Positions 1 to 42,610 of a stretch of DNA of 42,610 bases are shown piece by piece. This DNA comes from Plantactinospora alkalitolerans. Its GTDB lineage: Bacteria; Actinomycetota; Actinomycetes; Mycobacteriales; Micromonosporaceae. The notes under the pieces are model-generated. The model did no database searches. It saw nothing but the letters and a program-made list of their open reading frames with translations, and was not told the origin of the DNA. The stretch lies in NCBI RefSeq assembly GCF_015690345.1, contig NZ_JADPUN010000168.1, forward strand, positions 1 through 42,610. The letters are read 5' to 3'. Each line of letters begins with the position of its first letter. Position 1 is the stretch's first letter. The translations under genes were made by a program, and so were the position numbers.

Positions 1-157
1 GCGGGTGGGGGCGGAGAGCCCGTGTCGGGCCTCACCTCGCCGTCGACCGTCATCTGCGAACCTCCCACCTGCGGCTGCCCGGACGTCCAGACTCGCATCC
101 GATCGGCCGATATGACAGGCTCCGCGACCCCGAGTCGCCCCCGGTGTGCCACCCTGG

Positions 158-171
158 GCCCCCTCCGGGGC
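158..171. terminator. Weak hairpin after the L,D-transpeptidase gene
   Basis: GCCCC and GGGGC arms flank a four-base CTCC loop six bases beyond the stop of the minus-strand L,D-transpeptidase gene. The stem is only five base pairs and has no U-tract, so this is a weak terminator call. The rest of the first 176 bases shows no convincing gene; a second small hairpin (GCCCG-TGT-CGGGC) sits at 18-30. Confidence 0.3.
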
Positions 172-176
172 GGGGG

Positions 177-1049
177 TCAGGTGCCGGGGCGCCGGCCGAG
201 AACGTGCACCCGGGTGCCCACCTTGCCCAGGTCCCACATCCGCCGCGCGTCGGTCGGGAGCAGGTTGACGCACCCGTGCGAACCGATCGACTTGTTGTGC
301 AGATAGGTGGTCGTCTGGTGGAACCCGATGCCGCCGATGAAGCGTTGCCAGTACGGCAGCCACACCTCGTACGGGTCGGACCACTCCTTGGTGTTCCGGA
401 AGTTGACCTTGTAGGTGCCGGACGGGGTGCGGAAGCCCGACATGCCGGTACGGGTGACGGTGGGCGCCATCACCACCTTTCCGCCGCGCATCGCCCAGAC
501 GGTCTGCAACGTCAGGTCGACACAGAAGGTCGTACCGCTGCCGTCGGCGCACTTGTCGGTGTCGGTGCTGGCCAGCCGCCGGGCCACGTCGGCGGTGGTC
601 GGTCCGGCGCGGCCCTCGGCCGGCCGGATGTCGTACCGGCGCTGGAACCGTTTGATGGCCGCGCAGTCGGCGGCCGACTGCCGGCCGTCGACGGTGACGG
701 TGCCGAACCCGCCCAGCCGGGCCAGGTACCGCTCGACGTCACGCTGCCGGTCGCCCTGCGGGCAGCCGCTCGGTGGCTTCGGCGAACCGGCTCGGACCGG
801 CCTTCTGGTCGGCTTCTTCGTCGGCGCGGTGGTGGTCGGTGGCCGTGGCTTCGTGGTGGTGGGTGCGGGTGTTTTCCCCTGATCCGGCGCGGGCGGCGCG
901 CTCGCCCCCGTTGCGTTCTCCGCCTCGACCGGCGCGAGCCCCCCGGCTCCCGACTGGTCTTTCTGCGGATCAAACGCGCACGCACCGGCGCCGAACAGGG
1001 TGACCGCGACCAGAGCAACAAGACGGGTGCCGAAACGCGCGGATACCAT
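177..1049 (-). CDS. L,D-transpeptidase lipoprotein with peptidoglycan-binding-like domain
   Basis: Predicted cell-wall L,D-transpeptidase that makes 3-3 cross-links between peptidoglycan stems outside the membrane. The 290-residue protein opens with a hydrophobic signal and a lipobox-like AGAC ending at Cys24, so it is probably a lipoprotein. A Pro/Thr-rich linker follows, then a peptidoglycan-binding-like region around residues 95-160, then a YkuD catalytic domain ending in SHGCVN with the nucleophile at about Cys260. The start is supported by GGGGAGG about five bases upstream of the ATG. It is monocistronic and divergent from the XPB helicase gene. The domain order is usual for actinobacteria and nothing appears broken. 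Confidence 0.93.
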   Translation of the reverse strand: MVSARFGTRLVALVAVTLFGAGACAFDPQKDQSGAGGLAPVEAENATGASAPPAPDQGKTPAPTTTKPRPPTTTAPTKKPTRRPVRAGSPKPPSGCPQGDRQRDVERYLARLGGFGTVTVDGRQSAADCAAIKRFQRRYDIRPAEGRAGPTTADVARRLASTDTDKCADGSGTTFCVDLTLQTVWAMRGGKVVMAPTVTRTGMSGFRTPSGTYKVNFRNTKEWSDPYEVWLPYWQRFIGGIGFHQTTTYLHNKSIGSHGCVNLLPTDARRMWDLGKVGTRVHVLGRRPGT

Positions 1050-1200
1050 CTGGTCCTCCCCAGGAGCCGTCGACAGCTAGACGCACGGGAATACCGGTTA
1101 GGTTGCACCGATTGAAGGATTTTTTCGCTTCGTTATCCAACGTGCAAGACTGGAGTGTCGGTGCGTGGGACGCCCGACCCCCGAACGGGAGGGTGTGGGC

Positions 1201-2880
1201 GTGAGCGGCGGACCACTTATCGTGCAGTCGGACAAGACCCTGCTGTTGGAAGTCGATCATCCTGACGCGCTGGCCTGTCGGATGGCGATCGCGCCGTTCG
1301 CCGAGTTGGAGCGCTCCCCCGAGCACGTGCACACCTACCGGTTGACCCCGCTGGGCCTGTGGAACGCCCGGGCGGCGGGCCACGACGCCGAGGGTGTGGT
1401 CGACGCGCTGCTGCGCTTCTCCCGCTATCCGGTGCCGCATGCGTTGCTGGTGGACGTGGCCGAGACGATGGACCGGTACGGCCGGCTCCAACTGGTCGCC
1501 CACCCCACCCACGGCCTGGTGCTGCGGGCCCTGGACCGGATGGTCCTGATCGAGGTGGCCAAGAGCAAGAAGTTGGCCGGGATGCTCGGGTCGAAACTGG
1601 ACGACGACACCATAATCGTCCATCCGTCCGAGCGGGGCCGGCTCAAGCAGACGCTGTTGAAGCTGGGCTGGCCCGCCGAGGACCTGGCCGGGTACGTCAA
1701 CGGCGAGGCGCACCCGATCGAACTGGCCACCGCCGGCTCCGACGGGAAACCGGCCTGGGACCTGCGGTCGTACCAGCGGGAGGCCGTGCAGAGCTTCTGG
1801 GCCGGCGGGTCCGGCGTCGTGGTGCTGCCCTGCGGGGCCGGCAAGACCCTGGTCGGGGCCGCCGCGATGGCGGAGGCGAAGGCGACCACCCTGATCCTGG
1901 TCACCAACACCGTCGCCGGCCGGCAGTGGAAGCGGGAACTGATCGCCCGCACCTCGTTGACCGAGGAGGAGATCGGGGAGTACTCCGGCGAGCGCAAGGA
2001 GATCCGGGCGGTCACCATCGCCACGTACCAGGTGCTCACCGCGCGCCGCGGCGGCGCCTTCACCCACCTGGACCTGTTCGGGGCCCGCGACTGGGGGCTG
2101 GTGATCTACGACGAGGTCCACCTGCTGCCGGCGCCGATCTTCCGGTTCACCGCCGACCTCCAGGCCCGGCGGCGGCTCGGGCTGACCGCCACCCTGGTCC
2201 GGGAGGACGGCCGGGAGGGCGACGTCTTCTCGCTGATCGGCCCGAAGCGCTACGACGCGCCGTGGAAGGACATCGAGGCGCAGGGCTGGATCGCCCCGGC
2301 CGACTGCACCGAGGTACGGGTGACGCTGACCGAGGCCGAGCGGCTGACGTACGCGGTCGCGGAGCCGGAGGAGCGCTACCGGGTGGCGGCGACGGCCCGG
2401 ACCAAGCTGCCGGTGGTCAAGGCACTCGTCGAACGGCACGCCAACGACCAGGTGCTGGTGATCGGTGGCTACATCGACCAGTTGCACGAGCTGGGCGAGG
2501 TGCTCGACGCGCCGATCGTGCAGGGCTCGACCACCAACAAGGAGCGCGAGCGGCTCTTCGACGCGTTCCGGGCCGGCGAGATCTCCACCCTGGTCATCTC
2601 GAAGGTGGGCAACTTCTCCATCGACCTGCCCGAGGCGGCGGTGGCGATCCAGGTCTCCGGCACGTTCGGCTCCCGTCAGGAGGAGGCACAGCGCCTCGGC
2701 CGGGTGCTGCGGCCGAAGGCCGACCGTCGGCAGGCGCACTTCTACACCGTGGTCTCCCGGGACACCATCGACACCGAGTACGCGGCCCACCGGCAGCGCT
2801 TCCTGGCCGAACAGGGCTACGCGTACACCATCGTGGACGCCGACGACGTGCTCGGCCCGTCTCTGCCCAGCGTGGACTGA
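1201..2880 (+). CDS. DNA repair helicase XPB
   Basis: Superfamily 2 DNA helicase of the XPB/Ssl2 type found in actinobacteria, presumed to act in DNA repair or transcription-linked unwinding. From the chosen GTG the protein is 559 residues. An N-terminal accessory domain is followed by Walker A (LPCGAGKT, about residues 209-216), the Walker B box DEVH near residue 304, motif III GLTAT, and a C-terminal helicase domain ending in the motif VI region EEAQRLGRVLRPK. The frame is open back to GTG 1165, but GGGAGGG at 1187-1193 sits seven bases before GTG 1201, which decides the start. It stands alone, divergent from the L,D-transpeptidase. The intergenic 1100-1140 stretch is AT-rich and probably holds both promoters. 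Confidence 0.95.
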   Translation: MSGGPLIVQSDKTLLLEVDHPDALACRMAIAPFAELERSPEHVHTYRLTPLGLWNARAAGHDAEGVVDALLRFSRYPVPHALLVDVAETMDRYGRLQLVAHPTHGLVLRALDRMVLIEVAKSKKLAGMLGSKLDDDTIIVHPSERGRLKQTLLKLGWPAEDLAGYVNGEAHPIELATAGSDGKPAWDLRSYQREAVQSFWAGGSGVVVLPCGAGKTLVGAAAMAEAKATTLILVTNTVAGRQWKRELIARTSLTEEEIGEYSGERKEIRAVTIATYQVLTARRGGAFTHLDLFGARDWGLVIYDEVHLLPAPIFRFTADLQARRRLGLTATLVREDGREGDVFSLIGPKRYDAPWKDIEAQGWIAPADCTEVRVTLTEAERLTYAVAEPEERYRVAATARTKLPVVKALVERHANDQVLVIGGYIDQLHELGEVLDAPIVQGSTTNKERERLFDAFRAGEISTLVISKVGNFSIDLPEAAVAIQVSGTFGSRQEEAQRLGRVLRPKADRRQAHFYTVVSRDTIDTEYAAHRQRFLAEQGYAYTIVDADDVLGPSLPSVD

Positions 2881-2922
2881 ACCCGTCCGACGGGCCGGTC
2901 CGCGCCCGCGCCGGGAACATCC

Positions 2923-2978
2923 GGCTACTCGTCCGGATGGTCCCGGCGACGGCTACTCGTCCGGGTGGTCCCGGCGCC
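2923..2978. repeat. Tandem 28-bp duplication at a gene 3' end
   Basis: Two head-to-tail 28-base copies (2923-2950 and 2951-2978) differ at two positions. The right copy encodes the last codons of the minus-strand 121-residue protein. The left copy is a duplicated, non-coding echo of that 3' end lying between it and the XPB stop. Confidence 0.85.
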
Positions 2979-3318
2979 ACCGCTCACGCTCGCGGCGTTC
3001 CCGCTCGATCCGTTCCCGGGACGCGGCGAAGTCCGCCTCGCCACGCGCGGCCAACTCCGCCTTCTCCTCGTCGGAGAGCTCCTCCCAGCGCTGCGCGAAG
3101 CGCTCCACCTGAGGATTGAGCGCACGGTTGAAGACCGGCGAGGTCGCCGCGTCCCGCAGCCCTCGCCGGCCGGCGATGATGTCGTCGGCGAGTCGCCGGA
3201 ACTCCGGGTCGTCGCTGCGCTCGCGAAGCAGCTTGAGCGAGTTGCGCAGATGCTGGGAGAGCGCCGGATCACCCCGGGCCACGTCGAGCATCGGCTCCTC
3301 GTCGTTCGGCCGGGTCAC
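2953..3318 (-). CDS. Small charged helical protein of the WXG-like cluster
   Basis: A 121-residue protein with no family I can name. It has no signal peptide or membrane segment and is strongly charged; the last 40 residues are an Arg/Glu-rich predicted helix (repeated RERERR-like patterns) ending in HPDE. It follows the 238-residue WXG-like protein by one base on the same strand, so the two are almost certainly co-transcribed. The position next to ESX-like proteins suggests a cytoplasmic chaperone or partner for them; that is inference from context only. Its 3' end is part of a 28-bp tandem duplication. Confidence 0.75.
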   Translation of the reverse strand: MTRPNDEEPMLDVARGDPALSQHLRNSLKLLRERSDDPEFRRLADDIIAGRRGLRDAATSPVFNRALNPQVERFAQRWEELSDEEKAELAARGEADFAASRERIERERRERERWRRDHPDE

Positions 3319-3319
3319 C

Positions 3320-4036
3320 TCAGACTCCCGCGTGGTCGTAGGCGCCGGCCGGCAGCGGCTGCGCGTCCAGACCCTGCAGTCCGCCGAGCAGACCGGCGAC
3401 GACGCCGGTGAAGCCCTGCACCGCGGTCCAGACGTGGTTGTGGACCTCGATGGCCTGACCCCAGACGCCGATCGCCTTGGTGACCGTCACCGCAGCGGCG
3501 GCACCGGCGAGTATCGGGCCGATGACCGTCCAACTGGACGCCGCGGCGGCCGCCGCCTCGATACCGATCGCGATCAACAGATCGGTCAGGGTCTCCAGTA
3601 GACCCTTGATGGCATTGGCCGACTCGTACATGCCGATGGCCATCGAGTTGAACTGGCCGCCGAGCGAGTTGAGCGAGGAGACCTGGTCCTGGAGGACCTT
3701 CACCAGGCCGTTGAAGTACTCGGCGGCGCTGTCGGCGGCGTTGCCCTGCCAGTCGTACTTCACAGTGGCGACGGCGGAGTTGATCGAACCGGCGTACGCG
3801 GTGTTGAACTCGGCGAGATTCTTCACCGCCACACCGGCCTTCTGCACCGCCGCCCAGTCCCCGGCGTACTGGTCGGCGACCCACTGCCAGGGATTGGTGC
3901 CGCAGACCTGCTCGGCGGCCCAGCCCAGCCAGTACGACGGGCTGATGTACTGCGGAAAGCCGACGATGTTCTCGACGAGGTCCGGAATTGGATCACTGCT
4001 GGTCGGCGCGGTCAACTCGGCCGAGGGGGAACCCAT
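3320..4036 (-). CDS. WXG-motif type VII secretion-associated protein
   Basis: A 238-residue protein resembling larger WXG/PPE-like substrates of actinobacterial type VII secretion. The W-Q-G turn lies at residues 96-98 inside a long helical region (about 60-140), as expected of a helix-turn-helix hairpin. Residues about 140-190 form an Ala-rich hydrophobic stretch (ending in AGAAAAVTVTKA) that could insert in or cross a membrane. There is no Sec signal. RBS AAGGAAGGG lies ten bases upstream of the ATG. It is the middle gene of a three-gene minus-strand cluster. No EccC, EccD or EccE gene is nearby, so if exported it must use machinery encoded elsewhere. Confidence 0.7.
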   Translation of the reverse strand: MGSPSAELTAPTSSDPIPDLVENIVGFPQYISPSYWLGWAAEQVCGTNPWQWVADQYAGDWAAVQKAGVAVKNLAEFNTAYAGSINSAVATVKYDWQGNAADSAAEYFNGLVKVLQDQVSSLNSLGGQFNSMAIGMYESANAIKGLLETLTDLLIAIGIEAAAAAASSWTVIGPILAGAAAAVTVTKAIGVWGQAIEVHNHVWTAVQGFTGVVAGLLGGLQGLDAQPLPAGAYDHAGV

Positions 4037-4143
4037 GCTTGTTCTGCCCTTCCTTGTCCGACGTGTGGTGGGCGGCGTCGCGGTGTCCTGGTCACGCAGC
4101 CGTCATCCACCCGGTGGCCCGGAGCGGATCAGTAGATGGCGGA

Positions 4144-4467
4144 TCAGTAGGTACGGTCGAGGCGCTCGGCGGCGGCCGTGTCCGTGGTCTGGTAATAGTG
4201 CGCAGCCTTGTCGACCTCCCGCGCGGAGGCGGAGGTCAGGGTGTTCAGTCGGCTGTAGATCTGTTGCAACTGCTCTCGGGCGTTGCTGACACCCTCGACG
4301 ACGGTGGCGAACATCCGGCCCTCGGCATAGCCGATGCCGAGATGCTGCTGTACGTATCTTCCGGCCGCGTCGGCGTCGTCGGTCAGGTCGCCGACGGCGG
4401 TGCCGAATTCACGGATGCCGGTGTGGTCTGCCTTGAAGGACAATTGTCCTACCCCCAGGTGCTCCAT
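4144..4467 (-). CDS. ESX-like type VII secretion substrate, YxxxD tail
   Basis: A 107-residue, all-helical protein of the size of ESX/WXG100 proteins. It lacks a clear W-x-G, but two long helices flank a turn near residues 42-50 (QHLGIGYAEG), and the C-terminal helix carries YQTTD at residues 92-96. That fits the YxxxD/E signal recognised by type VII secretion. I chose the ATG at 4465-4467; the open frame extends far upstream but that part overlaps the divergent membrane-protein gene and reads as shadow. It leads the minus-strand cluster, 107 bases ahead of the 238-residue partner. The two may form a heterodimer, by analogy with other substrate pairs. Confidence 0.7.
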   Translation of the reverse strand: MEHLGVGQLSFKADHTGIREFGTAVGDLTDDADAAGRYVQQHLGIGYAEGRMFATVVEGVSNAREQLQQIYSRLNTLTSASAREVDKAAHYYQTTDTAAAERLDRTY

Positions 4468-4548
4468 TGCCCTTGCCCCCGGAGCCGGCCGCCCGGACGC
4501 CACTGCCCGGATACCATACACATTCACGGATCCCGACAGGATTTCTAT

Positions 4549-5100
4549 ATGGACACTTCTTTCGCCCTCCCGGTCAGCGCGCTGGACGCGGTGCTGCCGC
4601 AGCTGGACCGCTGCGCCCGGCACGGGCTGCCCGCCGCCAGACGGGTCGACTTCGCGTTGCAGTCCCGTCCGAAGCTGACCGAGAGCAACCCGGCACTGGG
4701 CGGCAACGTCCTGGCCACCGCCGGACGGGTCGGCGAGCACGCGGGCAAGGTACGGGTGACCCGGATCGCCGGCTGGCCGCTGTGTACCCGGTGTCTCCGT
4801 ACCCGCCGGTGGTGGCTGCTGGTCGCGTCCGTCTGTTTCTGGGGCGGCCTCGCGCTCCTGCTCGGCGCGATCGTGGCCCGGATCGTGGCCGGACAGTCGG
4901 CCGTACTCGGCATCCCGATGATCAGCGGATTCGTGCTCGCCATCGCCGCGCCGGCACCGTTCGTGCTGGCCAGCCTGGCCCGGATCACCAGGGCCCGGAC
5001 CTCGGACGACGGCCACGCGGTGCTCGTCCACGACGCGCATCCCGAGTTCGTCGCCCAGGTCCGGGCCACGGTCGACCGGCTTCCCCAGCACCCCGGCTGA
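4549..5100 (+). CDS. Membrane protein of unknown function, two TM segments
   Basis: A 183-residue protein I do not recognise. The N-terminal 80 residues are soluble and include a C-x2-C pair just before the membrane (LCTRC). Two adjacent hydrophobic segments follow (about residues 87-110 and 115-140), then a cytoplasmic-looking tail of about 45 residues. The ATG at 4549 is preceded by GACAGG with eight bases of spacing. The gene is divergent from the ESX-like cluster, separated by about 80 bases, and could be linked to it functionally; nothing in the sequence proves that. Confidence 0.8.
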   Translation: MDTSFALPVSALDAVLPQLDRCARHGLPAARRVDFALQSRPKLTESNPALGGNVLATAGRVGEHAGKVRVTRIAGWPLCTRCLRTRRWWLLVASVCFWGGLALLLGAIVARIVAGQSAVLGIPMISGFVLAIAAPAPFVLASLARITRARTSDDGHAVLVHDAHPEFVAQVRATVDRLPQHPG

Positions 5101-5192
5101 GCAGCGCGCCGCGTCGCTGTCCCGCACTGTCCTGGCTGGGCAGTACACCTGGCGCGCGGACGATCAGCGGTGCGGCCACCGGGCCGGGAGGT

Positions 5193-6149
5193 TCATCGGC
5201 CGGCCTCCGGCACCGGTAGGAGGGCCGGGCCGGCGGCCATCTCGGCGAGTCGCCGATCACCGAGGACCGATCCGTCGAGCGGGGCCCGGGACCCGGCCAG
5301 GGCGAACGACGTGACGGCGGTGCACCACCGCACCCCGACCTCCACACCCTCGGCGAACCGGACGGCCGAGGTGCAGGTGCCCTCGGGCGGATTGGTCGTG
5401 GCGCCACCGGGCCCGGATCGGCCGCCACCGGGCACCGGGGCGTCGTCGTCGCCGGCGGCCGTGGCATCCGGCCGGCCGACCGTCGTGATCCGCACCGCGA
5501 CATCACCCACCAGTACCGTCCGGCAGTTCCCGCCCTCCGGCGCCGTGGACGGCCAGGGTCCCGGCGGCGGGGTCCGGAGCACGCACAGTTCCCCGTCGCC
5601 GGGCATCCCGGTCCGGCGCCCGGGGTCCGCCGCCGATCGCGCGTCCCGCACTGTGACCGCGATCTCGCCCGCCCGGTCCCCGGCGTACACGACGGCCATG
5701 GCGTCGAGAAGCCGGACTCCCCGCAGCCCCTGTCCCGGCCGCAGCACGTCGAGGTCCGGTACGTCGCGGGTGCTGACGTCCTCGCCCCCCGGAGCCCGCC
5801 GGATGGTGTGGTCGGCCGGCAGCGCGGCGGCGATCGCGTCGAGGATGTCCGCGCTGTTCCGGACGCCGCCGGGTGGAGCCGGCCGCGTCGGCGTACCAGC
5901 GCCGCCGGGTGACGTCGCCGTTCCGTCGGCCACCGCGTCCGGGCCCGGCGACGGCCGACCGGCCGAGGACCCGATTCCCACCGCGACGGCGACCGTCAGT
6001 ACGGCCAGTCCACCGGCCCCGATGGTGAGACCGACCCGACGACGCCGCTGTTCGGTACGTCGGGCCACCGCGAGCATCACCTCGGACGACGCCATCGGAG
6101 GCACCGGCCCGGTCAGCAGTTCGTCGAAGACCTGCCGGACGTCGTTCAT
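5193..6149 (-). CDS. Membrane-anchored partner of the SigE-family sigma factor
   Basis: A 318-residue protein with a short cytoplasmic N-terminus (about 38 residues, ending in a positive RRTEQRRRR patch), one transmembrane helix around residues 40-62, and a large Pro/Gly/Asp-rich extracytoplasmic domain. This is the layout of membrane anti-sigma factors, though I see no zinc-binding H-x3-C-x2-C motif, so it is not a standard ZAS protein. Its ATG overlaps the sigma gene's stop by four bases (ATGA), so synthesis is coupled. The likely role is restraining the sigma factor at the membrane and responding to an envelope signal; this comes from topology and coupling, not a recognised domain. Confidence 0.75.
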   Translation of the reverse strand: MNDVRQVFDELLTGPVPPMASSEVMLAVARRTEQRRRRVGLTIGAGGLAVLTVAVAVGIGSSAGRPSPGPDAVADGTATSPGGAGTPTRPAPPGGVRNSADILDAIAAALPADHTIRRAPGGEDVSTRDVPDLDVLRPGQGLRGVRLLDAMAVVYAGDRAGEIAVTVRDARSAADPGRRTGMPGDGELCVLRTPPPGPWPSTAPEGGNCRTVLVGDVAVRITTVGRPDATAAGDDDAPVPGGGRSGPGGATTNPPEGTCTSAVRFAEGVEVGVRWCTAVTSFALAGSRAPLDGSVLGDRRLAEMAAGPALLPVPEAGR

Positions 6150-6733
6150 CGCATCTCTCCCAGGAACTGGTTTCCGCTCGTCGACCGGTTTCCGCCGGCG
6201 ATGTCCGGGCTCTCCCCGGTGATGTCCCGGCCGACGAGCGCGCGCAGCCGTTCCAGACCGCGCGCCGTCTGGCTCTTCACCGTGCCGCCCGGTACGCCGA
6301 GCACCTCGGCCGCCTGCTCGATCGACAGGTCCTCCCAGAACCGCAGCACCAGGACCGCGCGCTGGCGGGGCGGCAGGGCGGCCAACGCGGCCCGCAGCAC
6401 CAGCCGGCTCTCGATGTCCGGTGCCGCCACCGGCCGGTCCAGTTGGGCGCTCTCGTGTCCCGAGCTGTGCTCCCGGCGCCAGGGGCGCCGCTTCTCGTCC
6501 AGGAACACCCGGAGCAGGATCCGGCGGACGTACTGGTCCAGCACCTCGTGCCGGTCGATCCCACGCCAGGCGCGGTACAGCTTGGTGAAGGCGATCTGGG
6601 TCAGGTCCTCGGCCAGATACCAGTCACCGCAGAGCAGAAACGCCGTCGTCCGCATCCGGGCGCCGCGCGCCGCGTAGTAGTCGGCGAACTCCTTGTCCCG
6701 GTCGTCAGCCGAGCGGAACAGGTGTAGACCCAT
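6146..6733 (-). CDS. SigE-family RNA polymerase sigma factor
   Basis: A 195-residue ECF-type sigma factor of the SigE family common in Streptomyces and Micromonosporaceae. Region 2 (about residues 15-80, including AEDLTQIAFTKLYRAW) binds core polymerase and the -10 element. Region 4 (about 125-180) contains LPPRQRAVLVLRFWEDLSI and the helix-turn-helix LGVPGGTVKSQTARGL. The frame is open to a GTG at 6761-6763, but that codon lies inside the predicted -10 element, while GGAGGGAG at 6744-6751 precedes the ATG at 6733. I therefore use the later start. It is coupled to the downstream anti-sigma-like gene. Confidence 0.92.
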   Translation of the reverse strand: MGLHLFRSADDRDKEFADYYAARGARMRTTAFLLCGDWYLAEDLTQIAFTKLYRAWRGIDRHEVLDQYVRRILLRVFLDEKRRPWRREHSSGHESAQLDRPVAAPDIESRLVLRAALAALPPRQRAVLVLRFWEDLSIEQAAEVLGVPGGTVKSQTARGLERLRALVGRDITGESPDIAGGNRSTSGNQFLGEMR

Positions 6734-6758
6734 GAATCCGGCTCCCTCCGTCGGGATA

Positions 6759-6787
6759 GACACGGAGCGAGCCGTCCGGCGGGTTCC
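6759..6787 (-). promoter_or_regulatory. ECF-type promoter of the sigma factor operon
   Basis: On the minus strand, GGAACC (6782-6787) is followed after exactly 17 bases by CGTGTC (6759-6764). That matches the GGAAC-N16/17-CGT pattern recognised by many ECF sigma factors. It lies about 25 bases upstream of the sigma start codon, so the sigma factor probably transcribes its own gene. The -35 box is also half of a GGTTCC-AC-GGAACC inverted repeat. Confidence 0.6.
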
Positions 6788-6820
6788 ACGGAACCTGTCC
6801 TGGATGTCGATGCCGGGACG

Positions 6821-7738
6821 TCAGCGGAGCGGAAGTTCCGGGCCACCGTCGAGCAGGTCGACCATCAGGTCGCCGTACTCCTCGATCCGGGACAGCACCT
6901 CGGCGGCGGGGAACTGGCGGACGGCGCCCGGCTCGCCCTCGGCCGCCGCCTCGACCTCGGCCCAGGTCAGCGGCGTCGACGCGGACGGGACGGGCTGCGC
7001 CCGCAGCGAGTACGGCGCCACCGTCGTCTTCGCCGCGTTGTTCTGGCTCCAGTCGATGAACACCTTGCCCGGCCGCAGTCGCCTGGCCATCTGCGCGGTT
7101 ACCGACTTCGGCACCTCCCGGGCCAGTTCCTCGGCCACCCGGCGGGCGTACCCGGAGACCACCTCGGCGGACTGCCGGCCCGAGATCGGGCAGCTCAACT
7201 GCATGCCCTTGCGGCCCGACGTCTTCGGGTAGCTGGTGATCCCGTCGGCGTCGAGCCGCTCCCGGATCAGCAGAGCGACGCCGCAGCACTCGGCCAGTCC
7301 GGCGGGTGCGCCCGGGTCCAGGTCCATCACCATCAGGTCCGGCTCGGCCCCGATCCGCCACTGCGGGACGTGCAGTTCCAGGGCGGCCAGGTTCGCCAGC
7401 CAGACCAGCGTCGGCAGGTCCTCGCAGACCACGTAGTCCAGCACCTCCCGGTCCTTGGACGAGCCCGGGGACGGCAACCGTTCGAGTCGTACCCAGTCCG
7501 GGGTGCTGGCCGGCGCGTTCTTCTCGAAGAAGAACGACGCGTCGACGCCGTTCGGATAACGGATCCGGGTCAGCGGCCGGTTTCGCAGGTGCGGCAGCAG
7601 CGCGGTCGACACCCGGGTGTAGTAGTCGATCACCTCGCCCTTGGTGAACCCCGACGCCGGGTAGAGCACCTTGTCCAGGTTGGACAGCTCCAGCTCGCGG
7701 CCCTCGACCTCGACCCGCACCCGCCGCTCAGCCGGCAT
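6821..7738 (-). CDS. ligD: LigD polymerase/primase domain protein (NHEJ)
   Basis: Stand-alone LigD-type polymerase of the archaeo-eukaryotic primase superfamily, 305 residues. It fills in or adds nucleotides at broken ends during non-homologous end joining. Seen in the sequence: the family start LSNLDKVLYP, the LELHVPQW segment, the metal-binding DLDPG (Asp-x-Asp) near residue 144, and SGRKGMQL. Length fits a single polymerase domain with no ligase or nuclease domain attached. It lies 39 bases downstream of the ligase gene on the same strand, so the usual LigD fusion is split into two genes here. Confidence 0.93.
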   Translation of the reverse strand: MPAERRVRVEVEGRELELSNLDKVLYPASGFTKGEVIDYYTRVSTALLPHLRNRPLTRIRYPNGVDASFFFEKNAPASTPDWVRLERLPSPGSSKDREVLDYVVCEDLPTLVWLANLAALELHVPQWRIGAEPDLMVMDLDPGAPAGLAECCGVALLIRERLDADGITSYPKTSGRKGMQLSCPISGRQSAEVVSGYARRVAEELAREVPKSVTAQMARRLRPGKVFIDWSQNNAAKTTVAPYSLRAQPVPSASTPLTWAEVEAAAEGEPGAVRQFPAAEVLSRIEEYGDLMVDLLDGGPELPLR

Positions 7739-7777
7739 GCTCGCCCTCCTGGTCAGCCGACAACGCTCGCTCCCCGG

Positions 7778-8740
7778 TCAGCCGGCATCGACGTCCGCCG
7801 CGCTCTTGTCGGTACGCAGCCGGCGTATCCGGGGAAACCGCAGCCGGCCGTCCGGCGTGCGCTGGCCGTACTTCACCTCCACCACGATCTCGGGTCTTAC
7901 CCAGATCGCGCCCCGGGCATCCTCCCGGGGCACCGTGCCGACGAACGGTGACCCGGCGCTGCGCAGCGGCTCGAGGACGGCGAGCAGTTCGCGCTCGATC
8001 GCCGCGCCGATCCCACCGCCCACCCGACCCCGGTACACCAGTCCTGCGCCGTCCGGCGCCGGAACCCCGACCAGCAGCCCGCCGATCCGGCGTACCCCGG
8101 GGCGCCAGCCGCCGACCACGAAGTCGTCGGTGACCTCCAGTTTCACCTTCAGCCAGTCCGGCGATCTGACCCCGGGCCGGTAGACCGAGTCGACACGCTT
8201 GGCGACCACGCCCTCCAGGCCGTGCTCGCCGGCCGCCTGGTAGGTGGCGAGGCCGTCCGGGAAGACCGGCGGCACCGCCCAACGCGGCCCGCCGAGGCCG
8301 AGGGCCTCCAGCGCCTCCCGGCGGCGTAGGTAGGGCCATCCGGTCAGGTCCTCGCCGTTCCGCCGCAACAGGTCGAAGATCATGTACGTCACCGGCAGGC
8401 TGGCCGCCAGGCGCGCGGCCCGGCCCGGCTCCCGGACGTGCATCCGTTCGGCGAGGGCGGTGAACGACGGCTGCCCCTGCTCGGTCAACACCACCACCTC
8501 CCCGTCCAGTACCGCGTCGTCGGCCCGCTCCGCGAGTTGCCGACCGAGCGCGACGAGTTCGGGATAGGCGGCGGTGATCTCCACTCCGGAGCGCGCGTAC
8601 ATCCGCAGGGAGTCGGCGGCGAGGTCGCCGACCGCCCGTACCCCGTCCCATTTGAACTCATACAGCCAGCCGGGGCCTGTGGGCAGCTCCCCGGTGGTCG
8701 CGAGCATCGGCTTGACCGGCGTGCCGGGCACGGTCCCCAC
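7778..8740 (-). CDS. ligD: ATP-dependent DNA ligase of NHEJ (LigD ligase domain)
   Basis: Stand-alone LigD-type ligase, 320 residues from the chosen start. It seals strand breaks brought together by Ku. The adenylation motif EFKWDGVR carries the catalytic Lys, DGEVVV is motif III and EGVVAKR is motif IV; the C-terminal oligonucleotide-binding domain runs to the end. The frame is open to a TTG at 8851, but that extension would overlap the palindrome at 8850-8871 and adds residues not typical of the family. GTG 8740 (protein VGTVPGTPVKPMLAT) leaves a 160-bp divergent control region; GTG 8731 is also possible. It is the first gene of the ligase-polymerase pair and divergent from ku. Confidence 0.9.
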   Translation of the reverse strand: MGTVPGTPVKPMLATTGELPTGPGWLYEFKWDGVRAVGDLAADSLRMYARSGVEITAAYPELVALGRQLAERADDAVLDGEVVVLTEQGQPSFTALAERMHVREPGRAARLAASLPVTYMIFDLLRRNGEDLTGWPYLRRREALEALGLGGPRWAVPPVFPDGLATYQAAGEHGLEGVVAKRVDSVYRPGVRSPDWLKVKLEVTDDFVVGGWRPGVRRIGGLLVGVPAPDGAGLVYRGRVGGGIGAAIERELLAVLEPLRSAGSPFVGTVPREDARGAIWVRPEIVVEVKYGQRTPDGRLRFPRIRRLRTDKSAADVDAG

Positions 8741-8849
8741 TCTAGGTCCGCCCCGAAACCCTCGCGTCCGGTTCGATCCGATGCGATCCTGGATCAGACC
8801 GGTCATCCACGCCGGTATCGGCGGAGGTACCGGCTGCTCAGGGGGGCTC

Positions 8850-8871
8850 AATTCACCCGGCCGGGTGAATT
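8850..8871. promoter_or_regulatory. Perfect 22-bp palindrome between ligD and ku
   Basis: AATTCACCCGG (8850-8860) is followed at once by its exact reverse complement (8861-8871) with no spacer. It sits 29 bases before the ku start and in the shared upstream region of the ligase gene, so it is a strong operator candidate for joint control of the NHEJ genes. A smaller GATCC-T-GGATC repeat lies at 8785-8795. Confidence 0.6.
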
Positions 8872-8900
8872 TCCGCTCGGATGGGGGAAGGGCTCAGATC

Positions 8901-9932
8901 ATGCGGGCTATCTGGCGGGGTGCCGTCTCGTTCGGGCTGGTCTCCATCGGGGTACGGGTCTACTCGGCCACCGAGGAGAAGGACATCCGCTTCCATCAGG
9001 TGCACCGCACCGACGGCGGCCGGATCAAGTACAAGCGCACCTGCTCGATCGACGGCGAGGAGGTCAGCTACGACGACATCGCCAAGGGATACGACATCGG
9101 CGGTGGCGAGATGGTGATCCTCACCGACGAGGACTTCGCCGAGCTGCCGCTGAGCACCTCGCACGCGATCGACGTGCTGGAGTTCGTACCGGCCGAACAG
9201 GTCGATCCGATCCTCTACAACAAGGCGTACTTCCTGGAGCCGGACGGCGCGGCGGCGAAGCCGTACGTGCTGCTGCGGGACGCGCTGACCGACTCGGAGC
9301 GGGTGGCCATCGTGAAGGTGGCGCTGCGCCAGCGGGAACAGCTCGCCACCCTGCGGGTACGCGAGGGGGTACTGCTGCTCAACACCATGCTCTGGCCCGA
9401 CGAGATCCGTCGACCCGACTTCGGGTTCCTGGACGAGGACATCTCGGTACGCCCCCCGGAACTGGCCATGGCGAGTTCGCTGATCGACTCGATGGCCGGG
9501 GAGTTCGAGCCGGACGTCTTCACCGACGACTACCGGGCGGCGCTCCAGGAGGTCATCGACGCCAAGGTCGAGGGCCGGGAGGTGGTGCAGCCGGAGGAGG
9601 TCGAGGAGGCGCCGGCGGCGGCGGTCGACCTGATGGCGGCGTTACGGGCCTCGGTGGACCGGGCCCGTGCCGCCCGGGGCGAGGAGCCGGCCGGAGCCGG
9701 CGCCGGAAAACCGACCCCGATCTCGTCGGCGAAGTCCGCGCAGAAGGCGGCGGCCTCGACGAAGGCGGCGCCCGCGGCGAAGAAGGCCGCCAAGAAGGCG
9801 GCGGAGAAGTCCACCGGGGCGAAGAAGGCCACCGGGGCGAAGAAGACCGGCACGACGAAGGCGACCGAGGCGAAGAAGACCGGCACGGCCAAGAAGGCCG
9901 CCGCGAAGAAGGCCACCCGCAAGTCCGCCTGA
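8901..9932 (+). CDS. ku: Ku protein of non-homologous end joining
   Basis: Bacterial Ku homodimer subunit, 343 residues, which encircles broken DNA ends and recruits LigD. The start MRAIWRGAVSFGLVSIG is the canonical Ku opening and GGGGGAAGGG at 8883-8892 is its RBS. The Ku core extends to about residue 255. The last 69 residues (about 275-343) are a Lys/Ala-rich, histone H1-like tail built from repeats such as AKKA, TGAKK and GTAKK. Such extended tails are known in mycobacterial and Streptomyces Ku and bind DNA. Divergent from the ligase-polymerase genes, it completes a minimal NHEJ set. Confidence 0.96.
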   Translation: MRAIWRGAVSFGLVSIGVRVYSATEEKDIRFHQVHRTDGGRIKYKRTCSIDGEEVSYDDIAKGYDIGGGEMVILTDEDFAELPLSTSHAIDVLEFVPAEQVDPILYNKAYFLEPDGAAAKPYVLLRDALTDSERVAIVKVALRQREQLATLRVREGVLLLNTMLWPDEIRRPDFGFLDEDISVRPPELAMASSLIDSMAGEFEPDVFTDDYRAALQEVIDAKVEGREVVQPEEVEEAPAAAVDLMAALRASVDRARAARGEEPAGAGAGKPTPISSAKSAQKAAASTKAAPAAKKAAKKAAEKSTGAKKATGAKKTGTTKATEAKKTGTAKKAAAKKATRKSA

Positions 9933-9960
9933 GCGGCCCCTCCGGGTCGTCCGGAGCGGC

Positions 9961-9985
9961 CCTGCCGGGCGGGGCCGCCGGCAGG
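9961..9985. terminator. Hairpin between convergent ku and mscS genes
   Basis: CCTGCCGG (9961-9968) and CCGGCAGG (9978-9985) form a perfect eight-base-pair stem with a nine-base loop, in the 81-bp gap between two convergent genes. It can serve both directions, though there is no T-tract. Confidence 0.55.
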
Positions 9986-10013
9986 TGCGGGTCGATGCCG
10001 GCAGGGCGGCCGG

Positions 10014-11033
10014 TCATTCCTCGTAGTGGGGGCGGCGCGACATCCACTGCGGGTGGTGGTCCCGGAGGTACGCCACCATCCCCTCCCGGACCTCACATCG
10101 CAGGTTCCACGCGCTCGGCCCGTCCCGGGCGGTGGCGGTGATCCGTACCGTCACGCTGTGCTCGCCCATGTCGATCATTTGGAGCCCCCAGTCGCCGCGT
10201 GCCCACACCGACGACCTCTCCAGTTGGCGTCCCATCTCCCCGCGCAACTCGTCGAGGTCGGCCGTGTAGTCCAGGACCAGGTCCACCGCGCCCACGACGC
10301 CGGCCCCGAAACGGGTCCAGTTCTCGTAGGGCGTGTTGAGGAAATAGTTGTTGGGCATGATCAGTTGGCGGTGGTCCCAGGTGCGGATCACCACGTGGGT
10401 CAGTTGGACCTCCTTGACCTGCCCCCACTGACCGTCCACCACGACGACGTCGTCGATGTGCAGCGCATTGGTGAAGGCCATCTGGAGGCTCGCCATGGCC
10501 GCCGAGAGCACCTGCCGGGCGGAGACCCCGACGACGAGGCCGAACACCCCCGCGGAGGCGAGCAGGGAGATTCCGAAGACCCGGACCGGCCGGAAGGTGA
10601 GCAGCATCGCGCCGAGGGTCACCAGGACGACGAGCGCCACGGTCGTCTGGCGGATCACCCGGACCTGGGTACGGGTCCGGCGGATGCGTTCGTCCGTGGG
10701 GCTGCGGGGATAGCGCCGGAAGATCCACGACTCGCAGGCGTGCAGCACCCTGGTGACCAGCCAGCCTGTGGCGCCGATCGCCACCAGCAGGTCCCAGTGC
10801 CGCAGATGGCTGAGCGTCCTCGGCGGCAGTCCCGTCACCGGCAGCGCGTAGTACGTCGACAGCGCCACCGCCAGGGTGCTGAACGCCCGCTGGCTGCGCA
10901 CCTGCGCCATCCTGAGGAAGCCCTCGAACCGGCTGCCCCGCAGGAGCGGACGGAGCGAGCGGCCGAGCGCCCAGCTCAGCAGGAAGGCAACGCCGCCGAC
11001 TCCGACGAGGACGAGCACCGCCCGGAAGATCAT
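10014..11033 (-). CDS. MscS-family mechanosensitive ion channel
   Basis: A 339-residue small-conductance mechanosensitive channel-like protein of the inner membrane, which would release solutes on osmotic downshock. Hydrophobic segments lie at about residues 1-24, 50-68, 80-95, 130-150 and 155-180. The last is followed by the pore-lining, Ala/Gly-rich helix and the start of the beta domain (IDDVVVVDGQWGQVKEV), the typical MscS signature. The C-terminal alpha/beta vestibule occupies about 230-339. It is monocistronic and convergent with ku. Whether it gates as a channel or works as a ligand-regulated homologue cannot be told from the sequence. Confidence 0.9.
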   Translation of the reverse strand: MIFRAVLVLVGVGGVAFLLSWALGRSLRPLLRGSRFEGFLRMAQVRSQRAFSTLAVALSTYYALPVTGLPPRTLSHLRHWDLLVAIGATGWLVTRVLHACESWIFRRYPRSPTDERIRRTRTQVRVIRQTTVALVVLVTLGAMLLTFRPVRVFGISLLASAGVFGLVVGVSARQVLSAAMASLQMAFTNALHIDDVVVVDGQWGQVKEVQLTHVVIRTWDHRQLIMPNNYFLNTPYENWTRFGAGVVGAVDLVLDYTADLDELRGEMGRQLERSSVWARGDWGLQMIDMGEHSVTVRITATARDGPSAWNLRCEVREGMVAYLRDHHPQWMSRRPHYEE

Positions 11034-11159
11034 CCTCCGCCTCGACCGGCCATCCTCATCCCGACCGCCCCCTCCGCCGTTCCGTTGGCGGATTGCCTGG
11101 GTCGCGGTGCTTAAACCCGCGGCGACGGATGTACGGGCGCGGAAGTGTCGACCGCCCGT

Positions 11160-12083
11160 CTAGTACGCCGGCGGGAGCCCGAACGGGTAGGCCAGCGGCG
11201 GCGCGACGGCATGCCGGGCGACGCAGTGGGTGTTCCGGGGCTCCGGCCCGGTGAACGGTGGAACGTAGCCGGTCAGGGTGGCCAGTCCGGCCGCGACGGT
11301 GGCGGCCCCGGACTCGATGTCGAACTCCACCAGGGCCCTGGCCAGCGGGTTCCGGGCGTTGGCCAGCCGTACGGCGTTGCGCCAGGCCTGCTCGCGCCAA
11401 CGGATGATCACTTCGAGCACGGTGCTGTTCGGAATTCCGGTGTCGAAGCCGTACGGGTCGAACCGGGTCAACAGCTCCGCCAGCAGCGGATCCATCACCT
11501 CGGCCAGGATCTTGTTGACCTTGTCGTGGTCGGGTTTCCGGCTGCTGCCGTCTGGTGTGGTCAGCCCGGCCCGTTCGAGGACGTACGGCAGGTCCCGGTT
11601 GATGTGCGCGTTCATTCCCAGCATCAGGTCACCGGCGCCGCTCAGTCGACGGGACCGGGCCGCGTCCAGCGCGGTCAGCCAGGCCAGCGGCACCGAGGAG
11701 CGGCGCCCGGCGGCCCAGTCGTCGTACGCCCGGTGGTAGTACTCGGCGAACAGGGCGCCCTCGCGGTTCACCCAGCGGTTGTCCGCGAAGAATCCTTCCT
11801 GGTCACGCCCCCATTTGAAGCCCTGGGTGGTGCGCAGGTAGGCCAGTGCGAACGTGCTGTGGTGGTCGCAGGACCGCCCGAGCGACGCGAACCGTTCGCG
11901 TAGTTTCGCGATGGTGCCGTCGACGCAGTCGTTTCCGCCGGCTGGGCAGGTGTCGGGGATGACGGCAGAGGTGGCCACCCCGTCCGGGTTCGGTCGGGCG
12001 AGGGCCGGCGGCGCGAGCGCCAATGCCCCGATCACGCCCAGCACAGCGGCCAGCAGTGCTCGTACCCGGGCCATTCTTTCCAT
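11160..12083 (-). CDS. Secreted DUF5995-family protein
   Basis: A 307-residue exported protein matching the DUF5995 family as I know it; its function is unknown. A signal peptide (residues 1 to about 29, ending LAPPALA) leads into a mature region with two Cys near the start (PDTCPAGGNDC). The family signature LMLGMNAHINRDLPYVL is visible near residue 155, and the segment around FFADNRWVNREGALFAEYYHRAY resembles the conserved helical core. His and Asp residues in that core could bind metal, but this is only a guess. GGGGGCGG precedes the ATG at 12083. It appears monocistronic. Confidence 0.8.
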   Translation of the reverse strand: MERMARVRALLAAVLGVIGALALAPPALARPNPDGVATSAVIPDTCPAGGNDCVDGTIAKLRERFASLGRSCDHHSTFALAYLRTTQGFKWGRDQEGFFADNRWVNREGALFAEYYHRAYDDWAAGRRSSVPLAWLTALDAARSRRLSGAGDLMLGMNAHINRDLPYVLERAGLTTPDGSSRKPDHDKVNKILAEVMDPLLAELLTRFDPYGFDTGIPNSTVLEVIIRWREQAWRNAVRLANARNPLARALVEFDIESGAATVAAGLATLTGYVPPFTGPEPRNTHCVARHAVAPPLAYPFGLPPAY

Positions 12084-12202
12084 ATCCGCCCCCTGAGACG
12101 ATGATCCCCGTCAATGTCGAAACATCATCTCCAATCTGAGTTAAGAGTCAGGAATATCGGTCCGATAGCCGACTTGACCAGCAACTACGACAGGCTCGCT
12201 TG

Positions 12203-13123
12203 CTACCCTGCCGATCCCCATTCGCGATCCGACAGCAGCGCGTCGTCCACCGGACCCAAGCGCCGGCAGATCTCCCAGACGGCGGCACGGTTGCGCTCGT
12301 CGAGCACCGACGCGGGCCACGGGGTGGGCCGGCTCCGGCTGTCGACGTACGTGCCGTGCATCCCGGCCAGGTCCGGGCTCGACGCGAGGTGGGCACTGGA
12401 CCGCGACGCGTCGACCACCGCCCGACCGCCGTAGAACACCGGCAGAAGCAGCCTCAGCAGCGGCACGACCGGACGGGCCAGCACCGGGTACGCCGTACTG
12501 GCCAGGTCCTTGTTCATCGAGGTGTAGGCGTGGCCCGGATAGGCCACGTTGACGGTGACCCCGGTCCCGGCCACCCGCTCGGCGAAGGCGTGGCTCATCG
12601 CCATCAGCGCCAGCTTGGTCTGGTTGTAGCAGGACAGTCCGACGTAGGACCTCTCACCCTGAAGGTTGTCCAGGTCGATCCGCCCTCGTGGAATGCCGCC
12701 GGCGACATTGACCACCCGGGCCGGTGCCGACGCGCGGAGCACCGGGAACAACAGGTGGGTGAGCATGAAGGGGGCGAGGACGTTCACCGCGAACGCGGTC
12801 TCGACACCGTCCTCGGTGAGTTCGCGTCGGGGCGCGACGACCCCGGCGTTGTTGACCAGTACGTGCAGGGCGGCGTACCGGTCCGTCAGCTCGCCGGCCA
12901 GCCGACGGACGTCCCGTTGCCGGGTGAGGTCGGCGGTGAGCGCGGCGACGTCAGGGTTGCCGGTGTCCCGTCGGATCTCCTCGACGGCCGACCGGGCCCG
13001 GCCAGGGTCCCGTCCCACCAGCACCACGCGGGCGTCCAGCCGGGCCAGCCGGCGGGCGGTTTCCTTGCCGATCCCGCCCGTCCCGCCCGTCACCAGCACC
13101 GTCTTGCCGTGCAGCGTCGTCAC
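12203..13123 (-). CDS. SDR-family oxidoreductase under TetR control
   Basis: A 306-residue short-chain dehydrogenase/reductase of the retinol-dehydrogenase-like type. Seen: TGGTGGIG for NAD(P) binding near residues 12-19, NNAG in beta-strand 4, and the catalytic pair Y-N-Q-T-K with a preceding Ser. The substrate is not predictable. The open frame continues far upstream, but AAGGAGG at 13129-13135 places the start at GTG 13123. It is divergent from a TetR-family gene across 111 bases holding two palindromic operators. A TetR repressor that responds to a lipophilic ligand and controls this enzyme is the simplest reading. Confidence 0.93.
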   Translation of the reverse strand: MTTLHGKTVLVTGGTGGIGKETARRLARLDARVVLVGRDPGRARSAVEEIRRDTGNPDVAALTADLTRQRDVRRLAGELTDRYAALHVLVNNAGVVAPRRELTEDGVETAFAVNVLAPFMLTHLLFPVLRASAPARVVNVAGGIPRGRIDLDNLQGERSYVGLSCYNQTKLALMAMSHAFAERVAGTGVTVNVAYPGHAYTSMNKDLASTAYPVLARPVVPLLRLLLPVFYGGRAVVDASRSSAHLASSPDLAGMHGTYVDSRSRPTPWPASVLDERNRAAVWEICRRLGPVDDALLSDREWGSAG

Positions 13124-13181
13124 GACGACCTCCTTGGCTACGAGGTCCCGCCGGGGTCGTCGGAACCGTCCCGCCGAGCAT

Positions 13182-13198
13182 ATGACACCAGGTGTCAT
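13182..13198. promoter_or_regulatory. TetR operator 1 (17-bp perfect palindrome)
   Basis: ATGACACC-A-GGTGTCAT is a perfect inverted repeat centred on A13190, between the divergent SDR and TetR genes. The spacing from the SDR start (about 60 bp) is suitable for repression. Confidence 0.75.
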
Positions 13199-13201
13199 CT
13201 C

Positions 13202-13216
13202 TGACACCCGGTGTCC
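13202..13216. promoter_or_regulatory. TetR operator 2 (near-identical palindrome)
   Basis: TGACACC-C-GGTGTCC repeats operator 1 with one changed end base, centred 19 bp from it. Two copies nearly two helical turns apart suit binding of two regulator dimers on about the same DNA face. It lies about 20 bp upstream of the TetR start, so autoregulation is expected. Confidence 0.7.
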
Positions 13217-13234
13217 GAAGGTAAACTCCGGTGC

Positions 13235-13837
13235 GTGAACGACGACGGCGTCGCGGACGGACTGCGGGAACGAACCCGCCGAGCGGTACGCGCCGAACTC
13301 TCGGCGCTGGCCCTGGCGATGTTCGCGGAGCGCGGATTCGACCAGACGACGGTCGACGAGATAGCCAGGGCCGGTGGCCTCACCAAACGCAGCTTCTTCC
13401 GCTACTTCCCGGCGAAGGAGGACGTGGTGTTCGGCGGGGTCGACGTGCTGGGCGAGCAGGTCGTAGAGGAGATCCGCGCCCGGCCCGCCGGAGAGGATCC
13501 GTGGCAGTGCCTGCACCAGGTGCTGCGTCGCTGGGAGGAACGGATCCACGGCTCCGAGCGCGAACTGGCGGCGCACCGCCTGATCGAGTCGACCCCGTCG
13601 CTGCGGGCCCGCCGGCACGAGAAACGGGAACAGTGGCGTACCCGGGTCAGCGCCGCCCTCCAGGACCGGGCCGGTGCCACCCTCGACACCTTCACCGCCG
13701 ACCTGCTCACCAACGCCGCCTCGGCCGCCCTGGACACCGTCTCCCGGGAATGGCTGCGCTCGGGCGGCACCGCGGACCGGGCCGCGCTGACCGACCGGGC
13801 CTTCGCGCTGCTACGCCCCGCCGTCCTCGGCACCTGA
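13235..13837 (+). CDS. TetR-family transcriptional regulator
   Basis: A 200-residue TetR/AcrR-type repressor. The N-terminal helix-turn-helix is TTVDEIARAGGLTKRSFFRYF, slightly truncated in this quotation to its core; the variable C-terminal ligand-binding domain fills the rest. The frame opens at GTG 13211, but that lies within operator 2; GTG 13235 (protein VNDDGVADGL) is the more likely start. There is no clear Shine-Dalgarno at usual spacing, so a short-leader or leaderless message is possible. It is divergent from the SDR gene and probably controls that gene and itself through the two palindromes at 13182-13216. Confidence 0.92.
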   Translation: MNDDGVADGLRERTRRAVRAELSALALAMFAERGFDQTTVDEIARAGGLTKRSFFRYFPAKEDVVFGGVDVLGEQVVEEIRARPAGEDPWQCLHQVLRRWEERIHGSERELAAHRLIESTPSLRARRHEKREQWRTRVSAALQDRAGATLDTFTADLLTNAASAALDTVSREWLRSGGTADRAALTDRAFALLRPAVLGT

Positions 13838-13894
13838 GCACCGCCGGAGCCGGCGGATCCGGCCCCGGTCCGCCGTTTACGGCAGGATGGAGCC

Positions 13895-14899
13895 GTGGTG
13901 GATGCGGTGATCTTCGACCTGGACGGCATACTCGTGGACTCGGAACCGGTGTGGGAACGGGTCCGCCGACGGTACGTCGACAGCAACGGCGGCCGGTGGC
14001 AGCCCGACACGCAACGTCGACTGATGGGCATGAGCACCGGCGAATGGGCCGGCTACCTCGGCGAACTCGGCGTACCCGGCACGGCCGACCAGATCGCGGC
14101 CGAGGTCGTCGAGGAGATGGCCCGGGAGTACGAGGTCCGGATGCCGGTCGTCGACGGCGCCCCCGAGGTGGTCCGCCGGATCGCCCGGCACTGGCCGCTC
14201 GGGCTGGCCAGTTCGTCACCGCCCCGGCTGATCGAGGTGGCGCTGGCGGCCACCGGGCTGACCGACCAGTTCCGGGTGACGCTCTCCACCGAACAGGTAC
14301 CCCGGGGCAAGCCCGCCCCGGACGTCTACCTCGCCGTCGCCGACCGGCTCGGCGTGCCGGCCGAGCACTGCGTGGCCGTCGAGGACTCCAGCAACGGGGT
14401 ACGCTCCGCCGCCGCGGCCGGAATGCGGGTGGTGGCGGTTCCGCACGCGTCGTACCCGCTCGACCCGGACGCCGAGCAGCTCGCCGCGTTGGTCCTCCCG
14501 GAGATCACCGAACTCACCGAGGAAACCGTGCCTCCGGCCCGGTCGCCACGGATCCTCGAGGTCGCCTGGGGGCGGATGGTCGTGGACGGCCTCGGCGAGG
14601 CCAAGGACTTCAAGCTGTACCCCGGTGGCGGACGGCCCTGGGACTGGTCCGAGACCGGCACCCGGCACGAGCCCGGGATCCAGCCGGCGGACGTCGAGGA
14701 ACTGCTCGCCAACGGCGCGACCCGGGTGGTCCTGTCCGAGGGCTTCGACGGGGTTCTCCGGGTGGACCCGGCGACGCTGCGGTTCCTCGCCGAGCGGGAA
14801 ATCGAGGCGTACGTGGCACCGACCGGCGAGGCCGTCGAGCTGTACAACACGCTCGCCGCCCGGGAGCCGGTCGGCGGGCTGTTCCACTCCACCTGCTGA
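13895..14899 (+). CDS. HAD hydrolase fused to an Mth938-like domain
   Basis: A 334-residue two-domain protein. Residues 1 to about 212 are a HAD-superfamily phosphatase of the beta-phosphoglucomutase-like group: nucleophile motif FDLDGILVDS (Asp8, Asp10), an ASSSPP motif II, Lys in GKPAPDVY and the acidic VEDSSNG. Residues 218-334 are an Mth938/AAMDC-like domain, from PRILEVAWGRM to the family ending EPVGGLFHSTC. That domain is normally a stand-alone protein of about 120 residues. No stop or frameshift separates them, and no convincing start is seen before the second domain. A hairpin directly after the stop suggests a monocistronic unit. The HAD substrate is probably a small phosphosugar or similar. 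Confidence 0.9.
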   Translation: MVDAVIFDLDGILVDSEPVWERVRRRYVDSNGGRWQPDTQRRLMGMSTGEWAGYLGELGVPGTADQIAAEVVEEMAREYEVRMPVVDGAPEVVRRIARHWPLGLASSSPPRLIEVALAATGLTDQFRVTLSTEQVPRGKPAPDVYLAVADRLGVPAEHCVAVEDSSNGVRSAAAAGMRVVAVPHASYPLDPDAEQLAALVLPEITELTEETVPPARSPRILEVAWGRMVVDGLGEAKDFKLYPGGGRPWDWSETGTRHEPGIQPADVEELLANGATRVVLSEGFDGVLRVDPATLRFLAEREIEAYVAPTGEAVELYNTLAAREPVGGLFHSTC

Positions 14900-14900
14900 C

Positions 14901-14929
14901 CGGCGACGTACCCGCCCCGACCGTCGCCG
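14901..14929 (+). terminator. Hairpin after the HAD-Mth938 gene
   Basis: CGGCGACG (14901-14908) and CGTCGCCG (14922-14929) form an eight-base-pair stem, one base after the TGA. It lies between convergent genes, so it may also serve the HxlR gene. Confidence 0.5.
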
Positions 14930-14957
14930 ATCTCCGGTGCCGAGGGACAGGGTCCGG

Positions 14958-15398
14958 CTACGACGTGATGCCCGCGTCGTGCCGGGCGCGGGCCTCGCCG
15001 ATGACGGGCTGGTTGGCCACGGCCCACTCGCCGAGCGCCACCACCAGCGGCAGCAGCGAACGTCCCAGGCCGGTCAGCGCGTACTCCACCCGGGCAGCAA
15101 CCTCCGGCCCCGGGGTACGACTGACCAGCCCGTCCCGGACCAGCCCGCGCAGCGTACGGGTCAGCATCCGGCGGCTCAGCCCGTGCACCGCCCGGTCCAG
15201 CTCGTTGAAGCCGTAGCCACGCTGGCTCAGCAGCGAGAGCACCAGCACGCTCCACTTGTCACCGACCCGGTGCAACACGTCCGAGGCCGAGCAGGCCGCC
15301 CGGTCTGCACACGTGACCGGCACCCGGATCCCGACCGCCGTACCCGGGGTCGCGCGTCGCCGTCGCCAGGGGACATTGATGTGCCTTCTTTCGCCCAT
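14958..15398 (-). CDS. HxlR-family transcriptional regulator
   Basis: A 146-residue winged-helix regulator of the HxlR/YodB type. The core VLHRVGDKWSVLVLSLL, the recognition region LSRRMLTRTLRGLVRDGLV and the wing VEYALTGLG are typical. Two Cys precede the core (CADRAAC), the region where redox-sensing family members carry their reactive cysteine. The first 25 residues are Arg-rich and not conserved; GTG 15323 is an alternative start giving 121 residues. It is divergent from an SDR gene, and a perfect inverted repeat at 15405-15433 lies between them. Control of that enzyme in response to an electrophile or oxidant is likely. Confidence 0.88.
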   Translation of the reverse strand: MGERRHINVPWRRRRATPGTAVGIRVPVTCADRAACSASDVLHRVGDKWSVLVLSLLSQRGYGFNELDRAVHGLSRRMLTRTLRGLVRDGLVSRTPGPEVAARVEYALTGLGRSLLPLVVALGEWAVANQPVIGEARARHDAGITS

Positions 15399-15404
15399 TC
15401 GCCA

Positions 15405-15433
15405 CCAGCGGAAAGGTTCAGATTATCCGCTGG
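15405..15433. promoter_or_regulatory. Inverted-repeat operator between hxlR-type and SDR genes
   Basis: CCAGCGGA (15405-15412) and TCCGCTGG (15426-15433) are exact reverse complements separated by 13 AT-richer bases. The site lies 7 bp from the regulator's first possible start and about 40 bp upstream of the SDR start, as expected of an HxlR operator. Confidence 0.6.
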
Positions 15434-15470
15434 CCGGACATTGGCCGCCGACCGAAAGAGGAGACACCGG

Positions 15471-16310
15471 ATGAGGACCGTGGTGATCACGGGGGGCACC
15501 AGCGGCATCGGCGCGGGTCTGGCCCGGCAACTGCTGGCCTCGGGCCACCGGGTGGTGGCGATCGGCAGCAGTGCCGCCAACGGTGCCGCGCTACAGGCCG
15601 AGGCGGTCCGGCAGGGCAGCGCCGATCGGCTCGCCTTCCGCCAGGTCGACCTGGGCTCGATCGCCCGGACCACCGAACTCGCCGCCGAGATACGCGCCCG
15701 GTACGACACCGTCGACGCCCTGGTGCTCTGCGCCGGGCGGTACCACCCGAGCCGGGGCGAGACCGGGGAGGGCCTCGAGCGGACGTTCGCGCTCTACGTA
15801 CTCAACCGGTTCCTGCTGCCCGAGTTGCTGCACGAGCCACTGTCCCGCGCGGACCGCCCGGTGGTCCTGAATCTCTGCGGTACCGGCGGCATCCGGGCCG
15901 GAAAGATTCACTGGGACGATCTCCAGCTCCGGCGGCGCTACGGCGGCCTCCGGGCCACCATGCAGGGTGCCCGCGCCAACGACCTGCTCGGCGTCGCCTT
16001 CGCGGCCCGCCATCGCGGCAGCGGGATCCGGTACGTGCTCTACAACCCGTTGTTCGTCGACACCGGACTGGCCGAGCCGTTCCGACAGCCGACCCGGTCG
16101 CTGGTCAAGCTGCTGGCCCGGCTGTTCGCCGCCCGGGTGGAGCAGATCACCCCACCGCTGCTCGGGCTGCTTGCCGATCCGCCGGCAGCACCGCTGTCGG
16201 CGTTCCGGCGGGGCGTACCGGTGGATCTGGGCCGGCCGGAGTTCGACCGGGAGACCGCGTTGCGACTGCACCGGGTCCTGGCCGGGCTGGTGCCCGAACG
16301 GGCCGGCTGA
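15471..16310 (+). CDS. SDR-family protein lacking the catalytic YxxxK
   Basis: A 279-residue short-chain dehydrogenase-like protein. The NAD(P)-binding TGGTSGIG near residues 8-15 is intact and CAG stands where NNAG is usual. At about residues 163-170, where the active site should read Y-x3-K, the sequence is MQGARAND: neither the Tyr nor the Lys is present. It may use an atypical mechanism, or bind the cofactor as a sensor, like the NmrA-type SDR-fold proteins. RBS AAAGAGGAGA precedes ATG 15471. It is divergent from the HxlR regulator and probably its target. Confidence 0.85.
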   Translation: MRTVVITGGTSGIGAGLARQLLASGHRVVAIGSSAANGAALQAEAVRQGSADRLAFRQVDLGSIARTTELAAEIRARYDTVDALVLCAGRYHPSRGETGEGLERTFALYVLNRFLLPELLHEPLSRADRPVVLNLCGTGGIRAGKIHWDDLQLRRRYGGLRATMQGARANDLLGVAFAARHRGSGIRYVLYNPLFVDTGLAEPFRQPTRSLVKLLARLFAARVEQITPPLLGLLADPPAAPLSAFRRGVPVDLGRPEFDRETALRLHRVLAGLVPERAG

Positions 16311-16780
16311 GCCGCCCGGGGCGGTGTCGGCTATCCGTCACGGCAGCCGGACCGGCTCGCGTCGCGCGGGTCGGCGCGCGGGTCGGCGGCCGGCTCCTCG
16401 TCTTTGCGCCAGGCGTGCCCGGCGGAGCGCGAAACGCCATCCGGCAAAGGCGTCCACGGGCCGGAGGGCCGGCCCCGACCCCCGCCTGCCGTATGCCGTT
16501 CTGCTCCCGTTTCGGGTAATACGAATCCGTTACGCATATTACTCCGCTCCGTATCAGGGCTGTTGCTCTAGGTAATTGTCTGCGTAACATGCCCGATGAG
16601 CAGGCCCTACTGGAGGAGGTCGCTGGAGGGCGAGGCGTGGAGCGGATATGCCAGCCGGTCCGGTGGAGCCCCACATCGCCACAGACTTCGCTGGCATCGT
16701 CGTCGGCGCCGTGGGACGCCCCCGCAGGCCGGTCGACGTGCGAAAACCCCGCCGGACGATCCGCGAGAACGGTCAACCGC
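16311..16780. other. 470-bp intergenic region with AT-rich inverted repeats
   Basis: I see no convincing gene here. The left part has GC-rich direct repeats (GCGCGGGTCGG twice near 16365-16388). At 16516-16588 the sequence becomes unusually AT-rich and structured: GTAATA (16516-16521) pairs with TATTAC (16537-16542), and GTTACGC (16529-16535) is inverted as GCGTAAC (16582-16588). This is probably the control region of the FkbM methyltransferase gene. An ATG at 16589 begins an in-frame extension of that gene by 64 codons, but the encoded residues look unlike protein. Confidence 0.6.
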
Positions 16781-17608
16781 ATGCCAACTTTTCGATCGAC
16801 GCTGCGCCGTGCCTTCCATCAGTCCGGCGCACAACACGTCCGTCGAGCCGCCCACCGGATAGCCCTTCGCACCCGGGCCGGAGCCTTCCGCAACGAGATC
16901 GGCGTGATCCTGCACGCCGACCACACCGACATCCGCGGCACCGAGCTGGCTGTCTACAAGGGCAACCTCGATCGGAACGCGGTCGCCGCCTGGCGCCGCC
17001 TGGTGGCCGAGGTCCGGCCGACCGTGGCCATCGACGTCGGCGCCAACTACGGCGAGGTCGCCTTCTCGACCTCCTACCACGGGCTTCGGGAACTACACCT
17101 GGTCGAGCCGAACCCCGCCGTACTCCCCTGGCTGCGTAAGACGATCGCGGCGGCCAACGGAAACTATCCCGGCACCGTGCTGCACGCCGGGGCCGCCAGC
17201 GACCACTCGGCCACCGCCCGGCTCTACCTGCACGAGCACACCGGCGTCGCGTCGCTACGGGTGCCGAACGACCGGGGTGTCGAGGTGGAGTGCTTCCGGC
17301 TGGACGAACGGATCCGCCTCCGCGACGACGACTCGCTACTGTTCAAGATCGATGTCGAGGGTCACGAGCAGGCCGCGCTGGAGGGAATGGCCGGACTGTT
17401 CCACAACCGGAGCGTCACCGGGATCTGCGAGGTGCTGCACGCCGACGAGGACCTGCTCGGTTATCTCTGCGACCGGTTCGCCGTCGCCCTCCAGTACGCC
17501 GGGACGGAGCGGCCGGTGGACGAGCCACAGCTCCGCGACACGCTGGCCCGGGCCCGCGAGAGCGGTTGGGGCGACCTCGGCAAGGACGTGGTGCTGCGGT
17601 CCCGGTGA
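16781..17608 (+). CDS. FkbM-family methyltransferase
   Basis: A 275-residue S-adenosylmethionine-dependent methyltransferase of the FkbM family, which O-methylates sugars or polyketides. The AdoMet motif I is AIDVGANYGEVAFS; the family acidic segment LVEPNP follows, then FKIDVEGHEQAALEGM near residue 190, the FkbM hallmark. The start MPTFRSTLRRAF is preferred because the 64 upstream in-frame codons (from ATG 16589) are low-quality; neither start has a strong RBS. It is convergent with the acyltransferase gene, six bases apart. Without a biosynthetic cluster around it the substrate is unknown; a cell-surface glycan is plausible given the neighbour. Confidence 0.9.
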   Translation: MPTFRSTLRRAFHQSGAQHVRRAAHRIALRTRAGAFRNEIGVILHADHTDIRGTELAVYKGNLDRNAVAAWRRLVAEVRPTVAIDVGANYGEVAFSTSYHGLRELHLVEPNPAVLPWLRKTIAAANGNYPGTVLHAGAASDHSATARLYLHEHTGVASLRVPNDRGVEVECFRLDERIRLRDDDSLLFKIDVEGHEQAALEGMAGLFHNRSVTGICEVLHADEDLLGYLCDRFAVALQYAGTERPVDEPQLRDTLARARESGWGDLGKDVVLRSR

Positions 17609-17614
17609 CCCGGG

Positions 17615-19384
17615 CTACGGGGAGCAGACGAAACGCGGATCGGCCCAGACGCCCACGGCGCCGCCCGACGGGCTACTGGTCACCAGGTCGACGAGGCTGG
17701 CCCGGGTGACGTCCACGTCGATCTGCTCCGCCCGGTCCGCCCGGCTGCGTACGCCCGAGGAGAACACGGTCACGTCGTCGGCCCGTACCGCGAAGGTGAC
17801 CTCGGCATCGTCGGCGCCGACGTCGATGACGGCCCGCAGCCGCCCACAGCCGGCCGGCGGTTGCACGCGGAGCCGGCTGGGTGCGGCGGTGAGCACCGCG
17901 CGCGGATAGAGCTCGCCGTGCACGGTCACGGCGCCGGGCGTCGCGGCGACCGCCGACGGCGTCGATGACGGTAGCGCCGATGACGGCGTCGACGTCCCGT
18001 CCACCAGCATGGGCAGGTCGGACAGCCGGTAGGTGACCTCCGGCCGGGCCACCTGGGCCGGGCTGCGGGTCGTCACCCCCGGCCAGAGGTTGAGTGCCAT
18101 CACGGCCAGGCCCACGGCCAGCACCGCGACCACCGACGCCATCGCCCGATGCCACCCGCTGCCCGAACCGGGCGCCACGGCCACCCGGGCCGCCGCGCCG
18201 GCTACCCGGGACACCGAGCCGGACGCGCCGGACGCCGCCGGCGTGCGGGGTCGTCGGGTGCGGGCCGGACTGACCCGGGCCGGAACGAGCGCCGGCCGGC
18301 GGCGGGCCGCCAGGTCCTCGATCCAGCCGAACAGGGCGACCGCCACGGCGATCAGCACCCAGACGGCGGCCAGCCGGACGGCGACGGTCGCCACCCAGCC
18401 GGACACCGCGACCGGTGCGAGCAGCGCTCCGGCGAGCACCCCCACCGGCAGGTGCCACAGGTAGATCGTGACCGCGCGCGCGTTCAACAACTCGATCAGC
18501 CGGTCCAGCGGACGGATCCGCCCCAACCAGTCCAGCCGGGGCCGGAACCGCAGCACCGTCGCGACGAAGGCCATCGACCACAGCGTGTTGCCGCCGGCGA
18601 CCCGGTTCAGGTCGTAGTTGCCGCTCGACCAGCCCACCACCAGCACCCAGGCGGCGCCGGTCACCGCGAGCGCGGCCACCGCGACGGCGTACCGCCGGGC
18701 GGGGATCCGGCGCAGCAGCCCGTCGTGGTGTGCGAACCCGAGCAGCCAGCAGGCCAGGTACGTGCTGACGTTGGTGGCCTGCTCGTTGAAGTAGCCGCCG
18801 ACGTTCACCACGTTGAACCGGAAGGCGATCGGCAGGGCGATCGCCAGGGCCAGGCTGTGCCACGGCCAGCGACGGAAGAGGGCGAGCAGGACCGGCGATA
18901 GCAGGACCAACCAGAGGTAGGTGACGATGTACCAGAGCACGACGTTGTAGGCCCACGCCCAGGACTGGCCGCCGACCGGCGGGGTCCGGGCGGGGAAGAT
19001 CCACCACACCATCTCGCCCCAGCCGAGCGGAGCCGCCGGAGCCGTCCGCCAGCCCGTGACCAGCAGCAGCGTCACCGCCACCGCCGCGAACCCCCACAGC
19101 GGCGGCAGCAGCCGGCGCAGCCGGCGCCCCACCGCGCTGTTGCCGGTACGCCCCAACGAGCTGGCCATCAGCGATCCGGCCAGGGCGAACATCAACCCCA
19201 TCGCCGGGAACAGCACGGTCAGCCAGATCCAGCCGAGTACGTGGTACGCCACCACCCGGACGAGGGCCGCCGCACGCCACAGGTCGAGGTACCGGTCCCG
19301 CCCTCCCGAGCCCGGGTCCGGCGCGTCACCCGATCCCCCGGGTACGGCCACAGCCGTGACCACGGTGTCAGGTGACGTCGTCAT
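17615..19384 (-). CDS. Acyltransferase-3 membrane protein with NPCBM-like tail
   Basis: A 589-residue integral membrane acyltransferase (acyltransferase 3 family), which typically O-acylates surface carbohydrates. RDRYLDLWRA opens the membrane domain and the His of VVAYHVLGW is the expected conserved residue in TM1; about ten TM helices run to residue 370. An Arg/Pro-rich cytoplasmic loop follows, then one more TM near 440-460. The extracytoplasmic C-terminus (about 490-589) looks like an NPCBM-type beta-sandwich: VIDVGADDAEVTFAVRADD, SSGV, IDVDVT and the ending WADPRFVC. GGAG lies eight bases upstream of ATG 19384. Confidence 0.88.
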   Translation of the reverse strand: MTTSPDTVVTAVAVPGGSGDAPDPGSGGRDRYLDLWRAAALVRVVAYHVLGWIWLTVLFPAMGLMFALAGSLMASSLGRTGNSAVGRRLRRLLPPLWGFAAVAVTLLLVTGWRTAPAAPLGWGEMVWWIFPARTPPVGGQSWAWAYNVVLWYIVTYLWLVLLSPVLLALFRRWPWHSLALAIALPIAFRFNVVNVGGYFNEQATNVSTYLACWLLGFAHHDGLLRRIPARRYAVAVAALAVTGAAWVLVVGWSSGNYDLNRVAGGNTLWSMAFVATVLRFRPRLDWLGRIRPLDRLIELLNARAVTIYLWHLPVGVLAGALLAPVAVSGWVATVAVRLAAVWVLIAVAVALFGWIEDLAARRRPALVPARVSPARTRRPRTPAASGASGSVSRVAGAAARVAVAPGSGSGWHRAMASVVAVLAVGLAVMALNLWPGVTTRSPAQVARPEVTYRLSDLPMLVDGTSTPSSALPSSTPSAVAATPGAVTVHGELYPRAVLTAAPSRLRVQPPAGCGRLRAVIDVGADDAEVTFAVRADDVTVFSSGVRSRADRAEQIDVDVTRASLVDLVTSSPSGGAVGVWADPRFVCSP

Positions 19385-19879
19385 CGGTGTCTCCAGGTCT
19401 CCGGTCGGACGCCGCCCGACAACGATCATGGGCGACTCGTGCGTCGTCGGGCCCGGGGCGATCCGGGCCACCCCGCCACGGTGCCCCGTACGGCCTCCGC
19501 CCACCGACCCCGCCGGCAGACCGGGACAGGCGGCGTCGCCAGACGGACCTTGCCCATCAGTCCTACCCGACAAACCTGAGCGATTCCTGGTCACCGCTCA
19601 TATCGGGTCCGTCGTCACGCCACCGTGAACCCTTTCGTGGCACCGGCCACCCGACAACGCCACGGTCACCGGGCGGCCACCTTCATGATCATCGCGCGGT
19701 CCGGCGCCGGCCGCCCCGGATCGTGACATCCCACACCCGCGCCCCCGAGCCGCCGGAAACCCTGCCGGGCCACCTCGACCCGCAGCAAGATGGTGAGCGG
19801 CCGGGGAGCGTGCGAGGCTCAACCCGCGTGTCGAGGCAACAGGTGATCGGGCGCATCAGCACCCGGTGAGGAGTCGACC
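19385..19879. other. 495-bp divergent intergenic region
   Basis: No convincing gene is seen on either strand. The open frames here lack protein-like composition. The only structure noticed is a short inverted repeat, GCCAC (19619-19623) and GTGGC (19637-19641). It should contain the promoters for the acyltransferase (minus) and oxidoreductase (plus) genes. Confidence 0.5.
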
Positions 19880-20905
19880 ATGAAAGCAGCCGTCTACCAC
19901 CGCACCGGCGATCCGTCCGTGCTCGAGGTGGTCGACCGACCGGTCCCGGAGCCGGGCCCCGGCGAGGTCCTGGTCCGGGTCGCCGTCTCCGGAGTCAACC
20001 CCACCGACTGGAAGGCCCGGCAGGGCGACGGATCCGGCGCACCGCCCGGGCAGGGCTGGCAGATCCCGAACCAGGACGGCGCGGGAATCATCGAGACGGT
20101 CGGCACCGGCGTCGACGCGAAACTGGTCGGTGAGCGGGTCTGGATCTGGGAGGCGGCCTGGCAGCGCCAGTGGGGGACGGCCGCGGAGTACACCGTCGTA
20201 CCGGCCCGGCAGGTGGTACGGCTCGGTGCCGCCTCCTTCGACCTCGGTGCGAGCCTCGGCATCCCGTTCCTGACCGCCCACCGTTGCCTGACCGTGGGCG
20301 AGACGATGCCCGACCGCCTCGACGTCGGCGCGCTCACCGGCCGTACCGTGCTGGTCCAGGGCGGCGCGGGGGCGGTCGGCAACGCGGCGATCCAACTCGG
20401 CCGGTGGGCCGACGCCACCGTCATCGCCACGGTCAGCAGCGCCGAGAAGGCTCAGCTCGCGGTGGCGGCCGGCGCGTCACACGTGATCAACTACCGTGAC
20501 GAGGACGTGGTCGCCGAGATCAGGAAGATCGTGCCGGACGGGGTGGACGCGATCGTCGAGGTGGCCGCCGCCAAGAATGCGGAGATCGACCGTCAGGTGA
20601 TCGGCGCCAACGGCGCGGTGGCGGTCTACGCCGACGACGACGGCGAGAAGCTCACCCTGCCCGTCCGGCCGCTCATGGGCCCGAACGCGCGGTGGCAGTT
20701 CGTCATGGTCTACACCCTGCCGCCGGTCGCCAAGGCGCACGCGGTCACGGACGTCGCCGCCGGGGCGGCGGCCGGGGTCCTCCGGGTCGGCATCGACGCC
20801 GGCCTCCCGCTGCACCACTACCCGCTGGCGGAGGCCGCCGACGCGCACGCCGCCGTGCAGAACTCGGCGGTCGGCAAGGTACTGGTGGTCACCAGCGAGC
20901 AGTGA
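19880..20905 (+). CDS. Quinone-reductase-type NADPH oxidoreductase
   Basis: A 341-residue medium-chain dehydrogenase/reductase of the zinc-free NADPH:quinone oxidoreductase group. It begins MKAAVYHRTGDPSVLEVVD and has the GroES-like segment with GVNPTDWKARQG. The Rossmann motif VLVQGGAGAVGNAAIQLGR is near residues 154-172. None of the zinc-ligand cysteines of alcohol dehydrogenases is present. The likely reaction is reduction of a quinone or enone with NADPH. GAGGAG lies nine bases before the ATG. The 3' end overlaps the convergent unknown gene by 17 bases. Confidence 0.92.
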   Translation: MKAAVYHRTGDPSVLEVVDRPVPEPGPGEVLVRVAVSGVNPTDWKARQGDGSGAPPGQGWQIPNQDGAGIIETVGTGVDAKLVGERVWIWEAAWQRQWGTAAEYTVVPARQVVRLGAASFDLGASLGIPFLTAHRCLTVGETMPDRLDVGALTGRTVLVQGGAGAVGNAAIQLGRWADATVIATVSSAEKAQLAVAAGASHVINYRDEDVVAEIRKIVPDGVDAIVEVAAAKNAEIDRQVIGANGAVAVYADDDGEKLTLPVRPLMGPNARWQFVMVYTLPPVAKAHAVTDVAAGAAAGVLRVGIDAGLPLHHYPLAEAADAHAAVQNSAVGKVLVVTSEQ

Positions 20906-21974
20906 CCGACGACCCGGCGCCACCGTGCAGGATGGCCGCGAGCCGTGGGGCGAACCGGCCGAGAGTGGACCGGGTCTCGATCGCGGGCAGGCCGAGCACT
21001 GTCGAGCGGGCGACGACCACCGCGCAGTGCCGGCCGGCGGCCACCCCCGACGCGACCGCCTGATCTGCCGGCTGCCGCGACGCCGCCTCGGCGAGCGCCG
21101 CCGCGTCCCCGGCGCTGGCGGCCTCGGCCAGGAACACCAGCAGGACGTGCTGATCGGCGGGGACCGTGTCCTTCCCCGCACCGGCGTGTACGCAGGCACA
21201 GCCGGTCAGCCGCCGGGCGGCGTCCACGGCCGGGCTCCGGGCACCGCCGAGCCACATCCCGGGCAGTTCGACCGCCACGGACACCTGACCGACCTGGTAG
21301 TCGTCCCGTTCCAGCATCGCGGCCGCCTCGAACGCCAGCGCGGGCAGGTCGGCCTCCGGCGCGTACTCCCGGCCCTCGTCGTCGACGAGTACCCGGCCCG
21401 TCGGTGTCTCCAGCACCCGGTAGCCACACTCCTGCACCAGGTCGACGCTGTCCGCCGTGACCTCGCCGAGCAGGGCCGCGAGTTCCGGTTCGGCGCGTCC
21501 GGCAGCATCGCGTACCGCCTCGGCCGGGGTCAGGGCGAGCCGCTCCGCCGCGTACGACGCGAGTGCGCTGCTGACCCAGATGTCCCGCCAGTCGATCCGG
21601 CTCAGTTCGATCGCCGAGAGCGCGTCGAAGGCGGCCCGTACCTCGGCAACGGCCCCGGTGCGGATCGCGGCGAACGCGCGGCGTCGGGCGAAGGTCGCCA
21701 GTGTGTAGAGGTCGTCCGGGCACAGGCTCGACCGGAGCGCATGGCGGCCGGCGGCATCCAGCCCGGCGTACCTGGTCGCGAGCGCCGACACCACCGCGTC
21801 GGCCGGCGCGTCGACCCAGCGCCACAGACACTCCGCCGCCGAGTCGTAGTCCACCCCCAGCAGGGGTGAGCGGTCCGCCGCCGACCCGGCGCGGGCCGGT
21901 CCGACGTCGAAGAGCCCCTTGCCGGCGCCGTCGTCAACGGACGCCGCGCGACCTTCCGGCCACGGCTCGCTCAT
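20889..21974 (-). CDS. Protein of unknown function (361 residues)
   Basis: I do not recognise this protein. It is Ala-rich, soluble and without signal or membrane segments. A helical N-terminal half (about 40-170) contains LWRWVDAPADAVVSALATRYAGL. A central part (about 200-260) looks like an alpha/beta fold with GYRVLETPTGRVLVDDEGREY. The C-terminal part includes ADQHVLLVFLAEA and CAVVVARST. The start at ATG 21974 is the first reasonable one; the frame is open for another 1.8 kb upstream, but that lies antisense to the next gene's control region and reads as non-protein. No RBS is obvious. It is convergent with and overlaps the preceding oxidoreductase by 17 bases. Confidence 0.75.
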   Translation of the reverse strand: MSEPWPEGRAASVDDGAGKGLFDVGPARAGSAADRSPLLGVDYDSAAECLWRWVDAPADAVVSALATRYAGLDAAGRHALRSSLCPDDLYTLATFARRRAFAAIRTGAVAEVRAAFDALSAIELSRIDWRDIWVSSALASYAAERLALTPAEAVRDAAGRAEPELAALLGEVTADSVDLVQECGYRVLETPTGRVLVDDEGREYAPEADLPALAFEAAAMLERDDYQVGQVSVAVELPGMWLGGARSPAVDAARRLTGCACVHAGAGKDTVPADQHVLLVFLAEAASAGDAAALAEAASRQPADQAVASGVAAGRHCAVVVARSTVLGLPAIETRSTLGRFAPRLAAILHGGAGSSVTARW

Positions 21975-22135
21975 ACCCGTCGACGGTAGCCGATTCCGCC
22001 CAACATCGGCGGACTTCCATGACGTCGGCACGGGAAGCACCGACCGGGCACCCGCCGCCGGAACGCGGCTGCCGGCTCGGGCTGCCGGCTCGGGCCGGCC
22101 CACCTCGGGCTGCCGTCCCCGGGGCGGGAAGAACG

Positions 22136-23050
22136 TCAAGGAACGAGGACGATCTTCCCGCGCAACCGCCCGGCCTCGACCAACCGGTGGGCGTGGGCCG
22201 CCTCCGCCAGCGGCAACGAGGCCGCCACTCTGGTCCGCAACCGCCCCTGCGCCACGTCCGCCATCAACTCGGCAAGCATCGGCCGGTCGAGCCGGACCAT
22301 CACCGTGTGCTGGCGTACCCGCCGGGCCGGATCCAACGGTGGAGCCGGGCGGGTCGACACCAGCGTGCCGCCGTCGGCGAGCACCGCCCCGACCGCCGCG
22401 CCGATCGGCACCGCGTCCAGCACCGCGGGTACCGGCCCGAGCCCGGCCAGGTCGACCGATCGGGGCACCACCTCGGCGACGCCGAGGCCGCGTACCCACG
22501 CCTCGTCGTCGTGGCTCGCCACCGCGACCACCCGGTGCCCGGCCCGGACCGCCAACTGGGCCGCGAAGCCGCCGACTCCGCCACTCGCGCCGGTGACCAG
22601 CAGCGTCGAGCCGGGCTCGAGCGGCAGCAACGCCAGGGCCTGCCGCGCGGTCAGCGCGTTCAACGCGATGGTCGCCGCCGCCGCCATGTCGATCCCGTCG
22701 GGTACGCCGACCAGCCACTCCCGGTCGGCCACGACGAATTCCGCGTACGCACCGGCGGTGCCCCGGGTCAGGTGCCACGGCACCATTCCCGCGACCCGGC
22801 CGCCCGGCCGGTGCTCGGTGACGCCGTCGCCGACCGCCGCCACGTTCCCGGCGAAGTCCCAGCCGAGCACGAAAGGCGGTTCGACCGGGCCACCGGGGAT
22901 CAGCCCGGTCCGCGCCGCCACATCGGCGGGCTGCACCCCCGCCGCGCGGACCCGGACCAGCACCTTTCCCGGGCCGACAACCGGGTCCGGCTGCTCGACC
23001 ACCCGCAGCACACCGGGACCGCCCAGCGCCGTCACCGCCACCGCTCGCAT
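22136..23050 (-). CDS. Quinone-reductase-type NADPH oxidoreductase (second)
   Basis: A 304-residue MDR-superfamily enzyme like zinc-free quinone reductases. MRAVAVTALGGPGVL opens the GroES-like domain, AAGVQPADVAARTG corresponds to the substrate-domain loop, and the nucleotide-binding motif is LLVTGASGGVGGFAAQLAV near residues 138-156. No zinc ligands are present. The open frame starts 14 codons earlier, but GGAAGGGG lies six bases upstream of ATG 23050. It is distinct from the neighbour at 19880 (different loops, shorter), so not a recent duplicate. It is divergent from the two-component genes across a region with GTTG/CAAC repeats. Confidence 0.92.
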   Translation of the reverse strand: MRAVAVTALGGPGVLRVVEQPDPVVGPGKVLVRVRAAGVQPADVAARTGLIPGGPVEPPFVLGWDFAGNVAAVGDGVTEHRPGGRVAGMVPWHLTRGTAGAYAEFVVADREWLVGVPDGIDMAAAATIALNALTARQALALLPLEPGSTLLVTGASGGVGGFAAQLAVRAGHRVVAVASHDDEAWVRGLGVAEVVPRSVDLAGLGPVPAVLDAVPIGAAVGAVLADGGTLVSTRPAPPLDPARRVRQHTVMVRLDRPMLAELMADVAQGRLRTRVAASLPLAEAAHAHRLVEAGRLRGKIVLVP

Positions 23051-23097
23051 CACTTGCCCCTTCCGCGTGGTCAACATCCTTCCCGGGCCCACATCCG

Positions 23098-23131
23098 GTT
23101 GGCAACGGGTCCGCTACCGGTTGTCGGCAAC
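23098..23131. promoter_or_regulatory. Paired GTTG/CAAC inverted repeats upstream of oxidoreductase and kinase genes
   Basis: GTTG-G-CAAC (23098-23106) and GTTG-TCGG-CAAC (23120-23131) lie within a repeated context CCGGTTG...GGCAACGG, in the 170-bp divergent region. Two short related dyads suggest a regulator site, possibly for the response regulator encoded here. The half-sites are short. Confidence 0.35.
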
Positions 23132-23211
23132 GGATCGGGAACGGCCCGGGCGACGTACGCCGACCCCGCCCCCTCGTACTTTGGGCCGATCTGGCGCGGC
23201 ACCCACGCTCG

Positions 23212-23217
23212 TACGAT
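23212..23217 (+). promoter_or_regulatory. Candidate -10 box for a leaderless kinase mRNA
   Basis: TACGAT ends six bases before GTG 23224 and there is no purine-rich RBS at normal spacing. That matches the spacing of leaderless promoters in actinobacteria. No good -35 element is seen. Confidence 0.35.
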
Positions 23218-23223
23218 TGGTTG

Positions 23224-24360
23224 GTGCCCAACCTCCTCCGCTCCGGGTGGGACGAACCGCGTCCGCCGCACCCGCCGCACCGGGTGTGGCGGGACTGGGC
23301 GCTGGTGGCGGTGCTCGTACCGGGGGCCGTGCTGGAGGGGGTGCTGCGGCCGGACGTTCCGTGGCGGGTCCTGTCGGTGATCGTCGCCGTCGGGCTGGTG
23401 CCCACGCTGCTGTGGCGGCGGACCAGACCCCTGCCGATGGTCGCGATCGCCTTCGGCACCTGTGGGGTGGCCGCACTCGTGGTCGGAACCGACGTCCAGC
23501 TCGACGTGATGGCGTACCTGCTGATCCTGGCGTACGCGTTGTTCCGGTGGGGGTCCGGGCGCGACGTGGTGCTCGGCTCGGCGATCATCCTCGCCAGGAT
23601 CGGTCTCTCGATAGCCCTCGGCTCGCTCAGTCTCGCCGACGCGATCGGCGGATTCGCCGTGCTGTTCGCGGTCACCGCCGTCGGCGCGGCGTTCCGGTAC
23701 CGGGCCAGGTCGCGCAGCCGCGAGCTGGACCAGGTGAAGCTGCTCGAACGCGAACGGCTGGCCCGGGACCTGCACGACACCGTCGCCCATCACGTCTCGG
23801 CGATGGCGATCCGGGCCCAGGCGGGCCTCGCGACGTCGACATCGCAGCCGGGCGCCGCGACCGACGCGCTCCGGGTGATCGAGGCCGAGGCGTCGCGCGC
23901 GCTCACCGAGATGCGCGCCATGGTGCGGGTGCTGCGCAGGGACCAACCGGCGGACCTCGCGCCCAATCCGCGCGTCTGCGACCTCGAACAACTCGCCGGA
24001 CGGTCCTTCTCCGGCCCGTCCGTCGAGGTGGAACTCGTCGGAGATCTCGACGATCTCCCCCCGTCGGTGGACACCGCGATCTACCGCCTCGCCCAGGAGT
24101 CGATCACCAACGCCCGCCGGCACGCGCGGCACGCGACCCGGATCGAGGTGCGGGTCGCCACCGACGACACCTGCGTACACCTGAGGGTGCGCGACGACGG
24201 CGACACCGCGTCGGTACGTCCGACCGCGTCGCGCGGGTACGGGCTGCTCGGCATGATCGAACGCGCCGACCTGCTCGGCGGCACCTGCGAGGCCGGGCCG
24301 AATCCCGGTCGGGGTTGGACCGTGACCGCCGTACTGCCCCGCACCGGGTCGGCCGGATGA
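23224..24360 (+). CDS. Sensor histidine kinase (HisKA_3 type)
   Basis: A 378-residue NarL-system-type kinase. Four to five TM helices occupy residues about 20-155 with almost no extracytoplasmic loop, so it probably senses membrane state. The dimerisation/phosphoacceptor motif is LARDLHDTVAHHVSAM with His184. The ATPase domain has an N-box (QESITNARRHA), DDG and GYGLLGM. TTG 23221 directly precedes GTG 23224; I use GTG. The stop overlaps the response regulator start by four bases (ATGA), so the two are translated together. Intramembrane-sensing kinases of this layout often respond to cell-envelope stress. Confidence 0.93.
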   Translation: MPNLLRSGWDEPRPPHPPHRVWRDWALVAVLVPGAVLEGVLRPDVPWRVLSVIVAVGLVPTLLWRRTRPLPMVAIAFGTCGVAALVVGTDVQLDVMAYLLILAYALFRWGSGRDVVLGSAIILARIGLSIALGSLSLADAIGGFAVLFAVTAVGAAFRYRARSRSRELDQVKLLERERLARDLHDTVAHHVSAMAIRAQAGLATSTSQPGAATDALRVIEAEASRALTEMRAMVRVLRRDQPADLAPNPRVCDLEQLAGRSFSGPSVEVELVGDLDDLPPSVDTAIYRLAQESITNARRHARHATRIEVRVATDDTCVHLRVRDDGDTASVRPTASRGYGLLGMIERADLLGGTCEAGPNPGRGWTVTAVLPRTGSAG

Positions 24361-25043
24361 GCGTCCGGGTGGTCGTCGCCGACGACCAGGAGATCGTCCG
24401 CACCGGGCTGACGATGATCCTCAACGCCCAACCGGAGATCGAGGTCATCGGCGAGGCCGCCGACGGGCGGCGTGCGGTCGAACTCGCCCGACGGCTCCGA
24501 CCCGACGTGTGCCTGTTCGACATCCGGATGCCCGGCATGGACGGGATCGAAGCCACCCGGGCCCTCGCCGGTCCGACCGTGGACGATCCGCTCGCCGTCG
24601 TCGTCATCACCACCTTCGACCTCGACGACTACGTCTACGCCGCCCTTCGGGCCGGTGCCCGGGGCTTCCTGCTCAAGGACGCCGGCCCGGACCTGCTCGC
24701 CCAGGCCGTCCACGCCGCCGCGAACGGTGACGCGCTGATCGCCCCGAGCATCACCACCCGGCTGCTCAGGGCGTTCGCCGACGCCGGACCCAGCGGACCA
24801 CCGAGACAACCGATCGAGGCGCTGACGGACCGGGAGGAGCAGGTCCTCGCGACCGTCGCCCGTGGACGGACGAACAGCGAGATCGCCGCCGAGCTGTACA
24901 TCACGCTCAGCACCGTCAAGACCCACATCGCCAGCCTGATGGCCAAGCTCGGCGCCCGTAACCGCGTCGAGATCGCCATGTGGGCCTATGAGACCAACCG
25001 GGTCACCCACGGGTCCGGCCGGGACGGCAGCGCCCGTCGCTGA
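24357..25043 (+). CDS. NarL/LuxR-type response regulator
   Basis: A 228-residue response regulator partnered with the preceding kinase. The receiver domain has the acidic pair DD at residues 9-10, phosphoacceptor Asp55 in LFDIRMPGMDG, Thr in VITTFD and Lys in FLLKDAG. The LuxR-type DNA-binding domain contains LTDREEQVLATVARGRTNSE and LSTVKTHIASLMAKL. The ATGA overlap with the kinase indicates coupled translation. The DUF2306 gene 240 bases downstream on the same strand is a possible target. Confidence 0.95.
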   Translation: MSVRVVVADDQEIVRTGLTMILNAQPEIEVIGEAADGRRAVELARRLRPDVCLFDIRMPGMDGIEATRALAGPTVDDPLAVVVITTFDLDDYVYAALRAGARGFLLKDAGPDLLAQAVHAAANGDALIAPSITTRLLRAFADAGPSGPPRQPIEALTDREEQVLATVARGRTNSEIAAELYITLSTVKTHIASLMAKLGARNRVEIAMWAYETNRVTHGSGRDGSARR

Positions 25044-25190
25044 CCGGGGCCGACCACGCCGTACGCCGCCCACGCCGCACACGCCGCACGCCGAAAGTAC
25101 GGCGCCCGTCCCGGACCTTCGACCGGGAAGGCTCGGGCCCATGTGCCGATGAGTGGCTCCCGCCCGGCCGGCACCATCGAGTTCTGACGG

Positions 25191-25220
25191 CGGGGAACAC
25201 GCCAGCTTGGTTCCCCGTAC
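25191..25220 (+). promoter_or_regulatory. Candidate ECF-type promoter / inverted repeat before DUF2306 gene
   Basis: GGAAC (25194-25198) is followed after 17 bases by CGTAC (25216-25220), resembling the promoter of the SigE-family operon at 6759-6787. The same stretch is an inverted repeat: CGGGGAAC (25191-25198) and GTTCCCCG (25210-25217). It lies about 60 bp upstream of the DUF2306 start. The upstream gap also holds five ACGCCG units at 25056-25093. Confidence 0.4.
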
Positions 25221-25282
25221 CCCCGCCTCGCCGCGCGGCGGCCGACGCAGGGGCGGTCAGAACGACGAAGGGAACCTGCGCC

Positions 25283-26008
25283 ATGACCTCCTCCGCCAAG
25301 TCGGCGTGGCTCGTGCCCACCCTGCTGATCACGCTCGCCGCGGTTCCGGTGCTGGCCGGTGCCGTCCGGATGGCCGAACTGACCAGCGGCGCGGAGGTGA
25401 CACCGGAGAACGCCCGGTTCTTCGCCGCTCCCGTGCCCGTGCTGCTGCACATCGTCGGGGCCACCCTGTTCTGCGTCCTGGGGGCCTTCCAGTTCGTTCC
25501 CGGACTTCGCCGCCGGGGGCGCGGCTGGCACCGGACCGCTGGACGGCTGCTGGTGCCGGCCGGGCTCGTCGCCGCCCTCTCCGGGCTCTGGATGACCCTG
25601 TTCTACCCGCAACCGGCCGGCGACGGTGATCTCCTGACCGGGTTCCGGCTCCTGTTCGGCTCCGCGATGGTCGGCTGCATCGTCCTCGGCTTCGCCGCCG
25701 TACTCCGCCGGAACTTCGTCCGGCACCGCGCCTGGATGATCCGGGGTTACGCCATCGGTCAGGGCGCGGGGACCCAGGCGCTGACCCACCTGCCCTGGAT
25801 GCTGTTCCTCGGCATGCCCGGCGAGACGGGCAGGGCGCTGCTGGTCGCCGCCGGCTGGGTGATCAACCTCGCCGTGGCCGAATGGATCATCCGTGGCCGG
25901 CGGACGGTCAGGACGCTCCGGTCCACCACCGGCGCTGGCACCGGCGCTGGCATCGGCGCTGGCGCCGGCATCGGCATCGCGGCGGTCAGCGGTTCGGCGG
26001 GACGGTGA
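25283..26008 (+). CDS. DUF2306 membrane protein
   Basis: A 241-residue integral membrane protein of the DUF2306 family (haem- or quinone-handling roles have been suggested for relatives; none proven). Six to seven TM helices are visible. HIVGATLFCVLGAFQF, HRTAGRL and RNFVRHRAWMIRGYA carry conserved His and Arg residues near the membrane faces. The C-terminus ends in a Gly/Ala repeat (GAGTGAGIGAGAGIG). GAAGGGAACC is the RBS. It follows the kinase/regulator pair and has its own candidate ECF-type promoter. The 3' end overlaps the convergent acyl-CoA ligase by 23 bases. Confidence 0.88.
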   Translation: MTSSAKSAWLVPTLLITLAAVPVLAGAVRMAELTSGAEVTPENARFFAAPVPVLLHIVGATLFCVLGAFQFVPGLRRRGRGWHRTAGRLLVPAGLVAALSGLWMTLFYPQPAGDGDLLTGFRLLFGSAMVGCIVLGFAAVLRRNFVRHRAWMIRGYAIGQGAGTQALTHLPWMLFLGMPGETGRALLVAAGWVINLAVAEWIIRGRRTVRTLRSTTGAGTGAGIGAGAGIGIAAVSGSAGR

Positions 26009-27653
26009 CCGCGGCCAGTTCGACGACGTCGAGCGCCCCGGCGCCGAAGCTGGCCCGGACCTGCTTCTTGTCGAACTTGCCCACCGAGGTCTTCGGCACC
26101 GTCTCGATGAACGCCCAGCGCTCCGGCAACTGCCACCGGGCCACCCGCTCGGCGAGGAAATCGCGCAGCTCCTCGGCGCTCGCGGTGGCACCCTGGTGCA
26201 GCACGACCGTCGCGAGTGGACGTTCGTCCCAGCGCGGGTCGGGCACTCCGACCACGCACGCCTCCAGCACCCCCGGATGCGCCATCAGCGCGTTCTCCAG
26301 GTCGACCGAGGAGATCCACTCGCCGCCCGACTTGATCACGTCCTTGGCCCGGTCGGTGAGGGTGATGAAGCCGTCCGCCGACAGGGTGCCGACGTCACCG
26401 GTACGCAGCCACCCGTCCCGGAACTTCTCCGGGTCGGGTTCGTCGTCCCCGACGTACCGGGCGGTGACCCAGGGTCCCCGAACCTCCAGTTCGCCGACGG
26501 CCCGGCCGTCGGCGGGCAACTGCTCGCCCAGCGGGCCGACGATCCGGGCCGCCACCCCGGCCGGCACCCGCCCCTGGGTGTAGCGGTAGCGCCAGGCGTC
26601 GTCCCCGGTCGCGCCGGCCGGCGGCCGGGCCACCGAGCCGAGCGGCGACATCTCGGTCATCCCCCAGGCGTGGATCACGTCGATCCGGTGCCGGTCGGCG
26701 AAGGCATGCATCAGCGCGGGCGGGCAGGCGGCGCCGCCGACGATCACCTCGGTCAGCGAGGAGGTGTCGACGGAGTTGGCGTCCAGGTGGGTGAGCAGGT
26801 CGGTCCAGATGGTCGGCACCGCACCGGCCAGGGTCGGCCGCTCGGCCGCGATCATCTCGGCGATCGGGGCGCCCTGGAGGAACCGGTCCGGCATGATCAG
26901 CGAGGCTCCGCACATGAACGCGGCGTACGGGATGCCCCAGGACATCGCGTGGAACATCGGCACGATCGCGAGTTCCCGGGTGGTCGGGCCGAGCCCGAAG
27001 GACTCCGGCAGGCAGATCTGCACCGAGTGCAGCCAGATCGACCGGTGCGAGTACGCGACGCCCTTCGGGTTGCCGGTGGTGCCCGAGGTGTAGCAGAGCG
27101 CCGCCGCGTCCCGTTCGTCCACCTCCGGCCAGTCGTACCGGGAGGGCCTGTCCCGGACCAGATCCGACCACCGATGTACGGCGACCCGCCCGCCGCCGGC
27201 CGCCAGCAGCGGAGCCGGGTCACCGTCGCCGGCCACCACCACATGCTCTACAGTGGACATCTCGGGCAAGGCCCTGGCCAGCAACGGGATCAGGGTCGAG
27301 TCGACCAGCACCACCCGGTCCTCGGCGTGGGTGGCGATGTACGCCACCTGGTCCGGAAAGAGGCGGATGTTCAACGTGTGCAGCACCGCACCCATGCTCG
27401 GCACCGCGAAGTAGGCGATCAGGTGTTCGGCGTTGTTCCACATGAAGGTGGCGACCCGCTGATCGCCGGTCACCCCGAGTTCGTCGCGGAGCGCGTGTGC
27501 GAGCCGGGCGGCCGCCGCACCGACCTCGGCGTAGCTCATCCGCCGGGAACCGTCGCCGACCCAGGTGACCACCTCGGCGGAGCCGTGCACCGTACTGCCG
27601 TGTTCGAGGATCCGGGAAATCTGCAGGGGCGCGTCCATCATCGTGCTACGCAT
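25986..27653 (-). CDS. Long-chain fatty-acid-CoA ligase (AMP-binding)
   Basis: A 555-residue ANL-superfamily acyl-CoA synthetase, activating a medium- or long-chain fatty acid through an acyl-adenylate. Seen: the P-loop-like YTSGTTGNPKG near residue 185, HAWGMTEMSP, RTGDVG, and the C-terminal catalytic Lys in KTSVGKFDKK. The open frame begins nine codons earlier; ATG 27653 (MRSTMMDAPLQISRIL) matches relatives. A TAGGTT hexamer ends seven bases upstream and there is no RBS, so the message may be leaderless. It is divergent from the NUDIX gene by 53 bases and convergent with the DUF2306 gene. Confidence 0.94.
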   Translation of the reverse strand: MRSTMMDAPLQISRILEHGSTVHGSAEVVTWVGDGSRRMSYAEVGAAAARLAHALRDELGVTGDQRVATFMWNNAEHLIAYFAVPSMGAVLHTLNIRLFPDQVAYIATHAEDRVVLVDSTLIPLLARALPEMSTVEHVVVAGDGDPAPLLAAGGGRVAVHRWSDLVRDRPSRYDWPEVDERDAAALCYTSGTTGNPKGVAYSHRSIWLHSVQICLPESFGLGPTTRELAIVPMFHAMSWGIPYAAFMCGASLIMPDRFLQGAPIAEMIAAERPTLAGAVPTIWTDLLTHLDANSVDTSSLTEVIVGGAACPPALMHAFADRHRIDVIHAWGMTEMSPLGSVARPPAGATGDDAWRYRYTQGRVPAGVAARIVGPLGEQLPADGRAVGELEVRGPWVTARYVGDDEPDPEKFRDGWLRTGDVGTLSADGFITLTDRAKDVIKSGGEWISSVDLENALMAHPGVLEACVVGVPDPRWDERPLATVVLHQGATASAEELRDFLAERVARWQLPERWAFIETVPKTSVGKFDKKQVRASFGAGALDVVELAAVTVPPNR

Positions 27654-27706
27654 GGCAAACAACCTAGTGTCGCAGCTCACAACCTGACCACCCTTGGAGT
27701 ACGCCG

Positions 27707-28201
27707 ATGACCAGTATTCCGTGGGCCGAGTCGTACCTCGGCCAGCTCCGGGCGCTCGCCGGTGACCGGACGTTGATGTTCGTGGGATCGCGGGCGGTGG
27801 TCCGGGACGCGGCGGGCCAGGTGCTGCTGATCGAGCGCTCCGACAACGGCTTCTGGGCGCTGCCGGCCGGGGCGATGGAGCTCGGCGAGTCGATCTCCCA
27901 GTGCGCCGTCCGGGAGGTCTGGGAGGAGACCGGGCTGACCGCGACCTCGGTCACCCCGTTCGCCATGCACACCGGGCCGGACCGCACCTTCACCAACATG
28001 TACGGCGACACGTACCAACTCTTCGTGGTGGCCTTCCGGGTCGACGCCTGGGAGGGCGAGCTGGTCACCACCACCGACGAGACGACCAACGCCGGCTTCT
28101 ATCCGGCCCGGGCGCTGCCGGCACCGGTCTCCTCGACGGTGCTGGAGACCCTGGACGACCTGACCACGTTCGAACAGACCGGCCAGGTCGTCCTGAAGTG
28201 A
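27707..28201 (+). CDS. NUDIX hydrolase
   Basis: A 164-residue Nudix-family pyrophosphohydrolase. The Nudix box is complete: G-x5-E at GAMELGE followed by REVWEETGL. FWALPAGA and the N-terminal strand VVRDAAGQVLLIER are typical. The protein is one domain with no extras. The substrate is a nucleoside diphosphate linked to another moiety, but the sequence does not say which. GGAG lies nine bases before the ATG. It is a single gene, divergent from the acyl-CoA ligase. Confidence 0.94.
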   Translation: MTSIPWAESYLGQLRALAGDRTLMFVGSRAVVRDAAGQVLLIERSDNGFWALPAGAMELGESISQCAVREVWEETGLTATSVTPFAMHTGPDRTFTNMYGDTYQLFVVAFRVDAWEGELVTTTDETTNAGFYPARALPAPVSSTVLETLDDLTTFEQTGQVVLK

Positions 28202-28450
28202 CCGGACCGTACGGCGCCAACCTCTCCGTCATGGTTCGCGGGAGACTAAGTTCCCTCAGGGAAATCAGACTGTGGCTCGCTGATGAGGGCTAGAAACCGG
28301 CTCCCTACGAGTCATCGTCTCGATCTCGGTGAATCGTGGTGCGGATCCCAACGACCGAGTGACGATCCTCAAGGCTATTGCGGAACTATTCTGCTGGTGG
28401 AGTCGAGTTACTGCCGGCCCGGCTAGGCCGGCATGCACCAGCACTGACCC
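28202..28450. other. Non-coding gap at the edge of the low-GC islet
   Basis: No gene is supported here. The gap contains a 13-bp palindrome, TTCCCT-C-AGGGAA (28251-28263), and near its right end the hairpin annotated at 28412-28433. Base composition drops visibly from here to about 30.1 kb, suggesting a boundary of transferred DNA, but no integrase or att repeat is seen. Confidence 0.5.
28412..28433 (-). terminator. Terminator of the XRE-DUF397 operon
   Basis: TGCCGGCC (28412-28419) and GGCCGGCA (28426-28433) make a perfect eight-base-pair stem with a CGGCTA loop. It begins 17 bases after the DUF397 stop in the minus direction. Confidence 0.65.
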
Positions 28451-28630
28451 TCAGCGGAGAACGCGAGCGATGAACACACGCCAGGCTGCGGGTTCGAACG
28501 CCAGCACCGGGCCGGACCGGTCCTTGCTGTCACGGACGAAGACAACCTGGGGCGGTGTGGCGACCTCGATGCAGTTGCCGCTTGATCCGGACCTGGTGCT
28601 CTTGCGCCAGGTGACGCGAGACAGGTCCAT
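28451..28630 (-). CDS. DUF397 small protein, partner of the XRE regulator
   Basis: A 59-residue DUF397 protein. It begins MDLSRVTWRKSTRSGSSGNC, the family signature (W-x-K-S-x-x-S-x3-G-x-C-V/I-E-V-A), and contains FVRDSKD and a closing AWRVFIA. In actinobacteria DUF397 genes are almost always adjacent to XRE-DUF5753 regulators, and some pairs act in development or antibiotic control, apparently as an antagonist of the regulator. Here the gene follows the XRE gene by 11 bases on the same strand. GGAGGG lies six bases upstream of its ATG at 28628-28630. It is easily missed because of its size. Confidence 0.93.
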   Translation of the reverse strand: MDLSRVTWRKSTRSGSSGNCIEVATPPQVVFVRDSKDRSGPVLAFEPAAWRVFIARVLR

Positions 28631-28641
28631 GCCGTGCCCTC

Positions 28642-29517
28642 CTAGGTGCTCAGGTCTGCCGCGACCGCACGCAGCGTATCCCGCGTGGGGTTGGGCGCCA
28701 GCGCAAGGGCTTGTAGCTGCTCGTGTGCCGCAGCGTAGGCGGCTACCTCTCCGGGCTGCTCCAGGTACAGCGCCCCTGTCAGGGTGTCAACGTAGACCAC
28801 CCGTTCCTCGACCGCATCCGGGTACGGCTCGGGCATCGGCGGGAAGTCGAGGATCACAAAGCTGCCGTCGAAGCCGACCCCGGCCGAGTAAGGCAGCAAC
28901 TGGATCTGGACGTTGCTCCGGGTTGACTCTTCGACCAGTCGGTTGAGCTGCCGCTGTAGTACCCCGGGGCCGCCGACCATTCGGCGAGCAGCGCCCTCGT
29001 CAATGACCACACGCAGCATCGGCGGATCTTCGCTCGTCAGGATGGCTTGCCGCTCCATCCGTAGCGAAACCTGTCGTTCCACCTCGCCATCCCTCATCGG
29101 GACGGGAGCACCCTCGAACGCTGCCCGTGCATACTCCTCGGTCTGCAACAGACCCGGCACCATCTGGCACTCGTACGTCCGGATGACCGATGCCTCGGAT
29201 TCCATCCCGACGTACGCGGCGAACCAGTCCGGCAGGACGTCGCTGTACCGCTGCCACCACCCACGTTGCTTGGCTTGCCGGGCCACCGTGATCACGGCTT
29301 CGGCCTGATCGCCTTTCACGCCGTAGAGCGCCAGAAGCGCCCGCACGTCGTTCGGATGTGGACGGACCTCGGCTGTCTCAATCCGGCTGAGCCAGCTCGC
29401 GTCGTGATCGACACCCCGCGCGGCTTCGGCCGACGTGATCCCTGCCCGCTCGCGGAGTTGCCGCAGGGTCAGCGCCAAGCGTCGCCGCCTGACGGTCGGG
29501 CTCTGGCGTTGAGGCAT
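28642..29517 (-). CDS. XRE-family regulator with DUF5753 domain
   Basis: A 291-residue regulator. The N-terminal helix-turn-helix (about residues 12-70, LRQLRERAGITSAEAARGV and SWLSRIETAEVRP) binds DNA. The rest is the DUF5753 domain, with WFAAYVGMESEA, PGLLQTEEYARA and the strand-rich end. The open frame extends 21 codons further, but ATG 29517 (MPQRQSPTVRRRR) fits the family. It is followed by DUF397 and preceded by a control region with two CGCATATTGCG elements. Its GC content is lower than that of neighbouring genes. It probably represses its own operon and perhaps the divergent small genes. Confidence 0.94.
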   Translation of the reverse strand: MPQRQSPTVRRRRLALTLRQLRERAGITSAEAARGVDHDASWLSRIETAEVRPHPNDVRALLALYGVKGDQAEAVITVARQAKQRGWWQRYSDVLPDWFAAYVGMESEASVIRTYECQMVPGLLQTEEYARAAFEGAPVPMRDGEVERQVSLRMERQAILTSEDPPMLRVVIDEGAARRMVGGPGVLQRQLNRLVEESTRSNVQIQLLPYSAGVGFDGSFVILDFPPMPEPYPDAVEERVVYVDTLTGALYLEQPGEVAAYAAAHEQLQALALAPNPTRDTLRAVAADLST

Positions 29518-29546
29518 GCCGCCATCTTGCCATGAAGAGTGCCGTT

Positions 29547-29600
29547 CGCATATTGCGTCCATCCCTAATGCGATCCGCATATTGCGGATTTCAATTATGC
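29547..29600. promoter_or_regulatory. Operator region with repeated CGCATATTGCG elements
   Basis: CGCATATTGCG occurs at 29547-29557 and again at 29576-29586, 29 bp apart. The second copy is embedded in TCCGCA-TAT-TGCGGA, and its left part also forms ATGCG-ATC-CGCAT (29568-29580). A further ATTATGCG follows at 29593-29600. The elements lie between the divergent XRE gene and the 58-residue gene and are the most AT-rich bases in the neighbourhood. They are probably XRE binding sites overlapping both promoters. Confidence 0.65.
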
Positions 29601-29675
29601 GTGGAACGGTGAGGGTGGATGCGGTGGTCGACCAAGGCCCAGCAACCGTGCTCCTGACCGGCGGGAGACCCAGCC

Positions 29676-29852
29676 ATGTTCTGGATCAGATGGCTCCGAC
29701 ACGAGTCCCACAGTTGGCGGACCAGGCACAGGCCGGTGTGGTCGGCCCTCCACGACCGCGTGATCTGCCTGTGCGGCGAGGACTGCCAGCCGCGACAGGG
29801 GCACGTGAAGGACTTCGAAAAGCGGGACGGTCGCTGGGTGCGGGTCCGGTGA
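29676..29852 (+). CDS. Tiny Cys-containing protein (58 residues), XRE-divergent
   Basis: A small protein I do not recognise. It starts MFWIRWLRHESHSWRTRHRP: Trp-, Arg- and His-rich and amphipathic. The middle holds a cysteine cluster, C-x-C-x3-C (ICLCGEDC), and the end is charged (KDFEKRDGRWVRVR). The three Cys and nearby His residues could bind zinc. GGGAGA at 29663-29668 with seven bases of spacing supports translation. The stop overlaps the GTG of the next gene (GTGA), so the two are coupled. It is divergent from the XRE regulator behind shared operator-like repeats. Confidence 0.7.
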   Translation: MFWIRWLRHESHSWRTRHRPVWSALHDRVICLCGEDCQPRQGHVKDFEKRDGRWVRVR

Positions 29853-30103
29853 ACCGGGTTCCGCGACCGGGGGACGTGATCGGTGTCGGGACAGGGGCCA
29901 GCGTCCAGTTCAGCGGAGGCCGGAAGCTCGTGCTGCGGGTGGTCGCGGTGGATGCCAGACCGACCTATTACGGGTTCGCCTGGGGCACGGGGTACGTCGT
30001 CGACCGGGAGGGCGCGGCCATCGACAAGCGGGACGTCTTCGTCCAGATTGCCGGACTGGTTCTGTTACAAGCCAGTCAGCGTCCCGTACCCCGCGCAACC
30101 TAG
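29849..30103 (+). CDS. Small beta-rich protein (84 residues) coupled to the 58-residue gene
   Basis: I do not recognise a family. The 84-residue product has PRPGDVIGVGTGASVQF at the start, then alternating hydrophobic residues (LVLRVVAVDA), an aromatic stretch (PTYYGFAWGTGYVVD) and RDVFVQIAGLVLL. It looks like a compact beta-barrel, similar in style to SH3-like or Tudor-like small domains. GTG 29849 overlaps the preceding stop by three bases, so translation is coupled. There is no TM helix or signal peptide. Together with the 58-residue gene it forms the right arm of the XRE islet. Confidence 0.7.
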   Translation: MNRVPRPGDVIGVGTGASVQFSGGRKLVLRVVAVDARPTYYGFAWGTGYVVDREGAAIDKRDVFVQIAGLVLLQASQRPVPRAT

Positions 30104-30220
30104 TCCTCCGGACAGCCGGGATTCCACGGCTGGCATGTCACGCATCTCCCGGTGCCGCAACCTGGAACGAGCCGGGGCGCGGGCCGCCGTCGACCGACCC
30201 TTGCCCCGGCGTCCGCCCGC

Positions 30221-31849
30221 TCAGAGCAGCGTCTGGGCGTTGGCCTCCATCTCGGCGGCCGCGTCGCCCTTCTTGTCCCTGGCCAGGCCCTCGCCCGAGG
30301 CTGCCGGCGGGCCACCGCGCAGTTCCCGGTTCGGCAGCGCCAGGGTCACCGCCACCGCGAGGATCGCGATCAGCCCGGCCACCAGGAAGACGACGTGCAG
30401 GGCGCCGACGAACGACTCCTGGATGGCGTGCCGTACCGGCTCGGGCAGCGCCAGGATCCGGGACGGCTCGTTGATCGAGAATTCCATGGTCGCGTTGGCG
30501 AACTGGCCCCGCTGCTCCGGCGGTAGCTGGGCGATCGCCCCCGGCAGCCGGTCGGCCAGCCCGCTCGCCAGCCGGGCCGACAGCACCGCGCCGAGGATCG
30601 CCACTCCGAACGAGCCGCCGAGGGACCGGAAGAAGGTGGCCGCCGACGTACCGGCGCCGAGGTCCCGGACCTCGACCGCGTTCTGCACGGCGAGGATCAG
30701 CGACTGCATGCACAGGCCGAGCCCGACACCAATGATCACCATATAGATGAACGAGACCCAGAGCGGCGTGTCCACCTGCAACTGGGTGAACAGCAGCATC
30801 CCCGCCACCAGCACGATCGCCCCGGCGACCGGGAACCACTTGTAGCGCCCGATCCGGCTGATCGCCCGGCCGGAGAGGACCGACGTGACGATGATGCCGG
30901 CCATCATCGGCAGCATCAGCAGACCGCTGTCGGTCGGCGAGGCGCCCTTGACGATCTGCAGGTAGAGCGGGATGAAGATGATCGACCCGAACATCACCAG
31001 ACCGAGTACGAAGCCCGCCGTGTTGGCCAGCGCGAAGGTGGCCCGGCGGAACAGCTTGAGCGGCAGGATCGGCTCGGCGACCCGCGACTCCTGGAGCAGG
31101 AAGAGCGCCGAGAGCACGGCACCGGCGACGAACAGCCCGATGATGGTCCCGGAGCCCCAGGCGTACTCGTTGCCGCCCCAGCTCAGCGCGAGCAGCAGGG
31201 AGCTGACCCCGGCCACCAGCAGGCCCGCGCCCAGCCAGTCGATCGCGTGCTGCCGCCGCTCGAACGGGATCAGCCGCATCACGTGGTAGCAGACGATGAT
31301 GGCGACGATCGCCAGCGGGACGTTGATGAAGAAGATCCATCGCCAGTCGTGCTCGGCGAAGTATCCGCCGACCAGCGGGCCGGCGACCGAGGAGATGCCG
31401 AAGACCGCGCCGAACAGGCCCTGGTAGCGACCGCGCTCCCGGGGCGACACCACGTCGGAGATGATCGTGAAGGCCAGCGTCATCAGACCACCGGCACCGA
31501 GCCCCTGGACTCCCCGCGTGATGATCAACTGGGTCATGTCCTGGGAGAACCCGGCGGCCAGCGAGCCGACCAGGAAGGCGCCGATGGAGAAGAGGAAGAC
31601 CGGGCGGCGTCCGTACAGGTCGGCCATCTTGCCGTAGAGCGGCGTGGAGGCGGTGGACGCGAGCAGGTACGCGGTGACCACCCACGAGTAGTGGTTGATT
31701 CCGCCCAGTTCACCCACGATCGTCGGGAGCGCGGTCCCGACGATGGTCTGGTCCAGCGCGGCCAGCAGCATTCCGGTCATCAGACCGATCATGAGCAGAC
31801 GGATCTGTCGGCGATTCAGGGTCGGCCGCACGTCGTCAGCGGTGGTCAT
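30221..31849 (-). CDS. DHA2-family MFS drug exporter
   Basis: A 542-residue, 14-TM major facilitator of the DHA2 (EmrB/QacA) drug:H+ antiporter family. TM1 contains the motif D1 [13 protein letters not shown]; motif [14 protein letters not shown] and motif [13 protein letters not shown] are visible, as is GPLVGGYF. Between the last TM helices there is an extracellular loop of about 60 residues. RBS GGGGGAGAAGG is followed by ATG 31849. The frame is open eight codons further up, which I do not use. No regulator is adjacent, so induction cannot be predicted. The likely substrate is a lipophilic toxin or antibiotic. Confidence 0.93.
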
Positions 31850-31952
31850 AGTGCCTTCTCCCCCTGCTGGCACAGAAAATACCTACCGCCAGTCTTGACC
31901 TGCATGATCGGCACCTACCGGTGGCGCCGGACGGATGTGACCCCGCTCATGC

Positions 31953-31991
31953 GGCGGCCCCGAACTCCGATTTCGGAAGTCCGGCGCCGCC
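31953..31991 (-). terminator. Long imperfect hairpin after the PfpI gene
   Basis: GGCGGC (31953-31958) pairs with GCCGCC (31986-31991); inside it CCG/CGG and ACT/AGT pairs and a CCG-ATTT-CGG tip continue the stem with two mismatches and one bulge. It begins about 37 bases after the stop of the minus-strand PfpI gene. Confidence 0.5.
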
Positions 31992-32027
31992 GACGATCGT
32001 TTCCGCCGGGGTGGGGGCGTCAGGGCG

Positions 32028-32576
32028 TCAGTGCCGGCCCTCGGCGAGTTCCTCCACCAGCTTCGCGCAGAACGCCGGCAGGTCGTCCGGCTTGCGGCTG
32101 GTCACCAGCCCGTTGTCGACGTGACACTCCTCGTCGACCCAGTGCGCCCCGGCGTTCGCCAGGTCGGTACGCAGGCTCGGCCACGAGGTGAGGGTGCGCC
32201 CCTTCACCACGTCGGCGTCGATCAGCGTCCACGGGGCGTGGCAGATCGCGCCGACCGGCTTGCCGGCCTCGAAGAACGCCCGGACGAAGCGTACGGCGTC
32301 GGGGTCGGCCCGCAGGGCGTCCGGGTTCGCCACCCCACCGGGCAGCACCAGGCCGTCGTACGCCTCGGGGTCGGCGGCCGCGGTGGTGACGTCCACGTCG
32401 TACGTCCCGGCCTTGTCCAGGTGGTTGAACGCCTGGATCGAACCGGAGTCGAGGGAGACCAGCTCGGCCCGTCCGCCGGCCGCCTCGACCGCCTCCCGGG
32501 GCCGGGTGTACTCGACCTCCTCCACGCCGTCGGTGGCCAGAAACGCAATGCGCTTGCCCTGCAACGTCGCGGTCAT
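32028..32576 (-). CDS. DJ-1/PfpI-family protein
   Basis: A 182-residue class I glutamine amidotransferase-like protein of the PfpI/YhbO group. The nucleophile elbow GAICHAPW carries Cys112 with His113 beside it. LPGGVANPD and the Glu early in the sequence (GVEEVEYTRP) complete the expected site. Relatives act as glyoxalase III, deglycase or chaperone; which one applies here cannot be decided. AAGGAG lies a few bases upstream of ATG 32576. It is divergent from the heptose gene hldE and followed by a hairpin. Confidence 0.93.
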   Translation of the reverse strand: MTATLQGKRIAFLATDGVEEVEYTRPREAVEAAGGRAELVSLDSGSIQAFNHLDKAGTYDVDVTTAAADPEAYDGLVLPGGVANPDALRADPDAVRFVRAFFEAGKPVGAICHAPWTLIDADVVKGRTLTSWPSLRTDLANAGAHWVDEECHVDNGLVTSRKPDDLPAFCAKLVEELAEGRH

Positions 32577-32765
32577 CTCAGTTTCTCCTTCCCTCCAGGG
32601 ATGGGTACGCCAATGCCGGTGACACGCCAGATAGGCGGTGCCTGAAAACTGACATTCCCGGTACGGCAGGGGCCAAACACCCCGGACCGGCGGCAGCCGG
32701 GACACCGCGTCACCGGCGAGCGCGGGCCAGGTTTGGCCGGCGCGGCACCGGGGACCCGCAGCGGC

Positions 32766-34787
32766 ATGGCGACAGACGCAGCGGAACAGCGCCGCCTGGC
32801 CGCGGTGGTGGAGAGCTGGCTCGGACGCGGCGTACTTGTGGTCGGCGACGCGATGTTGGACGAGTGGCGGTTCGCCGAGTCGGACCGGCTCTGCCGGGAG
32901 GCTCCCGCACCGGTGCTGACCCTGCGCCGCCGGCTCTGCGCGGCCGGCGGCGCCGCGAACACCGCCGTCAACCTCACCGCGCTCGGCGGCCGGGCCACCC
33001 TGGTCGCACCGGTCGGCGCCGACGTCGCCGGTGACGAACTGCACGACTGCCTCGACCGGGCCGGCGTCTGGGACCGGACCATCAGCCAACCCGGTCGCCC
33101 CACCCCGGTGAAACGGCGGTTGCTCGCCGCCGACCAGATCCTGGTGCGGGAGGACGAGGGCGACGCCGACGAGACCCTGCCCGAGGACGGCGTACGCCGG
33201 ATGCTGAGCGCACTCGCGCACGCCACCGAGGAACTGCGCGCGGAACAGGACGGTCAACCGCCGACGCTGGTGGTCTGCGACTACGGACTGGGCGCGCTGC
33301 CCGAGGCGGTACGCGGCTGGTTGGTGGAGCATCGCGACCACTTCGCGACGGTGGCCCTGGACGCCCACGATCTCGCACACTGGCGCGGTCTTGCCCCGAC
33401 GGTGGTGACCCCGAGCTTCGCCGAGGCGACCCGGCTGCTCAGCGGGCCGAATCCGGGCGGCAACCGGATCCGACGGTCCTCGGCGGTCGCCGGTACCCGG
33501 ATCAGCGTCGACGAAGACGGCACGACCAGTTCCATCGGCGGCCGGGAGGTCCACGCCAGCGCCGGAAACGGCGACGAGAACGGCGATCCCGGCGGAGACC
33601 GGACCGGACCGGCGGTGTCCGACGGTGGGACGTCCGGCACCGACGGTGGTCCGGGCGGCGACGGCATCTCGGTGACCAGTGACGAGATCGGGGTGGCCGG
33701 CGACGACATCGTGGTGGCCGGCGACGAGAGGTCGAGTGCCGCCGGGGGGCGGCCGGTCGCCGACGGAGGTGTCAGCCGGGCGGTCGTCGCGCAGGCCCGG
33801 CTGGCCGAGTTGCGCGAGCGTACCGGCGCCGACGTGGTGGCGGTCACCCTGGACACCGAGGGTGCGGTGGTGGGTGGCGCCGACGGCCGGTCCCGGCGCA
33901 GCCACGCCACCCCGGTGCCGGCCAGTTACGCCGTCGGCGCCGGTGACGCGTACCTGGCGGCCATGACCCTGGCCCTGGCCGCCGAGGCACCGCTGCCCAC
34001 CGCCGCCCAGCTCGCCCAGTTGGCCGCGACGACCACGGTCTCGGACACCGGCACCTGTGTCTGCCTGCGCGAGGACCTGCTCGCCGCGCTGGGTCCGGTC
34101 GACGAGGAACGGCCCCGGATCGTCCTCGACCAGGACGCGCTGATCGAACTCGTCGCCCGGCGCCGGGCCGAGGGACGCAGCATCGTCTTCACCAACGGAT
34201 GCTTCGACGTGCTGCACCGGGGACACGTCCGCTATCTCGACCAGGCACGCGGCCTCGGCGACCTGCTGGTGGTGGCGGTCAACTCCGACGACAGCGTACG
34301 TCGGGTCAAGGGCACGGACCGGCCGGTGAATCCGGTGGAGGACCGGGTGGCGGTGCTCGCCGCGCTGTCCTGCGTGGACCACGTGGTGATCTTCGAGGAG
34401 GACTCGCCGTCCGCGCTCATCGAGGCCGTCCGCCCCGACCTGTACGTCAAGGGCGGCGACTATCCGCCGGAGATGGTTCCGGAGGCACCCCTGGTACGCC
34501 GCCTGGGCGGCGAGGTGCGCACGCTCGGGTACGTGCCGGACCGGTCCACCTCGGCCGTCATCGAGCGGATCCGGTCACACGGCGACGACCGGCGCCCCGC
34601 GCTTCCCGGCGACACCAGCAACACCGGCGACACCAGCACCAACAGCGCCAACAGCACCAACAGCGCCACCAGCGCCAACAGCAACACCGGCGACACCAGC
34701 ACCAACAGCGCCAACAGCGACAACAGCGACACCGGCGGTAGTACGGCGGACGCCGAGGCGGTGCCGGCACCGAGCCGCCGGGCGTGA
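32766..34787 (+). CDS. hldE: HldE: heptose-7-phosphate kinase / heptose-1-phosphate adenylyltransferase
   Basis: A 673-residue bifunctional enzyme making ADP-heptose (or a related nucleotide-heptose) from D-glycero-D-manno-heptose 7-phosphate. Residues about 20-440 are the PfkB-type kinase (VLVVGDAMLDEW, GGAANTAVNL, and AVGAGDAY with catalytic Asp394). Residues about 465-600 are the nucleotidyltransferase (TNGCFDVLHRGH, RVKGTDRPVN, KGGDY). Two oddities: a Gly/Asp/Ser-rich insertion of about 107 residues (about 229-336) splits the kinase, and the C-terminus is an Asn/Ser/Thr repeat tail. Enterobacterial HldE is about 477 residues. GTG 32733 is an alternative start. Its stop overlaps the next gene's GTG. 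Confidence 0.92.
   Translation: MATDAAEQRRLAAVVESWLGRGVLVVGDAMLDEWRFAESDRLCREAPAPVLTLRRRLCAAGGAANTAVNLTALGGRATLVAPVGADVAGDELHDCLDRAGVWDRTISQPGRPTPVKRRLLAADQILVREDEGDADETLPEDGVRRMLSALAHATEELRAEQDGQPPTLVVCDYGLGALPEAVRGWLVEHRDHFATVALDAHDLAHWRGLAPTVVTPSFAEATRLLSGPNPGGNRIRRSSAVAGTRISVDEDGTTSSIGGREVHASAGNGDENGDPGGDRTGPAVSDGGTSGTDGGPGGDGISVTSDEIGVAGDDIVVAGDERSSAAGGRPVADGGVSRAVVAQARLAELRERTGADVVAVTLDTEGAVVGGADGRSRRSHATPVPASYAVGAGDAYLAAMTLALAAEAPLPTAAQLAQLAATTTVSDTGTCVCLREDLLAALGPVDEERPRIVLDQDALIELVARRRAEGRSIVFTNGCFDVLHRGHVRYLDQARGLGDLLVVAVNSDDSVRRVKGTDRPVNPVEDRVAVLAALSCVDHVVIFEEDSPSALIEAVRPDLYVKGGDYPPEMVPEAPLVRRLGGEVRTLGYVPDRSTSAVIERIRSHGDDRRPALPGDTSNTGDTSTNSANSTNSATSANSNTGDTSTNSANSDNSDTGGSTADAEAVPAPSRRA
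34620..34718 (+). repeat. Direct repeat encoding the HldE Asn/Ser/Thr tail
   Basis: An identical 36-base block occurs at 34620-34655 and 34683-34718, a period of 63 bases (21 codons), inside a run of AACAGC/ACCAGC/GCCAACAGC units. It encodes NTGDTSTNSANS twice. Confidence 0.9.
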
Positions 34788-35710
34788 ACCGGCCGCAGTA
34801 CCGGCTGAACCGGCCCCTCGACCCGGGCAGCCGGGACGACTTCCTGGCACCGAGACTGCTGGACGTGCTCGTGCCTACCCGGAACCGGCCCGCCGAACTG
34901 GCCGTCACCCTCGCCGGTCTGGCCGCTCAGCGGCAGGACGGCACCACCGGGTTCGGGGTGGTGGTCAGCGACCAGTCCGACGACGACCCCGGCTGGGCCG
35001 AACCGGCGGCGGCGGCGATGGTCCGGGTACTCCGGCACCGGGGTCATCCGGTCCTGCTCACTCGGCGGCTTCCCCGGCGCGGCCTGGCCGAACACCGCGC
35101 GTACCTGCTCGACGCCTCCGCCGCCCGGTACGTGCTCTACCTCGACGACGACGTCTGGCTCGAACCGGGCACCGTCGACCGGCTGCTCACCGCCATCCAG
35201 GAGCTGGACTGCGGCTTCGTCGGCAACGCGGTGCACGGACTGTCCTATCTCGACGACGTCCGGCCGGAGACCCACCGCCACTACGCCGAATGGCCGGGCC
35301 CGCCGAGACCGGAACTACCCCGCCCCGGCACGCCCGAGTGGGAGCGGGCGCAGATCCACTCGGCCGCCAACCTGCTGCACGTCACCGCGTCCCGTCGCCT
35401 GCCGCCGGGCCAGTGGCGGGCGTACAAGGTCTCCTGGATCGGCGGATGTGTGCTCTACGACCGGTCCCGGCTGCGCGACTCCGGAGGGTTCGACTTCTGG
35501 CACCGACTCGACCCGGGCCACCAGGGCGAGGACGTGGCCGCCCAACTCGCGGTGATGAGCCGGTACGCCGGAGCCGGGGTGCTGCCCAGCGGCGCGTACC
35601 ACCTGGAGGCACCGACCACGGTCACCGAGCGGACCGTGGAGGCCTGGGAGGCCGTGCTCGCGGACGGCCCGAGCGCTGGACCACCCACCGATCGGTCTGG
35701 GTCTGCATGA
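34784..35710 (+). CDS. Family 2 glycosyltransferase, coupled to hldE
   Basis: A 308-residue GT-A glycosyltransferase. LDVLVPTRNRPAEL opens the nucleotide-sugar domain, SDQSDDD follows, and YLDDDVWLEPG is the metal-binding DxD region near residue 125. The C-terminal part has WIGGCVLYDRSRL and GEDVAAQLAV, typical acceptor-side motifs. There are no TM helices. GTG 34784 overlaps the stop of hldE (GTGA), so it is co-translated with it. Transfer of heptose or another sugar to a surface glycan is likely; the acceptor is unknown. Confidence 0.9.
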   Translation: MNRPQYRLNRPLDPGSRDDFLAPRLLDVLVPTRNRPAELAVTLAGLAAQRQDGTTGFGVVVSDQSDDDPGWAEPAAAAMVRVLRHRGHPVLLTRRLPRRGLAEHRAYLLDASAARYVLYLDDDVWLEPGTVDRLLTAIQELDCGFVGNAVHGLSYLDDVRPETHRHYAEWPGPPRPELPRPGTPEWERAQIHSAANLLHVTASRRLPPGQWRAYKVSWIGGCVLYDRSRLRDSGGFDFWHRLDPGHQGEDVAAQLAVMSRYAGAGVLPSGAYHLEAPTTVTERTVEAWEAVLADGPSAGPPTDRSGSA

Positions 35711-35767
35711 GCAGCCGGAGCGCGAGGCTGTGCACGGCGGTCGGGGCCGGCTGGCTGGCGGCGGCGC

Positions 35768-35803
35768 GGTAGCGGTAGCGGTAGCGGTAGTGGTAGCGGT
35801 AGC
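35768..35803. repeat. Hexanucleotide tandem repeat (GGTAGC)x6
   Basis: Six consecutive GGTAGC units, the fourth being GGTAGT. It lies just beyond the glycosyltransferase stop in the 290-bp gap before the mini-eccB gene, in which I see no other gene. Slippage-prone. Confidence 0.9.
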
Positions 35804-36001
35804 GGACGAATATCGCCGCCCATTGGTAGGCGCCGGGTTGCCCGGTGGGTCTGGTCGACGCCCGGCCGGATCGGAGTCGCTGTGACTGACATCGATGGAT
35901 CCCGCCAAGCACACGACTTCGCCGGACAGGACGGAAAGCGATGAACACTCGGTATTATCGCCGTTGCCTGACGTTCGCCAACAGCGCACGGGAGTCGTCG
36001 A

Positions 36002-36283
36002 GTGTGGACGCAGAGGGATCTGATCCAGGCGTACCAGTTCCTTCGCCGACGGCTGGTGTCCGCCCTGGCTTCGGCCGACGCGGACCATCCGGTCTCGCCG
36101 TCCGGGCGACTACTGCTCGGCACCGCGCTCGGGCCGAAGTATCCGGTCGCGGGCGGTGACGTGATCCCGTCGCTCGGATACGGCCGGGTGCGTCCGTACG
36201 GCGTGCCGGCCCCGGTGCTCGCGATGTTCCCGACCGGAGCGACGCTCGATCCGGCCGAGGCGAACAGAACGACCCCGCGTTGA
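36002..36283 (+). pseudogene. eccB: Mini-EccB: N- and C-termini of EccB fused by internal deletion
   Basis: A 93-residue product. Residues 1-44 (MWTQRDLIQAYQFLRRRLVS, then a run to GTALG) match the cytoplasmic N-terminus of the type VII secretion protein EccB. Residues about 45-88 (PKYPVAGGDVIPSLGYG... to PTGATLDPAEA) match its extreme C-terminus. Roughly 400 residues, including the TM helix and the periplasmic repeats, are missing, and the junction near 36126-36134 is in frame. GGGAG at 35990-35994 lies seven bases before GTG 36002. TGA shares its A with the ATG of the kinase gene. It cannot work as normal EccB. It may be a relic kept as a leader cistron for the kinase, or a functional micro-protein. 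Confidence 0.8.
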
Positions 36284-38541
36284 TGGGGTCGGTCGAGCGG
36301 GGGCTGCTGCGGCAGGGGCTGCGCTACGCGCTCGGGCTCCGGCTCGTCGTGGTCGCCACCGCGAGTCTCGCGGCACTGCTGCTGGGCACCGCTCGGGAGC
36401 CGGTCCCGGCCACCGCGATGGTGCTGCTGATCAACGCCTGGAACGTCTACTACGCCGTCCGCACGCTGCGCGGCGCCCCCCGCTGGCTGGTTCCCGCCGA
36501 CGTGACGGTGCTGTCTGCGGTCTGCCTGCTCCAGGTCTGGCCGGCGCCCACCGACGGAGGTTCCGGGAGCACGAACTGGGTGTCGGCCGCCGCGGCGATC
36601 GCCCTGGTGACCTATCCGTGGCAACTCGGCACCCGCGCGCTCGCCGTCGCGACGATCGCGGTCATGACGGCGGACATCGGCGGCGCGGCGATCGCCGATC
36701 CGGACGGCTGGCTCGCGGGCCTGGGGCTGGCGTCCATTCCGATCCGGTTGTGGATGGTGGCGGAGGTCGCGCTCTCCTGGAGCCTCTACCGCCTGGTACG
36801 GCGCAGTGCACAGGCCGCCGACCGGCTGGTGGCGCGCGGGGAGCGGATCCGGCGGGACACCGCGGTCGCCGCGGCCCGGCGGGATGACGAACGCGAGTAC
36901 CTGGCCGCGCTGCACGACACGTCCTCGGCCACCCTGCTGATGGTCGGGGCCGGGGTGGCCGCCGGAGGCGAGCGGTGGCTCGCCGAGCAGGCGTCCCGGG
37001 ACCTCGAGGTGATCAGTGGCCCGGCGGTGGTGTCCCAACGCGAGGTCGACCTGGTCGGCATGTTGCGGGAGGTGGTCCGGCACACGCCGCTGCGGGTGCG
37101 CTGGCGGGGCCCGGCGGCGGTGCCGATGCGCGCGGTGGACGCGGTGATGTTGTCCCACGGCACCCGCGAGGCGCTCACCAACGTGGTCCGGCACGCGGAG
37201 ACCGACTCGGCCGAGGTCGCCGTCTCGGTGGTCGGCGGCGAAGCGGAAACGGTGGTGGTGGAGGTCGTCGACTCCGGTCGCGGCTTCGCCTCCGACCAGG
37301 TCTCCGAGCACCGGTACGGCGTCGCCCGTTCCATCGTGGAGCGAATGACCCGGATCGGCGGGCGTGCGACGGTCGACAGCAGCCCCGGCCGGGGCACCAC
37401 GGTACGGATGGAGTGCCCCCGTACCGCACCGGAGTCCGACGACGGGAACGTCGAGATCATCGCCACCCGGTTCCAGCGCGGCCTGCTCTGGGCGACCGTG
37501 GCCATCAACCTGGTCATCCTGCTCCTGCTCGACCTGCCGAAGCTGCTGGCCAGCCACGACGCGTACCGGTCGGTCGCCGCGCAGTACGTGGCGATGGGCG
37601 GGTTCGTGGTGCTGACGCTTGTCGTCGCCGCCGGTCTGCTGCGGCGGCGCGGGCTCGGCAGGTGGCGCTGGCCCCTGTTGGCCCTGGTGTTCGTGCTGTC
37701 CGCGGTCGCCACCGAATCGGTGCCGCCGGACCAGCGGCTCGGGTACGCGCACTGGTCGGAGGGGAACGCGGGCTGGACGGTCGTACTCCTGCTGCTCGAC
37801 ACCCGGCCGCTGATCTTCGTGGGAGTGCTCGCCGGCCACTACCTGATGACCTTCGCCCAGACGGTGCTCGGTGCGGACGCCGCGATCACGTTCGCCGCGT
37901 CGGTGAACGCGACCGTGATCGTCCTGGCCTTCCAGCTCGGGGTCGGCATGATCGCGATCGTGTTGCGCCAGCTCGCCGTCTCCTCGGCCCGGGTCGCGCG
38001 GGCGGAGGAGGAGGTGCGGACCACCGAGGCGGTCGCCGCCCAGCTGGCCCGGGACCGCCGGGAACGCTACGCGGATCTCGCGGAGACGACCGTGCCGCTG
38101 CTGTCCGGCCTGGCCAGCGGCGAGTTGGATCCCGGAGCCGAGTCGGTACGCCGGTCCTGCGCGGTCGAGGCGGCCAAGATGCGCCGGCTGTTCGCCGAGG
38201 ACGCCACCGTGCCCGATCCGCTGCTGCACGAGTTGCGGGCCTGCATCGAGCTGGCCGAGCGGAACGGGGTCTCGGTGACGTTCGCGGAGTTCGGCGAGCG
38301 CCCGACGATTCCCACCGGAGTACGGCGCAGGCTGACCGAGGCCCCGCTCTGGGCGCTGGCGACCGCCCGGGGAAAGGTACGGCTGACCGTGGTCGGCTCG
38401 GACGGGACCGTGACGGTCAGTGCCGTCACCGGCCGCCCGACGGAGATCGACCCGTTCCCCGACGGCGACGGCGTGCACACGTCCGCCACAGTGGACGGGG
38501 ACCGCCTGTGGATCCAGTCGAGTTGGCAGGGGAAGTCATGA
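36283..38541 (+). CDS. Tandem sensor kinase with degenerate second kinase half
   Basis: A 753-residue membrane protein. First half: TM helices at about residues 15-165, phosphoacceptor-like LAALHDTSSATLLMV with His211, N-box REALTNVVRHAE (Asn near 299), DSGRGF near 330 and GRGTTV, i.e. a complete HATPase. Second half: four to five more TM helices (about 400-545), a coiled helix, then a segment (about 625-720) that aligns by eye with the first ATPase but lacks the N-box Asn and the DxGxG motif. It is therefore a kinase fused to a pseudokinase, perhaps regulating itself by intramolecular pairing. ATG 36283 overlaps the mini-EccB stop; its own stop overlaps the next gene by ATGA. Confidence 0.85.
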   Translation: MGSVERGLLRQGLRYALGLRLVVVATASLAALLLGTAREPVPATAMVLLINAWNVYYAVRTLRGAPRWLVPADVTVLSAVCLLQVWPAPTDGGSGSTNWVSAAAAIALVTYPWQLGTRALAVATIAVMTADIGGAAIADPDGWLAGLGLASIPIRLWMVAEVALSWSLYRLVRRSAQAADRLVARGERIRRDTAVAAARRDDEREYLAALHDTSSATLLMVGAGVAAGGERWLAEQASRDLEVISGPAVVSQREVDLVGMLREVVRHTPLRVRWRGPAAVPMRAVDAVMLSHGTREALTNVVRHAETDSAEVAVSVVGGEAETVVVEVVDSGRGFASDQVSEHRYGVARSIVERMTRIGGRATVDSSPGRGTTVRMECPRTAPESDDGNVEIIATRFQRGLLWATVAINLVILLLLDLPKLLASHDAYRSVAAQYVAMGGFVVLTLVVAAGLLRRRGLGRWRWPLLALVFVLSAVATESVPPDQRLGYAHWSEGNAGWTVVLLLLDTRPLIFVGVLAGHYLMTFAQTVLGADAAITFAASVNATVIVLAFQLGVGMIAIVLRQLAVSSARVARAEEEVRTTEAVAAQLARDRRERYADLAETTVPLLSGLASGELDPGAESVRRSCAVEAAKMRRLFAEDATVPDPLLHELRACIELAERNGVSVTFAEFGERPTIPTGVRRRLTEAPLWALATARGKVRLTVVGSDGTVTVSAVTGRPTEIDPFPDGDGVHTSATVDGDRLWIQSSWQGKS

Positions 38542-39179
38542 TCTCGGTCGTGGTCGTTGACGATCATCCCGTGGTGATCGCGGGGGTGCGGGCCTGGTGT
38601 TCGCTCGCCGACCCGCCGATCCAGGTGCTCGATGCCGGCCCGACGGTAGCCACCGCCTGGTTGCCGCCGGGCAACGGCGCCGACGTGGTGGTGTTCGACC
38701 TGCAGCTCGATCTCACCGGCCCGGCGTACGGCGACCTGAAGCGGTTGGTTGACGCCGGCCGCCAGGTGGTCGTCTACAGCATGCGGGCGGACCGCGAGAC
38801 CGTACTGAACTGCCTGGACATCGGGGCGTTCACCTACCTGACGAAGGCGGAGGGCGAGGACCACCTGGTCGCCGCCACCCTGGCCGCCGCGCAGAACGTG
38901 CCGTACCTGCCGCCGATGCTCTCCGGCGCGTTCGGCACCGACAACCGGCCGGACCGGCCGAGGCTGTCTCCCCGGGAGACCGAGGTGCTGCTCGAATGGT
39001 TCCGCAGCGAGTCGAAGGAGATGGTCGCCAAGCGGCTGCACCTGACCGTACGCCGGGTCAACGCCTGTCTGGAGCGGGCCCGGATCAAGTACGCGAACGT
39101 CGGCCGTCCGGCGCCGACGAAGGCCGCGCTGGTCGCCCGGGCCATCCAGGACGGCCTGGTCCAGGCCGACGAGCTCTGA
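38538..39179 (+). CDS. Response regulator with atypical LuxR-like output domain
   Basis: A 213-residue regulator translated in overlap with the tandem kinase. The receiver has DD at 8-9, phosphoacceptor Asp54 (VVFDLQLD), Ser/Thr-like SMR and Lys in YLTKAEG. The output domain begins LSPRETEVLLEWFRSESKEM and ends in KRLHLTVRRVNACLERARIK. It resembles a LuxR/GerE helix-turn-helix, but with more charge than usual and without the GLSN-type loop. GGGGAAG precedes the ATG. It most likely receives phosphate from His211 of the kinase and controls genes of this locus. Confidence 0.88.
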   Translation: MISVVVVDDHPVVIAGVRAWCSLADPPIQVLDAGPTVATAWLPPGNGADVVVFDLQLDLTGPAYGDLKRLVDAGRQVVVYSMRADRETVLNCLDIGAFTYLTKAEGEDHLVAATLAAAQNVPYLPPMLSGAFGTDNRPDRPRLSPRETEVLLEWFRSESKEMVAKRLHLTVRRVNACLERARIKYANVGRPAPTKAALVARAIQDGLVQADEL

Positions 39180-39200
39180 GCCGCCGAACTCCGAGCCGAC

Positions 39201-39290
39201 GCGTTCCGAGGCAACGCGTTCCGATGCGACGCGTTCCGATGCGACGCGTTCCGAGGCAACGCGTTCTGAGGCGACGCGTTCTGAGGCGAC
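39201..39290. repeat. Six tandem 15-bp repeats (GCGTTCCGAGGCAAC-like)
   Basis: Copies start at 39201, 39216, 39231, 39246, 39261 and 39276, each GCGTTC(C/T)GA(G/T)GC(A/G)AC. A degenerate copy precedes them at 39186-39200. They fill much of the 250-bp gap between the two response regulator genes. Each junction recreates ACGCGT. They are not CRISPR: there are no unique spacers. Confidence 0.92.
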
Positions 39291-39429
39291 GGGTCGGGCG
39301 GACATCTGCCGCCGACGTGGTGGACGAACAACCATCACCGCCGCTTCCGTCCCGCCGATACGGTCGAACCGCCGAGGTTCGGACCACACGGGCGCGCTGT
39401 CCCGGGCGTGAGGTGGCAGGGGGTGCGGG

Positions 39430-40086
39430 GTGGCAGCAGGAGTCATCACGGTCGGAGTCGTCGAGGATCATCCGCTCTACCGGGTCGCCCTGGCCGGGCT
39501 GCTCGACGCGGCACCGGATTTCGTCGTGTGCACGGTCGCCGGTTCCGTCGCCGAGTTCGCCACCACCCGACGGTGCCCGCACTGCCTGGTGCTGCTGGAC
39601 ATGAGGTTGCCGGGGGTACAGGGCGCGGCGGCGGTACGCGCCGTGACCGGGCTCGGCCACCGGGTGCTGGTGCTGTCGGCCGAGACCGGCCGATCCGAGG
39701 TGCGCGGGGCGATGGCCGCCGGCGCGGCGGGCTACCTCGCCAAGAGTGCCGACGCCGACGAGATCCTCCGGGGGCTACGACAGGTCGCCGCCGGGCACCG
39801 CTACGCCTCCGCGACGCTGGCGCCGGTGCTGACCGACGACCGCGCGGGGCGCGGCGCCGGGCCCGAACTGTCCGACCGGGAGATCGACGTGCTGTCGTGG
39901 CTGGCCGCCGGGGAGCGGGACGAGGACATCGCCCGGACCCTGAAGATCAGCGTACGGACGGTGCGGTCCTATCTGGACCGGATCAGGGACAAGACCGGAC
40001 TGCGTCGGCGGTCCGCGCTCACCCGGTACGCCATCGAGCACGGCGTCGCCGACTTCGCCGCGTCCAGCCGCAGACTCTCCGCCTGA
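39430..40086 (+). CDS. NarL/LuxR-type response regulator (second)
   Basis: A 218-residue response regulator. The receiver domain has ED at residues 12-13, Asp57 in LVLLDMRLPGVQG, Ser in VLSAETG and Lys in YLAKSAD. The output domain is a normal LuxR HTH: LSDREIDVLSWLAAGERDE and ISVRTVRSYLDRI. GTG 39430 is preceded by the run GGCAGGGGGTGCGGG. It is the second regulator downstream of one tandem kinase, so it may share that kinase or use another. It is distinct in sequence from the regulator at 38538 and not a duplicate. A signal-peptide-bearing gene stub begins 15 bases after its stop. Confidence 0.93.
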   Translation: MAAGVITVGVVEDHPLYRVALAGLLDAAPDFVVCTVAGSVAEFATTRRCPHCLVLLDMRLPGVQGAAAVRAVTGLGHRVLVLSAETGRSEVRGAMAAGAAGYLAKSADADEILRGLRQVAAGHRYASATLAPVLTDDRAGRGAGPELSDREIDVLSWLAAGERDEDIARTLKISVRTVRSYLDRIRDKTGLRRRSALTRYAIEHGVADFAASSRRLSA

Positions 40087-40101
40087 GCCGGGAGGCCGGA
40101 C

Positions 40102-40278
40102 GTGAGCGGCCAGCACCGTCAGCTCGCGCTGGCGGTCGCGCTCGGAATGCTGTCGCCGCCGGTCTTCGCCCCCGCCGTACCGGTCGGGACGCGGTCGGCT
40201 GAAGCCGCTCCACCTAACTCGGTGGCCGGGTCAGATCCGCCACCGCCTCCAGCACCTCCACCACCGGCACGTCGGTGA
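40102..40278 (+). pseudogene. Truncated 5' end of a secreted protein (possible mycosin)
   Basis: A 58-codon reading frame with a good RBS (GGGAGG at 40090-40095) and a classical signal peptide (QHRQLALAVALGMLSPPVFA). About 40 residues look real. From about 40214 the frame runs antisense into the end of the glycosyltransferase 9 gene, turns to Pro repeats, and stops at 40276-40278. I infer that a secreted-protein gene lost its body and was joined to unrelated DNA near 40210. In T7SS loci the secreted subtilisin mycosin is a likely original owner of such a signal, but the protease domain is absent so identity is unproven. Confidence 0.45.
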
Positions 40279-41320
40279 CGAACGAGACCCGGTGCGGACA
40301 GGCCGCACCGCCGCCCCGGGCGGGATACAGTTCCCGACTGCAGTCGGCACCGCAGACCGGGCAGTGCAGGGTCCACGAGCCGATCGGCCGGTGCCGGGCC
40401 CGCAACGGCACGGCGCAGTTGATCAGGTTGCCGACCCAGAAGATGCCCACCGTCGGGATGTCCAGCGCGGCGGCGACGTGCACCGGGCCGGTGTCGTTGG
40501 ACACCACCACCTGGCAGCCGGCATAACAGCCGATCAGACCGCCCAGCGTCAACTGCCCGGCCAGCGAGCGCACCGGAAGCTGGGCCGCCGCGACCACCCG
40601 CTCGGCGAGTTCACGCTCGTCCGGCGTACCGGTGACCAGCACCTCGTACCCGTCGGCGACCAACTGGTCCGCGACCTCGGCGAACCGTTCCGCCGGCCAG
40701 CGACGGCGCGGGTCGCTCGCGCCGGGATGCAGCGCGACCCTCGGCCGGTCCGGCTCGCCGAGCACCGCCCGCGCCTCGGCCAGGTCGGCGTCGGTCGCGG
40801 CCAGCCGGGGCACCAGACTGGTCGGGCTGGCGCCCACCAGGCCGGCGACCTCCAGGTAACGGACGATCTCCGGCTGGTAGTAGACGTACCGGAGCCAGCG
40901 GTCCAGCGGCGGGGCGTCGTCGGCGCGCAGCCCGGCGGTGACCCGCGCGCCGAGGCCGGCGACCAGTGGATTGGAGTTCGCCCCACCGCCGTGCATCTGT
41001 AGTGCGATGTCGAACCGCTCCCGGCGGGCCGCGTCGAGAAACCGGCTCATCGACTCCGCCGACGGCGCCGGCTCGTCGGGTCCGGCTTCCCGGATGCCGT
41101 GCGCGGGCGGCACCACCAGGACCCGGTCGACCGGTCCGGACCGGTCCCGGAGCAGGCGCTCGTGCCAGGGGGCACCGAGCAGCACCAGTTCGGCATCCGG
41201 ATAGCTGGCCCGTAGCGCGTCCAGGGCCGGCAGCGCGAAAATGAAGTCGCCGAGCGCGTTGGCCCGGAGTACGGCGATCCGCTCGACATCACCGACCAGG
41301 TCGCGCACCTTGCCGATCAT
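40214..41320 (-). CDS. Family 9 glycosyltransferase (heptosyltransferase-like)
   Basis: A 368-residue GT-B glycosyltransferase of the WaaF/WaaC-related family 9. The N-terminal RIAVLRANALGDFIFALPAL is the family opening. LHPGASDPRRRWPAERF near residue 205 and SNDTGPVHVAAAL near 285 line the nucleotide-sugar site. Four late Cys (320, 323, 327, 341) and His343 form a C-x2-C-x3-C...C-x-H cluster that may bind a metal, unusual for the fold. With hldE in the same window a heptose donor is likely, though family 9 in Gram-positives is poorly characterised. It overlaps the gene stub at 40102-40278 in antisense. Confidence 0.9.
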   Translation of the reverse strand: MIGKVRDLVGDVERIAVLRANALGDFIFALPALDALRASYPDAELVLLGAPWHERLLRDRSGPVDRVLVVPPAHGIREAGPDEPAPSAESMSRFLDAARRERFDIALQMHGGGANSNPLVAGLGARVTAGLRADDAPPLDRWLRYVYYQPEIVRYLEVAGLVGASPTSLVPRLAATDADLAEARAVLGEPDRPRVALHPGASDPRRRWPAERFAEVADQLVADGYEVLVTGTPDERELAERVVAAAQLPVRSLAGQLTLGGLIGCYAGCQVVVSNDTGPVHVAAALDIPTVGIFWVGNLINCAVPLRARHRPIGSWTLHCPVCGADCSRELYPARGGGAACPHRVSFVTDVPVVEVLEAVADLTRPPS

Positions 41321-41341
41321 GAAGCGGGTGTCCGGGGCCGG

Positions 41342-41914
41342 TCAGCCGGTGAACCGGGGCGCCGGGGTGCCCACGGCGGTGTCCGGACGGTGCATTTCCC
41401 GGTCGGCGGCCGGGTCGACGGTGGGCCGGAGGCCGGCTCCGCTCGTACTCCTGGAACGCTGGCCCGGGTCGTAGCGCCGGGTGCCGATGGTGATGGTGCG
41501 GCGGCCGGGCCGGGCCGCCTTCCGCAGCGTGACGGTGAGCAGGCCGTGGTCCATCACGGCGTCGATCCGTTCCGGGTCGACCGGCGCCGGCAGGTGCACC
41601 CGGTGCTCGAAGGCGCGGGTCTGCGTTCCGCTGCCAGCCATCCCGTGGTCCGCGTTCACCTCGGCCTCGGACCGGGCTCGGACACACAGCTCGCGGTCGT
41701 CGAGTTCGAGCGCCACCTCCTCGGGGGCTACCCCGGGCAGCCGCGCGATCACGGTCCAGCCGTCGTCGGCCTGGTGCAGTTCGACGTCGGGCGAACTGCT
41801 CCGACCGCCCACCAGCGCGGAGCCGACCAGCCGGCGCAACTCCGTACGCAGGGCCTGCAACTCGCCGATCGGGTCCCAGCCACGGTCTCCCCCGCCACGT
41901 CCCGGCTCACCCAT
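41342..41914 (-). CDS. Hsp20/alpha-crystallin small heat-shock protein
   Basis: A 190-residue small heat-shock protein, an ATP-independent holdase that keeps denatured proteins soluble. The alpha-crystallin domain spans about residues 42-140: PDVELHQADDGWTVIARLPG, EEVALELDDRELCVRA, and the A-x-x-x-n-G-L motif as MDHGLLTVTL. The N-terminus is Gly-rich and short. The C-terminal tail is long (about 45 residues) and lacks a clear I-x-I/V anchor. GGAGGGG lies upstream of the ATG. It is 21 bases ahead of the glycosyltransferase start on the same strand, so they may share a message. Confidence 0.93.
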   Translation of the reverse strand: MGEPGRGGGDRGWDPIGELQALRTELRRLVGSALVGGRSSSPDVELHQADDGWTVIARLPGVAPEEVALELDDRELCVRARSEAEVNADHGMAGSGTQTRAFEHRVHLPAPVDPERIDAVMDHGLLTVTLRKAARPGRRTITIGTRRYDPGQRSRSTSGAGLRPTVDPAADREMHRPDTAVGTPAPRFTG

Positions 41915-41992
41915 GGCTCCGTGTCCCCTCCTGCTCGTACCGTGCCGTCGGCGCGGTCAACCTCGTACCGTTCTGTGGTCCCGTCGACCCCG

Positions 41993-42502
41993 TCAACGGA
42001 TGTCGCCCAACCGGCGGTCGGCGGGCCGGGGGCGCAGCGAACTGGAGGCGTTCAGGTCGGCGTCCGGATCCACTCCCACGCCCAGCCGGTCCACCAGTTC
42101 CCCGCCCAGCCAGGCACCGAGCCCGGCGCCGGCGATCGCGACCACCTCGATCGCGACGAGCGCGCCGCCGGCGGCGCGGTTGTCCGCGGCCATCCGGACC
42201 GCCCAGATCGCGGCGAAGAGCAACAGGACGCCGAGGTTCGTCGCGGCGTGCGCGACGCCGACCCGCTTCGCCCGGGTCCCGGCCGGAACGGCCAGCAGGT
42301 CCACCGCGCCGGCCACCACCGCCAGTACGCCGCCGATCAGGCCGACCAGGATGTTCCAGTACGCCAGCTCGCCCAGGAAGCCCGGCCCGCCGGCGACGTC
42401 GATGACGTCGAAGATCACCGCCGCCACGAAGAGGGCGATCGGGAACATCACCAGCATCGGATGCACCGGGTGTCCCAGTAGCTTGATCCGGCTCTCCATC
42501 AT
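41993..42502 (-). CDS. DUF2231 membrane protein
   Basis: A 169-residue integral membrane protein of the DUF2231 family. MESRIKLLGHPVHPMLVMFPIALF is the conserved opening, here quoted in part, with the G-H-P-x-H-P motif. Four TM helices follow at about residues 14-34, 46-68, 85-102 and 112-130, then a charged cytoplasmic tail. The function is unknown; some relatives sit near cytochrome or haem genes. The frame is open 26 codons further up, into the 42549-42582 hairpin, but GGGAGG ahead of ATG 42502 sets the start. It lies 78 bases upstream of the Hsp20 gene on the same strand. Confidence 0.9.
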   Translation of the reverse strand: MMESRIKLLGHPVHPMLVMFPIALFVAAVIFDVIDVAGGPGFLGELAYWNILVGLIGGVLAVVAGAVDLLAVPAGTRAKRVGVAHAATNLGVLLLFAAIWAVRMAADNRAAGGALVAIEVVAIAGAGLGAWLGGELVDRLGVGVDPDADLNASSSLRPRPADRRLGDIR

Positions 42503-42548
42503 GGTCGCCTCCCGATAGGCGCTTGGACGCTGCTGGGTGCAGTACCCG

Positions 42549-42582
42549 AAATGTCCGGCCACAAACCTGTGGCCGGACATTT
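42549..42582. terminator. Strong 15-bp hairpin near the right edge
   Basis: AAATGTCCGGCCACA (42549-42563) pairs perfectly with its complement (42568-42582) around an AACC loop, with A-rich and T-rich ends. It lies about 47 bp upstream of the DUF2231 start. It probably terminates a minus-strand gene beyond the window, and would also insulate DUF2231 from read-through. Its symmetry means it could act on both strands. Confidence 0.7.
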
Positions 42583-42610
42583 GCGCCGGAGGCCCGGGGC
42601 GGGCTCGGGC

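Follow-up and report, generated by a model that had tools for sequence, protein, structure and literature searches.

The open reading frame that stands in the place of eccB in the window, i.e., the 42,610-nucleotide stretch of Plantactinospora alkalitolerans DNA analysed here, is a remnant in a dismantled accessory ESX locus. Only the two ends of this type VII secretion gene are left, joined in one frame. The most likely reason why this frame is still open, although one held with modest confidence, is translational coupling to the adjoining sensor-kinase gene (HK), which has no Shine-Dalgarno (SD) site of its own and starts inside the eccB stop codon. In other words, this is gene decay of an ordinary sort, special only in that the stump probably does no more than help the translation of its neighbor. 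It shows the piecewise loss of an accessory type VII secretion locus with retention of the two-component pair embedded in it, and a translational overlap might determine which deletions persist. The features of the locus are collected in Table 1.

Table 1. Features of the eccB region, in window coordinates, with comparison to a genome of the same genus (G334)
Feature	Position	Strand	Comment
eccE relic (from likely eccE start codon)	35688..35892	-	largely deleted; fragments in two frames
Region between eccE relic and mini-eccB	35895..36001	+	88.7% identity to G334, 3 gap events
GGGAG, SD-like site of mini-eccB	35990..35994	+	dG -6.9; GGGAG in G334 too
mini-eccB	36002..36283	+	93 aa: EccB residues 1-44 continued, in the same frame, by the ~49 C-terminal ones; GTG start at 36002, stop at 36281-36283
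Deletion junction	36134..36135	+	1,104 bp (368 codons) of G334 (1283881-1284984) missing; blastn gap / DNA alignment
TGATG, eccB stop overlapping HK ATG (36283)	36281..36285	+	overlap also in G334
HK, 752 aa, two kinase-like halves	36283..38541	+	frame open, 88% identity to G334
RR1, response regulator directly after HK	38538..39179	+	ATGA overlap with HK; 98% identity to G334
RR2, LuxR-type response regulator	39430..40086	+	open frame intact; type following eccB in 13/14 related ESX loci
mycP stub, ~30 codons	40102..40201	+	followed, out of frame, by the final bases of eccD; edge of a 10.7-kb deletion

The two ends of EccB in one short frame

Against the Pfam profile of EccB (PF05108), mini-EccB scores 45.6 bits (cut-off 27; E 5.5e-12) in two stretches, the better of which pairs residues 41-89 with profile positions 420-467 of 474. 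The similarity is confined to the two ends, and the resemblance to EccB is far above what chance provides. G334, which served as the main reference for the locus, encodes a full-length EccB of 461 residues directly before the orthologous kinase, in syntenic position. Residues 1-44 of mini-EccB correspond to residues 1-44 of this protein with 89% identity, its C-terminal piece corresponds to residues 412-461 with 88% identity, and no gap occurs over 276 compared bases. The central observation of the sequence-only reading, namely that the N- and C-terminal ends of EccB are joined in frame and without frameshift, is thus confirmed, both by the profile search on which it had staked the EccB assignment and by the alignment to a full-length protein that it had proposed.

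That reading was also right that the transmembrane (TM) helix is missing. Specifically, mini-EccB has neither the single TM helix that follows the N-terminal tail in EccB proteins nor their periplasmic domain of several hundred residues, 368 codons being gone with respect to G334. The EccC, EccD, mycosin and WXG100 proteins that are co-encoded with EccB in G334 have likewise been lost from the window.

Origin of the deletion and state of the ESX locus

In the DNA alignment, window positions 36134/36135 correspond to G334 positions 1283880/1284985, with the deletion in frame and no clear microhomology at its breakpoints in the comparison with G334. The deleted part extends from the start of the TM segment of the orthologues to a point some 50 residues short of the C terminus, that is, it took the TM helix and nearly the whole periplasmic domain. 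Full-length EccB proteins of 453-584 residues are found in 13 further loci of relatives, picked by similarity from a search of 354 genomes of the family (G342 excluded), and the short form of the window is therefore derived.

When mini-EccB was used as query against the same 354 genomes, 293 matched at E <= 1e-5. Among the matches listed, almost all lie in frames of about 400-1,000 residues, as full-length EccB does, and those in short frames belong to the window itself (103 aa), G342 (203 aa), G248 (138 aa) and G289 (69 aa). A similar mini-gene in related genomes, for which a search had been suggested, was not seen among these listed matches. G342 carries a second and different reduction, its EccB being interrupted by a stop (TGA) shortly past the TM segment. 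Relatives broken at random positions had been named as evidence against a selected junction, and one relative does have a stop-cut EccB, at a different place. This truncated gene (G342 L061:9355-9550) is of the same ESX type; the EccD of G342 matches only residues 16-388, and its ESX locus looks decayed. In the literature, no title on a reduced EccB appeared among the matches listed, which were the smaller part of all matching papers.

The surroundings of mini-eccB have been damaged as well. In G334, eccE (PF11203, E 6e-18) is divergent from eccB, and the downstream genes encode a subtilase-type mycosin (MycP), WXG100-type proteins, a 1,367-residue EccC of the FtsK/SpoIIIE type and EccD; in the window, all of them are absent or broken. 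On the eccE side about 775 bp are missing, and the remaining 209 bases of the relic show 15 gap events against G334 with loss of the frame, similarity in the longest G334 frame reaching position 35982. On the other side, a deletion of 10.7 kb with respect to G334 runs from the mycP stub to the eccD tail and has removed eccC and the WXG100 genes, along with eccD but for its very end. RR2 has been spared (2 gap events in 615 bases versus G334); a regulator of this kind stands directly behind eccB in 13 of the 14 EccB loci outside G334, G342 being the exception.

Two further features of the region were noted. A 6-bp repeat, GCGGTA, occurs in 6.7 copies at 35766-35805 inside the eccE relic. Farther upstream, about 2 kb (28206-30219), including a regulator of the HTH_31/DUF5753 type (28642-29580), have no G334 counterpart between aligned flanking blocks.

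An error of assembly or sequencing might come to mind in a draft genome of 441 contigs. However, the locus bears several separate lesions, HK and the upstream genes are colinear with G334 on either side of the junction, and the stump bears substitutions of its own, so that an artefact of this kind is hardly credible.

Translation signals and probable coupling to the kinase gene

The pairing of start regions with the 16S tail gives -6.8 kcal/mol for the eccB start of G334, close to the value in the window, and -1.4 kcal/mol for the 20 bases upstream of HK, in the window and in G334 alike. These scores are weak evidence, as 27% of 3,000 random 20-mers drawn from the GC-rich window reach -6 and 15% reach -7. 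Consequently, the ribosome-binding site of mini-eccB, which the sequence-only reading had called good, is an SD-like element of fair rather than strong quality. Starts lacking an SD site are common in actinomycetes. The sequence between the eccE relic and mini-eccB is the probable promoter or leader of the operon. As for the overlap of stop and start with the kinase gene, it is present as had been described, and the stop codon of mini-eccB thus overlaps a downstream start devoid of an SD site, which is the arrangement expected of a coupling leader.

With the sequence of the window itself, a shifted frame read from the eccB start would end 121 or 126 nt before HK, depending on the shift. Since HK has no SD site of its own and both alternative frames stop early, a filter on the frame exerted through coupling is plausible. 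When the right-hand sequence of G334 is used instead, one shifted frame again stops 121 nt before HK, while the other continues in the HK frame down to the HK stop and would yield an EccB-HK fusion instead of an uncoupled HK, a product that might have been tolerated.

The course of events that we favor is the following. An in-frame deletion of 368 codons shortened a full-length eccB, and separate lesions wrecked eccE and removed mycP through eccD. Ribosomes would enter via the SD site of mini-eccB, terminate at its stop codon and re-initiate on HK and then on RR1. Coupling would select against deletions that break the frame, so that the start, the SD site, the frame and the stop of mini-eccB would persist. 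That coupling operates here, and that it filtered the eccB deletion, are both plausible. Accordingly, the earlier proposal of a clean deletion retained for the sake of kinase translation is the best supported of those considered, on the grounds of the SD-less HK and of the early stops in the other frames, though it is not proven.

A strong rival is a plain and recent relic, in which the junction fell in frame by luck and the stump, no longer maintained, will decay as eccE did. Indeed, about one third of random deletions are in frame, so selection is not required to obtain an open mini-eccB; the earlier argument that simple decay would lose the frame, the ribosome-binding site or the coupling was therefore too strong, even if the adjoining eccE relic did lose its frame. 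That the eccE and mycP relics were broken regardless of frame fits such a chance event. What speaks against it is that the SD site, the start, the frame, the stop overlap and the upstream region have all been kept, that the next gene has no SD site of its own, and that the 276 bp of the stump contain no indel as compared with the 15 gap events of the shorter eccE relic. The last point should be read with caution, since HK has just 6 such events over 2,256 bases, with RR2 similarly poor in them, which makes the absence of indels from mini-eccB unremarkable for a recently broken gene. All in all, a relic open by chance is a sizeable possibility, to which we give less than even weight.

The kinase and its response regulator outside the ESX context

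Orthologues of HK were found in 17 of the 354 family genomes (E <= 1e-150), and the locus was checked in 11 of the 15 genomes other than the window's and G334. RR1 adjoins the kinase at all 11 loci, with 77-82% identity; in the window its frame is open, and versus G334 it is 98.1% identical, with a dN/dS of 0.036. No EccB match was detected within the 1.5-kb flanks of HK at any of these 11 loci, and the HK-RR1 pair is therefore not dependent on ESX. Likewise, a full HK orthologue behind eccB was found in none of the 14 EccB loci outside G334, three of which have short partial HK matches several kb off. From this distribution we infer that HK-RR1 is an independent module and that it took up its place downstream of eccB in the common ancestor of the window and G334.

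The kinase orthologues with no eccB nearby were also scored for SD pairing, at plus-strand loci only, so that 6 of the 11 gave candidate starts and 5 gave none. The scores at the candidate starts are mostly weak (-1.7 to -6.2), and no clear contrast between kinases with and without eccB upstream emerges from these 6 of 11 loci.

HK is an unusual kinase in two parts, and its partner RR1 is strongly conserved. A single Pfam HATPase_c match is located in the first half of HK, and the halves correspond to two separate adjacent frames in G335. Between RR1 and RR2, at 39190-39291, lies a 15-bp tandem repeat, TCCGAGGCGACGCGT, in 6.8 copies.

Selection on the remaining residues

The pairwise dN/dS between mini-eccB and G334 is 0.21. 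This value, whose determination had been suggested as a check, looks like purifying selection, yet it does not distinguish constraint on the stump from a recent deletion: the G334 branch and the part of the window branch that precedes the deletion were both full-length genes, and the ratio is hence evidence neither way. In a branch model, omega of the window branch is 0.21 at its optimum (lnL -1482.99); fixing it at 1 gives an lnL of -1483.13, and one common omega of 0.075 gives -1483.50. The model has no power to separate the background value of 0.07, 0.21 and 1. For a plain relic, it counts that an omega of 1 lies just 0.14 lnL units below the optimum.

In the same direction, two positions have changed in the stump. 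Position 7 is Q in 13 of 14 aligned EccB proteins, R in G334 and L in mini-EccB; position 35 is R in 13 of 14, K in G334 and G in mini-EccB. The G334 protein also departs from the other EccB proteins, at positions 5 and 7.

A possible function for the short protein

In a third explanation, the 93-residue protein itself would be functional, for example as a cytosolic N-tail peptide that binds EccD or EccC and tunes the remaining ESX system. In the structures of ESX-3 and ESX-5 (PMC6986878, PMC8131196), the EccB N-tail touches the EccD and EccC of a neighboring protomer, and this tail is retained in the stump. In addition, AlphaFold2 predicts one longer helix at residues 4-28, and the dN/dS given above is as low as that of a constrained protein, without proving constraint. 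On the other hand, the remainder of the model is a low-confidence chain (mean pLDDT 56, pTM 0.31), and the C-terminal piece has been torn from a periplasmic fold.

The possible partners are a further difficulty. At the cut-offs used, the genome of the window, a draft that is 96% complete, encodes a single further copy each of EccB (contig C416), EccC and EccD (both C402), with 36%, 53% and 34% identity, respectively, to the G334 proteins. The remaining EccB is full-length, and its N-terminus matches mini-EccB at an E value of only 0.2. Because the cognate EccD and EccC are gone and the remaining ones are so distant from those lost, the titration of EccB partners, which the sequence-only reading had offered as an example of what the protein might do, is unlikely; with MycP and most of EccE deleted as well, that suggestion found no support. 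More generally, we consider a functional peptide very improbable. Slightly more remote still is the specific idea of a selected microprotein that docks on the remaining EccD and EccC and restrains ESX assembly. If true, it would represent an old secretion gene turned regulator and translated together with a two-component system.

Comparison with known systems

With EccB, the core membrane protein of ESX (type VIIa) systems described by PF05108, mini-EccB shares the cytosolic N-tail, the last ~49 residues and the place of eccB in an ESX locus. It differs in its length, 93 residues against about 460, in having neither the TM helix nor the periplasmic repeats, and in the deletion of its partner genes from the locus. 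With decay remnants that carry an in-frame internal deletion, it shares a full-length syntenic orthologue in the sister genome and several lesions in the locus; mini-eccB departs from them in that its frame, provided with an SD site, is still open and overlaps an intact kinase gene. Finally, it resembles those upstream open reading frames that act by translational coupling, with a stop that overlaps the start of a downstream gene devoid of an SD site, except that here the putative leader is a cut-down secretion gene. Mini-eccB reveals no new system.
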